Shown here: positions 1-29,770 of the stretch, piece by piece | Layout: the number at the start of each line of letters is the position of its first letter | Position numbering within the stretch: position 1 is the stretch's first letter | Source: a virus | Reading direction: 5' to 3' (one strand) | Virus record (IMG/VR): IMGVR_UViG_3300027659_000151 | Span: 1-29,770 of that record | Length of the DNA stretch: 29,770 nucleotides | Program-made: the position numbers and the translations under genes | Notes under the pieces: generated by a model | What the model was told of the DNA's origin: nothing | The model's database searches: none | The model's input: the letters and a program-made list of their open reading frames with translations, nothing else

Positions 1-124
1 GCCTTCCGTTGAGCGACTGTTTGTCGAATCACCCCACCCCCTGGGGGGGGGGTCAGGTAGGCCATCGCTCAAAAGGGCTGTTTTTAAGGCTTTTTTGCGT
101 GTTTCGCGTTGGAATAGCGTGTTT
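1..124. other. Left-end noncoding region with G/C hairpin and short repeats
   Basis: No gene is seen here. Positions 32-52 hold two C runs (four and five C, split by an A), then T and ten G. On the minus strand this lies downstream of the P-loop gene and could fold into a GC hairpin. Next come T-rich DNA and a direct repeat GCGTGTTT at 97-104 and 117-124. If the window ends join, this stretch plus the last 63 bases makes a gap of about 187 nt between the last late gene and the small terminase gene. That is where a cos or terminase-binding site and a terminator would be expected. This function is inferred from position only. Confidence 0.5.
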
Positions 125-541
125 TTAGCCTGCTTTTGCGGTGTTTTCTGCGGAGATCTGACGATCTAGCTCGCGACGCATGGCCTCCGGTCTTTCGGCC
201 TTTGCTCGAGCTCTGAGCGTCTGATCGTCGCACTCCATACGCTTGAAACTAGCCCCGAGCCTGCGATAGATCGCGACGTCCTTCTCTGCCGGGTAGGCGT
301 GGATGATCCAGACGTCGAACGACCCGCGGCGATGAAGGCGGGCCGCCTCGTCGATCGCATGCCATCGAGCAGCGCGGGCGATGTCTCGGACATGCTGCGG
401 GTAGTCGTGATGCTCCGTCCCCTCTGCGGCCAGGGCGAGCGCGAGCCTGTCCATGTCGACGACGACATCGGACGCGGCCGCATGCTGGCGGACATACCAG
501 CTCTTGCCGCTGCAGATGTGGCCGGTCACGACATGGATCAA
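125..541 (-). CDS. P-loop ATP-binding (kinase-like) protein
   Basis: A 138-aa protein with an N-terminal beta strand followed by a Walker A loop at residues 7-14 (GHICSGKS), as in small P-loop kinases and AAA_33-type ATPases. An acidic VVVDMDRLA stretch near residue 27 fits the next strand, and a WIIHAYP strand near residue 78 fits the core fold. The substrate cannot be told; polynucleotide or nucleotide kinase-like activity is possible. Its ATG overlaps the stop of the HNH gene by 4 nt, so the two are translationally coupled. With HNH and, across the window ends, the terminase genes, it may serve DNA end processing or packaging, which is inference. It is the last leftward gene before the left end. 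Confidence 0.75.
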   Translation of the reverse strand: MIHVVTGHICSGKSWYVRQHAAASDVVVDMDRLALALAAEGTEHHDYPQHVRDIARAARWHAIDEAARLHRRGSFDVWIIHAYPAEKDVAIYRRLGASFKRMECDDQTLRARAKAERPEAMRRELDRQISAENTAKAG

Positions 542-831
542 AGGACGCCCCTCCGTCGCTGCTCGCCCCTCGTCTTCCGGCCATGATCAGACAGGCAGAG
601 CGTCTGTAGGTTCTCCAGGGCGTCCGTCCCGCCCTCCTCGAGCGGGACTATATGATCGACCTGGGCGTCGGCCCCGGCCAGGACGCGGCGGCATACGCGG
701 CATGTGTAGGCGTCGCGGACGAGGACGGCCCGGCGGCGGGTCTTCCACTCCGCGGAGACGTAGTGGGCTCGCTCTTTGGTTTGGTGACGCTTCAGCCGTG
801 GAGGGCGGAAGGCCTTGATCGCGTCGGGCAT
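538..831 (-). CDS. HNH endonuclease
   Basis: A 97-aa protein with the complete HNH layout. A zinc-binding CRVC pair is at residues 44-47, VDHIVPL follows with H60, N74 lies in ENLQTLC, and C79 and H83 lie in the final SDHGRKT segment. HNH proteins of this size next to the small terminase are needed for specific cos cleavage in HK97-like phages (established for that group). Here it lies at the left end and the small terminase at the right end, so a packaging role implies that the window ends are joined. A GAGG lies only two or three bases before the ATG, so the ribosome site is not ideal. A free-standing homing nuclease is the alternative, but the order fits packaging better. Confidence 0.88.
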   Translation of the reverse strand: MPDAIKAFRPPRLKRHQTKERAHYVSAEWKTRRRAVLVRDAYTCRVCRRVLAGADAQVDHIVPLEEGGTDALENLQTLCLSDHGRKTRGEQRRRGVL

Positions 832-885
832 ACCCTCGAGTCTAGAAGGGCAGGGGGTCGCCGATGAAGTTGGCCGGATGTTCGC

Positions 886-1104
886 TCAATAGCGCAACAG
901 ATTCAACAATTCGTAAGGAATTGCGCTGCGGATTTCTTCCAGTTCGCGGCGTGCGTCGGTCGGCTCGCCGTGCTTGAGCCTGCCGCGACAGTGCTGGTCG
1001 ATCTGCTCCAGTGCAATCAGCGCATCCCGGCCCGCGAGCGCCCAGCGGTGGGCCTGCTCGTCGGCTGGGTCGCTCAGGTCGAATCGTAGCGTGGCGATTG
1101 GCAT
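886..1104 (-). CDS. Small conserved-looking phage protein, function unknown
   Basis: A 72-aa charged, helical protein starting MPIATLRFDLSDPADEQAHR. The LRFDLSDP..D..AH pattern followed by a helix (ALIALEQIDQH) resembles small proteins I have seen in many siphophage genomes; none has a role I can name. No clear ribosome site precedes the ATG. The gene starts 14 nt after the stop of the 95-aa gene, so re-initiation is plausible. The downstream 54 nt before the HNH gene hold nothing obvious. Confidence 0.6.
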   Translation of the reverse strand: MPIATLRFDLSDPADEQAHRWALAGRDALIALEQIDQHCRGRLKHGEPTDARRELEEIRSAIPYELLNLLRY

Positions 1105-1118
1105 CTATAGCGAAGTTA

Positions 1119-1406
1119 CTACGGTTTATCGGCCACGTTGTAGTCGAACGCCACTTCCTCCACGCCGTCCACATCCACGAACAGGCGTCCCTCACTGACC
1201 GAAAGCGTCCCGTCTTGCGTGGCGACCGCGACCAGCGCCGCTCGCAGCCGCTCGGCCACGAGGTGAGCGTTCGCCAGTTCGGCAGCGAGGCGGTGAATCA
1301 TGCACCGCTCATGACGAGGCCAGAGGTGGCAATCGTCGGAGTGGGTGCCGATGCGATCCTCCTGCTGGGATCGCCACAGTCGGTAGTCGGTGAGGATGTC
1401 GGGCAT
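1119..1406 (-). CDS. Hypothetical protein, 95 aa
   Basis: Not recognised. The protein begins MPDILTDYRLWRSQQEDRIG and has a charged helical middle (HRLAAELANAHLVAERLRAAL). It ends with a short beta-like stretch (GRLFVDVDGVEEVAFDYN). Two cysteines occur near residues 26 and 35. It is the first gene after the 162-nt noncoding gap with inverted repeats, so it may have its own promoter. A GAGAAA stretch just before the ATG is the only ribosome-site candidate. It may form a short operon with the 72-aa gene, HNH and the P-loop gene. Confidence 0.55.
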   Translation of the reverse strand: MPDILTDYRLWRSQQEDRIGTHSDDCHLWPRHERCMIHRLAAELANAHLVAERLRAALVAVATQDGTLSVSEGRLFVDVDGVEEVAFDYNVADKP

Positions 1407-1413
1407 TTTCTCG

Positions 1414-1486
1414 TTTCCAGAATCGGGAAAGCGTTACAAATCCTATGCTCTTTTTCTTACAGGACGAGGTTTCCGCTGCCGGAAAC
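1414..1486. promoter_or_regulatory. Two inverted repeats with TTTCC/GGAAA arms
   Basis: The 162-nt gap 1407-1568 has no gene. It contains TTTCC-N7-GGAAA at 1414-1430 and a longer perfect repeat, GTTTCCG-CTGC-CGGAAAC, at 1469-1486. Just beyond are two copies of AGTATC, about 1495-1515. The arms are alike and about 55 bp apart, which suggests a pair of operator sites, or a transcript hairpin between the fibre genes and the HNH operon. Neither orientation shows a proper U tract after the stem, so a classical terminator is less likely. Confidence 0.4.
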
Positions 1487-1568
1487 TGCCCGTGATACTA
1501 CGCGGCGATACTAGGCCGTCTTCTGGTGCAAGAGCGTCACGACGCGATCTAGTTGGGATAGCGCAGCA

Positions 1569-1790
1569 CTAGGCGACCGGCTCTACCGGCACCGCATCAG
1601 TTGCTGGCAGTTTCTCCACCCATTCGCAGTATGCGTGCCAGTAGCACCCTTCACCGCAGTCGGTGAGCAGGTCGGCACCCACCAGCATGGTGCCGCCTGT
1701 GCCGGTCACCGGCACGATCTGCCGGTCAGTGCGGGCCGCGTTGAGGGTGGCCAGTTCGTCTAGGTGGGCGTAAGCGTCTAACCAGTTCAT
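1569..1790 (-). CDS. Small Cys-containing protein after the appendage gene
   Basis: A 73-aa protein, not recognised. It starts MNWLDAYAHLDELATLNAAR and has three cysteines close together (CGEGCYWHAYC, about residues 45-55), which could bind a metal. Its ATG overlaps the stop of the 282-aa appendage gene (ATGA), so the two are coupled. Small genes in this position often encode appendage chaperones or minor structural proteins, but nothing in the sequence shows that here. Confidence 0.6.
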   Translation of the reverse strand: MNWLDAYAHLDELATLNAARTDRQIVPVTGTGGTMLVGADLLTDCGEGCYWHAYCEWVEKLPATDAVPVEPVA

Positions 1791-2635
1791 GCCTTCCTCC
1801 CGAGCGCCCGAAGAAGCGTATCCCAGATGCCGTAGTAGGCGAGCGACTGAGCCCCAGAGAGATTTTCGCCCATCGTGTAGCCGCCGAGTCTGGCATTCAT
1901 ATGGCTGCTGAACGTGCCGCTGGCTTGCGCCTCAGCAAACACAGAGATTCCGGTCGTTACGGTTCCAGAGTTACGTCCCACCCCAGCGGTGCCAGATGTC
2001 ACGCCGTTGGTGTAACACAGGGCCGTTGAACCGCCGTCGCCATGCGTGCCAATAACAAAATCGCCAGCCGCATGAACCGGGCTGCCAGAAGAACCTCCCG
2101 CCCCGCTGGCTTCGTTGTAGGACGTGAGGCTGTAAATTGTGACCGGGCTGGCGCTTGCCAGACGAAACAGACCAGAAAAGCCTGTGGCCCCCGTGCCGCC
2201 CAAGTAACAGCGAAACGTCGATGTTCCTAGGGTGTGAACGTAGCAACCAAGGTGCCTAGCGTTAGAGAAGTTGAGCGGCAACCCCGTGCGCAGTCGCTTG
2301 GTGCTGCCGTTTCCGATCAGCCCGCTCGTTGCAACATAGTCGCCGCTCACGAAGTTGTCGTTGGTGTCGGTGGCGTTCCCTTGCAGTCCCAGTGCCGTAT
2401 TGCTCCGGTAGAGAGGGACCACAGCCGCCGAAAGGTTGTCGCCCGCCATCGGATTCACCCGCCACATGAGCGACCGCAGGCCGTTGGCGTCAATTGATCG
2501 GCAGAATCTATCGACCGCCTGCACGGTTGCCGTGCTGACAGTGCCGCCATTGGCGACCACACGCGAGCGCCAGTCGGCCGCTTCCGGGTGGAAGCCAGCG
2601 GCTCGCGGGCGTAGGAGGCGGGGGCTCATTGCCAT
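1787..2635 (-). CDS. Putative tail appendage / virion surface protein
   Basis: A 282-aa protein. The region LRSLMWRVNPMAGDNLSAA (about residues 54-72) and the Gly/Ser/Thr-rich beta sequence after it resemble phage appendage proteins with a jelly-roll or lectin-like part. I cannot name the fold with certainty. A longer frame begins at a TTG that overlaps the fibre gene. The ATG at 2635 is preferred because it sits just after the fibre gene stop, although only a weak AAGAG precedes it. It is coupled to the 73-aa gene. Likely role: adsorption or receptor contact, inferred from the neighbouring fibre gene and composition. Confidence 0.6.
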   Translation of the reverse strand: MAMSPRLLRPRAAGFHPEAADWRSRVVANGGTVSTATVQAVDRFCRSIDANGLRSLMWRVNPMAGDNLSAAVVPLYRSNTALGLQGNATDTNDNFVSGDYVATSGLIGNGSTKRLRTGLPLNFSNARHLGCYVHTLGTSTFRCYLGGTGATGFSGLFRLASASPVTIYSLTSYNEASGAGGSSGSPVHAAGDFVIGTHGDGGSTALCYTNGVTSGTAGVGRNSGTVTTGISVFAEAQASGTFSSHMNARLGGYTMGENLSGAQSLAYYGIWDTLLRALGRKA

Positions 2636-2667
2636 GTGAATTGCGCTCTTGGGGTGATATTGCGTCG

Positions 2668-3381
2668 TCAGACGACACGCCAAAGGGACGACGTCGCGTC
2701 ATAGACGACCAGGGCCGCGCCGCCGTTGGCGTCGAGGACGTAATCGCCCGCCCACGGGACGCTCATCCGATTGGCGGCCGTCGAGCTCGTCGACGCATGC
2801 TTCAGCGTGATGGCAAAACTGCCGACGTTCACCAGGAGCTTCGCCTCGCCACTGACGCCGGCAACAATGCCGGTGATGTTGACGGCCGAGCTCGAGCTCA
2901 TGCGGTGGATGTCGCCGGTCAAGCCGGCGTAGTCGTTCGCAGACGCCGAGAGCTGGGTCGGGCTGACGGTGACGTTCTTCCTGGGGTCAGTCGCCAGCGA
3001 TGTGCCATCGGAAAAAGTCAGCCCCGAGGCGGACAAACTCAGCGGCGAGTCGACGTAGATCGTTTGGGTCGTGCCGCCGTAGACGTTCTTCAGCCGGCCG
3101 CCCTGCCAGTTGAGCTCGTAGCCGACGGCACAGATGAGGCTTATGCCGTTCACCCCGCCGGTCGAGTTGTCGAACGAGCCGACGACCACTTGGGTGTAGT
3201 TGGGCAGCGTGAGGCTGTTGAAGGTGACGTTGTCCGTCGTGTCGAGCGACTGATCCGCAGCGAGCGCGGCGATGTCGCCGAGCGTCACCTTCTCTGTGGT
3301 CGTCCCGGCCGCATTGGTCGCGGCGACGATCGCCGTCGAGCTCGCAGTCCCAGCCGGGAGGGCGGAAATCTTTACGTCCAT
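2668..3381 (-). CDS. Putative tail fibre protein
   Basis: A 237-aa protein. The N-terminal part, MDVKISALPAG followed by a Thr/Ala-rich stretch and VTLGDIAAL, is typical of the virion-attachment region of phage fibre proteins. The middle is low-complexity beta sequence (SLTLPNYTQVVVGSF, GLTFSDGTSL). The C-terminus ends ALVVYDATSSLWRVV, a common fibre-end pattern. The gene starts 2 nt after the stop of the 58-aa gene, with a poor ribosome site, so coupling is likely. It probably forms host-recognition fibres. A head-decoration fibre is the alternative. Confidence 0.7.
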   Translation of the reverse strand: MDVKISALPAGTASSTAIVAATNAAGTTTEKVTLGDIAALAADQSLDTTDNVTFNSLTLPNYTQVVVGSFDNSTGGVNGISLICAVGYELNWQGGRLKNVYGGTTQTIYVDSPLSLSASGLTFSDGTSLATDPRKNVTVSPTQLSASANDYAGLTGDIHRMSSSSAVNITGIVAGVSGEAKLLVNVGSFAITLKHASTSSTAANRMSVPWAGDYVLDANGGAALVVYDATSSLWRVV

Positions 3382-3383
3382 GA

Positions 3384-3560
3384 TCAGCTCTGCTCCAGTC
3401 GGATGGGTGTCGAGGATTCCGTCGTCAGGATATTCCCGTTCTCGGCGAGGATTCGGTAGGTAACGACCGGCGGAGTCTGCCCGCCACGCTTGAGGCGCTT
3501 ACGCGGCAGACTGAGGATTCGCAGATTGCGTATCCGTCCGATCTGGCTAGGTACTGGCAT
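3384..3560 (-). CDS. Small basic protein upstream of the fibre gene
   Basis: A 58-aa protein starting MPVPSQIGRIRNLRILSLPR. It has a basic middle (RKRLKRGG) and an acidic C-terminal half that ends IRLEQS. A GAGG sits five bases before the ATG. The stop is separated from the fibre ATG by only two bases. The longer frame through this region is Arg/Pro-rich upstream of this ATG and antisense-like, so only the part from 3560 is taken as real. Its position suggests a small virion or fibre-linked protein; the function is unknown. Confidence 0.55.
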   Translation of the reverse strand: MPVPSQIGRIRNLRILSLPRKRLKRGGQTPPVVTYRILAENGNILTTESSTPIRLEQS

Positions 3561-3597
3561 AAGAGCCTCGAGGCGCAGCGGTGGCGACGCTGTGAGA

Positions 3598-3921
3598 TTA
3601 GGGGGAGTCGATAGGGCCGCTGAAGTTTGTCCGCCGCTCTTGCTCCTCTTCGGGCGTCCAGCGCGAGCGGACCTCCGCTGCCCGCTCCGCGATCTGGGCC
3701 TCGGTGGGATCGACCTCGAGCCGCTTCCCAGGCCGCCGCCGGCCACGGCCGACCCTGACGTCTGCCATCTCGGCCCTGAGTTTGCTGTCGAGCAGCTGCC
3801 GCGTGATGCCGACCCGCTCCGCGGCTTCGCACCTCGTGCAGCCGTCCTCGAGGAGGTAGGTCCGCAGGAGCCGCTCCTGCTCCGGCGTGATCGACTTGGG
3901 ACGGAACCTGGACAGCTTCAT
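3598..3921 (-). CDS. HTH DNA-binding protein, candidate late regulator
   Basis: A 107-aa basic protein. Residues about 15-50 (RLLRTYLLEDG, CEAAERVGITRQLLDSKLR) form a helix-turn-helix. A Gly/Arg linker (VGRGRRRPGKR) then leads to a C-terminal segment DPTEAQIAERAAEVRSRW. That C-terminal pattern recurs in the 76-aa early protein at 6086-6316. Its ATG overlaps the RusA stop by one base (TGATG). It is the last early gene before the fibre and HNH late genes, the position in which phages often keep a late activator or antiterminator. That role is inferred; a small terminase or transposase fragment seems unlikely. Confidence 0.65.
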   Translation of the reverse strand: MKLSRFRPKSITPEQERLLRTYLLEDGCTRCEAAERVGITRQLLDSKLRAEMADVRVGRGRRRPGKRLEVDPTEAQIAERAAEVRSRWTPEEEQERRTNFSGPIDSP

Positions 3922-4352
3922 CAGAGCCTCCGGACCGTCACGATCGTCCGGGCCTGCTCGCCACGATCGGCGTAACGCTTGCGGCAGCGGCCGTCGACGA
4001 CCTGGTCGTCGTCACGCCAGACGCCCCCGGAGTCGGTGATCGCGTCGGCGATCCCCTTCGCCAAGTTGTCGAAGTCGCATTTCGGCGGGATCGCCGGAGC
4101 CCCCTTGGCGAGGCCCGTCTTTGTGAGGTGACTAGGGGGCCGCCCGAATATGCACTCGATGTCCAGGGCGATCGGCCCCTCCTGCGGCTGCCAGCCGGCC
4201 CCCTTGGCGATCAGGGCGATCGCCTGCCGGTAGGCGTGGATCGGATGTCGGGCCGCGATGTAGGCGCGGGCGAACCCGCCCCGGCTGGAGACCTTGTGGC
4301 GGGGCTGCGGGACCGGCTGCCCGTTGACGGTGAAGGTGATCGAGTCGGCCAT
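3921..4352 (-). CDS. rusA: RusA-family Holliday junction resolvase
   Basis: A 143-aa protein of normal RusA length. It starts with the beta-hairpin FTVNGQPVPQPRHK. The catalytic acids are visible as D93 and D95 in CDFDNLAK and D114-D116 in VWRDDDQV, and a Lys follows in the DNLAK motif. RusA enzymes are dimeric nucleases that cut four-way DNA junctions formed during phage recombination or replication. A GGAGG lies five bases before the ATG. It sits in the early operon downstream of the Sak4-like and SSB-like genes, which supply the annealing and strand-exchange steps. Confidence 0.93.
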   Translation of the reverse strand: MADSITFTVNGQPVPQPRHKVSSRGGFARAYIAARHPIHAYRQAIALIAKGAGWQPQEGPIALDIECIFGRPPSHLTKTGLAKGAPAIPPKCDFDNLAKGIADAITDSGGVWRDDDQVVDGRCRKRYADRGEQARTIVTVRRL

Positions 4353-4414
4353 AGTCGCCTCCCTGCGACCCTCCGACGTTATCCCACTGGCAGCCCGGGT
4401 CTATGCTCCGAGCC

Positions 4415-4720
4415 CTACTGGACGCGGCCCAGGTGCCTCGAGCGGGCCTCGATCTCGGCCCAGTCACAGTCCCCCGCGTAGACGCAACAGACGAGGTCCG
4501 TCCCGTGACGCTCGTCGAGGGCCTCGGCCAGCGCCGCCAGCCGGACCAGGGAGGCTTTGCGTGGCACTCCCTCGAAGGCCGCCCGGAGGTAGCTCTGCTC
4601 GAGCTGGAGCGCCGTGTCGATCCAGAGCTTGAGCGGGATGTCGGGCTCGTCGGCGGAGAGGAAGTATTTCCCCGCCAGTTCCGCGAGCTGCTCCTTCGTG
4701 ATCGTCGCCTTGCGTACCAT
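4415..4720 (-). CDS. Hypothetical early protein, 101 aa
   Basis: Not recognised. It starts MVRKATITKEQLAELAGKYF and is mostly alpha-helical and acidic, with a Cys pair (LVCCVYAGDC) near residue 77. The ribosome site is weak. It lies between the replication initiator-like gene (41 nt away) and the RusA gene (62 nt away). A replication accessory protein is possible but not shown. Confidence 0.55.
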   Translation of the reverse strand: MVRKATITKEQLAELAGKYFLSADEPDIPLKLWIDTALQLEQSYLRAAFEGVPRKASLVRLAALAEALDERHGTDLVCCVYAGDCDWAEIEARSRHLGRVQ

Positions 4721-4761
4721 GCCGCCGATTCTCGATCGGCCGGTCCCCCCGCTGAAGTCTC

Positions 4762-5616
4762 CTAGGATGCCTCCTGCGCGAGTTTCTCTGCCCAGGCTCT
4801 CCGAGTAGCCTCGAGCCGCGCAGCGTCGTCAGAGTCCCACACGCGAGGCGGAGGACGGTCGTCCGGCCGCTGGCCTACTCCGGCCCGCTGCTCGCGCGGG
4901 TTGTCGAACTGCCCGCCGAGGACCTTGTCGACGAAGCCTTCGGCCACCAGCTGCGGTAGCGTGACGGGATCCCGGAAGTATCGACAGCGCGGCAGGGCCT
5001 CGATCGCCGCCAGGGCCTTGGCGAACCAGCCATCCTCCCCGAGGCGGTCGGCGACCCGGTCGGGCGGGTCGGGGAGTTTCCACGGGCGACCGGTGCCGGC
5101 GGCCCAGGCCTTCCGCAGCGTCTCCCAGCCTGCCGGCTCCTGGTTCCCAGGCGCAGCACTCCCGGGGGAAGAAGAAGAATTTCTATCTCCTCTATCTCCT
5201 CTCTCTAGGGCGCGCGCCGACTCCTTCGGGGGCGCTGTGCGCCCCCGCTGGGGGCGCGTGCTCGCGGAGGCCTTGTCGACCTCGTGCCGGACTTGCGTTA
5301 AAGCCCGTGACTTGGCGGACTTAGAGAACCGACGCTCCCATCCGGGGATCGCCACAGTTCCGTTGTCCGCGTCAATCGAGAGCCAGCCTACATCCTGCAC
5401 GGCAAACCAGAAGGCCTCATCGCCGCCGCAGACCCTCGCCAGGAGCCGAACCGACATCCTGGCAGAGCCGTCGGAGGAGTTTAGGGACGACCAGCCCCAG
5501 AGCATCACGAGCCGGCCGACGACCTGATCGGCCGGCAGGCCGGTCCGGTCGACGAGCTCGAGGACCTCCGGCTTTTGGGGTAGGCATACGTCATACGGGA
5601 TCCATTCACCGGCCAT
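4762..5616 (-). CDS. Putative phage replication initiator / DnaD- or O-like protein
   Basis: A 284-aa protein. The N-terminal domain (MAGEWIPYDVCLPQKPEVLE, then RLVMLWGWSSLN) resembles the winged-helix part of phage replisome organisers: a tryptophan-rich start, then a KPEV segment and a helix that measures copy or strand state. A Ser/Arg/Pro-rich linker (about residues 110-160) leads to a second helical domain with WETLRKAWAAGTGRPWKLP and a small WFAKALAAIEALP region. The likely job is origin binding and helicase loading. A GGAGG lies six bases before the ATG, and the gene overlaps the wHTH gene by 11 nt. No helicase or polymerase is encoded, so it probably recruits host enzymes. No origin was identified inside it. 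Confidence 0.65.
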   Translation of the reverse strand: MAGEWIPYDVCLPQKPEVLELVDRTGLPADQVVGRLVMLWGWSSLNSSDGSARMSVRLLARVCGGDEAFWFAVQDVGWLSIDADNGTVAIPGWERRFSKSAKSRALTQVRHEVDKASASTRPQRGRTAPPKESARALERGDRGDRNSSSSPGSAAPGNQEPAGWETLRKAWAAGTGRPWKLPDPPDRVADRLGEDGWFAKALAAIEALPRCRYFRDPVTLPQLVAEGFVDKVLGGQFDNPREQRAGVGQRPDDRPPPRVWDSDDAARLEATRRAWAEKLAQEAS

Positions 5617-5932
5617 AGGTTGCCTCCTTGCGCTTCCAAACCGTCTCCGGCCGCCCGCTCGCGGACAGCCGCTTTAGTCCCGTCGCCTCGACCAGCCCGG
5701 CCCGACGTAGCCCAGCCATCCGGCGGGCGACCCGCTGCTCAGACATCCCGGCCCGGTCGGCGATCTCGTCCTTCGATCCGGGGCCGACGACCAGGGCGTC
5801 GAGGATCCTCCGCTCGTGATCCGCGATCACCCCGCCGGCCATGCTGGCGGCGGTCTTCGAGGTCTCCGGGTCAGCCCGGCGGGCTTGCCAGAGCGGTAGG
5901 TCCGCGAGGCTCTCCGAGTAGTAATCGCTCAT
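5606..5932 (-). CDS. Winged-helix DNA-binding protein
   Basis: A 108-aa protein. After a polar N-terminus (MSDYYSESLADLPLWQARRA) it has a winged-helix domain from about residue 42 to 100. Helices ILDALVVGPGSKDEIADRAG and SEQRVARRMAGLRRAGLVE are followed by a wing ending ETVWK. The pattern is like MarR/ArsR-type phage regulators that sense nothing but DNA. A GGAGG lies before the ATG at 5932; longer frames upstream lack such a site. It sits directly before the replication initiator-like gene and overlaps it, so it could control replication or act as its partner. It is also a candidate repressor for the operator sites at 8562-8795. Confidence 0.7.
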   Translation of the reverse strand: MSDYYSESLADLPLWQARRADPETSKTAASMAGGVIADHERRILDALVVGPGSKDEIADRAGMSEQRVARRMAGLRRAGLVEATGLKRLSASGRPETVWKRKEATYGR

Positions 5933-6144
5933 GCTCTCCTCCTTTTGTGTTGGCCGCGTGTCGTGCGGCATCCGGCCGTCGCCCGGTGGAAGGCTTTCCC
6001 GTCGACGAGCTGCTCGCGATATGTCGCCTCCTCGAGCAGGGCGGCCGATTCGGCCCGAAGGCCGGCCCACGGCGGGGCGCGGACGTCAGGCGTAGAGTCG
6101 ATCCCTCCTGATGTCCGAGAATCCCTGCCGGAGCCGGAGCTCAT
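5929..6144 (-). CDS. Possible small early ORF overlapping both neighbours
   Basis: A 71-codon frame with an acidic helical middle (ESAALLEEATYREQLVDGK) and a basic end. Its stop overlaps the ATG of the wHTH gene as ATGA, as real neighbours in this operon do, and the gap would otherwise be 153 nt. Against it, the only ATG (6144) lies inside the preceding gene, with a 59-nt overlap and no ribosome site. A strong AGGAGG at 6104-6109 has no standard start codon at the right distance in this frame. Real start and coding status are uncertain. Confidence 0.35.
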   Translation of the reverse strand: MSSGSGRDSRTSGGIDSTPDVRAPPWAGLRAESAALLEEATYREQLVDGKAFHRATAGCRTTRGQHKRRRA

Positions 6145-6316
6145 CGTCCGACCAGCCGGCCCGGATCCGTTCGCACATCTCGGCTATCTCCGACTCGGTC
6201 GGGTCCGGCCGGCGACGGTTGTCGCCCCGGCCGGTGATGCCGTAGTCCTCCTGCTGGGCCTGGGGGGCCTGCAGGAAATCAAATAACAGTTGGCTAGCCG
6301 TCAGCGTCGCATCCAT
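6086..6316 (-). CDS. Small early protein with DPTE-IAE-W motif
   Basis: A 76-aa protein with a helical start (MDATLTASQLLFDFLQAPQ), a basic linker GRGDNRRRP and a C-terminal helix DPTESEIAEMCERIRAGW followed by SDDELRLRQG. The same order, DPTE-x2-IAE-x5-R-x2-W-x3-E, appears at the C-terminus of the HTH protein at 3598-3921. A GGAGG lies seven bases before the ATG. It follows the SSB-like gene by 11 nt. Function unknown; a peptide that binds a shared partner (for example a transcription or replication factor) is a guess from the repeated motif. Confidence 0.65.
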   Translation of the reverse strand: MDATLTASQLLFDFLQAPQAQQEDYGITGRGDNRRRPDPTESEIAEMCERIRAGWSDDELRLRQGFSDIRRDRLYA

Positions 6317-6327
6317 GCGAGAGCCTC

Positions 6328-6783
6328 CTAGAAGGGGATGTCGTCCGGGGCCGCGACCGCCGCGGCCGTCTTCTTCGCCGCCGGCTTTCGAGCCGGGGCC
6401 TCGGCCGCCGTCCTGTCGGCCGAGAACTTCTCGACGTTGACGAAGGTCCTGGTGTCGGCGACCTTGTGCCAGATCGTCGCCCGGACGGTCTTCCCCTCGA
6501 GGTCCTCCGGCGAGAGCGAGATCTTCCCGCCGACGTCCAGGCCGAGGGCCTTCGCGAGACTGGCTGCGAGCCTCGCCCCCTTCGCCCCCTTCGGGATGTC
6601 CAGGAAAACAAACTGATAGGAGCCGTTTAAGGCCGACAGGCGGAGCATCAAAAACTCCCCCTCCTTGAACTTGTGCGGCCCCTCTGTTACCGACCGGATC
6701 TCGAAGGCGTGCTCACCCTCAGGAACCAGTTCCCGTTCCACTCGCGCCGGTTCCTCCGGCATCTCGTCCATCATCCAATCCAT
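6328..6783 (-). CDS. SSB-like / DUF669-family single-strand DNA-binding protein
   Basis: A 151-aa protein. The N-terminal part (ELVPEGEHAFEIRSVTEGPH, then GEFLMLRLSALNG and FVFLDIP) forms an OB-like beta region as in DUF669 phage proteins. A second beta region (TVRATIWHKVADTRTFVNVE) follows. After an Ala/Lys/Pro-rich linker the C-terminus is DDIPF, the acidic tip by which SSB proteins dock partner enzymes. The likely role is coating single-stranded DNA and recruiting host or phage recombination proteins. It lies directly downstream of the Sak4-like ATPase, a typical phage pairing. An AGGGAG precedes the ATG. Confidence 0.8.
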   Translation of the reverse strand: MDWMMDEMPEEPARVERELVPEGEHAFEIRSVTEGPHKFKEGEFLMLRLSALNGSYQFVFLDIPKGAKGARLAASLAKALGLDVGGKISLSPEDLEGKTVRATIWHKVADTRTFVNVEKFSADRTAAEAPARKPAAKKTAAAVAAPDDIPF

Positions 6784-6928
6784 CTTTGACTCCCTTCGTG
6801 GTTACTGTCGTTCTCTTCCGCCGCATTCGTTTCTGTAGCTCTGTCCAGTCGTCTTGAATCCCCGCCTCGTATTCCATGAATTCAAGCCAGCTGCGATTCG
6901 CTGGCGACGGTGGGACCTCGTTAGGCAT
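6719..6928 (-). CDS. Small ORF between the Sak4-like and SSB-like genes
   Basis: A 69-aa frame starting MPNEVPPSPANRSWLEFMEY. The first ~45 residues look protein-like; the last ~25 are Gly/Thr-rich and run 65 nt into the start of the SSB-like gene in another frame. A GGAGG lies six bases before its ATG, which overlaps the Sak4-like stop by 8 nt, so initiation is credible. The function is unknown. It might be a small linker protein of the recombination module, or translation through it may simply couple the two flanking genes. Confidence 0.5.
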   Translation of the reverse strand: MPNEVPPSPANRSWLEFMEYEAGIQDDWTELQKRMRRKRTTVTTKGVKDGLDDGRDAGGTGASGTGTGS

Positions 6929-7868
6929 TCGCCGCCTCCGGCTCGATCACCTCGTGACGGGCCGCGATGCCGGAGGCCAGCGCCTCCGCCTGCTCGGCGG
7001 TGAGCTGCCCTTCGCTGGCGAGGACGTCGATCCTGTCGGCGATCTTCCCGAGGGTCCGGACGTCGCTCGCGGTCGCGATGTAGTCCATGACCTGGTCGAA
7101 GAGCGGCTGCGGAGGCTCGACCTCCCGAGGCGGGACCGCTCGCCGCTCGACCTTCGCCACCTCCGGGACGGCCCCGGAGGACAGCCAGTCCCGCAGCTGC
7201 TTCCCGAGCTCCTCGCCGGCCTCGCGGACGATCGCGTCCTTTAAGAAGATCGCCCGCGACTTCGTGACGACGAGCTCATGCTCCGCGTTGACGTCGCCGA
7301 CGACGTCGAACTCAAACTCCATGCCCTCCCGCTGCACGGGCTGCATGCCGATTTTCTTGACCGACGTTTTCCCGGTCCGCTCGTCCTTCTCGACGACGTA
7401 CTCCGTTTTCGATCGCATCGTCGCGATGATGTGCATGGACGAGCCGAGCATGCCGTCCCGGAGTTGGTTATGGAGCGGGGTCGCCTTTCCCCAAGCGTCG
7501 ATCCCGCCGCCGCCCCGCTTCTTCGTGGCGTCGACAAACTCCAGGATCCCACCCTTGCCGGCCCAGGCATGCGACAGGCTGTCGATGATCAAGACATCGA
7601 CGCCCGCCTTCTCGGCCTCGCGGAGCCCCTCGAGGAATCGGTCGACCTCGTAGGAGTCCAACTCCATAACGTCGAACTCCAGGCCCCGCTCGCCCGCGTA
7701 CAGGCTTGCCGACCCGCGCTCGGTGTCGATCACCGCCACGCGGCCGCTGTCGCCGGCCAGACCGCGGGCGATCCGCAGGGCCGTCATGGTCTTCCCGCTG
7801 CCGGCCGGGCCGATGAGCCCTAGTCGGAGTTTGCTCGCCGCCTTCGTCGCCTTTTTGAATCCGGTCAT
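6921..7868 (-). CDS. Sak4-like RecA-fold recombination ATPase
   Basis: A 315-aa AAA_24/Sak4-type protein. Walker A is GPAGSGKT (residues 20-27). A VAVIDTERGSAS strand follows (about 44-55). Walker B is VDVLIIDSLSHAW (about 90-102, with D96). A sensor-like strand HIIATMRSK and a beta hairpin with Lys-rich KTSVKKIG come next. The C-terminal ~90 residues are an extra acidic helical region. Sak4 proteins are phage single-strand annealing or strand-exchange proteins of the RecA fold that work with a phage SSB, and an SSB-like gene follows here. Its ATG overlaps the upstream small membrane protein gene by 4 nt (ATGA). Confidence 0.85.
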   Translation of the reverse strand: MTGFKKATKAASKLRLGLIGPAGSGKTMTALRIARGLAGDSGRVAVIDTERGSASLYAGERGLEFDVMELDSYEVDRFLEGLREAEKAGVDVLIIDSLSHAWAGKGGILEFVDATKKRGGGGIDAWGKATPLHNQLRDGMLGSSMHIIATMRSKTEYVVEKDERTGKTSVKKIGMQPVQREGMEFEFDVVGDVNAEHELVVTKSRAIFLKDAIVREAGEELGKQLRDWLSSGAVPEVAKVERRAVPPREVEPPQPLFDQVMDYIATASDVRTLGKIADRIDVLASEGQLTAEQAEALASGIAARHEVIEPEAANA

Positions 7869-8077
7869 ACTTCCGTCTCCTCGTTAAATGGGCCGCTCGC
7901 CGATCCATCGGTCTGCGGCTGGTGGTCACATCCCTGCCCGGCCGGCATCCGCCGGCATCCTCGGCGAGGGCATCCGCTGCCCCCGTCGTCTTCCTTGTCG
8001 ATCGCCGCCAGGGTCGCGAGGTAGGCCGCGGCCCCGGAGAGAAACAAAATCGCCGCCATCTCGAGAGCGTCCCTCAT
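7865..8077 (-). CDS. Small early membrane protein
   Basis: A 70-aa protein with one predicted membrane helix (MAAILFLSGAAAYLATLAAI, about residues 7-26). A short Cys/Gly/His-rich tail follows (SGCPRRGC, QGCDHQ) that could bind metal. Its ATG overlaps the stop of the 77-aa gene (ATGA), and its stop overlaps the ATG of the Sak4-like gene. Early phage membrane proteins of this size can act in superinfection exclusion or host takeover; that is a general possibility, not shown by the sequence. Confidence 0.6.
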   Translation of the reverse strand: MRDALEMAAILFLSGAAAYLATLAAIDKEDDGGSGCPRRGCRRMPAGQGCDHQPQTDGSASGPFNEETEV

Positions 8078-8307
8078 ATGGGCATCTCCTCCGCGGTGAG
8101 GTAGACGCGGGCCGCGCCGACGCTCTCTCGAGCGCGGAGGACGACGGCCGAGTCGATCTCGTAATTCCGCGGACCGATGTGCCGCATGCTGTCGAGCAGG
8201 CGGGCTGAGTCGCGGATCGCCCCCAGTAGGCGGGCGAGATGAAACGCCCGCGACTGGTGCCGGTCGGTGCCGGTATGGTCGAGTCGATGATGTGCATTCC
8301 TGGGCAT
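8074..8307 (-). CDS. Hypothetical early protein, 77 aa
   Basis: Not recognised. It starts MPRNAHHRLDHTGTDRHQSR (His/Arg-rich). A helical part follows (FHLARLLGAIRDSARLLDSM), and the end is IDSAVVLRARESVGAARVYL. A GGAGG lies seven bases before the ATG. It is in the first early operon after the control region and overlaps the small membrane protein gene by 4 nt. Confidence 0.6.
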   Translation of the reverse strand: MPRNAHHRLDHTGTDRHQSRAFHLARLLGAIRDSARLLDSMRHIGPRNYEIDSAVVLRARESVGAARVYLTAEEMPI

Positions 8308-8334
8308 GCCGCAGCCTCCTTGCTGGGGTAGAAA

Positions 8335-8553
8335 CTAGAAGGTGTCGAGGTCCGAAGTCGGGACGACGATCCACGCCCCGGCGATCTCGACCGACAGCCG
8401 CCGCTCGTCGCAGGAGAGGACGTATCCGCTCCACCGCTTGCCGGCCGTCGTTCCGTTGACCCAGTCGCCGACCGCCGGCAGGGCGGGGCCGCCGCCGTAG
8501 GTCTCAGCCATGCCGGCGGCCGCTGCGGTGTATTCGTTTTCGTGGGCATCCAT
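8335..8553 (-). CDS. Small beta-rich early protein
   Basis: A 72-aa protein starting MDAHENEYTAAAAG. The second half (VGDWVNGTTAGKRWSGYVLS, DERRLSVEIAGAWIVVP) is a likely small SH3/KOW-like beta barrel, judged from the alternating pattern. The ATG at 8553 is chosen because a GGAGG ends five bases before it; an ATG 12 bases upstream has no good site. It is the first gene after the promoter with operator repeats at 8562-8623, so it should be made first on induction. Function unknown. Confidence 0.6.
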   Translation of the reverse strand: MDAHENEYTAAAAGMAETYGGGPALPAVGDWVNGTTAGKRWSGYVLSCDERRLSVEIAGAWIVVPTSDLDTF

Positions 8554-8561
8554 GCCATCCT

Positions 8562-8583
8562 CCATTTGCGATGTAGTTAGAAC
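8562..8583 (-). promoter_or_regulatory. Operator-like site C (partial copy)
   Basis: A 22-bp stretch that keeps the TAGAAC half and the GATGT core of sites A and B but has lost the GTTCTA half. It shares the base run TAGAACTCT with site B. Its end is 33 bp from the end of site A, about three helical turns, which would allow cooperative binding. It lies just upstream of the 72-aa gene ribosome site. Confidence 0.5.
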
Positions 8584-8594
8584 TCTGGCGGGAG

Positions 8595-8616
8595 GTTCTA
8601 GGGATGTGGTTAGAAC
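8595..8616 (-). promoter_or_regulatory. Operator-like site A
   Basis: Perfect inverted repeat GTTCTA-N10-TAGAAC. The spacer is nearly the same as in site B (both hold GATGTGG), so the copies are related beyond the arms. It coincides with the -10 and spacer of the promoter at 8595-8623, so a bound protein would block that promoter. A dimeric HTH repressor or Xis-type regulator is the natural ligand, which is inference. Confidence 0.65.
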
Positions 8617-8623
8617 CTGTCAA
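8595..8623 (-). promoter_or_regulatory. Sigma70-like early promoter
   Basis: On the minus strand a perfect -35 TTGACA (8618-8623) is followed after exactly 17 bases by TAGAAC (8595-8600), which matches four of six -10 bases. The -35 lies in the palindrome CCTGTTGACAGG. Operator-like site A covers the spacer and -10. It would drive the leftward early operon starting with the 72-aa gene. The tail of the 50-aa gene overlaps it. Confidence 0.6.
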
Positions 8624-8762
8624 CAGGAAAAACCCTGGCGACCCATTGCACAGCCTCGGCCGCGAAAAACACGGCCCGCGCTAGCTGCGAATCGGTCCCG
8701 AGCTCCTGGCCGAGACGCACGAGAACCAGCGCCCGAATCATCCCGTCCCAGTCGATCTTCAT
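8610..8762 (-). CDS. Small protein within the control region, 50 aa
   Basis: A 50-aa protein starting MKIDWDGMIRALVLVRLGQE, with a second helix (SQLARAVFFAAEAVQWVARV). An AGGAGG lies six bases before the ATG, among the best sites in the window. Operator-like site B ends 12 bases upstream of the start codon, and the stop falls inside site A. It may be a small immunity or anti-repressor type protein, by position only. Too short to classify. Confidence 0.6.
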   Translation of the reverse strand: MKIDWDGMIRALVLVRLGQELGTDSQLARAVFFAAEAVQWVARVFPVDRF

Positions 8763-8773
8763 CCCCGCCTCCT

Positions 8774-8795
8774 GTTCTAGTGATGTGGCTAGAAC
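8774..8795 (-). promoter_or_regulatory. Operator-like site B
   Basis: Perfect inverted repeat GTTCTA-N10-TAGAAC, 179 bp from site A and with nearly the same spacer. It lies between the HTH gene at 8835-9056 and the ribosome site of the 50-aa gene. A -10-like TAGAAC is present, but no good -35 is 17 bases upstream, so this could be an operator only, or a weak promoter. Confidence 0.55.
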
Positions 8796-8834
8796 TCTAT
8801 CGGAAGAGGCCGGGAGAGGTCTTGACCAAATCCG

Positions 8835-9056
8835 TCAGGAGGCCCGACGTTTCCGCGGGCGGCCGGTGGAGGGCTTCTCTTTGGCCTTCCGCTTCACCTC
8901 GTCCATGTCGTAGACGAGCGCCCGGTCGTGAAGGTGTCCACACCAGAGGTCCCCGGCCAGGGCGAGTTGGCGGATCCTGCCCATCGTGCAACCGAAGATG
9001 TCGGCCGCCTCGCGGGTCGAGATATAGGTCTTCTTCGGGTCTGGTTTGAACGGCAT
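8835..9056 (-). CDS. Excisionase-like HTH protein
   Basis: A 73-aa basic protein. YISTREAADIFGCTMGRIRQ with LALAGDLWC and RALVYDMDEVKRK is a MerR/Xis-type winged helix of the HTH_17 kind, as used by excisionases and small phage regulators. The ATG at 9056 is chosen because GGAGG lies eight bases before it; the frame can be extended to a TTG without a site. It is next to the attachment site and integrase and just upstream of operator-like site B. It could direct excision, repress the early promoter, or both. Confidence 0.72.
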   Translation of the reverse strand: MPFKPDPKKTYISTREAADIFGCTMGRIRQLALAGDLWCGHLHDRALVYDMDEVKRKAKEKPSTGRPRKRRAS

Positions 9057-9130
9057 CCGCATTGCCTCCGAGCCTATCAACGGCCGGCGGCGATTCAATC
9101 GCCCCAGGCCGTTTGCCTTTCGACATCCTG

Positions 9131-9152
9131 CCGCCTAGTGTTCGCTAGGCGG
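9131..9152. repeat. Perfect 8-bp hairpin next to the attachment site
   Basis: CCGCCTAG-TGTTCG-CTAGGCGG. On the minus strand it begins 2 bases after the discriminator base of the tRNA half. It could be an integrase or Xis-linked site. No U tract follows the stem on either strand. Confidence 0.65.
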
Positions 9153-9154
9153 AA

Positions 9155-9201
9155 TACACCCCGCTGGGCTCGAACCAGCAACCTTCGGTTCCGTAGACCG
9201 A
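9155..9201 (-). other. attP: attP core: 3' half of a tRNA-Arg(ACG)
   Basis: Read on the minus strand this is the anticodon arm (TCGGT, loop CTACGGA, ACCGA; anticodon ACG), a 5-nt variable loop, the T arm (GCTGG, loop TTCGAGC, CCAGC), then GGGGTGT and discriminator A. There is no CCA. The 5' half is absent: upstream bases make no D arm or matching acceptor strand. Phages that integrate into tRNA genes carry such a 3' segment so that the host gene is restored on insertion. It lies beside the integrase and an excisionase-like gene. It occurs once in this window, so the genome is in its unintegrated form. Confidence 0.85.
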
Positions 9202-9341
9202 TGCTGTACGCGAACCCGGCCAACGGTGCCGAGTGCCGGACTTTCCGGTTATTCCCACGAGTTGAAAAACGGATTTCCCTCTGTCTAGTGGGGGCAAGAT
9301 CCGCCGCTGGCAAGGCTGCCAACGGGGGAGTCGGACGGAGG

Positions 9342-9356
9342 CTCGCAGGCTGCGAG
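9342..9356. promoter_or_regulatory. Perfect palindrome upstream of the integrase
   Basis: CTCGCAG-G-CTGCGAG, 28 bases before the integrase ATG, in an otherwise gene-free stretch (9057-9384). An operator for integrase expression or an arm-type site is possible. An 8-bp direct repeat GCCAACGG also occurs at 9219-9226 and 9318-9325. No clear -10/-35 pair was found for the integrase. Confidence 0.45.
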
Positions 9357-9384
9357 TTGCCGGCCAATACCTCGGTCGGCAGAT

Positions 9385-10296
9385 ATGTACAAACGATCCG
9401 GCCCGGCGACTCTTGGGGCCTACGTCTCCCAATACGCTCTTTATCACGACATCCGGCCGGAGACGCTCCGGCAGTATGAGATCTCCGTAGCCCTGTTCGA
9501 GCGCTGGGCCGGTGGGCCGGTCCCACTCGAGCAGCTCGACGCTGCGAGCGTCTCCTCCTGGCTGCGGGACTACCAGGCGAGCGGCCGCGCCCCGAACACG
9601 GTCCGCTCGAAACGGAACCATGTCGTGATCATGTGGCGGGCCGCCTCCGACGACGGGCTCTGCGATCTGCCGGCGAGGCGTGTCCGCCCCGTCCGCTGCC
9701 CGTGGATCCCGCCGGTCGCCTGGACCCGCGAGGAGGTCGAGCAGCTGCTCGCCGCCTGCTCGAAGCTGAAGCGCTGGCATACCTCCGGGATCCGCCGGTC
9801 GGAATGGTGGGCGCTGGCGATCCGGGTCGCCTGGGACGCGGGCCTCCGCTGGGAGGATCAAGTCGCCCGCCTCCGGATCGATCAGGTGAGGCCAGACGGG
9901 ACGATCGCCTTCGGTCAGTCGAAGACGGGCCGCGTCGTCGTCCCCCAGTTGTCCGCAGCCACGCTCGAGGCCCTGGCAGCCTCCCTGGCGGGCGGTCGCC
10001 GGGAATTGGTAACGCCCTGGGACTGCAGCCACGAGACCTTTACGCGGCAATTCCGGAGGCTGGTAGCCCTGGCCGGCATCCGGGCCGGAAGCTGGAAGTT
10101 TATAAGGCGCTCGAGCGCGACCGACTGCGAGGTCCAGAGGGAGGGCTCGGCGACTGAACATCTCGGACATCGGCCGGGATCGCCGATCGCCAGGATCTCC
10201 TACATCGATCCGGCAATCGTCGCCGGCAGTAGGAGCCGCGTTGTCCCTCGTTCGCTTCACGCCCCCCCCCCCCCCCCGGGGGGGTCTTTCGGATAG
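9385..10296 (+). CDS. int: Tyrosine recombinase (phage integrase)
   Basis: A 303-aa protein and the only plus-strand gene. A SAM-like N-terminal core-binding domain (about residues 8-90: TLGAYVSQYALYHDI, LRQYEISVALFERW, NTVRSKRNHVV) is followed by the catalytic domain. Active residues visible are R155 in GLRWED, K180 in FGQSKTG, R241 in KFIRRSSATD (where K238 replaces the usual His of HxxR), H262 in LGH and Y273 in ISYID. The substitution is one of the accepted variants in this family. It should recombine the attP tRNA half with a host tRNA-Arg gene. The last ~12 residues are coded by a 16-C/7-G tract, so slippage would alter only the tail after the catalytic Tyr. The ribosome site is weak. 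Confidence 0.93.
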   Translation: MYKRSGPATLGAYVSQYALYHDIRPETLRQYEISVALFERWAGGPVPLEQLDAASVSSWLRDYQASGRAPNTVRSKRNHVVIMWRAASDDGLCDLPARRVRPVRCPWIPPVAWTREEVEQLLAACSKLKRWHTSGIRRSEWWALAIRVAWDAGLRWEDQVARLRIDQVRPDGTIAFGQSKTGRVVVPQLSAATLEALAASLAGGRRELVTPWDCSHETFTRQFRRLVALAGIRAGSWKFIRRSSATDCEVQREGSATEHLGHRPGSPIARISYIDPAIVAGSRSRVVPRSLHAPPPPPGGSFG

Positions 10297-10317
10297 GGAG
10301 GGCGGGGTAAGGGCGGG
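10262..10317. repeat. C16-G7 tract and G-quadruplex motif between convergent genes
   Basis: Plus strand: sixteen C (10262-10277), seven G (10278-10284), TCTTTC, then GGG-A-GGG-C-GGGG-TAA-GGG-C-GGG (10296-10317). The C/G block can form a GC stem. The second part matches a four-tract quadruplex with very short loops. It spans the end of the integrase gene (stop 10294-10296) and the 21-nt gap to the convergent DUF6378-like gene (stop from 10318). It may end transcription from both sides. Homopolymer lengths may also be sequencing artefacts. Confidence 0.75.
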
Positions 10318-10761
10318 CTAGGCTTCGCATTCCGCGAGGCAGGAGGCGTAGCCCGCCAAGTCGATCGGCGTATCGGCAGATTTTGCCGGGCCGCGGTGGC
10401 GGGCGAGCTTGTCGATAATCATGATCTGCGCCCAGTCCGCCTCCGTCAGCGGCTCTTTCAGTTTGTCGGCTAGCAGCCCGTTCAACATCTGGACAGTTCT
10501 CGCGAAGTGTTCGCGAGGCGGGCCGTATGTTTCCCTGCGGCTGCGGACAACGTCGAGGGCCTCGACGAGCATCTTCTCGGCCGGGGTCTCGGCGGTTTGC
10601 ATAAATGCCATCCCTTGCTCCTGGAGAGTCCGAACCATGCGGACGAGGTGAACGACGAACAAGGCTAACCGGCCAGACGTTCCCGTCCATGCTCCAGAAA
10701 AAACACGCGCCCGCTGCTCGGCCTCGACGAGCTCCTCGTCGGTGAGCCAGTGAATGTTCAC
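10318..10761 (-). CDS. DUF6378-like phage protein
   Basis: A 147-aa protein that starts with GTG inside a GTGA overlap with the stop of the metallophosphoesterase gene; no ATG is available at a better place. The C-terminal part resembles DUF6378: a helix MLVEALDVVRSRRETYGPPR, then EHFARTVQMLNGLLADKL and ADWAQIMIIDKLARHRG. This is a phage family with a compact helical, nucleotide-pyrophosphohydrolase-like look. The N-terminus has a second helical block (TDEELVEAEQRARVF). Function unknown, perhaps nucleotide handling. It is coupled to the metallophosphoesterase and is the last gene of the main late operon. Confidence 0.7.
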   Translation of the reverse strand: MNIHWLTDEELVEAEQRARVFSGAWTGTSGRLALFVVHLVRMVRTLQEQGMAFMQTAETPAEKMLVEALDVVRSRRETYGPPREHFARTVQMLNGLLADKLKEPLTEADWAQIMIIDKLARHRGPAKSADTPIDLAGYASCLAECEA

Positions 10762-11768
10762 GACGTCCGGACCGTTCCGTCTGAACTGATCCGCATATTC
10801 TCGACGCCGAACTCGCCGCCCTTGGAGATGTCGACCGTCGCGAACCCCCAGTTCCAACGGTTCACGCGGGCATACTCTGGATTCATGTCGCACAAGCAGC
10901 CCTGCGACCAGCAGAAAACCTCCTCGTGCCACAGGTTGCTCTCGGCGTGGCCGCTGGTGCGGTGGCCGTGGCCGACGAGGATCGTCGAGAGCGTCCGCAG
11001 GAAGGCCCCGCGGGCCATGTTGACGGGATTCGTCAGCCCCTTGGGTAGCTCGTGACCGTGGAGGATCGGCAGGCGGCCGGCCATGATCGGCCGCTGGTCC
11101 TCGACGAGGTCGATGTCGAGCTCGTCCAGTTTGAACCAGTTACGGAGGCCCATCTCCGGCTCGTCCGAGATCTCCGGGGCATGTTGCCAGAGCCAATGAA
11201 TCCAGCGCTCCTCGTGATTCCCTAACTTGGCGACGATCGGGATCTTCGGGAATTCCTGCCGCAGCCAGCGGAGCAGCTGCCGCACCTGTCCGACCTCGCC
11301 CTTAAAGTTGCGCTGGCTGGGATCCTTGACCCATCGAGAGATCGCGTAGAAGTCGGCGAAGTCACCATTGAGCAGGAGGGCCGCCGGCTTGCGCCGCTTT
11401 AGGTACGCGACCGCGGCAGAGAGAGCGACATCGGAATGGTATGGAACATGGATGTCAGACAACACGCCGACGAGCCCCTCGACCTCGAGCTCGTAAGGCG
11501 TCCAGGGCTTCGCCTGGGAGGCGGGCATCTCGACGCCCTGGCCTGGGGCGCGGGCCGGGCGGGCCGCGAACCTGGAGCCGGGAGTGCTCTTGGCTATCGC
11601 CCCCTGCTGTCCCATCAGGTAGCGGATCCGACTGCGGGCTGATTCGACCGTGATCGCCCCGTTGGCCTTGTCGACCAGCTTCTTTGCGAGGCTCCGGGCC
11701 GGGGCGTCCGGGTAGCGCCGGACAATCGACCGGGCCATCTTCGCGATCTCGTCGAGGGGGGGCGGCAT
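10758..11768 (-). CDS. Calcineurin-like metallophosphoesterase
   Basis: A 336-aa protein with all metal-binding motifs of the family in order: SDIH (D105, H107), NGDFAD (D136), GNHEER (N184, H185), HGHE (H237, H239) and GHGHRTSG (H267, H269). The first ~90 residues are an extra helical and Pro/Ala-rich part (MARSIVRRYPDAPARSLAKK), possibly DNA-binding. The substrate is not evident; phage enzymes of this type can be nucleases or phosphatases acting on nucleic acid ends or nucleotides. A GGAGG lies six bases before the ATG. It is placed at the end of the tail genes, an unusual place if it works in replication. Confidence 0.88.
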   Translation of the reverse strand: MPPPLDEIAKMARSIVRRYPDAPARSLAKKLVDKANGAITVESARSRIRYLMGQQGAIAKSTPGSRFAARPARAPGQGVEMPASQAKPWTPYELEVEGLVGVLSDIHVPYHSDVALSAAVAYLKRRKPAALLLNGDFADFYAISRWVKDPSQRNFKGEVGQVRQLLRWLRQEFPKIPIVAKLGNHEERWIHWLWQHAPEISDEPEMGLRNWFKLDELDIDLVEDQRPIMAGRLPILHGHELPKGLTNPVNMARGAFLRTLSTILVGHGHRTSGHAESNLWHEEVFCWSQGCLCDMNPEYARVNRWNWGFATVDISKGGEFGVENMRISSDGTVRTS

Positions 11769-11794
11769 CCTTGCCTCCTTGTGGGATTAGTTAC

Positions 11795-12106
11795 TCAGCC
11801 TTTAATGGTGGCCGAGGCCTCGCCCGGTTCAATCCGGCCGATGCCCAGCCACTCCCGCCCGATCGCGTTTAGCGTGGCCTGTCGCCCCTGGCAGCCGCAG
11901 TCCTTCACGCCGACCGCAGACGCCACGGCCTGCGCCCGCTCCTTCGTGATGCCGACGGCAGCCAGCCCATCGGCGACGAGGTCGCCCAGGCCGCGAGGGC
12001 CACGGCAGACGGCAGTAGGGGGCTTTGCGGCCGTCGAGCGGACGAACCGCCCGCAGACCGTGCAGCGGTAGCCATCGTCGGCAGGGGCGAACGTACAGGC
12101 GTTCAT
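11795..12106 (-). CDS. Small zinc-ribbon protein at the end of the tail module
   Basis: A 103-aa protein. C4 (MNACTF) and the CTVC pair near residue 15 suggest a metal site with a later Cys, and a second group CGCQGRQATLN lies near residue 70. Between them is a helical region (GLGDLVADGLAAVGITKERA). Its ATG overlaps the stop of the 851-aa tail gene by 4 nt (ATGA). The CGCxxRxxxLN pattern reminds me of small proteins found behind tail genes in Planctomycetota-like prophages, a memory not checked. It may be a tail-tip assembly factor. Confidence 0.6.
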   Translation of the reverse strand: MNACTFAPADDGYRCTVCGRFVRSTAAKPPTAVCRGPRGLGDLVADGLAAVGITKERAQAVASAVGVKDCGCQGRQATLNAIGREWLGIGRIEPGEASATIKG

Positions 12107-14658
12107 GAAATCGACGCCGTGATGTCGCCGCTGCCGAAATCCATAAACACTGCATATGGGTTGGGAGTGTAGGCAACGCAATACGTTCCGCAGGCGGAGT
12201 CGATCCCAAACGGGATGCCTCTCCCGGTAAACATCTTGTAAGACTTCTGGAGTAACGCGGATGGGCAATGGTCGGCAGTCACGCGGACGTAGACCTCCTC
12301 GCGGTATGAGTCGACTTCTTCGCATTCCCCGAATATCTCATCCGCATGTCCAAATCCATTCCCCAAGGCGATGCTCAGTTTCCAGCCGGTTCCGCTCATC
12401 TTGTATTCCTCGCCGCCATTCGTGACGGTCACGCCAGTGATCTGCCCAAACGTCGCAGACCCGACGGTCGCATCGACGGTAGCCGTCGCCGTTGCGTCTC
12501 TTCCGATGTTGCTGGTGATTGTCACAGTCGGAGTATCTACCTCGGCCGTGCCGGTCGAGGTAGATATGAAATATGCCCCGCCGCCGTACTCAACAACAAC
12601 GGACGTAATCACGCCGGTCGATTTGAAATACTCGCCGCCCCAGCCGATCGACACTGACTCGATCACCCCGGTCGAGCGGTAATATGAACCGCCGCTGTAG
12701 ATCGTCACGGCCGTGATCGCACCACTTCCGTTTACGGTGTCTACGATTGCGTATCCGCCGGACTCCTCGGTGTCGCCGGTCGCCAGCGCGATAGAATCAC
12801 CAGCCGCGTAGCCGCTGCCGCCGCTGGTGATCGTCAGGCCGCTGACGGTCCAGCTCGTGCCGGAGGCCGTGAGCGTCACTGCAAGGACCGCCCCCGTCCC
12901 GGCGCTGGGGGCCGGAACCGACGCGGTTACGGTCGGCTCCTCGCGGCCGACGGCGATCGTCGCCGAGGCTCCGTAGACAGCCACGCCGTCAGTCACGGTG
13001 AACGTGACTTCTGATCCGTCGGTGTAGCCCGCGCCGCCGCTGGTGACGTTGACGGCCGAGACGCCCCAAACGTCGAGCCCATTCCAGTCTGTCGACTGCG
13101 TGAGTGTGACGGACAGGCTCGCGCCGCTCCCGGCGGATGCCGATGCAGTGACGGTAGGAGTCGTCCGGCCGGTGATCATGTACCCATAGGCAGGGTCTTG
13201 GGTCGTCGCCCCCGCCTCTGGCGTGAAGACGACAGACTCCGTTCCGGTGTATCCGGTGCCGCCGTTGGTAACTGCTACGGACGTAACTGCCCATGTGGCA
13301 GCTTCGCCGGTGCCGGTCTGCGTGAGAGTCGCCTCCAGGACTGCGCCGGTGCCAGTGCTCGCCGAGAGCGTAACCGCCATGTCCGGCTCCGTTCGCGTGA
13401 ATATTTCGCGGGCGTAGCCCTCGCCGGGATTCGTGACCGTGATTGATGTGACAGCGCCGCCGCCTACGGTCGCCTCTGCTTCAGCACCGAAACTTCCCCA
13501 AGAAGGGCCAGATATGACTACGTTTGTCCCAAGGCCCGCCGGGGATATAGAGACTGTTACAAGCGCGTTTGGGTCAATGCCCCCCCCGCAATCAACAGTA
13601 TTTACTTGCCCAGAAAAACCGCCTGCAATTGGAAATGCGGGGGAGTACCCCTGATACACGATTCCGCATCCCGGTTGACGGTCTAGAACAAAAGAAAAAT
13701 CCTTGAGGATGAACCCATTCCAAGTCGAAGGCCCGACGGCGTTGCCTGTGCCGCGAAGCAGGCAAACATACGAGGCTTCGCATTGACCGTCGAACGGGTC
13801 TTCTGGAGGCTGGCCACCGCTTTGCGCTGACCACAGGAAGATCGGCCCGACTCCAGAAGTCGTTAGCGTGATGCTGTCCGGCAGATCGCAGGCAGAAATC
13901 GAACTGTCGCCGCATTCGCCGGACGCAATCGAGATCGTCCCGTTCGTCATGCAGCCCGTGACGTTCTCAGCTTCAAAGGTAAAGCCGTCGCAGGGTATCG
14001 GCGCGTCCTCATCGTCGGTGTTCGATTGCGTGGCAGACACAATGACAGTTGCGCCTCGGCTAATCTCTATCGTGTTCGATGTGCTTCCAATCGTAAGCGT
14101 TGCCGTGAGCGTCTGCCCCGCGTGCTCTGGGCAGACGGCGCAAGACTCGCCGAAATAAACGCAGGACGTATCGAGCCAGTATTCCCCGCCCTCCTCGACG
14201 GTCACCGCCGTTATAGCGCCGCTCGTTACCGTCACTGAGACTGTGGGCTTTCGGCACTCAATGAATCTGGTCGGTGTAAATGTCAGCGTCGGCGTATCGT
14301 AGCCGCTGCCGCCGCTGCTGATCGTGACGGCCGTAACGTAGTAGCTGCCGTCTGCACGGCGGGCGACATTTGTAATCGTCCCATTAGCCGTAACGCCTGG
14401 CTGTCCGAACGAAGCGCCAGAGCCGTTCGCGGTTTCGCCTTCGTCTGGACCGTCGGCGTCAACCGCCGTTACGCCCAGAAAATGATTGCGGCCGTTAGTT
14501 GGCGGCCGCTTTAAAACGAACGTTGTCCCGTCTAGGAACTTGCACTCGTTACAGTTCTCGGTCCCGTGATCAAATCCCGAAAACGTAGCCGTCAGGCAGG
14601 ACGGAGAGCAGTAGGGGCAGGGCTTGCAACCGCAGCAACCACAGCCCGGAATAAACAT
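12103..14658 (-). CDS. Large repeat-rich distal tail protein
   Basis: An 851-aa protein. The N-terminus (MFIPGCGCCGCKPCPYCSPS) has seven Cys in 21 residues and probably binds metal. Most of the rest is beta sequence with about ten copies of a unit like VTSVxVTxGGxGY, for example VTSVAVTNGGTGY, VSAVNVTSGGAGY, VSGLTITSGGSGY, ITAVTIYSGGSYY. Such repeats make beta-solenoid or Ig-like rods. A last ~60-residue part (YREEVYVRVTADHCPSALL) differs. A GGAG precedes the ATG. It follows two small tail genes after the tape measure, so a tail-tip or receptor-binding protein is likely. Longer frames to 15057 are the antisense-free extension of the 122-aa gene region and were not used. Confidence 0.78.
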   Translation of the reverse strand: MFIPGCGCCGCKPCPYCSPSCLTATFSGFDHGTENCNECKFLDGTTFVLKRPPTNGRNHFLGVTAVDADGPDEGETANGSGASFGQPGVTANGTITNVARRADGSYYVTAVTISSGGSGYDTPTLTFTPTRFIECRKPTVSVTVTSGAITAVTVEEGGEYWLDTSCVYFGESCAVCPEHAGQTLTATLTIGSTSNTIEISRGATVIVSATQSNTDDEDAPIPCDGFTFEAENVTGCMTNGTISIASGECGDSSISACDLPDSITLTTSGVGPIFLWSAQSGGQPPEDPFDGQCEASYVCLLRGTGNAVGPSTWNGFILKDFSFVLDRQPGCGIVYQGYSPAFPIAGGFSGQVNTVDCGGGIDPNALVTVSISPAGLGTNVVISGPSWGSFGAEAEATVGGGAVTSITVTNPGEGYAREIFTRTEPDMAVTLSASTGTGAVLEATLTQTGTGEAATWAVTSVAVTNGGTGYTGTESVVFTPEAGATTQDPAYGYMITGRTTPTVTASASAGSGASLSVTLTQSTDWNGLDVWGVSAVNVTSGGAGYTDGSEVTFTVTDGVAVYGASATIAVGREEPTVTASVPAPSAGTGAVLAVTLTASGTSWTVSGLTITSGGSGYAAGDSIALATGDTEESGGYAIVDTVNGSGAITAVTIYSGGSYYRSTGVIESVSIGWGGEYFKSTGVITSVVVEYGGGAYFISTSTGTAEVDTPTVTITSNIGRDATATATVDATVGSATFGQITGVTVTNGGEEYKMSGTGWKLSIALGNGFGHADEIFGECEEVDSYREEVYVRVTADHCPSALLQKSYKMFTGRGIPFGIDSACGTYCVAYTPNPYAVFMDFGSGDITASIS

Positions 14659-15026
14659 TAGGAGCACTCCGCGGCGATCAGATACCAGGATCCGTTCCCG
14701 GCCTTCGCGATCATGCAAAACTTCCCGGAGGCGACCGCGGCGAACTTGTTGACTACGTCCTCGATCGTCTCGCCGGTCGTCTGGGTCTCGCTCGGAGGCG
14801 TCCCGCTCTCCCAGACGTTGAGGGTCGCCAGCGTCCCTTTCGCCCAGGCCGCGGTTGTCTTGCAGAGCCGGACGGGATCCGGGTCTTCCGAGGCGGTCCG
14901 CAGCGGATAGGCCTGGATGCTGCGATCGCCGCGCTCGTAGGCCGCCACGGCGCGGCCGATCCGCCGCATCGCGTCCGCGGTCGGCACGACGGCACGGTCT
15001 CCCTTGTTTGCCCGCTGTCTTGCCAT
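14658..15026 (-). CDS. Small tail-module protein, 122 aa
   Basis: Not recognised by a named family. It starts with basic MARQRANKGDRAVVPTADAM, then a helix RIGRAVAAYERGDRSIQ. A Ser/Thr-rich central part and a beta end (ASGKFCMIAKAGNGSWYLI) follow. Its ATG overlaps the stop of the 306-aa gene (TAATG), and its own stop overlaps the ATG of the 851-aa gene. Its conserved place between two distal tail genes suggests a baseplate-hub or assembly component. Confidence 0.6.
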   Translation of the reverse strand: MARQRANKGDRAVVPTADAMRRIGRAVAAYERGDRSIQAYPLRTASEDPDPVRLCKTTAAWAKGTLATLNVWESGTPPSETQTTGETIEDVVNKFAAVASGKFCMIAKAGNGSWYLIAAECS

Positions 15027-15946
15027 TAGAGGACCGGAGGCGTATAGACCTCACCAAAGGGAGAGCTGAAGTCGACCGCCTCGTAGACCTCCTCGCCGTC
15101 GCCGCCGTTGATTACTTGCGGCGGAGATCCGGCCGGCAGCGCTACCCCGCCTGCAAGGGCGACCGGCTGCTTCACCGTCTTTTTATCTTGCCCGACGATC
15201 GCCTTCCGTTTGTCGCCACTGGCGGACGCGACCCCGTCCTCGCCGCATCGCTCCGCGAATCCAACGTCCCACGGCTTTAGATTCCAGGTTGTCCGGTCAT
15301 AGGCAAACTCCCAGGTAACCTCCCAGAAGATCAAGGTCTCGAGCGCGTTGTTCACGCTCTGCAGTTGGAACGAGCAGCCGAGGCAGCGCCAGGTTTTCTC
15401 GGCCCCGCCGTTCCATGTCCCGCTGTTCACGGTGTCGGTGTAGGTCCGCTGCATGCTGACGACGGTCGAATGGCTGGCGTAATACTGGACCAGCGTTAGC
15501 CGCGGCTCCGAGATATCCATCTCGATGCCCTCGATCGGATCGCCTGCAGAGTTAACGATGAAGTCCCCGTCCGTCGTGACGGCCGGGACGGTCTTCGAGC
15601 TCGAGCTGCCGGACCAGATCGGCAGCTTCATAATTCCAGCAACGGTCCCGGGCTCTTCAGTCTCCGTGGAGTCATTGTTTGTCGGCGGGGCGTAATACTT
15701 TACGGAGACCGTGTAGACGAGGCCGGTGTCGTCGGATGCCTTCGTATCGAACTCGAGCGCCACGCATGAGGCGTCGTCCGGATGCGCGAGGAGCCACGCA
15801 TTGCACGCCGCGTTTGTGATGTCGGGCAGGGGCGTCAGCGGGTCGTTTACGCGAACGACCCAGCCGCGGGTGTAGGTGTAGGTTTCCTGGTACTTGCCAG
15901 ACTGTGAGCGTTCCTTCGCGATCTCCAGGCAATAAACGACGGCCAT
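15026..15946 (-). CDS. Putative distal tail / minor tail protein
   Basis: A 306-aa protein starting MAVVYCLEIAKERSQSGKYQ, with mostly beta sequence (YTYTRGWVVRVNDP, LVYTVSVKYYAPP, MQRTYTDTVNSGTWNG). A Cys pair CLGC lies near residue 190. Position directly after the tape measure is that of Dit or minor tail proteins in siphophages, which form the first ring of the tail tip. Its family is not recognised, so the role is inferred from order. It starts 3 nt after the tape measure stop. Confidence 0.65.
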   Translation of the reverse strand: MAVVYCLEIAKERSQSGKYQETYTYTRGWVVRVNDPLTPLPDITNAACNAWLLAHPDDASCVALEFDTKASDDTGLVYTVSVKYYAPPTNNDSTETEEPGTVAGIMKLPIWSGSSSSKTVPAVTTDGDFIVNSAGDPIEGIEMDISEPRLTLVQYYASHSTVVSMQRTYTDTVNSGTWNGGAEKTWRCLGCSFQLQSVNNALETLIFWEVTWEFAYDRTTWNLKPWDVGFAERCGEDGVASASGDKRKAIVGQDKKTVKQPVALAGGVALPAGSPPQVINGGDGEEVYEAVDFSSPFGEVYTPPVL

Positions 15947-15949
15947 GCT

Positions 15950-17509
15950 TTAGGCTCCTGCTCCGGCTGCGAGGTCGACCGATTCGAGATCGAGCCCCAT
16001 GTCTTCGGTGTTCCCTGCGATCCGCTCGAGGACGGAGAGCTGCTTCTCCTGGACGTCGTCGCCCGCGTCGCCCCGCATCAGGCGAAACATCTCGGCCACG
16101 CCCTCGCGGCTGCGGCTGTCGATCCCCTTGATCGCCTCGACCGCCTTCGTTGCGGTGAGGTCGACCGTTTGCGTGATGTTCACCGGCTCCGCGGTGTCGA
16201 TCTGGTCGGCCGCGTTCCGGGCGCTGGCGATCGCCGCGTCGACCGTTTGCGTCAGCGGCCCGGCGATCGCCTGCCCCAGGCTGGTCGCGCCGGAGTCGTC
16301 GCCGAAGATTGCCGTATTAAAGCCGGTCGCGGCCGATTCGATGTTTTCGCCAATGCCGGAGAGGATCTCCGAACTGAAGGCGTCCATTCCTGCGAGGGCG
16401 ACATCGAGGCCGGAGGTGTCGAACCCGAGGGCCTGCCCGATCTGCTGGGCCGCGTAGATCAGTCCCGTGACGGGTCCGGAGATCCCGACGATGATCATTC
16501 CGAAGGCCGCCTGCAGGCTGTCGCCAATCGCCCCGAAGAATGCCGCCACGCGGCTGCCGATCTCAAAGACGGAATTCCACTGGCCGCCGACCTGGGAGAC
16601 ATACTCCCATACGCTCGAGAGATTCTGTATCAGGTAGTCGCCGACCGTCGCCAGGAACCGCGCGCCGGTGAGGATGCCTTCGCCGATCGTCTGGCCGATG
16701 GTCGCCCCGCCGACGTTGCCGATCAAGTCCGAGAAGGCGGTCGTCACGCCCTGGATCGCCGGCGCGAGGTACGCGACGACTTGTTGGACGACTCCCTGTA
16801 TTGCAGCCTGCGCCCGCGTGAATGAGTCGTTCATCTCCTCGACTTGCTGCCCTTGCATGTTGGTCAGCGTGAGCCCGAACCGCTCCGCCTCGGCTCGGGC
16901 CTTGGCGATGCCTTCGGCCCCGCCGGCAAACAGCGGCAGGAGTTGCATGCCCGCTTTGCCAAAGAGCTGGACGGCGGCCGCGGCCCGCTGGGCCTCCGTC
17001 GGCAGGGCGGCGATTGCGGAGGCGATCGCGTCGAACCTGTCGGCGGACGACATCCCGTTTAGCTGGTCGAGCGACAGGCCGAGCGTAGTAAAGGCCGCCT
17101 GGGCAGTCTTGGATCCGTTGACCGCCTTCACGAAGGCGACGTCCGCCTTCCCTGCCGCGTTGGCGATCGTATCCATCCCGACCCCGGCGAGGTCGCCGGC
17201 CAGGGCGAGGCCGGCAAACTCTCCGTATGTCATGCCGAGGCGGGCCGCTAGCTTCGACTGCGAGTCGATCACCTCGGCCGCCGCCTGCCCCATGCCGACG
17301 AGCGACCGGATCGCCTGACTCGCGCCGCTGGCGATCGACCCGAACAACTGCGCCCCGGAGATCGCCGTCAGCGTCGACAGTCCAGAGCGCAGACCCTTGA
17401 CGTCGTTCTCGAGGGACTTCATCGACGACGAGGCCTTCGCCACGCCGGAGGTGAGGCCGCTCGTCGACGCGGTGAAGACCGCCCGGACTTTTCCGATTGT
17501 GCTCGCCAT
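15950..17509 (-). CDS. Tail tape measure protein
   Basis: A 519-aa Ala/Gly-rich helical protein. Coiled-coil N-terminus (STIGKVRAVFTASTSGLTSG, KSLENDVKGLRSGLSTL), then glycine-rich membrane-like helices (LSSVWEYVSQVGGQWNSVFE, AFGMIIVGISGPVTGLIYAA) and a long polar end. The length sets tail length in siphophages; this is short for the family, so a tail of roughly 80 nm is expected by the usual 1.5 A per residue rule. It lies 3 nt after the tail assembly chaperone fusion, which is the universal order. It could not be a capsid or fibre protein given this composition and place. Confidence 0.88.
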   Translation of the reverse strand: MASTIGKVRAVFTASTSGLTSGVAKASSSMKSLENDVKGLRSGLSTLTAISGAQLFGSIASGASQAIRSLVGMGQAAAEVIDSQSKLAARLGMTYGEFAGLALAGDLAGVGMDTIANAAGKADVAFVKAVNGSKTAQAAFTTLGLSLDQLNGMSSADRFDAIASAIAALPTEAQRAAAAVQLFGKAGMQLLPLFAGGAEGIAKARAEAERFGLTLTNMQGQQVEEMNDSFTRAQAAIQGVVQQVVAYLAPAIQGVTTAFSDLIGNVGGATIGQTIGEGILTGARFLATVGDYLIQNLSSVWEYVSQVGGQWNSVFEIGSRVAAFFGAIGDSLQAAFGMIIVGISGPVTGLIYAAQQIGQALGFDTSGLDVALAGMDAFSSEILSGIGENIESAATGFNTAIFGDDSGATSLGQAIAGPLTQTVDAAIASARNAADQIDTAEPVNITQTVDLTATKAVEAIKGIDSRSREGVAEMFRLMRGDAGDDVQEKQLSVLERIAGNTEDMGLDLESVDLAAGAGA

Positions 17510-17512
17510 GCT

Positions 17513-18204
17513 CTACGTTCCTTCTCGCTGCCGCTGCAGCTGTTCCGCGAAGCCCGGGATCTTCGACAATTCGGCTAGCATCTCTTCCTCTGTCTGGGTC
17601 GGCCGGCCAGGGTCATAGGTCGGCAGAAACATCTCCTCCGCGTCCTCTCGAACCTTCGCGCCGTTACTGGCTGCGAGCGTCACCGCCAGCCGGGCCGTCC
17701 GCCGCCAGTCGTCCCCGAAGGGCATCACGCGGTAGACCGCCAGCCATCGTTTCAACTGCTCGACCGTGATCTCCTTTTTCCAGTTCTCGACATCCCAGAT
17801 CCCCATCGCCAGAGCCAGCCGGTACAGGAAGAGATCGAGGGCTCCTGCCCGGCTTCTTAGTTTCCCTCGAGCTCTTTGACCTCGTCCTCGGTGATGAGCA
17901 TGAGCTCGAGCCCGCGCGTCCAAATCCGATGGAGGGCCGCCGCGGACTTCTCGCCGAGGGCCGCGATCTCGGCCGGCGTGAAGAGCAGTTTCCCGCCCTC
18001 GTCGCAGAGGACCATCGACGCCAGCTTTGCCCGCCAGACGCTCTGCGGCTTCGTCGCATGCTGCTGGCAGTAGAGCTCCCAGGTGTCGCGGTCGTTCGCG
18101 GTCGGCCGCCGCAGGAGGACCGTGTCGTTCCACTCCGGGACCTCGAGGCGAATCGGCTCGCCGAGGTCTTTGATTTTAAGAATTGAATCCTTCGAGGTCA
18201 GCAT
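17513..18204 (-). CDS. Tail assembly chaperone GT-type frameshift product
   Basis: Ribosomes that slip back one base at 17860-17866 continue past the stop of the shorter chaperone. They read LRSRAGALDLFLYRL and on to QREGT, giving 115 + 115 = 230 aa. The second part (MGIWDVENWKKEITVEQLKR, and FLPTYDPGRPTQTEEEMLAE) is a T-like domain that binds the tape measure, as in lambda gpGT. The rare long form guides tail tube assembly on the tape measure. The shift-frame region has no good start codon with a ribosome site of its own, which supports frameshifting rather than a separate gene. The efficiency is unknown. Confidence 0.8.
17857..18204 (-). CDS. Tail assembly chaperone (G-type)
   Basis: A 115-aa protein starting MLTSKDSILKIKDLGEPIRL, with a beta start (IRLEVPEWNDTVLLRRPTAN), then helices (LYCQQHATKPQSVWRAKLAS, AEIAALGEKSAAALHRIW) and an acidic end DEVKELEGN. 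This is the usual look and length of siphophage G-type chaperones, which keep the tape measure unfolded and help tube polymerisation. It follows the tail-tube-like genes directly. Its stop is next to the slippery site, so it is the common short form of the pair. Confidence 0.8.
   Translation of the reverse strand: MLTSKDSILKIKDLGEPIRLEVPEWNDTVLLRRPTANDRDTWELYCQQHATKPQSVWRAKLASMVLCDEGGKLLFTPAEIAALGEKSAAALHRIWTRGLELMLITEDEVKELEGN
17860..17866 (-). other. -1 programmed frameshift site
   Basis: Slippery heptamer GGGAAAC in frame as G-GGA-AAC, followed at once by TAA. After slipping, both tRNAs still pair (GGG, AAA). The next codon is CTA in the T-like frame. This is the X-XXY-YYZ pattern at the place where tail chaperone frameshifts occur (GGGAAAG in lambda). 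Confidence 0.85.
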
Positions 18205-18205
18205 G

Positions 18206-18580
18206 TCACACTCCAGAGAATTGGAAGGTCAGAGAGGTTTTCACGAGCTCGCCGACCTTGGCCTCGATCTCGAACGACATGAGGAACGCATCCCCGGAGA
18301 GCGACGAGCTGCCGCAGCTGACGGAGAGCGTTGACCGCATGCCGATGTCGTCGCGGCTGTAGGTCGCACCTCCCAATACACTGACGGTTACCGTCCCTGG
18401 TTCAATGCTGGTCACAGTGATTTCCCGCCGGACGCGGTAGTTATTTCCGGACCCGACGTAAACGCTGTCGACGTTGGTAACGTCATAGGTGCCGGCCGAT
18501 CCGCCGGAAGCGCCGATAGAGAGAAGGCTCGCAATCGACCCCCCGAAGGAGACCGTCGAACCCTGCGCTGCTGCTGGCAT
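18206..18580 (-). CDS. Tail-tube-like protein, third paralogue
   Basis: A 124-aa beta-rich protein. The first half (TVSFGGSIASLLSIGASGG, YDVTNVDSVYVGSGNNYRV) and the end (DAFLMSFEIEAKVGELVKTS, LTFQFSG) match the tail-tube fold. The VGELVK segment aligns with the same region of the two genes before it. Being next to the chaperone, it is the best candidate for the major tail tube protein. Good GGAGG five bases before ATG. Confidence 0.7.
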   Translation of the reverse strand: MPAAAQGSTVSFGGSIASLLSIGASGGSAGTYDVTNVDSVYVGSGNNYRVRREITVTSIEPGTVTVSVLGGATYSRDDIGMRSTLSVSCGSSSLSGDAFLMSFEIEAKVGELVKTSLTFQFSGV

Positions 18581-18601
18581 GTGAGCCTCCCGGCCGGAGG
18601 C

Positions 18602-18964
18602 CTACACCGCAGGAATCGAGACGAACGTGGCCGTACCCTTGACGAGCTCGCCGACCGCGTACTCGATTTCCGACTCGGTGCACTTGAACTGCCCGCCCGC
18701 GTAGGTGATCGTCGAGCCGGCCTCCGGCGCTTCGGACGACAGGAACGAGCAGGTGATCGTTGACGTAACGCCGTCGACAGCGCCCGAACCAGAGTCCGGC
18801 AGGCCGGCGACATAGACGCGGTCCGAGCCGGCCGCGAGGTCGAGCGTCGAGGCGTCGAGCTTGTTCGACGAGCTGGTCGGGTCGACGCCGACCTTCTTGA
18901 CCTTTACGTTTGTGAGGCCGGACGGAAGGCCCGTAAACGTGGTTCCCTGCGCTGGTGTTGCCAT
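18602..18964 (-). CDS. Tail-tube-like protein, second paralogue
   Basis: A 120-aa protein with LTNVKVKKVGVDPTSSSNKL, DRVYVAGLPDSGSGAVDGV and the end IEYAVGELVKGTATFV. It aligns over most of its length with the next upstream gene (18977-19333). Both have TNVKVK, SSSSNK/SSSNK and the YAVG..KGTATxV end. The conserved end strand is the tube-tube contact in this family. Tandem copies might form a tube, a terminator or a decoration. Confidence 0.68.
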   Translation of the reverse strand: MATPAQGTTFTGLPSGLTNVKVKKVGVDPTSSSNKLDASTLDLAAGSDRVYVAGLPDSGSGAVDGVTSTITCSFLSSEAPEAGSTITYAGGQFKCTESEIEYAVGELVKGTATFVSIPAV

Positions 18965-18976
18965 GCCTCTAGTTCC

Positions 18977-19333
18977 TTACGGTGCCGCTGGTGGTTCTTT
19001 GTAGACGTAGGTTGCCGTTCCTTTGATCATGTCGCCGACCGCGTACTCCGTCTCGACCTCCGAGCAGATCCAGCCGGTCGCGTCCGGGTCGTCGTTGACT
19101 TCCGGAGCCTCGCCAAAGAATGAGGCAGTAACGGTCTCCGTAATGCCGTCCGTTGCGCCAGCCCCGACGTCGACGAGCGGCGCGTCCTGGTAGACGCGGG
19201 CCGCGTCTGAGAGCGTGGTAACGTCGACCTTATTCGAGCTGCTCGAAGGGTCGGCGGCCGAGCTCTTGACCTTTACGTTTGTGCAGCCGGCCGGGAGGTC
19301 TGGGCCGGGCGACGGCATTCCTGAGAGCGGCAT
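18977..19333 (-). CDS. Tail-tube-like protein, first paralogue
   Basis: A 118-aa protein with CTNVKVKSSAADPSSSSNKV, DGITETVTASFFGEAP and the end TEYAVGDMIKGTATYV. It is the closest relative of the second paralogue. A Cys (GWICSEVE) is present where the second has KCTESEIE. It follows the tail terminator gene by only 3 nt. Role uncertain among tube, neck and tail-decoration protein. Confidence 0.65.
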   Translation of the reverse strand: MPLSGMPSPGPDLPAGCTNVKVKSSAADPSSSSNKVDVTTLSDAARVYQDAPLVDVGAGATDGITETVTASFFGEAPEVNDDPDATGWICSEVETEYAVGDMIKGTATYVYKEPPAAP

Positions 19334-19336
19334 AAC

Positions 19337-19726
19337 TTACTCCTGCCAGCGGATAGAGTAGACCTGTTGGGCGATGTAGGTCGGGACGTCTCGCCCGTCG
19401 AGGAAGACGGGATCGCCGTCCGACTCCTCGGCGAGATCGACCTCGTCGATTGTTGCGCCGTCCGAGACGCCGCTGAAGTCCATGAGCGCGGCGCGGACGA
19501 GGTCGGCCAGCTGCTTCGAGGCGAGGTAGCCGTCCGCCACCATCTCGACCGCGAACGTCCCGACCGGCGCTCCGACCGTGCCGTCGAGCGCCCGCTCCCG
19601 GGAGGTAGCCGTCCGGGCATACAGGACGTAGGGCGGCAGCTTCCCCTCCGGGGCCTTCAGCGGATAGGCCGGGCAGTCGGCCGCGTCCTCGATCGCACCA
19701 GACAGCCACGCTTCCGGGCTCGCCAT
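19337..19726 (-). CDS. Tail terminator-like protein
   Basis: A 129-aa protein of the DUF3168/HK97 gp11-like size and pattern: an early helix (WLSGAIEDAADCPAYPL), a beta region (YVLYARTATSRERALDG, GTFAVEMVADGYLASKQLAD), and an end TYIAQQVYSIRWQ. It caps the tail tube at the head-proximal end. The ATG at 19726 is preferred over 19738, since GGAGG lies at the right distance from it and the other has AAAGG only two bases before. It lies between gp10-like and tube-like genes, the standard order. Confidence 0.7.
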   Translation of the reverse strand: MASPEAWLSGAIEDAADCPAYPLKAPEGKLPPYVLYARTATSRERALDGTVGAPVGTFAVEMVADGYLASKQLADLVRAALMDFSGVSDGATIDEVDLAEESDGDPVFLDGRDVPTYIAQQVYSIRWQE

Positions 19727-19727
19727 G

Positions 19728-20261
19728 TCAGCCTCCATATCCTTTATTCTTGCCGCCGGCCACTTCGCTGGCAGCCTTCTCGAGGGCCTTCGCCATCTCG
19801 CCGGCCAGCTTTACGGAGACCTTCGGGCCGATCTCCGCCATCGACCGCTCGACCATCTTCCGCGGCTCGAGGCCCCGGCTTGTCCCAAACTCCAGCCAGA
19901 TAGCCTTTCGGCTCTCAGTCCCGCCCTTGTAGCCGAGTGTGCCGATGACAAGGCCGTCCCGATTCCGGCCGATGTATTTCGACTTCGAGATGACGGACCG
20001 CCGCAGAGCGCCGCCGCGGATTTTCTTTAGCTTGCCGCTCCCGGCGGTGAACTGCCCGCGGGTGTTGCGGGTCGTCGCCGCCTTGACGGTCTTCGTCCCG
20101 CCCTTCGGCGTGTTCCTCTTTAGGATCGGGACGCCGTCCTTCAGCGCCTTTTTCATCGCCGCCCCGAGATGCTTTTTCGCAATGTGCCGCGGCAGCTCGG
20201 AGAACGCATTCATCAGCGCGCCGATGTCGTCCTCCATGCCCTTCCAGTTTAGGGAGATCAT
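19728..20261 (-). CDS. HK97 gp10-like head-tail / tail completion protein
   Basis: A 177-aa basic protein starting MISLNWKGMEDDIGALMNAF. The typical gp10 signature is a long first helix (LPRHIAKKHLGAAMKKALKD), NTPKGGTKTVKA, then an IWLEFGTS..LEPRKMVERSM segment near residue 125-145. The last is a conserved part of HK97-gp10-like proteins. It joins head connector and tail tube. Its ATG overlaps the head-closure stop by 4 nt. Longer frames begin upstream in antisense-like Arg-rich sequence and are rejected. Confidence 0.85.
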   Translation of the reverse strand: MISLNWKGMEDDIGALMNAFSELPRHIAKKHLGAAMKKALKDGVPILKRNTPKGGTKTVKAATTRNTRGQFTAGSGKLKKIRGGALRRSVISKSKYIGRNRDGLVIGTLGYKGGTESRKAIWLEFGTSRGLEPRKMVERSMAEIGPKVSVKLAGEMAKALEKAASEVAGGKNKGYGG

Positions 20262-20590
20262 GTGGCCTGCTCCTCGACCGTGAGCTCGTGCTCCTCGCGG
20301 TGGCCGCGTTCGACGACGCTCGAGACGTAGAGGATTCGATCGCCACGCGAGACCCAGCGGAGGCGATGCTGCCCGGTCAGTCCGGGGAAGTAGCGGATCC
20401 GGACGGTCGCCGAGACGCTGCCGCCGATCTGTCCGCGGCGGTCCTGCTCGATGTAGGAGAGGGCCTCGTATGCCCCGTATCGGCGGCCGATCTCGTCCCA
20501 TGTCTGGACGCTCTCGCCGACCTCGTTGCGGGTCTCGGTGGGCTCCTCGATCGCGAAGACCTCGCGGAGCAGTCCGGCGGGTAGCGGCAT
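20258..20590 (-). CDS. Head-closure / head-tail adaptor protein
   Basis: A 110-aa protein of the SPP1 gp16 / Phage_H_T_join type: MPLPAGLLREVFAIEEPTET, GESVQTWDEIGRRYGAYEAL, TVRIRYFPGLTGQHRLRW, ILYVSSVVERGHREEHELTV. The pattern of beta strands with a W at each hairpin is that of the stopper ring below the connector, which keeps DNA in the head. Its ATG overlaps the connector stop (ATGA). Frames extended upstream are Arg/Gly-rich and not credible. Confidence 0.85.
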   Translation of the reverse strand: MPLPAGLLREVFAIEEPTETRNEVGESVQTWDEIGRRYGAYEALSYIEQDRRGQIGGSVSATVRIRYFPGLTGQHRLRWVSRGDRILYVSSVVERGHREEHELTVEEQAT

Positions 20591-21147
20591 CACCAGCTCC
20601 CGTTTACGGATTCGCTGGCGAGCAGGACCTCGACGCCCATCGGCAGCTCGCCGACCGCCTCGGTCGTCGCCGCCTCGCGGTGGGCGTAGAGATGGCCGAC
20701 GATCAAGAGGAGGGCCGACCGCAGCTGCGGGGCGATCAGGCCGCCGGGGGCGACGCCAGACCAGTAGGTGACGGAGACCTCGCCGGTCGGCCGCTCGTCG
20801 AGCTCGAGCTCCGCAGGCGTGGCGTCCTGGTCGAGCTCGTAGTCGCCGGCCGCGAGGGCCTCGCCGTCGATGGAGACTGCGATCGGATAGGATCCGGCGA
20901 CGAGGACCGGGGGATTCGGCAGCTCGAGGAACATCGTCCCCGCCGGCCACTTCGCCCGGTACTGGGTCGCGATCAGGGAAATCCCGAGACGCCGCTCGAT
21001 CAGCCGGCGGGCGGTCGCGATCAGGCCGGAGATCAGGGCGTCGTCTTCCTCCTGCTCGGCCATGATCCGGAGATGGGCTTTCGCCTCGGACAGGCTGACA
21101 GGCTCGACGGCTGGCGGAGTAAGGAGGCGGACCGTTCTCGGCTTCAT
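20590..21147 (-). CDS. Head-tail connector (gp6-like) protein
   Basis: A 185-aa protein of the HK97 gp6 / SPP1 gp15 type. It has LTPPAVEPVSLSEAKAHLRI, the conserved DDALISGLIATARRLIERRL, then an LPNPPVLVAGSYPIAVSIDG beta region and an end helix SALLLIVGHLYAHREAA. It forms the ring under the portal. It lies after the capsid and a small head gene and before head closure. The length is at the long end of the family. Confidence 0.88.
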   Translation of the reverse strand: MKPRTVRLLTPPAVEPVSLSEAKAHLRIMAEQEEDDALISGLIATARRLIERRLGISLIATQYRAKWPAGTMFLELPNPPVLVAGSYPIAVSIDGEALAAGDYELDQDATPAELELDERPTGEVSVTYWSGVAPGGLIAPQLRSALLLIVGHLYAHREAATTEAVGELPMGVEVLLASESVNGSW

Positions 21148-21157
21148 CGTCGCCTCC

Positions 21158-21346
21158 CTATCGTGTCTCTACCATCCTGGCCGTCGCACTGACGGCCCGC
21201 TCCGGCGTGTCGACCAGGAGCGACCGCTGCCCATCGAGGACGGCCGTCCCGTTTCCGATGAGAATCGCCGCGAGGCCCGGCGTCGCCTTTATGACTTCGC
21301 CGAGGCGGTAGCCGCGGTAGGTCTTCAAAAGGCGGAGTGTTTGCAT
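21158..21346 (-). CDS. Small head-module protein, 62 aa
   Basis: MQTLRLLKTYRGYRLGEVIK, then LAAILIGNGTAVLDG and a polar end. The YRGYxxGEVI..TPGLAA.LIG.GTA pattern is common in small proteins after capsid genes; they are taken to be minor head or connector parts without a fixed role. The ATG has no clear ribosome site and lies 13 nt past the hairpin at 21360-21391, so expression may be lower than that of the capsid. Confidence 0.65.
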   Translation of the reverse strand: MQTLRLLKTYRGYRLGEVIKATPGLAAILIGNGTAVLDGQRSLLVDTPERAVSATARMVETR

Positions 21347-21359
21347 ATTGAAACGGGTT

Positions 21360-21391
21360 GCCCCGGGGCAGCATCCATGCCGCCCCGGGGC
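21360..21391 (-). terminator. Strong GC hairpin after the capsid gene
   Basis: Two GCCCCGGGGC copies (21360-21369 and 21382-21391) pair into a 10-bp stem. The 12-nt loop holds GCAT/ATGC that may extend it. On the minus strand it begins 18 nt after the capsid stop and is followed by AACCCGTTTC, not a U run. It may attenuate transcription or stabilise the capsid mRNA 3' end; full termination is doubtful because head and tail genes follow. Confidence 0.65.
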
Positions 21392-21409
21392 TGTTCCGTT
21401 GTCCTAATC

Positions 21410-22642
21410 TCAGTCGTCGACGACGAGCTTCGCCACGAAGCTGGCGTCGTGGTTGGCGATGCCCACTCGCTGGGTCCCGCGGAAGAGGACGCCGTCCTTC
21501 GCAAAGGCGGCATGCTCCGACGCTGCGACCTGGAGGCCGTTAGCCTTGTAGGCCACGGCGGTTGACATCGAGAAGTCACCGTAGACAGCCAGCGTCCCGG
21601 CCGGGAGGCCGAGGCACTTGTAGACCGGGCTGCCCATCACAACCGGGAGAACCCGGTCGCCGATCGTCGTCGACTGGGTCACGACTGAGGCCTTCATGAT
21701 GTGAGCCCAGCCGGCCGAGCTGACGACCCAGGCGGTGTTCATCGCCCGGGCGTCGACCTTGCCGACCAGCTCCGCGAGATCCACTGCGTCGTTGTCGACG
21801 CCCTGGGTCACGGTGTTGCCGGCGGCGATCTCGGAGACGAGACCGTCGATTCCCTTGCCAACGTCGCCCTGCAGCCAGACCGTGTCGATCTTCTTCGCGA
21901 TCGCGAGGCCGAAGCGATTCGCCACGGTCTGCGCGAGGTTCACGACTGCGGCCGAGTCGTTCACCAGCTCGTTAGAGATCTCGATCGTCCGGCCCATCTT
22001 GTGGAGCAGAATCTCGACCTTGTCGGTCGTCATCTCGTCGCCCGTGATGGTGTCGAGCTCGTCGAACCATTCGGCCTCGATCTCGCCGATCTTCGGGACG
22101 ACGATCGAATTCGAGCTCGTCTGGTAGCCGCTGGCGACCTGGAGGCCGACGGAGGCGTAGCCCAGGACGTCAATGAATCCGGCGTACAGTTCCGAGCTCA
22201 CCAGCTCCGAACCCTTGGCGTCGAAGTCGGGGCTCGATTGACCCATCGACCGATGTTCGCCGCGGGCGAGAGCCTGCAGGAACCGGCCCGCGTTGGCGGC
22301 AGCGTCCACGCTGCCGAAGCCGCGGAGGTTGTGCTGCTTGCCCGGCATCACATGGATCGCCGGCCCCTTACGCTTCTCGGCCTTCTCGACGTCCGTCCGG
22401 CTGTCGGTCGAGCTGGCGACCGCAGAGCGGAGGCTTTCGACTGCTGCAGCCTGGCGGGCCTCGAGCTCGTGCTGCTTCTTCAGCTCGACGGCGAGCTCTT
22501 CGGCGCGGGCGGTCGCCTGCAGGGTGTTGCCCTCGATTGTCCGCGCTTCAGCCTCATCGGCCGGAACCAAAAGGTTCAGGGAATCGAGCTCGGCCGTCAC
22601 CTTTGCGGCCTCGTCCTGCAGCTTGCGGCGAGCGATAGACAT
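21410..22642 (-). CDS. Major capsid protein, HK97 fold
   Basis: A 410-aa protein. Residues 1 to about 95 (RKLQDEAAKVTAELDSLNLL, LKKQHELEARQAAAVESLRS) are a coiled-coil delta domain that acts as scaffold and is cut off by the prohead protease. The rest is the HK97 shell domain: VSSELYAGFIDVLGYASVGL, NELVNDSAAVVNLAQTVANR, AKKIDTVWLQGD (E-loop and spine helix parts), IMKASVVTQSTTIGDRVLPV and the end HAAFAKDGVLFRGTQRVGIA. A GAGG lies eight bases before the ATG. The protease lies six genes upstream, separated by the unusual cassette. Confidence 0.93.
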   Translation of the reverse strand: MSIARRKLQDEAAKVTAELDSLNLLVPADEAEARTIEGNTLQATARAEELAVELKKQHELEARQAAAVESLRSAVASSTDSRTDVEKAEKRKGPAIHVMPGKQHNLRGFGSVDAAANAGRFLQALARGEHRSMGQSSPDFDAKGSELVSSELYAGFIDVLGYASVGLQVASGYQTSSNSIVVPKIGEIEAEWFDELDTITGDEMTTDKVEILLHKMGRTIEISNELVNDSAAVVNLAQTVANRFGLAIAKKIDTVWLQGDVGKGIDGLVSEIAAGNTVTQGVDNDAVDLAELVGKVDARAMNTAWVVSSAGWAHIMKASVVTQSTTIGDRVLPVVMGSPVYKCLGLPAGTLAVYGDFSMSTAVAYKANGLQVAASEHAAFAKDGVLFRGTQRVGIANHDASFVAKLVVDD

Positions 22643-22727
22643 CGTAGGAACCTCATATGTGAGAAAGTTTGAACTGCCCGCGAGACTACGGTCGACGGCC
22701 TGCGCCGCTGAAGTTGGGCGTACTACG

Positions 22728-23024
22728 CTAGGACGCTTTCCGACAGGTTCCGTCGGGGCATCCCTTCCCGCCCTTACACTTGCAGGACTGAGGGCAGGGG
22801 CAGGGCGTCCGGTGGCCGTCGCCGTGCGTGATGAAGCCGGCCCCCTTGCACTCGCCGCAGCACTTGCCCGGCAGCGGAGCCGGGGCCGGAGCCGGGCCGC
22901 TGTCGATCACGAGCGACGCCCGCGCCGCAGCCACGGCCGCCGCCGCCTTCGGGGCCTCGAGGCGGGTCGCCTGCGGATCAGACGACAGCCAGACGAGAAC
23001 GGAGATAATCCAGCGCCAGAGCAT
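22728..23024 (-). CDS. Small protein with N-terminal membrane segment and Cys-rich tail
   Basis: A 98-aa protein. MLWRWIISVLVWLSSD is a short signal or membrane anchor. An Ala/Pro-rich stalk follows, then CCGECKGAGFITHGDGHRTP and CPCPQSCKCKGGKGCPDGTC. Ten Cys in about 38 residues, with the CxxCxGxG unit, resemble the zinc-binding DnaJ centre. The domain should lie outside or at the inner membrane face. ATG overlaps the previous stop by one base (TAATG). Between peptidase and capsid it could be a spanin-like or envelope-interacting protein, which is not established. Confidence 0.65.
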   Translation of the reverse strand: MLWRWIISVLVWLSSDPQATRLEAPKAAAAVAAARASLVIDSGPAPAPAPLPGKCCGECKGAGFITHGDGHRTPCPCPQSCKCKGGKGCPDGTCRKAS

Positions 23025-23287
23025 TACCAGCCCTTTCCATGATCGACCACTTGATAGCCGTCGTCTCCGACCGGCGGAGCATGGACGAGATGCCGATCCG
23101 CCTGGGCCGCCGGGGGCTGCTCGGCGACCAGGGCGATCCAGAGCAGCGACTTCGCGGCCCGGGCGATCCAGCGGAGGACCGGCCGCTCCGGGGCCGGTGG
23201 GCCGGGCGGGCTCGAGGAGCCAGAGAACCAGTAGCCGACCGCGAATGCGGCGACCAAAACGTAGAGCGTCTTTCGGTCGAAAGTCAT
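23024..23287 (-). CDS. Small membrane protein next to the papain-like peptidase
   Basis: An 87-aa protein starting MTFDRKTLYVLVAAFAVGYW. One N-terminal membrane helix (about residues 7-19), a Pro-rich link (SSSPPGPPAPERP) and a second hydrophobic stretch (IARAAKSLLWIALVAEQ). The end is polar (DDGYQVVDHGKGW). Its ATG overlaps the peptidase stop by 4 nt (ATGA). A holin- or anchor-like partner of the peptidase is possible. Longer frames upstream are not used. Confidence 0.6.
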   Translation of the reverse strand: MTFDRKTLYVLVAAFAVGYWFSGSSSPPGPPAPERPVLRWIARAAKSLLWIALVAEQPPAAQADRHLVHAPPVGDDGYQVVDHGKGW

Positions 23288-24411
23288 CGGTCCTGCTCCT
23301 TCATCGTCAACGTCTCCACGGGGGGCGGGGCAAACCAATTGCCGTTATGTAGGTCGCGCCACTTGAAGCCTGTCTCCACTGATCCAATCGCGTAGGAGTC
23401 GCCCTGGGCGAGGATCCGCTCCGCGTCCGATCTCGAGATCCAGAAGGAGCCGTCCGGCTGGTCCGGTGGGAATTTCCCACCCGCGACGTAGTTGCCCCAG
23501 CTGTTGAGGACCAGCGCCCCGTCCCGCGGGCGTGACGTCCCCGGCGGGGCATTCTTGGCAAACCTCGTCGAGAGGATGCTCATCTGGTGCATCCATGTAC
23601 CAGAGGCGGCGCAGAATCCGTCGGCGTCGCGCGGGCCGCTGTTGAATCCCACCGAGCTGGCGATCGTCACCGGGAAACCGGAGCCGATCGCGGCGACCAG
23701 CTCCTCCCAGGTGCGGACCGCGACCACATGCCGGCAGGGGTGACGCTTGGCGACCTTGTCGAGCCGGCCCGCGTCGCCCTGCCCGCCGTTGCCGTAGGCC
23801 CCGTAGGCCTTCGCCCGGTCGGCAGAGTAGGTCGTGAGGTCGACCGTTTCGTATTGCTGGCGATAGACGACGCCCCAATCGCGGAGCCACTTCGCCGCGC
23901 CCCAGCCGGTCGCGCCGTCGCTCCATCCGCCGACGGGCGAGGTCCCGTCTCCGGACTTGCCGCGGCTCTCTACGCGGGCTCCGCCGTAGATGCTTTCAGT
24001 CGCCGGCATGAGCGGAGGCTCGGCCGCCTGCCCCAGTTCCCACGAGACGCTTTCCGCACAATAGACGGCATGAGCAGCGCCCCAGGCAATACAGTCGCCG
24101 ATCCCCTGCCGGCCGACGACGAACGGCTTTCCGTATCTCGCCCGGTGGGCCTTGTCCATCGAGCGGAAAAGGAACGTATCGACCTCGACGCTTTTCCGCA
24201 TGGCCTCGGCCCCGGCGTCGCGGAAGAGCGGCTGCGGCAGTTCCGCCAGGAAGTCGGCCACGCCCTGCGGGTCTGGCTGGTAGCCGAACCGTTCCCCGAC
24301 CACTTGGGTAGCGGCGGGGCGGGTGAACCACTCGAGCGCAAGAAGGAACGCGACGCCCAGGAGCAGGGCGGCAGCGACGATCCTCGCCGGGTGCCGGTCA
24401 GCGTGAAGCAT
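23284..24411 (-). CDS. Membrane-anchored papain-like (C1A-type) cysteine peptidase
   Basis: A 375-aa protein. Residues 9-28 (ARIVAAALLLGVAFLLALEW) are a signal anchor. The catalytic set is visible: Q102 and C107 in GRQGIGDCIAWG, a GWSDGATGWGAAKWLRDWGV region like the papain GCxGG...Gi part, H275 in GTWMHQMSI and N303 in LVLNSWGNYV, then GSFWISRSDAERIL. NSWG is the classic papain-family signature. The Q-to-C spacing is one shorter than in papain. The target is unknown: cell wall, a membrane protein or a virion protein. Start at 24411 is favoured; the longer frame begins with GTG at 24435. It sits between the prohead protease and the capsid with small membrane proteins on both sides. Confidence 0.8.
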   Translation of the reverse strand: MLHADRHPARIVAAALLLGVAFLLALEWFTRPAATQVVGERFGYQPDPQGVADFLAELPQPLFRDAGAEAMRKSVEVDTFLFRSMDKAHRARYGKPFVVGRQGIGDCIAWGAAHAVYCAESVSWELGQAAEPPLMPATESIYGGARVESRGKSGDGTSPVGGWSDGATGWGAAKWLRDWGVVYRQQYETVDLTTYSADRAKAYGAYGNGGQGDAGRLDKVAKRHPCRHVVAVRTWEELVAAIGSGFPVTIASSVGFNSGPRDADGFCAASGTWMHQMSILSTRFAKNAPPGTSRPRDGALVLNSWGNYVAGGKFPPDQPDGSFWISRSDAERILAQGDSYAIGSVETGFKWRDLHNGNWFAPPPVETLTMKEQDR

Positions 24412-24940
24412 CGGCGGCAGCCCTCGAGACGTCACGATAGGCGGCGATCCATCTCGCCCGCTGCTCCGGAGAGACCGGGCCGCCGGAGGTGCCGGCGTGT
24501 TGGTCGAGATAGGCCTTGATCGCGTCGCGGGCTCGCGGATGCTTCTCGCCCAGGCTCGCGCCCCGGCAGAGCAGGAGGCGGGCGCGGACCCGCAGCTCGT
24601 CGAACGAGACGCCCGTCTTCAGAAACGGCTCCGGCTGCATTCCGTCCCACTCGATCTCCCCGGCCAGCTCCTCGAGGAGGGCGGCAGTCGTCGCGGCATC
24701 GGCGGCCGCGTCGGGGCCGACGAACGTCCCGGCCAGCGTGAATTCCTCCGGGGCCGGCGGGGCCGGGGTCGGGGCATCCTGCCGGCCGGACGACCAGGAG
24801 ACGAGGGCCGCAGCCACCAGCGCGGCTGCGGCGATGTGCCGGCCGTCGACCTTCTGGATGTCGAAGGCCTTCGCATGCTCGAGGATCCACGGCCACGCCA
24901 GCGCCACGGCGGCGGCGACGATCAGGAGAACGGCTAGCAT
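24398..24940 (-). CDS. Membrane-anchored protein of the peptidase cassette
   Basis: A 180-aa protein. MLAVLLIVAAAVALAWPWIL and a second hydrophobic stretch HIAAAALVAAALVSW form two probable membrane helices. A Pro/Ala link (PTPAPPAPEE) leads to a helical domain (TAALLEELAGEIEWDGM, VSFDELRVRARLLLCRGASL, RARWIAAYRDVSRAAADA). The topology would place the domain on the outside or the inside depending on the ends. Its ATG overlaps the previous stop and its stop overlaps the peptidase start by 14 nt. Holin- or chaperone-like roles are guesses. Confidence 0.6.
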   Translation of the reverse strand: MLAVLLIVAAAVALAWPWILEHAKAFDIQKVDGRHIAAAALVAAALVSWSSGRQDAPTPAPPAPEEFTLAGTFVGPDAAADAATTAALLEELAGEIEWDGMQPEPFLKTGVSFDELRVRARLLLCRGASLGEKHPRARDAIKAYLDQHAGTSGGPVSPEQRARWIAAYRDVSRAAADASR

Positions 24941-25311
24941 TAAGCGACCCTCACCAGCGGCAGGAGTCCTTCGACGGCCCCGCTCGCCAGGGCGAGGACC
25001 AGAGACCGGACAGTCGGACGGACGAGCATATAGAGCGGGTAGACGTTCAGCGGGACCGCCTTGTCGGCGACCGTGTCGAAGAGGGCGGCGACCGCCTCGA
25101 GGGCGATCTCCTTCTTCTCGGCCCCGGACAGCGTCGACACTTGCTCGAGCGTGGCGATCGACAGCCGCAGGAGCGCGACCGTCAGCTCGCCGAACTCGCC
25201 CCATGTGATGCCGTCGCGGCTGGCCTCGCGGGCCGCCGCGATGAAGACCGTCACCCTTTCGGCGATCGTGAAATAGTGGGCGGCCGATTTTGTTGGAACG
25301 TCAGAGATCAT
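24940..25311 (-). CDS. Helical protein before the membrane cassette, 123 aa
   Basis: Not recognised by a named family. It starts MISDVPTKSAAHYFTIAERV and is nearly all alpha-helical: WGEFGELTVALLRLSIATLE, SGAEKKEIALEAVAALFDTV, then a more hydrophobic end (VRPTVRSLVLALASGAVEGL). I recall similar ends in proteins of marine and Planctomycetota-like phages without a role. The ATG overlaps the zinc-ribbon stop (ATGA), its stop overlaps the next ATG, and GGAGG lies upstream. A soluble or membrane-associated partner of the cassette. Confidence 0.6.
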   Translation of the reverse strand: MISDVPTKSAAHYFTIAERVTVFIAAAREASRDGITWGEFGELTVALLRLSIATLEQVSTLSGAEKKEIALEAVAALFDTVADKAVPLNVYPLYMLVRPTVRSLVLALASGAVEGLLPLVRVA

Positions 25312-25469
25312 TTTCCCCTCCTCCAGATTTGTTCCGCCGGGACGAACCGCCGCTCCCGCGCACTGCAGCTAATGCAGGCGAGGTACTGAAGCTGCTCCCG
25401 GCCGACGGATCGCGACGAGGCGACCCGCATCCGGGCGGAGCAGCGCTTGCACTTAGGGGCGGAGACCAT
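25308..25469 (-). CDS. Small zinc-ribbon protein, 53 aa
   Basis: Starts MVSAPKCKRCSARMRVASSR and has CKRC (C7, C10) and CISC (C32, C35), a typical zinc-ribbon spacing with about 21 residues between the pairs. The end is basic (PAEQIWRRGK). Its ATG lies inside the end of the protease gene in another frame (17-nt overlap), and its stop overlaps the next ATG as ATGA. Both edges therefore fit the operon and the gene is likely real. Short Cys4 proteins like this often bind nucleic acid or a partner protein. Confidence 0.72.
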   Translation of the reverse strand: MVSAPKCKRCSARMRVASSRSVGREQLQYLACISCSARERRFVPAEQIWRRGK

Positions 25470-26133
25470 TCGCGTAGATCCTCAGTCGTGCCGCGGCCGC
25501 TGCCGCCTGGACTTTCGGCGAGACGGCGGCGATACGCTTCTCGGCCGCCTGCTCCTGGACGTCGCGGATCTCGGTCGCGCTCAGGTTCTCTTGACGCCAC
25601 TTGTCGAGAGACCGGACGGCTACGCTCGTGGCGCTGCCGTAGGCGGCATGCGTGACTACGGAGACGTCATAGAGCCCAGAGAATTCGGTGATCGTCCGCG
25701 TGGTGTTGCCCTTGTCGTCCTGCTCCCACTTCTCGCCTTTTGCCGGATCCACGGTGAACGCGAAGGAACTTCCGAAAAGGTCACGACGACGGATCAGGGT
25801 AAGGACGTCCCGGCCGAGTTGGGTATCCGGCGGGTCGACCTCGTATCCGAGGCCGCGGTCGTCGGTCGACAGCCGCAGCGTCCCGGCCGAGGTCCGGCCG
25901 AGCGGCTGGCCTTCATGGTCGAAGAAGGCGACGACGTCGAGCTTCCGCTTCGAGAGGACGCGGTCGAAGGCCCCCGGCTGAATGATCTCCCGGAACCCTC
26001 CGAGGTCGAGCGAGAACTTCGAGTAGGCGGCGGCGAGGCCGCGGATCTTCGGAGTCTCCGCCTCCCGCTCCTCGACGACCAGGCCGTCGGCGACATCGTC
26101 GGCGATCGCCAGGAATCTACGCTCCAGATCCAT
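25453..26133 (-). CDS. HK97-family prohead protease
   Basis: A 226-aa protein. IRGLAAAYSKFS and FREIIQPGAFDRVL open the fold. The catalytic His is H73 in VAFFDHEGQPLGRT and the Ser is about S123 in LFGSSFAFTV. LYDVSVVTHAAYGSATSVAV is the conserved closing strand. The enzyme cuts the N-terminal delta domain of the capsid protein in the prohead and then itself. A GGAGG lies five bases before the ATG, which overlaps the portal end by 17 nt. The C-terminal ~50 residues form a charged helix, probably a capsid-docking part removed on maturation. Confidence 0.93.
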   Translation of the reverse strand: MDLERRFLAIADDVADGLVVEEREAETPKIRGLAAAYSKFSLDLGGFREIIQPGAFDRVLSKRKLDVVAFFDHEGQPLGRTSAGTLRLSTDDRGLGYEVDPPDTQLGRDVLTLIRRRDLFGSSFAFTVDPAKGEKWEQDDKGNTTRTITEFSGLYDVSVVTHAAYGSATSVAVRSLDKWRQENLSATEIRDVQEQAAEKRIAAVSPKVQAAAAAARLRIYANGLRP

Positions 26134-27655
26134 CGGTGCCTCCTTGCGGTTGCTGCGGCAGTTCCTTTGCCCCGTCTGCTATCTGCTTTGCCAGGGCCTC
26201 GGAGATCGTCGGGAATGCGGAGGTGATAATCGCGACCGCCGCCGTCGGGTCGATCGCCCCGGCGGAGATCTGGGCGAGCACATCGAGCAGGGCCGTAACC
26301 TGCGCGCCGTTCAATGCAGTCGAGGCCAGTCCGGCTGCGGAGTCGGCGGCGGGCGTCAGCGGATCGGCCGGGGCCGCGTCGGCTGCCGGCTCGTCGGCCG
26401 GGGCGTCCGCCGGAATGTCGTTCGCGCCCAGCGGCGCGAAACCGAGCTGCATGTAGGTTTTGTTCGCGGCCTCGTCGTCGAGGATCTCGAGGTCTTCGAG
26501 GGCGCGGATCTCGTTGGGCTTGATCGAGCCCATGTTGAAGAGGCTCTGATACAGGGCGGCGCGGGCTGCCGTGTCGCCCCGCAGGAGTCCGCGGTTGTCG
26601 AGCTTGCAGTAGACCTCGTCTCCGTAGGTCGACAGGATCGAGCGGTCGATCGCCCCCTCCATCCGGCGCTGCCAGGGCAGGAGGGTAAATACCTGGGCCG
26701 ATAGGAATTCCTGCTCGACGTTGGAATACTTCGCCATTGCCGCATCGCCGATCAGTGTCGACGGGATGCCGAACGCGCGGGCGATCTCGCCCACGATCGA
26801 CTGCCGCAGCTCCATAAACTGGGCCGCCTCCCGGCTGGATCCCTCGAGGACGCGGGCCGTGGTCTTCTTCGGAAGGATCGCGGTCTGCCCCTTATTGCGG
26901 ACCCCGCCGTACATCTCGCGCCACTGCTGCCGCAGCTGGGCGACCGCCGCGTCGGGGATCGCCTCCGTCGTCTCGAGCACTACGTCCGGCCGGGCCGAGT
27001 TGTCCCAGTAGGCGGCGGCCGCGATGTCGAGCTTCCGGGCCAGCGTGACGGCCGTCCCGCAGAGCTCGGCCGGAACGAGCCCTGAGTAGCCGTTATCGGA
27101 CAGCCAGCGGAAATGCAGGATCTCCGACTGCTGGAAGGTGCGAGTCCCGTCCGGACCCCAGTAGTCATACACGAGCGACACTGGCCGGCCGTCTCGGTCT
27201 GAGAGTAGCCGCTCCTTCATCCTCGACGGATGGATCGGGATAAGTTGGGTTGCGAAGCCGCGCTCCCCGGGGAGGATCCTCGAATAGCCGGAACCCCACA
27301 GGGCCGTATGGTGGGCCATCTGCTCCAGCCATTCGTATTGCGACTGCCAGAAGTTGGGGCTCTTGGAGAGCGTCTTGTGGACGCCGAGATCCCGGGCTTC
27401 CTGCCGGCGGCCGTTGCCCATGTTCCGCATTATGTGGATCGGGCAGCTCGCGAGACTCTGGGCGATGAACCGGACGCATGCCAGGATCGCCGTTACCCGG
27501 ATCGCCGTCTGGGCAGAGATCGCGTCCGGCGATTCGACGAGCCAGCTCCCGCCGAGATCCACCGAGCGCATGGCGTAGGTGTTTTGGGCGGCGGCCTTGC
27601 GGGGCCTGGGCGTCGATCGCGTCGGGCGTTTGGTGGCGGACGGCTTGCGGGTCAT
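26117..27655 (-). CDS. Portal protein, HK97 family
   Basis: A 512-aa protein starting MTRKPSATKRPTRSTPRPRK (basic). Typical portal parts follow: AIRVTAILACVRFIAQSLAS, EWLEQMAHHTALWGSGYSRI, RKLDIAAAAYWDNSARPDVV, REAAQFMELRQSIVGEIARA, ILSTYGDEVYCKLDNRGLLR. The end is Ala/Pro/Asp-rich with a last helix (AVAIITSAFPTISEALAKQI). It forms the 12-mer ring for DNA entry. Its ATG overlaps the terminase stop (ATGA). A longer frame to 27805 runs antisense-like and is rejected. Confidence 0.93.
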   Translation of the reverse strand: MTRKPSATKRPTRSTPRPRKAAAQNTYAMRSVDLGGSWLVESPDAISAQTAIRVTAILACVRFIAQSLASCPIHIMRNMGNGRRQEARDLGVHKTLSKSPNFWQSQYEWLEQMAHHTALWGSGYSRILPGERGFATQLIPIHPSRMKERLLSDRDGRPVSLVYDYWGPDGTRTFQQSEILHFRWLSDNGYSGLVPAELCGTAVTLARKLDIAAAAYWDNSARPDVVLETTEAIPDAAVAQLRQQWREMYGGVRNKGQTAILPKKTTARVLEGSSREAAQFMELRQSIVGEIARAFGIPSTLIGDAAMAKYSNVEQEFLSAQVFTLLPWQRRMEGAIDRSILSTYGDEVYCKLDNRGLLRGDTAARAALYQSLFNMGSIKPNEIRALEDLEILDDEAANKTYMQLGFAPLGANDIPADAPADEPAADAAPADPLTPAADSAAGLASTALNGAQVTALLDVLAQISAGAIDPTAAVAIITSAFPTISEALAKQIADGAKELPQQPQGGTDGSGA

Positions 27656-29289
27656 ATCTTGATTAGGTTCCAGTTGTCCGCGCCGGTCTCGTCTGATGTG
27701 CTCGCCAGGACTAGGCCGTTCACGAGGGCGACGATCGGGTCGATCTTCTCTGAGCTCTTCACCTTGTCCGGCTTGATTGACCCGGTCGAATCGCTGTAGA
27801 CGCAAACATGATTAGCGGCCCAGGCTGCCACGGGGTCTCCGCCCGTCCGGAGCTTCCCTTCGACGACCAGCGCCTCGAGCAGCTTCGACGCCGAATTCAG
27901 AGTCCCTGTTTTCTGAGAGATAGACTGGACTTCGAGATCGTGCCGCTGAAGTAGGGTCGCGAGGGAGCCCACGTTCCACGGGTCAGCGCCCACGCTTACG
28001 ATCCGGTGCCGCTCGGAAAACTCCACGATGTCGCGGGCGACCGCCTCATGGTCGAGGCGAGCCCCGTCGGTGACGGTGACGTAGCCTTGCTTGATCCATT
28101 GGGAGTATGGGATCCCTTCCCGCTCGCGGTCGGGGATCGTCGCCTCCGGGACCCAATACTTCCACTGCGCGAAGTAGGTCCCGTCGCGCTCCTTAAAGAC
28201 GAACGCGGCGGCCGTCATGTCGAGGTTGCTCGCCAAGTCGATGCCGACCCAGCAGGGCCGGCCCTCCGTCGGCTCGAGCGGCCCGGCATCGCAGGCGGCC
28301 CACTGGCCGGGATCTTTGAACCAGCGGTTGTCTCCCTGGACCCAGACGCCGAGCCGGTAGCGGGCGAACGCTGCCCACTTCCGCGGATTGGTGAGACTAT
28401 CGGCGTAGTCGCTCGCGAAGTCCTTCTCTGAGATCGTGGTCCCGAGCGACGGATTCGCCTGCCGCCAGACGTTGGGATCGGAGTAGTCGCTGCCCTCCCG
28501 GGCCTCGTAGACGCGGCCGAAAAATGTCGGGTTAGCCTCCGGCGTTTTCTCCACGAGCTTCGCGTCTTGATACCACTGCCAGCCAATGCCGTTCCGGTTC
28601 TCGCCGGCCGTCGAGATCGCGACGACCAGCGGCGAGGCTCGCGCCGCCCCGGCGTAGGTGAGGGCCTGAACGAGGTCCGGCTTTCGGTGGGCGTGCAGCT
28701 CGTCGACGACGACGGCCGAGGCGTCGATACCTTCCGCCCGCCAGGAGTCGGCGGCGAGGCATGTATAGCGCGAGTTGGTTTCCCTGTGGACGATCGTGCT
28801 CCGCGAGTCGATCACCTCGAGGGCCTTCGACAGCTGCGGGTTAGCGCGGACCGCCGAGGCTACAGAGCGGTATATGATGCCCGCCTGGATACGATCGACC
28901 GCGGCCCCGTAGACGGCGGCCCCCGGCTCCTGGTCGGCGAGCATGTGATAGAGAACCAGGGCAGCCATCATGCTGCTCTTCCCGTTCTTTTTAGAAACGT
29001 AGATGGCCGCCCGCCGGTAGCGGCGCAGTCCGTCGGAGTCGACCCAGCCATAGAGCGGCTCGAGGATCTCCTTCTTCTGCCACTCCATGAGCTTCATCGG
29101 CTTCCCGGCGAACTTGCGTCCCGAGGTCATGGTGACGAACGACTCGACGAACCGGATCACGCGGTCGGCCCGCTCCTGCTCGAAGGTGTAGCCGGCGACA
29201 TACTCCGGCCGCCGTTTCCAGGCTGGGCCGGCCGCCCGCTTACGCGGTGCCTTCGATGAAGGCGCGGAGGTCGTCTTTCGTTTCGCCAT
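27652..29289 (-). CDS. terL: Terminase large subunit (HK97-like)
   Basis: A 545-aa protein. Walker A at residues 99-106 (SKKNGKSS), Walker B at 192-198 (AVVVDEL, D196 and E197), coupling motif AISTAGEN (about 224-231). The C-terminal nuclease has D351 in GIDLASNLDM and a late acid in EKIDPIVALVNGL. It is the motor that cuts and packages DNA. It overlaps the small subunit by 50 nt and the portal by 4 nt. The N-terminus is basic (MAKRKTTSAPSSKAPRKRAA). Confidence 0.95.
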   Translation of the reverse strand: MAKRKTTSAPSSKAPRKRAAGPAWKRRPEYVAGYTFEQERADRVIRFVESFVTMTSGRKFAGKPMKLMEWQKKEILEPLYGWVDSDGLRRYRRAAIYVSKKNGKSSMMAALVLYHMLADQEPGAAVYGAAVDRIQAGIIYRSVASAVRANPQLSKALEVIDSRSTIVHRETNSRYTCLAADSWRAEGIDASAVVVDELHAHRKPDLVQALTYAGAARASPLVVAISTAGENRNGIGWQWYQDAKLVEKTPEANPTFFGRVYEAREGSDYSDPNVWRQANPSLGTTISEKDFASDYADSLTNPRKWAAFARYRLGVWVQGDNRWFKDPGQWAACDAGPLEPTEGRPCWVGIDLASNLDMTAAAFVFKERDGTYFAQWKYWVPEATIPDREREGIPYSQWIKQGYVTVTDGARLDHEAVARDIVEFSERHRIVSVGADPWNVGSLATLLQRHDLEVQSISQKTGTLNSASKLLEALVVEGKLRTGGDPVAAWAANHVCVYSDSTGSIKPDKVKSSEKIDPIVALVNGLVLASTSDETGADNWNLIKI

Positions 29290-29707
29290 GCTCGACGCGG
29301 ATCGCGGTCCTCGAGGAAGGGGTCAATCCAAACTCCCGCTCTATCTGCAGGAGGTCGGCGTGGTATCGGCTGACGAGATTTGCCTCCGGCAGTTGGACGC
29401 GGCGGCCGCTGCCGATCTCCGCGGACAGGCCGTTAGCCTTCAGCTCGGCGTAGGCCAGGATGTAGAGCTCCCAGGCAATGCAGTAGCGCTGCAGCGTCAC
29501 GCGGTCGGCATCGGTGAAGACCTTCATCGCCGCCAGCTGCGGGGCGCGAAGCGTCCACATCTCGAGGGCGTTGCCGTCGAGCATCGGCGGCGCGGCGAGC
29601 GATGCCTCGCCCGGCTTCGGCTCGAGCGCGGCGAGCGCCGCGAGATTTTCCTTCCGAGGATTGCCCCGCAGGATTTTCAACGCGGTCGGCTGCGGCTTGC
29701 GTCCCAT
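29240..29707 (-). CDS. terS: Terminase small subunit, P27 family
   Basis: A 155-aa protein. MGRKPQPTALKILRGNPRKE and FGLTPSSRTAIRVEHGETKD are the hallmark ends of P27/Terminase_4 proteins. The middle is helical (LQRYCIAWELYILAYAELKA, LPEANLVSRYHADLLQIERE). It recognises the packaging site and loads the large subunit. An AAAGG lies eight bases before the ATG. It is the first gene from the right end. In cos phages with an HNH protein, that HNH gene is next to this one; here it is at the other window end. Confidence 0.92.
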   Translation of the reverse strand: MGRKPQPTALKILRGNPRKENLAALAALEPKPGEASLAAPPMLDGNALEMWTLRAPQLAAMKVFTDADRVTLQRYCIAWELYILAYAELKANGLSAEIGSGRRVQLPEANLVSRYHADLLQIEREFGLTPSSRTAIRVEHGETKDDLRAFIEGTA

Positions 29708-29770
29708 TGGTTGACCTTTGGAAAAGGGGCGAAAAACAGGGTCAAAATTTCGCGGAAACTCGCGCGGAGG
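29708..29770. other. Right-end noncoding sequence upstream of terS
   Basis: Sixty-three bases upstream of the small terminase gene. The ribosome site AAAGG is at the gene edge. CGCGGA occurs twice (about 29749 and 29763), near an A/T-rich GAAATTTTGACC on the minus strand. If the window ends join, this is one half of the region expected to carry cos and the late promoter. No precise site is called. Confidence 0.4.

Follow-up and report, generated by a model that had tools for sequence, protein, structure and literature searches.

Operator-like direct repeats and a small excisionase-fold protein in an exchangeable putative immunity cassette of uncultured phages

The window analyzed here is the whole stretch of 29,770 nucleotides of IMG/VR virus record IMGVR_UViG_3300027659_000151. 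On its minus strand lie a promoter-like sequence (PH), the gene of a 73-aa winged helix-turn-helix (HTH) protein, a 50-aa open reading frame (ORF50), a candidate early promoter (PB), and the MDAH gene, and three copies of a short repeat (sites A, B, and C) are set among them (Table 1). ORF50 sequences aligned among relatives differ mainly at third codon positions, and the protein carries no recognizable DNA-binding domain. In several relatives (L013, L064 to L069, and L094), the position of ORF50 is occupied instead by a hydrophobic-looking ORF of about 23 aa (MNxxxWIELL..LLRIxAAG). No relatives of the 73-aa HTH protein or of the integrase were found in 50,697 named phage records. Farther downstream, the AAA_24 protein has relatives in 409 named phage records.

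Table 1. Features of the putative cassette and its surroundings, by position in the window
Feature	Position	Strand	Description
Third HTH gene	3598-3921		
Second HTH gene	5606-5932		
AAA_24 gene	6921-7868		Protein of the Sak4-like recombination ATPase kind
MDAH gene	8335-8553	-	Product MDAHENEY...; follows the cassette and opens the early operon
Site C	8566-8583	-	Word GTTCTAACTACATCGCAA; expected initial transcribed region, 33 bp from site B
PB	8595-8623	-	Candidate early promoter, TTGACA-N17-TAGAAC; spacer between -35 and -10 taken up by word B
Site B	8599-8616	-	Word GTTCTAACCACATCCCTA; within the PB spacer; candidate operator
ORF50	8610-8762	-	Conserved 50-aa protein; inside the cassette; stop codon within site B
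Site A	8778-8795	-	Word GTTCTAGCCACATCACTA; follows the HTH stop codon and precedes ORF50; kept in 12 of 12 distinct window-type loci
HTH gene	8835-9056	-	73-aa MerR/Xis-like winged HTH; leads the swapped cassette; putative repressor that would recognize the words
PH	9071-9098	-	TTGAAT-N16-TAGGCT, resembling a promoter; immediately precedes the HTH gene; contains no operator word
tRNA-Arg(ACG)-like segment	9155-9229	-	Reported by ARAGORN
Tyrosine integrase gene	9385-10296	+	phrog_1; runs divergently to the HTH gene; not part of the swapped cassette

Within the tRNA-like segment, about 50 bp of the 3' half are identical in related phages, and this shared half is likely an attP core within a tRNA gene. 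Once the phage had integrated, the HTH gene would have the host tRNA immediately upstream, on its own strand. As two scans of named host genomes found no lysogen or host genome, a temperate life is deduced from the integrase and the tRNA-like attP. Several window-type relatives (L043, L045, L047, L049, and others) possess a different integrase, about 28% identical to that of the window, together with the same kind of HTH protein, repeat words, and layout.

The preliminary description had reported three related repeats around a TTGACA-N17-TAGAAC promoter, two of them 33 bp apart, and all of this was borne out. GTTCTA-N10-TAGAAC occurs twice without mismatch (8595 to 8616 and 8774 to 8795) and in none of 100 dinucleotide shuffles, a third, partial copy lies at 8568 to 8584, and the promoter elements were located on the minus strand (8623 to 8595), with the starts of sites B and C 33 bp apart. 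Read on the minus strand, which is that of the early genes, the three copies are AGTTCTAGCCACATCAC, GGTTCTAACCACATCCC, and AGTTCTAACTACATCGC, all in the same direction. Besides, the pattern AGTTCTARCYACATCRC with up to three mismatches has exactly three matches in the whole window (i.e., sites A, B, and C) against 0.13 expected.

Scanning IMG/VR for the exact pattern yielded related contigs, most of which are fragments, and 17 loci were obtained with the 73-aa HTH protein as query. We found that the three sites are equally placed in 12 distinct loci, the window included, and that sites B and C are 33 bp apart in all 12. The distance from A to B is 178 to 184 bp across window-type loci and 674 bp in L055, in which a gene is inserted between site A and ORF50 and site A still adjoins the HTH gene. 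No further exact copy of the word beyond the three sites was present in nine related records of 4.6 to 38 kb, and the B-plus-C pattern was confined to this phage group in the scans made. Thus, the search for the repeat in related phages, which the preliminary description had proposed, revealed sites conserved in position and restricted to this region. Stoperators spread over the genome were considered and rejected, since there are only three sites, all within the cassette.

The same comparison did not uphold the 22-bp palindromic form that had been ascribed to these operators. Conserved across 36 sites is GTTYTARCNACA-N3-C-N-A, an asymmetric element that keeps one orientation. In relatives, the right arm TAGAAC becomes TACAAC, TAAAAC, TACAAG, CAAAAG, or AACAAG with the left word kept, and its loss is seen in relatives whose HTH protein is less than 90% identical. 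At site C, the right arm TAGAAC is absent in all loci compared. At site B, where the right arm coincides with the -10 hexamer, it keeps TANAAC among window-type loci, as expected of a -10 element. Because the right arm drifts while the left word stays, these alignments identify the element as an asymmetric direct repeat, and the symmetric 22-bp operator as a local feature of the closest relatives. A palindrome bound by a symmetric dimer was rejected on the same grounds, although the dyad is present in the window. The palindrome pattern also occurs in two contigs without similarity to the window (L003 and L007), which we took as chance matches. In the L042 group, site A (word at 1116 to 1127) is a perfect 18-bp inverted repeat, TTGTGGTTCTAACCACAA, whose center differs from that of the 22-bp palindrome, and it may be a two-sided high-affinity site.

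By way of the downstream AAA_24 gene, we obtained loci among which were more distant phages with HTH proteins only 27 to 43% identical, and three further scans filled in the families. In these relatives, the order HTH gene, word, small ORF, word, and MDAH gene is kept. We distinguished four HTH families with the same layout and different words: G1, that of the window (GTTYTAACCACA), G2 (ATTTSACGAT), G3 (GGTTCCGAT or GTCCCGAT), and G4 (AATTTGAGAT or AATTGGAGAT). The word pair of L014 consists of TTGACAAATTTGAGATCGGACAAC and AAATTTGAGATAGGACAAC, and within G2 both words have shifted together from ATTTGACG to ATTTCACG. When the A and B regions of 32 genomes were scored against each other, the mean was 11.3 within a genome and 5.35 between families, and 29 of the 32 genomes lay above the 95th percentile of the between-family scores. 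In a permutation of 12 representatives, the observed sum was reached in 0 of 100,000 trials (p about 1e-5), a value that is indicative because the scoring windows were picked after the sequences had been viewed. The exceptions were L072 and L077, with no word match, and L067, with a 7-point match only; some word families are short (8 bp), which makes individual cases weak. Across these genomes, the regulator and its putative operators co-vary.

An all-against-all comparison of the loci revealed pairs that are 89 to 97% identical upstream (integrase and attP) and 89 to 96% identical downstream, with a block of about 480 bp at near-random identity in between. This block spans the start codon of the HTH gene to that of the next gene, and the words change with it. 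For L045 (G1) and L088 (G4), identity is 96.5% in the 1,500 bp preceding the HTH start codon and 95.0% in the sequence that begins at the MDAH start codon, and the intervening 457 to 486 bp are 54.3% identical compared with 53.4% for shuffled sequence. The upstream match stops 5 nt past the second ATG of the HTH gene, and the downstream match starts about 2 nt before the MDAH ATG. The same replacement was found on both sides for L048/L088 and L006/L083, at the upstream breakpoint only for L050/L090 (97%), and at the downstream breakpoint for L066/L093 (92%). In such pairs, the HTH proteins are only 32 to 41% identical and the words differ, with integrase and attP little changed. As judged from these alignments, the putative repressor-operator block is exchanged as a unit between otherwise similar phages.

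The HTH gene and ORF50 are the only genes inside the exchanged block, so that the integrase, host factors, and the second and third HTH proteins are disfavored as partners of the words. Co-variation alone cannot separate the HTH protein from ORF50, since both are always exchanged together; the evidence as a whole points to the HTH protein, and less to ORF50, as the likely partner. Among the three HTH proteins that the preliminary description had proposed as binders, that of the cassette fits. The other two, encoded outside the swapped block, do not: the second has relatives across all word families (37 to 54% identity), and the third has a detectable relative in L009 only.

The HTH protein has a predicted recognition helix at residues 25 to 34 and a basic C-terminal tail (TGRPRK). 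Among 34 distinct family members aligned, 24 matched Pfam HTH_17 with an E value of 0.01 or less and nine matched MerR_1, and the window protein itself reached only E = 0.036 against HTH_17, below the gathering score. Its AlphaFold model is a beta-alpha-alpha-beta-beta-alpha winged HTH (pLDDT 75), for which the best Foldseek matches were Pukovnik Xis, BldC, and RdfS (probability 1.0, with E values of only 0.01 to 0.1), and a weak match to a PHROG excisionase family was also obtained. The model and the profiles accord with a winged-HTH DNA-binding fold of the HTH_17/MerR-like small proteins. According to published work, proteins of this kind occupy direct repeats in head-to-tail fashion, and RdfS acts as a repressor at its own promoter (PMC11963761). 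Head-to-tail binding fits better than a dyad, because the word is asymmetric and the known relatives of the fold bind direct repeats.

PB was recognized as a consensus match, and a promoter scan demanding T as the final -10 base did not report it. In window-type loci, its TTGACA is invariant and its -10 is TAGAAC, TACAAC, or TAAAAC. The spacer is 17 bp at PB and 16 to 18 bp in the other families. In G2 to G4, word A itself lies between the -35 and -10 of a TTGAC-type promoter, and the second word of G2 and G4 lacks a promoter of its own. Immediately ahead of the HTH gene, the PH of relatives takes the form TTGATT-like, N16, TANNCT; TTG[AT]NN-N16/17-TANNNT occurs at this position in 31 of 37 distinct upstream regions, against 0.09 expected in shuffles. 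In G3 (L072 to L081), a sequence resembling the word, e.g., GACCCGTTTAAACCGGGTC or GTTCCCGTATCGGTAC, is present in the promoter of the HTH gene itself; this suggests autoregulation in that family only.

Because the sites are conserved in position, confined to the region, and co-vary with the neighboring HTH gene in swaps, they are very probably operators, and very probably ones that lie over an early promoter of a lysis/lysogeny or immunity switch. Of the genetic switch that the preliminary description had considered probable, the operators over an early promoter thus gained support from conservation and co-variation, and their palindromic form was lost. We estimate at about three in four the probability that the repeats are operators of the 73-aa HTH protein and that the HTH gene, site A, ORF50, site B with its promoter, and site C make up an immunity cassette of about 480 bp. 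The HTH gene would be transcribed from its own operator-free promoter PH, and its product would bind word B in the -35/-10 spacer of PB as well as word C just downstream. Bound at both, it would block RNA polymerase and turn the leftward early operon off. At word A, just past its own gene, it would stop read-through from PH or silence a weaker start. The strong part of the word would be GTTYTARCNACA, with a weak C-N-A part set 12 bp beyond the first CTA. The word is likely occupied by monomers arranged head to tail, in the manner of BldC and Xis, instead of by a symmetric dimer. Since its word differs, a phage with another cassette would not be repressed (heteroimmunity). We infer from sequence HTH binding, repression over activation, lysogeny, and superinfection immunity alike.

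The cassette may be regulated by activation instead, with the HTH protein binding within the promoter spacer in the fashion of MerR; the MerR-superfamily fold and the place of the word between -35 and -10 would suit this. MerR activators correct over-long promoter spacers of 19 to 20 bp. The spacers here are 16 to 18 bp and the -35 is near consensus, and for this reason repression is favored and an activator seems unlikely. Besides, word C is located downstream of the promoter and the second word of G2 and G4 is not part of one. The HTH protein might also be mainly an excisionase (recombination directionality factor), with the words as its sites and a role tied to attP and integrase. This would accord with the closeness of its fold to Pukovnik Xis and RdfS, with the weak PHROG match, and with the position of its gene next to attP, but integrase and attP are 89 to 97% identical in pairs whose HTH proteins are 32 to 41% identical and whose words are others, and the word persists where the integrase is replaced by one about 28% identical (L043 to L049). 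The word copies are all located over promoters beyond the opposite end of the HTH gene, and none occurs between the HTH and integrase genes in the window and nine related records, where weaker sites are possible. We therefore regard a mainly excisive role as quite unlikely.

An operator over an early promoter could be the SOS site of a host regulator such as LexA, and the phage encodes other HTH proteins that might use it. This is very improbable, because the words differ in otherwise near-identical phages and change with the HTH protein of the cassette, and the two other HTH proteins show the distribution among relatives given above. Still less credible is an action in RNA, in which a hairpin (GUUCUAG-loop-CUAGAAC) before the ribosome site would serve as a translational operator. 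Site A of the window can indeed pair over 7 bp directly upstream of AGGAGG, and the second word is often near a Shine-Dalgarno sequence. However, relatives keep the loop word but not the pairing arm, which becomes TACAAG, CAAAAG, or AACAAG and is absent at site C throughout; in G2 to G4, word A lies between -35 and -10 and would not be transcribed from that promoter. The hairpin was rejected on account of the unconserved arm and this word position.

A broader view, to which we incline only slightly, is that an excisionase/BldC-type winged-HTH protein of about 75 residues is the sole immunity repressor of widespread uncultured temperate phages, in an interchangeable cassette of at least four word families that recombines at two conserved start codons. 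Few phage groups have had their repressor-operator immunity described in detail, and here a very small protein of excisionase fold appears to take on this task. The swapping of cassettes, each version with its own word, looks like discrimination between self and rival among these phages. The near-isogenic phages supply matched sets of protein and DNA word, so that short synthetic DNA would allow direct tests both of the recognition code of small MerR/Xis-type winged-HTH proteins and of how heteroimmunity evolves in uncultured phages.

The exchange resembles that of lambdoid immunity regions, in which repressor and operators are swapped as a unit between otherwise similar phages, although the block is much smaller here (about 480 bp), the repressor fold is unrelated, and the breakpoints are at two start codons. 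No published description of this cassette was found in the part of the literature searched. In mycobacteriophage BPs, the gp33 repressor has an operator (OR) between the -35 and -10 of the early promoter PR, and BPs shares with our phages an operator in the spacer of an early lytic promoter, a second operator nearby, and a compact int-attP-repressor region (PMC4557955). BPs differs in that rep and cro are divergent, the repressor gene contains attP, and the 12-bp half site is palindromic (PMC4557955), whereas here the regulator has attP on its upstream side, the word is asymmetric, all cassette genes run in one direction, and no cro was identified. Cluster A mycobacteriophages are heteroimmune, and their motif distances track repressor distances (PMC6550527). 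Those such as L5, Bxb1, and Trixie likewise have asymmetric sites in the same orientation and motifs that change with the repressor (PMC6550527 and PMC9283540), but their repressor is larger and as many as about 30 sites are scattered over the genome, compared with three sites in one cassette and a 73-aa protein here. Phage 186 Apl and P2 Cox are also small Xis-type proteins acting at early promoters, and Apl has seven promoter repeats one turn apart as well as att sites, beside a separate CI (PMC7498355); in our phages there are three words, none at attP, and no CI was identified. BldC, Pukovnik Xis, and RdfS share the fold by sequence profile and Foldseek, but they are developmental regulators or excisionases, whereas the protein described here is exchanged independently of integrase and attP. 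Thus, repressor-operator heteroimmunity is already known, and what appears new is a small regulator of Xis/BldC fold as a putative repressor, independent of integrase and attP, in a block of about 480 bp with breakpoints at start codons.

Follow-up and report, generated by a model that had tools for sequence, protein, structure and literature searches.

Between the prohead protease and capsid genes of the virus record IMGVR_UViG_3300027659_000151 lies a block of overlapping genes that we interpret as a self-contained, envelope-targeted protease cassette of Planctomycetota phages. It most likely serves as a lysis (envelope-breach) module, a role that we propose with about as much doubt as conviction. 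Five of its six genes (hel, tm2, pap, tms, and cys) form a well-supported unit, and the cassette is common to hundreds of Planctomycetota phages. The finding is larger than first described; the unit is found at several genomic positions and is not peculiar to the gap between protease and capsid, where the original prediction had located it.

Gene layout and conservation of the five-gene unit

The window, by which we mean the whole stretch of DNA analyzed, is an IMG/VR virus record of 29,770 bases that has no end repeats, and its genes lie on the minus strand. Read on that strand, genes for the terminase small and large subunits, a portal, and an S78 prohead protease (positions 25453 to 26133; PF04586, 1.9e-36) are followed by the six-gene block and then by a gene for an HK97-type major capsid protein (21410 to 22642; PF05065, 8.3e-26). 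Connector/head-completion genes, a tail chaperone, a tape measure gene, more tail genes, and then replication/nuclease genes lie 3′ of the capsid gene. The six overlapping genes were confirmed between protease and capsid in the order znr, hel, tm2, pap, tms, and cys, all on the minus strand, with successive overlaps of 17, 4, 1, 14, 4, and 1 nt from the S78 protease through cys and a gap of 85 nt between cys and the capsid gene. Searches of Pfam and PHROGs with the six block proteins returned no significant family, and the five core proteins are accordingly undescribed with respect to both collections, as had been proposed. Elsewhere in the window, a tRNA-Arg (acg) gene (9155 to 9229, minus strand) overlaps a long open frame. 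An HNH endonuclease gene and a terminase-small-subunit/ATPase-like gene (125 to 831 and 29240 to 29707) lie at the window ends, opposite the terminase genes; given these genes at its ends, the record (29.8 kb) may represent a permuted genome that is almost complete.

When related phages were searched for the same gene set and order, the five genes clearly co-occurred. Relatives confirmed in IMG/VR numbered 206 for pap, 338 for tm2, and 490 for hel. All five genes, in the order hel-tm2-pap-tms-cys, were present in 92 of the 95 distinct viral pap loci with enough flanking sequence, and the other three were without a recognizable hel but otherwise complete; these 95 loci are not all independent, as the first set of pap proteins fell into 28 groups at 88% identity. 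The proposal that the genes form one system therefore holds for the five-gene core, which is kept as a unit. It does not extend to the zinc ribbon: znr (25308 to 25469), an accessory open reading frame for a 53-aa zinc-ribbon-like protein with four Cys residues and a subthreshold Zn_ribbon match (0.044), is found in relatives only beside the protease, that is, only in the head-located version of the cassette. A chance run of unrelated genes was also considered and is ruled out by the retained order and by the alignment of each protein with its relatives.

Proteins of the cassette and its second version

The 375-aa product of pap (23284 to 24411) aligned over its full length with relatives at 55 to 100% identity. 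Cys107, His275, and Asn303, the last within an NSWG motif, follow the papain order and are invariant across 27 diverse members, and an N-terminal membrane helix (residues 8 to 30) precedes the protease domain. An AlphaFold2 model (mean pLDDT, 81.6) had xylellain as its top match both in Foldseek (7.4e-11) and in VIA-align (Z, 22.6 over 243 residues; rmsd, 2.8); in the latter comparison, cathepsins and papain scored Z values of 17 to 20 and the surface-layer-associated protease Cwp84 scored 18.3. Identity to the nearest solved structure is about 21%, and neither a sequence search of the PDB nor a tblastn search of 50,697 phage records returned a match to pap. The earlier description of the peptidase as papain-like is borne out by the C1A fold and the Cys/His/Asn triad. 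By modeled fold and motif, pap is a C1A-type protease with predicted activity. It shares fold, triad, and NSWG motif with known C1A proteases such as xylellain, cathepsins, and Cwp84 but differs from them in being phage encoded, in its N-terminal membrane helix, and in its fixed company of four other genes.

The first core gene, hel (24940 to 25311), encodes a 123-aa helical protein, candidate membrane-active, with a C-terminal hydrophobic segment (residues 104 to 122). By hydropathy, 25 of 27 aligned members have at least one TM-like segment; hel had no match among holin families. The 180-aa product of tm2 (24398 to 24940) consists of two N-terminal helices (residues 2 to 25 and 33 to 51), a Pro-rich linker, and a helical domain, and its AlphaFold2 model (pLDDT, 83.0) matched no PDB fold under an E value of 1. 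A distant tm2 homologue (locus L096) has a lipobox in place of the helices. The 87-aa tms protein (23024 to 23287) has a weak N-terminal hydrophobic helix, a conserved RPVLRWIARAAKSLLWIA segment, and a C-terminal HGxGW; its designation as a small membrane protein fits 23 of 28 members, which pass the hydropathy threshold, but not the window copy, which falls below it. In the 98-aa, Cys-rich cys protein (22728 to 23024), alignment and motif counts identified a CxxCxGxG-type cluster and a C-terminal CPDGxC. The suggestion that cys is anchored fared poorly for the close relatives, with a strong 19-residue hydrophobic segment in none of 29 members, and better for distant homologues of this fifth gene, which carry a lipobox (L096 and L100) or a signal peptide (L095).

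Pfam found no thioredoxin domain in the window copy of cys. In contrast, the fifth gene matched Thioredoxin_7 (7.5e-8 to 5.5e-7) in four papain cassettes from Planctomycetota genomes (L090, L092, L093, and L095), and that of L101 is lipoprotein-like, with a Cys cluster and a PF00085 match at 5.2e-10. The fifth gene of L096 combines a lipobox, a Cys cluster, and a CGPC stretch, with no Pfam match. The fifth genes of the Planctomycetota-genome cassettes thus resemble exported thioredoxins in having a WCPxC-site domain and a signal peptide or lipoprotein-like character, whereas those of the window and most viral relatives have the Cys cluster only.

Ten loci keep hel but continue with a different set of genes, cassette B, instead of tm2-pap-tms-cys (for example, L204:6371-9526, L220:5502-8586, L234:6371-9498, and L268:5600-8671). 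The first products of cassette B are an 88-aa protein, an 84-aa one-helix protein, and a ~124-aa exported-looking protein (v124), which is thioredoxin-like by eye only, with Pfam silent. Next comes pap2 (~288 aa), in which a cysteine-peptidase motif is possible. Its Q..C, H, and DS motifs occur in an order that hints at a second papain; a profile comparison with pap was not significant, Pfam was silent, and pap2 matched no PDB sequence. Cassette B also encodes a ~254-aa protein with a signal peptide, a cys-like Cys cluster, a trypsin-like domain (PF13365, 6.6e-21), and a CxDGRC end like that of cys, followed by two small membrane-type proteins. Cassette B thus has a trypsin-like serine protease with a similar Cys cluster, a type of enzyme that is absent from the window and not homologous to pap. 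Taken together, cassette B and the thioredoxin-domain fifth genes indicate that a protease cassette occupies the slot in both versions and that its Cys-cluster partner reappears together with a redox or a protease domain.

Genomic positions and hosts

Prohead protease and capsid genes are adjacent as a rule in phages generally, and the original prediction treated the window as a departure from that rule. The statement stands as general phage knowledge but not for this capsid lineage: wherever the contig includes both genes (26 loci), a cassette lies between them (22 with the papain version, cassette A, and 4 with cassette B). Relatives selected by their capsid gene, with more than 700 nt upstream, comprised 55 loci, 48 with cassette A and 6 with cassette B (L278, L282 to L285, and L313, partly the same contigs as the ten above); the remaining one (L327) is uninformative, as it starts inside an extra gene that in L010 is placed between cys and the capsid gene. 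A second selection, by a tail gene from phages whose head genes are unrelated, gave 21 loci with more than 8.5 kb downstream, of which 20 contained the cassette or at least hel; in L406, pap lies further along the contig. Two shorter loci (L379 and L415), in which the cassette was not seen, have contigs that stop 6 to 8 kb downstream, too short to decide. Since selection by either capsid or tail gene recovers the cassette wherever sequence suffices, it behaves as indispensable rather than optional.

Four positions were found. In the window lineage the cassette lies between protease and capsid. In L106 and L110 to L111, phages with lambda-type portals, GpA-type terminases, and a different capsid family, it follows the tail genes, and a tyrosine integrase gene lies beyond it on the other strand. 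In Blastopirellula marina DSM 3645 (L090) it directly precedes the terminase and portal genes, and in L062, a 59.9-kb contig, it lies not with structural genes but among replication-type genes, upstream of a sigma-factor-like gene (by eye). Two further features were observed near the cassette. Possibly related ~228-aa beta-rich proteins, recognized by eye, are encoded right after it in L010 (7302 to 7988, between cys and the capsid gene) and L204 (9888 to 10574), and the S78 prohead protease of L268 (4105 to 5088) has a C-terminal extension resembling a HAD-type phosphatase domain by eye (ISLDFDGTF).

Matches in bacterial genomes came from Blastopirellula marina, Planctomycetaceae and Planctomycetota MAGs, and one unclassified MAG, with 12 of 392 Planctomycetota genomes containing a match. 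One further match lies on a contig of 6.2 kb (L091) that carries a capsid gene of the window type; this contig belongs to a MAG labeled Alphaproteobacteria and is suspected to be misbinned. Judged from these relatives, Planctomycetota is well supported as the host phylum.

Proposed envelope breach and competing explanations

The original prediction noted no classical endolysin or holin elsewhere in the window, and family searches likewise found none, nor a clear pair of the two. Amidase_2, Phage_lysozyme, SLT, M23, NlpC/P60, and M15_3 matched nothing in the window or in any of nine relatives, in searches that covered curated families and possibly incomplete virus records, such that a novel hydrolase could sit among the unnamed genes; positive-control genomes gave matches. 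The other window genes matched 13 Pfam families, none of them lytic. Near distant pap homologues, proteins that combine one helix with a coiled coil were observed (L130:10548-10880 and L098:919-1413), the second with a weak, nonsignificant Rz-like spanin score (0.019). Literature searches on planctomycete phage lysis turned up nothing relevant.

Under the lysis reading, hel, through its C-terminal hydrophobic segment, and tms would first act on the inner membrane. Anchored by its N-terminal helix, pap would then place its C1A domain in the periplasm and cut envelope proteins. The cys protein may be exported for thiol or metal chemistry and, given the association with thioredoxin domains in its counterparts, could maintain the protease thiol in its reduced state or break disulfides in a cystine-rich envelope, while tm2 might put its helical domain into the periplasm as a scaffold or bridge. 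The protease would substitute for, or add to, a murein hydrolase. The planctomycete wall has been reported to consist of protein with a high proline and cysteine content, stabilized by disulfides (PMC3035269), which we count in favor of lysis. Planctomycetes also have lysozyme-sensitive peptidoglycan (PMC4432640), and the protease may therefore complement peptidoglycan breakage instead of replacing it.

Several further observations count toward lysis: conservation as a unit, the tail/integrase border position in phages with other head genes, export signals in homologues, the C1A fold and triad, the absence of the six lysin families, the thioredoxin-domain partner, and the filling of the same slot by cassette B with its exported trypsin-like protease. 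Like holin/endolysin/spanin cassettes, the block is compact, combines small membrane proteins with one exported enzyme, often lies at the end of the late genes, is kept as a unit, and is exchangeable between phages. It differs from them in its C1A protease in place of a murein hydrolase, its extra thiol/thioredoxin partner, and its lack of a recognized holin or spanin. Papain proteases are not murein hydrolases, the protease/capsid gap is an unusual place for lysis genes, and the block of L062 lies among replication-type genes; these points, together with the failure to identify a holin in the cassette or to match hel to holin families, weigh against lysis. With neither a recognized murein hydrolase nor an identified holin, the cassette is lysis-like but not classical.

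The alternative originally offered beside lysis was a virion-linked role, in which particle-borne proteases remove proteins of the surface or envelope during infection and, in this lineage, the location next to the capsid gene is a sign of coassembly. The location throughout one capsid lineage and the structural similarity of pap to Cwp84 are consistent with it. Membrane helices, or a lipobox or signal peptide in homologues, would be unusual for tailed-phage virions, and elsewhere the block lies at the tail/integrase border or ahead of the terminase. Since that border position recurs in many relatives and homologues carry export signals, we favor lysis as the best of several readings and consider virion entry unlikely. 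It seems to us improbable, too, that the proteins form a protease complex in the envelope and modify the cell surface for superinfection exclusion, host takeover, or lysogenic conversion; the envelope-type proteins, the proximity to integrase in temperate relatives, and the capacity of proteases to destroy receptors would suit it, but unlike typical optional morons the cassette occurs in every member that could be tested from two lineages whose head genes differ, and in the window its genes overlap within a late head operon.

Papain-like folds include murein peptidases (CHAP and NlpC/P60 domains), and no other hydrolase was found, so pap might use a papain-type scaffold to cleave peptidoglycan, as part of an ordinary endolysin/holin set that has diverged beyond recognition. 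Among the structural matches listed, however, the best are C1A proteases and no CHAP or NlpC/P60 chain appears. In addition, pap has the Asn-Ser-Trp-Gly motif of C1A, and the NlpC/P60 Pfam model was silent, making this reading quite improbable. A module for nonlytic, chronic particle release through the envelope is very unlikely given the standard tailed-phage head and tail genes of the window and its relatives, although the planctomycete phage Phage-ZRK32 is reported to be released without host lysis (PMC10945688), a precedent whose link to the cassette is conjectural.

Even if lysis is the wrong reading, a five-gene block is present in hundreds of phages, with proteins outside Pfam and PHROGs families, and the cassette can be tested in a cultured lysogen, Blastopirellula marina DSM 3645. 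More tentatively, planctomycete phages may breach their hosts with a protease and thiol-redox module rather than a peptidoglycan hydrolase; such a module would suit an envelope rich in protein and linked by disulfides and would exist in two interchangeable versions in one slot (papain type with a Cys-cluster or thioredoxin partner and trypsin type). If true, this would provide enzymatic probes of the planctomycete envelope and would represent phage exit in which no recognized murein hydrolase takes part; what the envelope of this phylum is made of has been a matter of long dispute.

Follow-up and report, generated by a model that had tools for sequence, protein, structure and literature searches.

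The locus described here raises the question of what a papain-like cysteine peptidase does among the head genes of a phage. The window, by which we mean the whole stretch of DNA that was analysed, comprises the 29,770 bases of one IMG/VR virus record (IMGVR_UViG_3300027659_000151). Its minus-strand order is terS, terL, portal, prohead protease, g25311, g24940, the peptidase (PEP), g23287, g23024, capsid and tail genes (Table 1). The original prediction, made from the sequence alone, had placed a membrane-anchored peptidase with papain signature residues between the prohead protease and capsid genes, and had offered three roles for it: a new type of lysin, a host-envelope protease or an internal virion protein. 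The placement is borne out by the Peptidase_S78 gene on one side of the locus and the HK97-type capsid gene on the other.

Several other features of the window bear on the nature of the phage itself. An HNH endonuclease gene lies near one end of the record and terS at the other; since HNH genes often stand directly before terS in other phages, the record could represent an almost complete genome in permuted form. A tyrosine-recombinase-like ORF on the strand opposite to the head genes has a Phage_int_SAM_1 match just under the cut-off (E 7e-4), suggesting a possibly temperate phage. A gene for a calcineurin-like phosphoesterase (Metallophos, E 2.5e-7) lies downstream of the tail genes, and two adjacent genes spanning 18602-19333, both carrying GLTNVKVK/GCTNVKVK...SSSNK, look like tandem tail-protein paralogues.

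Table 1. Coordinates of the features discussed. Positions are those of the window, except for the alternative cassette loci, which are given with their locus labels.
Feature	Position	Strand	Remarks
terS	29240-29707	-	
terL	27652-29289	-	
Portal	26117-27655	-	
Prohead protease (Peptidase_S78)	25453-26133	-	Upstream border of the cassette
g25311, 123 aa	24940-25311	-	C-terminal hydrophobic segment; constant gene in both cassette types
g24940, 180 aa	24398-24940	-	N-terminal hydrophobic segment(s) and conserved helical domain
PEP, predicted membrane-anchored C1A-like cysteine peptidase, 375 aa	23284-24411	-	Assigned from residues, AF2, Foldseek and hhalign
g23287, 87 aa	23024-23287	-	N-terminal membrane segment; conserved C-terminal ...HG(K/R)GW
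g23024, 98 aa	22728-23024	-	N-terminal hydrophobic stretch; Cys-rich CxxCxGxG...HGDGH..PCPC...CKC tail
HK97-type major capsid protein	21410-22642	-	Downstream border of the cassette
Tail-protein paralogue (putative)	18977-19333		
Tail-protein paralogue (putative)	18602-18964		
Calcineurin-like phosphoesterase	10758-11768		
Tyrosine-recombinase-like ORF	9385-10296	+	
HNH endonuclease	538-831		
Alternative cassette loci	L377:6473-7345; L407:11354-13004; L412:6890-8536; L424:11089-12789		NQxPTHECTCH...GHAVPW...YPDSY

The peptidase and its family

The bounds of the PEP ORF are exact (ATG at 24411, stop at 23284), and its translation contains Q102, C107, H275 and N303, the last within NSWG, in the order of C1A peptidases as had been predicted. 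These residues hold across the family: in an alignment of 83 representatives, one for each cluster of full-length sequences at 80% identity, the residues Q102, G105, C107, H275, N303, S304 and W305 are invariant (83/83). The glycine-rich GW..G segment that had been noted is likewise conserved, as GGWSDG..GWG at residues 161-171, and aligns with the NGGY stretch of papain. There are two subfamilies, one with Q(x5)C (NQGSAGTC, NQG(N/P/S)HGSC), which is the spacing of papain, versus one with Q(x4)C (RQGIGDC), the window type, in which the distance between Gln and Cys is one residue shorter; both lack the Cys that papain has three residues before the catalytic Cys. Pairwise dN/dS ranges from about 0.03 to 0.37, which indicates purifying selection; together with the invariant residues and the papain-like fold, this sets the signature well apart from a chance occurrence. 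Planctomycetota genomes also contain homologues that are more divergent and retain Gln, Cys and His, with Asn or sometimes Gln as the third residue; three of them (L299, L300 and L301) have Gln at this position (AQSWG, LQSWG) and are without an evident N-terminal membrane helix. Asn, Gln, Asp and Glu are all allowed as the third catalytic residue (PMC10318531).

The claimed signal anchor corresponds to a hydrophobic helix at residues 8-30 (hydropathy maximum about 2.4), which is also helical in the AF2 model (pLDDT about 91-95). An N-terminal hydrophobic segment is present in 74 of the 83 representatives, with a mean net charge of +1.2 on its N-terminal side and -0.1 on its C-terminal side. 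Because the positive charge lies on the N-terminal side of the helix, in the positive-inside pattern, PEP is predicted to be exported, with its catalytic domain in the periplasm. Many members of the family (L132-L135, L142-L170) end in ...ALAL, ...LAL or ...LGL; the window protein does not.

An AF2 run on the 83-sequence alignment, which replaced an earlier run on five close sequences (pLDDT 40, discarded), gave a model with pLDDT 91.7 and pTM 0.86 that consists of a transmembrane helix and a peptidase; no wall-binding domain was seen in it. Foldseek comparison of this model to the PDB returned 198 matches at E<=1e-3, and the 50 matches listed are all C1A enzymes (xylellain, cathepsins, papain), the best being xylellain at 8e-12. 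A fold unrelated to papain, which would have counted against the original prediction, did not emerge: the modelled fold is papain-like. Weak profile matches of the family to the PDB are mainly to C1A as well, and a comparison by hhalign with Planctomycetota PF00112 proteins reached a probability of 96.2% (E 2.5e-9), all four catalytic residues being in register. We also considered NlpC/P60, which like CHAP comprises peptidoglycan hydrolases of the clan CA thiol type common in phages, and rejected it on an hhalign value of 0.2% against a two-member NlpC/P60 profile and the absence of a Pfam match; the choice of C1A over NlpC/P60 in the original prediction stands. One point needs correcting: C1A-type domains are not without precedent in phages. 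In BFVD, the matches of the PEP model are C1 peptidases of uncultured Caudovirales and of giant viruses, with phage lysins matching more weakly; they include proteins named 'Peptidase C1A' from uncultured Caudovirales and a mycobacteriophage Lysin A (phage Indlulamithi).

Searches of Pfam, PHROG, NCBIfam and the PDB with the single PEP sequence returned nothing significant. PF00112 matched neither the window PEP, nor any of the 83 representatives, nor anything else in the window record; CHAP had no Pfam match among the representatives, and PF13529 (Peptidase_C39_2) reached a best E of 0.007 in only 2 of the 83. As no Pfam, NCBIfam or PHROG model is significant despite the match in fold and profile, we call PEP C1A-like rather than C1A; the model and the profile comparisons indicate a new family that borders on PF00112 without being part of it. 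With the papain family (MEROPS C1) it shares the fold, the Gln-Cys-His-Asn order, the NSWG around Asn, the glycine loop and the profile similarity, whereas it differs in lacking a PF00112 match and the extra Cys, in the shorter Gln-Cys distance of the window subfamily, in additional insertions, and in its membrane anchor and phage cassette setting.

A cassette that moves and is exchanged

Examination of the genes around PEP, restricted to loci with enough flanking DNA, showed that its neighbours are nearly constant. A homologue of g24940 adjoins PEP in every locus with room (231/231) and one of g25311 stands alongside in 213 of these 231, while on the other side g23287 is next to PEP in about 192 of 196 loci and g23024 is nearby in 187 of 196. 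Most homologues of g25311, g24940 and g23287 have a hydrophobic segment. The unit is a five-gene cassette of mostly membrane proteins, not PEP alone; the original observation of the peptidase was right, but the unit to which it belongs is larger than had been noted and is exchangeable.

None of the cassette genes matches a known holin or spanin in Pfam or PHROG. For g25311 there is no significant match of any kind in these two collections; it is a possible holin or membrane partner. The g24940 protein takes a lipoprotein-like form in a divergent prophage (L310), and the g23287 homologue of Blastopirellula marina likewise has GW at its C-terminus. In L311 a Cys motif similar to that of g23024 is fused to a thioredoxin domain, L310 has a similar layout without a Pfam thioredoxin match, and in B. 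marina (L135) the cassette is followed by a separate, secreted protein that resembles thioredoxin. A thioredoxin-like partner was found only in divergent cassettes (L135, L311 and L320), the window having the Cys motif alone. The possibility that the g23024 family is always a thioredoxin was rejected, since a thioredoxin-type active site is absent, as judged by motif, from all 242 matches of this family, 106 of which have CxxCxGxG.

A place between the protease and capsid genes is a trait of the group of phages to which the window belongs, but not of the cassette as such. In window-type phages the capsid gene lies within 1 kb downstream (59 loci), and among close portal relatives of the window the cassette is found in all whose contig reaches the site. 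Elsewhere it stands upstream of the terminase, with terL downstream in about 17 cases and also in B. marina and other prophages, and in one locus (L118) it is near the end of the tail region, ahead of an integrase. The same cassette moves between genome positions.

A wider scan of portal relatives gave 37 loci with PEP, 38 that end too early to tell, and 5 that lack PEP but include the capsid gene. All five retain g25311 together with the head genes on either side, and have a putative papain-like protein. Four of them were read gene by gene; each encodes a protein of 290 aa bearing the motifs NQxPTHEC, GHAVPW and YPDSY, and in three (L407, L412 and L424) the next gene, seen in full, encodes a secreted protein with a CxxC motif (CxxCxG) and a Trypsin_2 match (E 1e-19 to 1e-23). 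Comparison of the 290-aa protein to C1A with hhalign, based on only four near-identical sequences, gave 0.4%. Its N-Q-x5-C motif aligns, however, and Planctomycetota homologues (L433 and L434) with QTLGSC...GHA...NSWG provide intermediates, for which reasons we regard it, putatively, as a second peptidase of the papain type in which Asp is the third residue. PEP and the alternative cassette never occur together (0 of 287 PEP loci, 0 of 83 alternative loci), g25311 is common to both types (248/287 and 73/83, respectively), and 76 of the 83 alternative loci have a trypsin-like match. Taken together, these patterns suggest that the slot needs an exported protease and not PEP in particular.

Distribution and probable hosts

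Relatives of PEP number in the hundreds in IMG/VR, with at least 588 in one scan of viral contigs. A tblastn search of 50,697 INPHARED phage records found no match to the window PEP, the B. marina homologue, a divergent homologue or the alternative enzyme. A scan of genome contigs with a narrow PEP alignment found no relatives; a second scan, which covered 84,980 species genomes, turned up five. One of these is in a prophage of B. marina DSM 3645, directly upstream of terminase; the others are in a Planctomycetaceae MAG, a Planctomycetota MAG, one further MAG, and one MAG labelled Alphaproteobacteria. In the last case (L136) the gene is on a 6.2 kb contig, which is possibly a misbinned phage. 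Among 392 Planctomycetota genomes sampled, 13 have PEP relatives. The phages that carry PEP probably infect Planctomycetota, and we infer a host of this phylum for the window phage itself.

A proposed role in lysis and its rivals

Of the three roles originally offered, a lysin acting as an envelope protease fits best and an internal virion protein fits least. In our judgement the chances are about even that PEP serves Planctomycetota phages as the effector of a late, exchangeable lysis cassette, with a protein layer as the favoured substrate of its predicted activity. PEP would be made late, together with the structural genes, and its N-terminal helix would place it in the inner membrane, the catalytic domain lying in the periplasm. 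As infection ends it would cut peptide bonds in the envelope, and the cell would open. g25311 and the other small membrane proteins may control timing or disrupt membranes, and the Cys-rich or thioredoxin-like partner could either keep the catalytic Cys reduced or reduce disulfides in the substrate. The favoured substrate would be the protein layer of the planctomycete envelope, which is rich in Cys and stabilised by disulfides, the main alternative being the stem or cross-link peptides of peptidoglycan. Published descriptions have the SDS-resistant envelope of planctomycetes made of proline- and cysteine-rich protein that contains disulfide bonds (PMC3035269, PMC2754498), and Cys-rich YTV proteins are found in planctomycete wall preparations (PMC8567305).

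The likeness to lambda-type holin/endolysin/spanin cassettes is in the overall design: small membrane proteins with one enzyme, on the late strand, subject to modular replacement and, in some phages, near the terminase. Unlike those cassettes, the PEP cassette has no holin, peptidoglycan hydrolase or spanin recognisable in Pfam or PHROG, its enzyme is a protease, and its partners include Cys-rich or thioredoxin-like exported proteins. No Pfam family of peptidoglycan hydrolases or endolysins was found elsewhere in the window. Amidase_2, Phage_lysozyme and M23 had no match in any of 36 large PEP records (0/36), a count to be read beside that of the control portal family PF04860, which was found in only 10 of the 36. 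These three were the endolysin families searched, and unassigned tail proteins remain in the PEP records. The place of PEP inside the head operon of the window is unusual for lysis genes.

A rather doubtful alternative keeps the cassette and its role in lysis, and makes PEP an endopeptidase-type endolysin that acts on the stem or cross-link peptides of peptidoglycan. Planctomycete sacculi of peptidoglycan exist, contain DAP and are sensitive to lysozyme (PMC4432640), so that a peptidoglycan peptidase is also chemically possible; however, most genes for peptidoglycan synthesis are dispensable in P. limnophila (PMC10632474). There are precedents among phages for a thiol peptidase in this role. 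The N5 domain of mycobacteriophage Lysin A (PMC3314691) is a papain-like catalytic domain with presumed wall cleavage, as is proposed for PEP, and Lysin A of phage Indlulamithi is among the BFVD matches. Phage endolysins with papain-family domains are mostly multi-domain proteins (an amidase or muramidase plus a wall-binding part), whereas PEP is modelled as a single anchored peptidase domain; that no wall-binding domain is seen in the model counts against this alternative. PeiW and PeiP (family C71) are phage Cys peptidases that lyse the unusual, pseudomurein envelope of their hosts (PMC2989375, PMC4592898), and they have a Cys-His-Asp set like the one that we propose for the enzyme of the alternative cassette, but they belong to another family, act on archaea, carry pseudomurein-binding repeats, and have no membrane anchor or redox partner described. 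The secreted trypsin-like protease of the alternative cassette, which has a protein-cutting fold, also argues against peptidoglycan as the substrate.

It is unlikely that PEP works without lysis, as an envelope-remodelling or superinfection-exclusion protease that shaves receptors or other proteins from the host surface during infection or lysogeny. An exported protease with Cys-rich or thioredoxin-like partners would suit such a task, PEP occurs in prophages and in possibly temperate phages (as the integrase-like gene of the window suggests), and chronic, non-lytic release of phage has been reported for a planctomycete (PMC10945688). Yet PEP is on the strand of the late head genes and embedded among them, and in the portal-related group PEP or its replacement is near-obligatory wherever the contig reaches the site, which is more the behaviour of a core than of an accessory gene; moreover, the replacement preserves proteases. 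That PEP is a virion component, either an internal or ejected peptidase aiding DNA entry or an enzyme of head maturation, is very improbable, as its position between the prohead protease and capsid genes of the window is outweighed by the N-terminal membrane anchor of most members, the membrane-associated proteins of which the cassette is made, the occurrence of the same cassette away from head genes in other phages, and the prohead protease that is already encoded.

At minimum, these results describe a new C1A-like peptidase family, as judged from fold and profile, and a marker cassette by which Planctomycetota phages can be recognised in metagenomes. The general understanding is that phages lyse Gram-negative-type cells by hydrolysing peptidoglycan. 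In the present case, uncultured phages of a very common family seem to have a protease where the endolysin would be expected, and to exchange it only for other proteases. It is possible, and we suggest it tentatively, that Planctomycetota phages lyse their hosts by proteolysis and not by an endolysin that hydrolyses peptidoglycan, with an anchored papain-like protease (or one joined by a trypsin-like protease) and an exported thiol-disulfide partner dissolving a protein wall stabilised by disulfides. If true, this would be a distinct strategy of lysis and would provide functional evidence that protein bears load in planctomycete cells, giving a molecular handle on the long dispute over whether protein or peptidoglycan holds these cells together.
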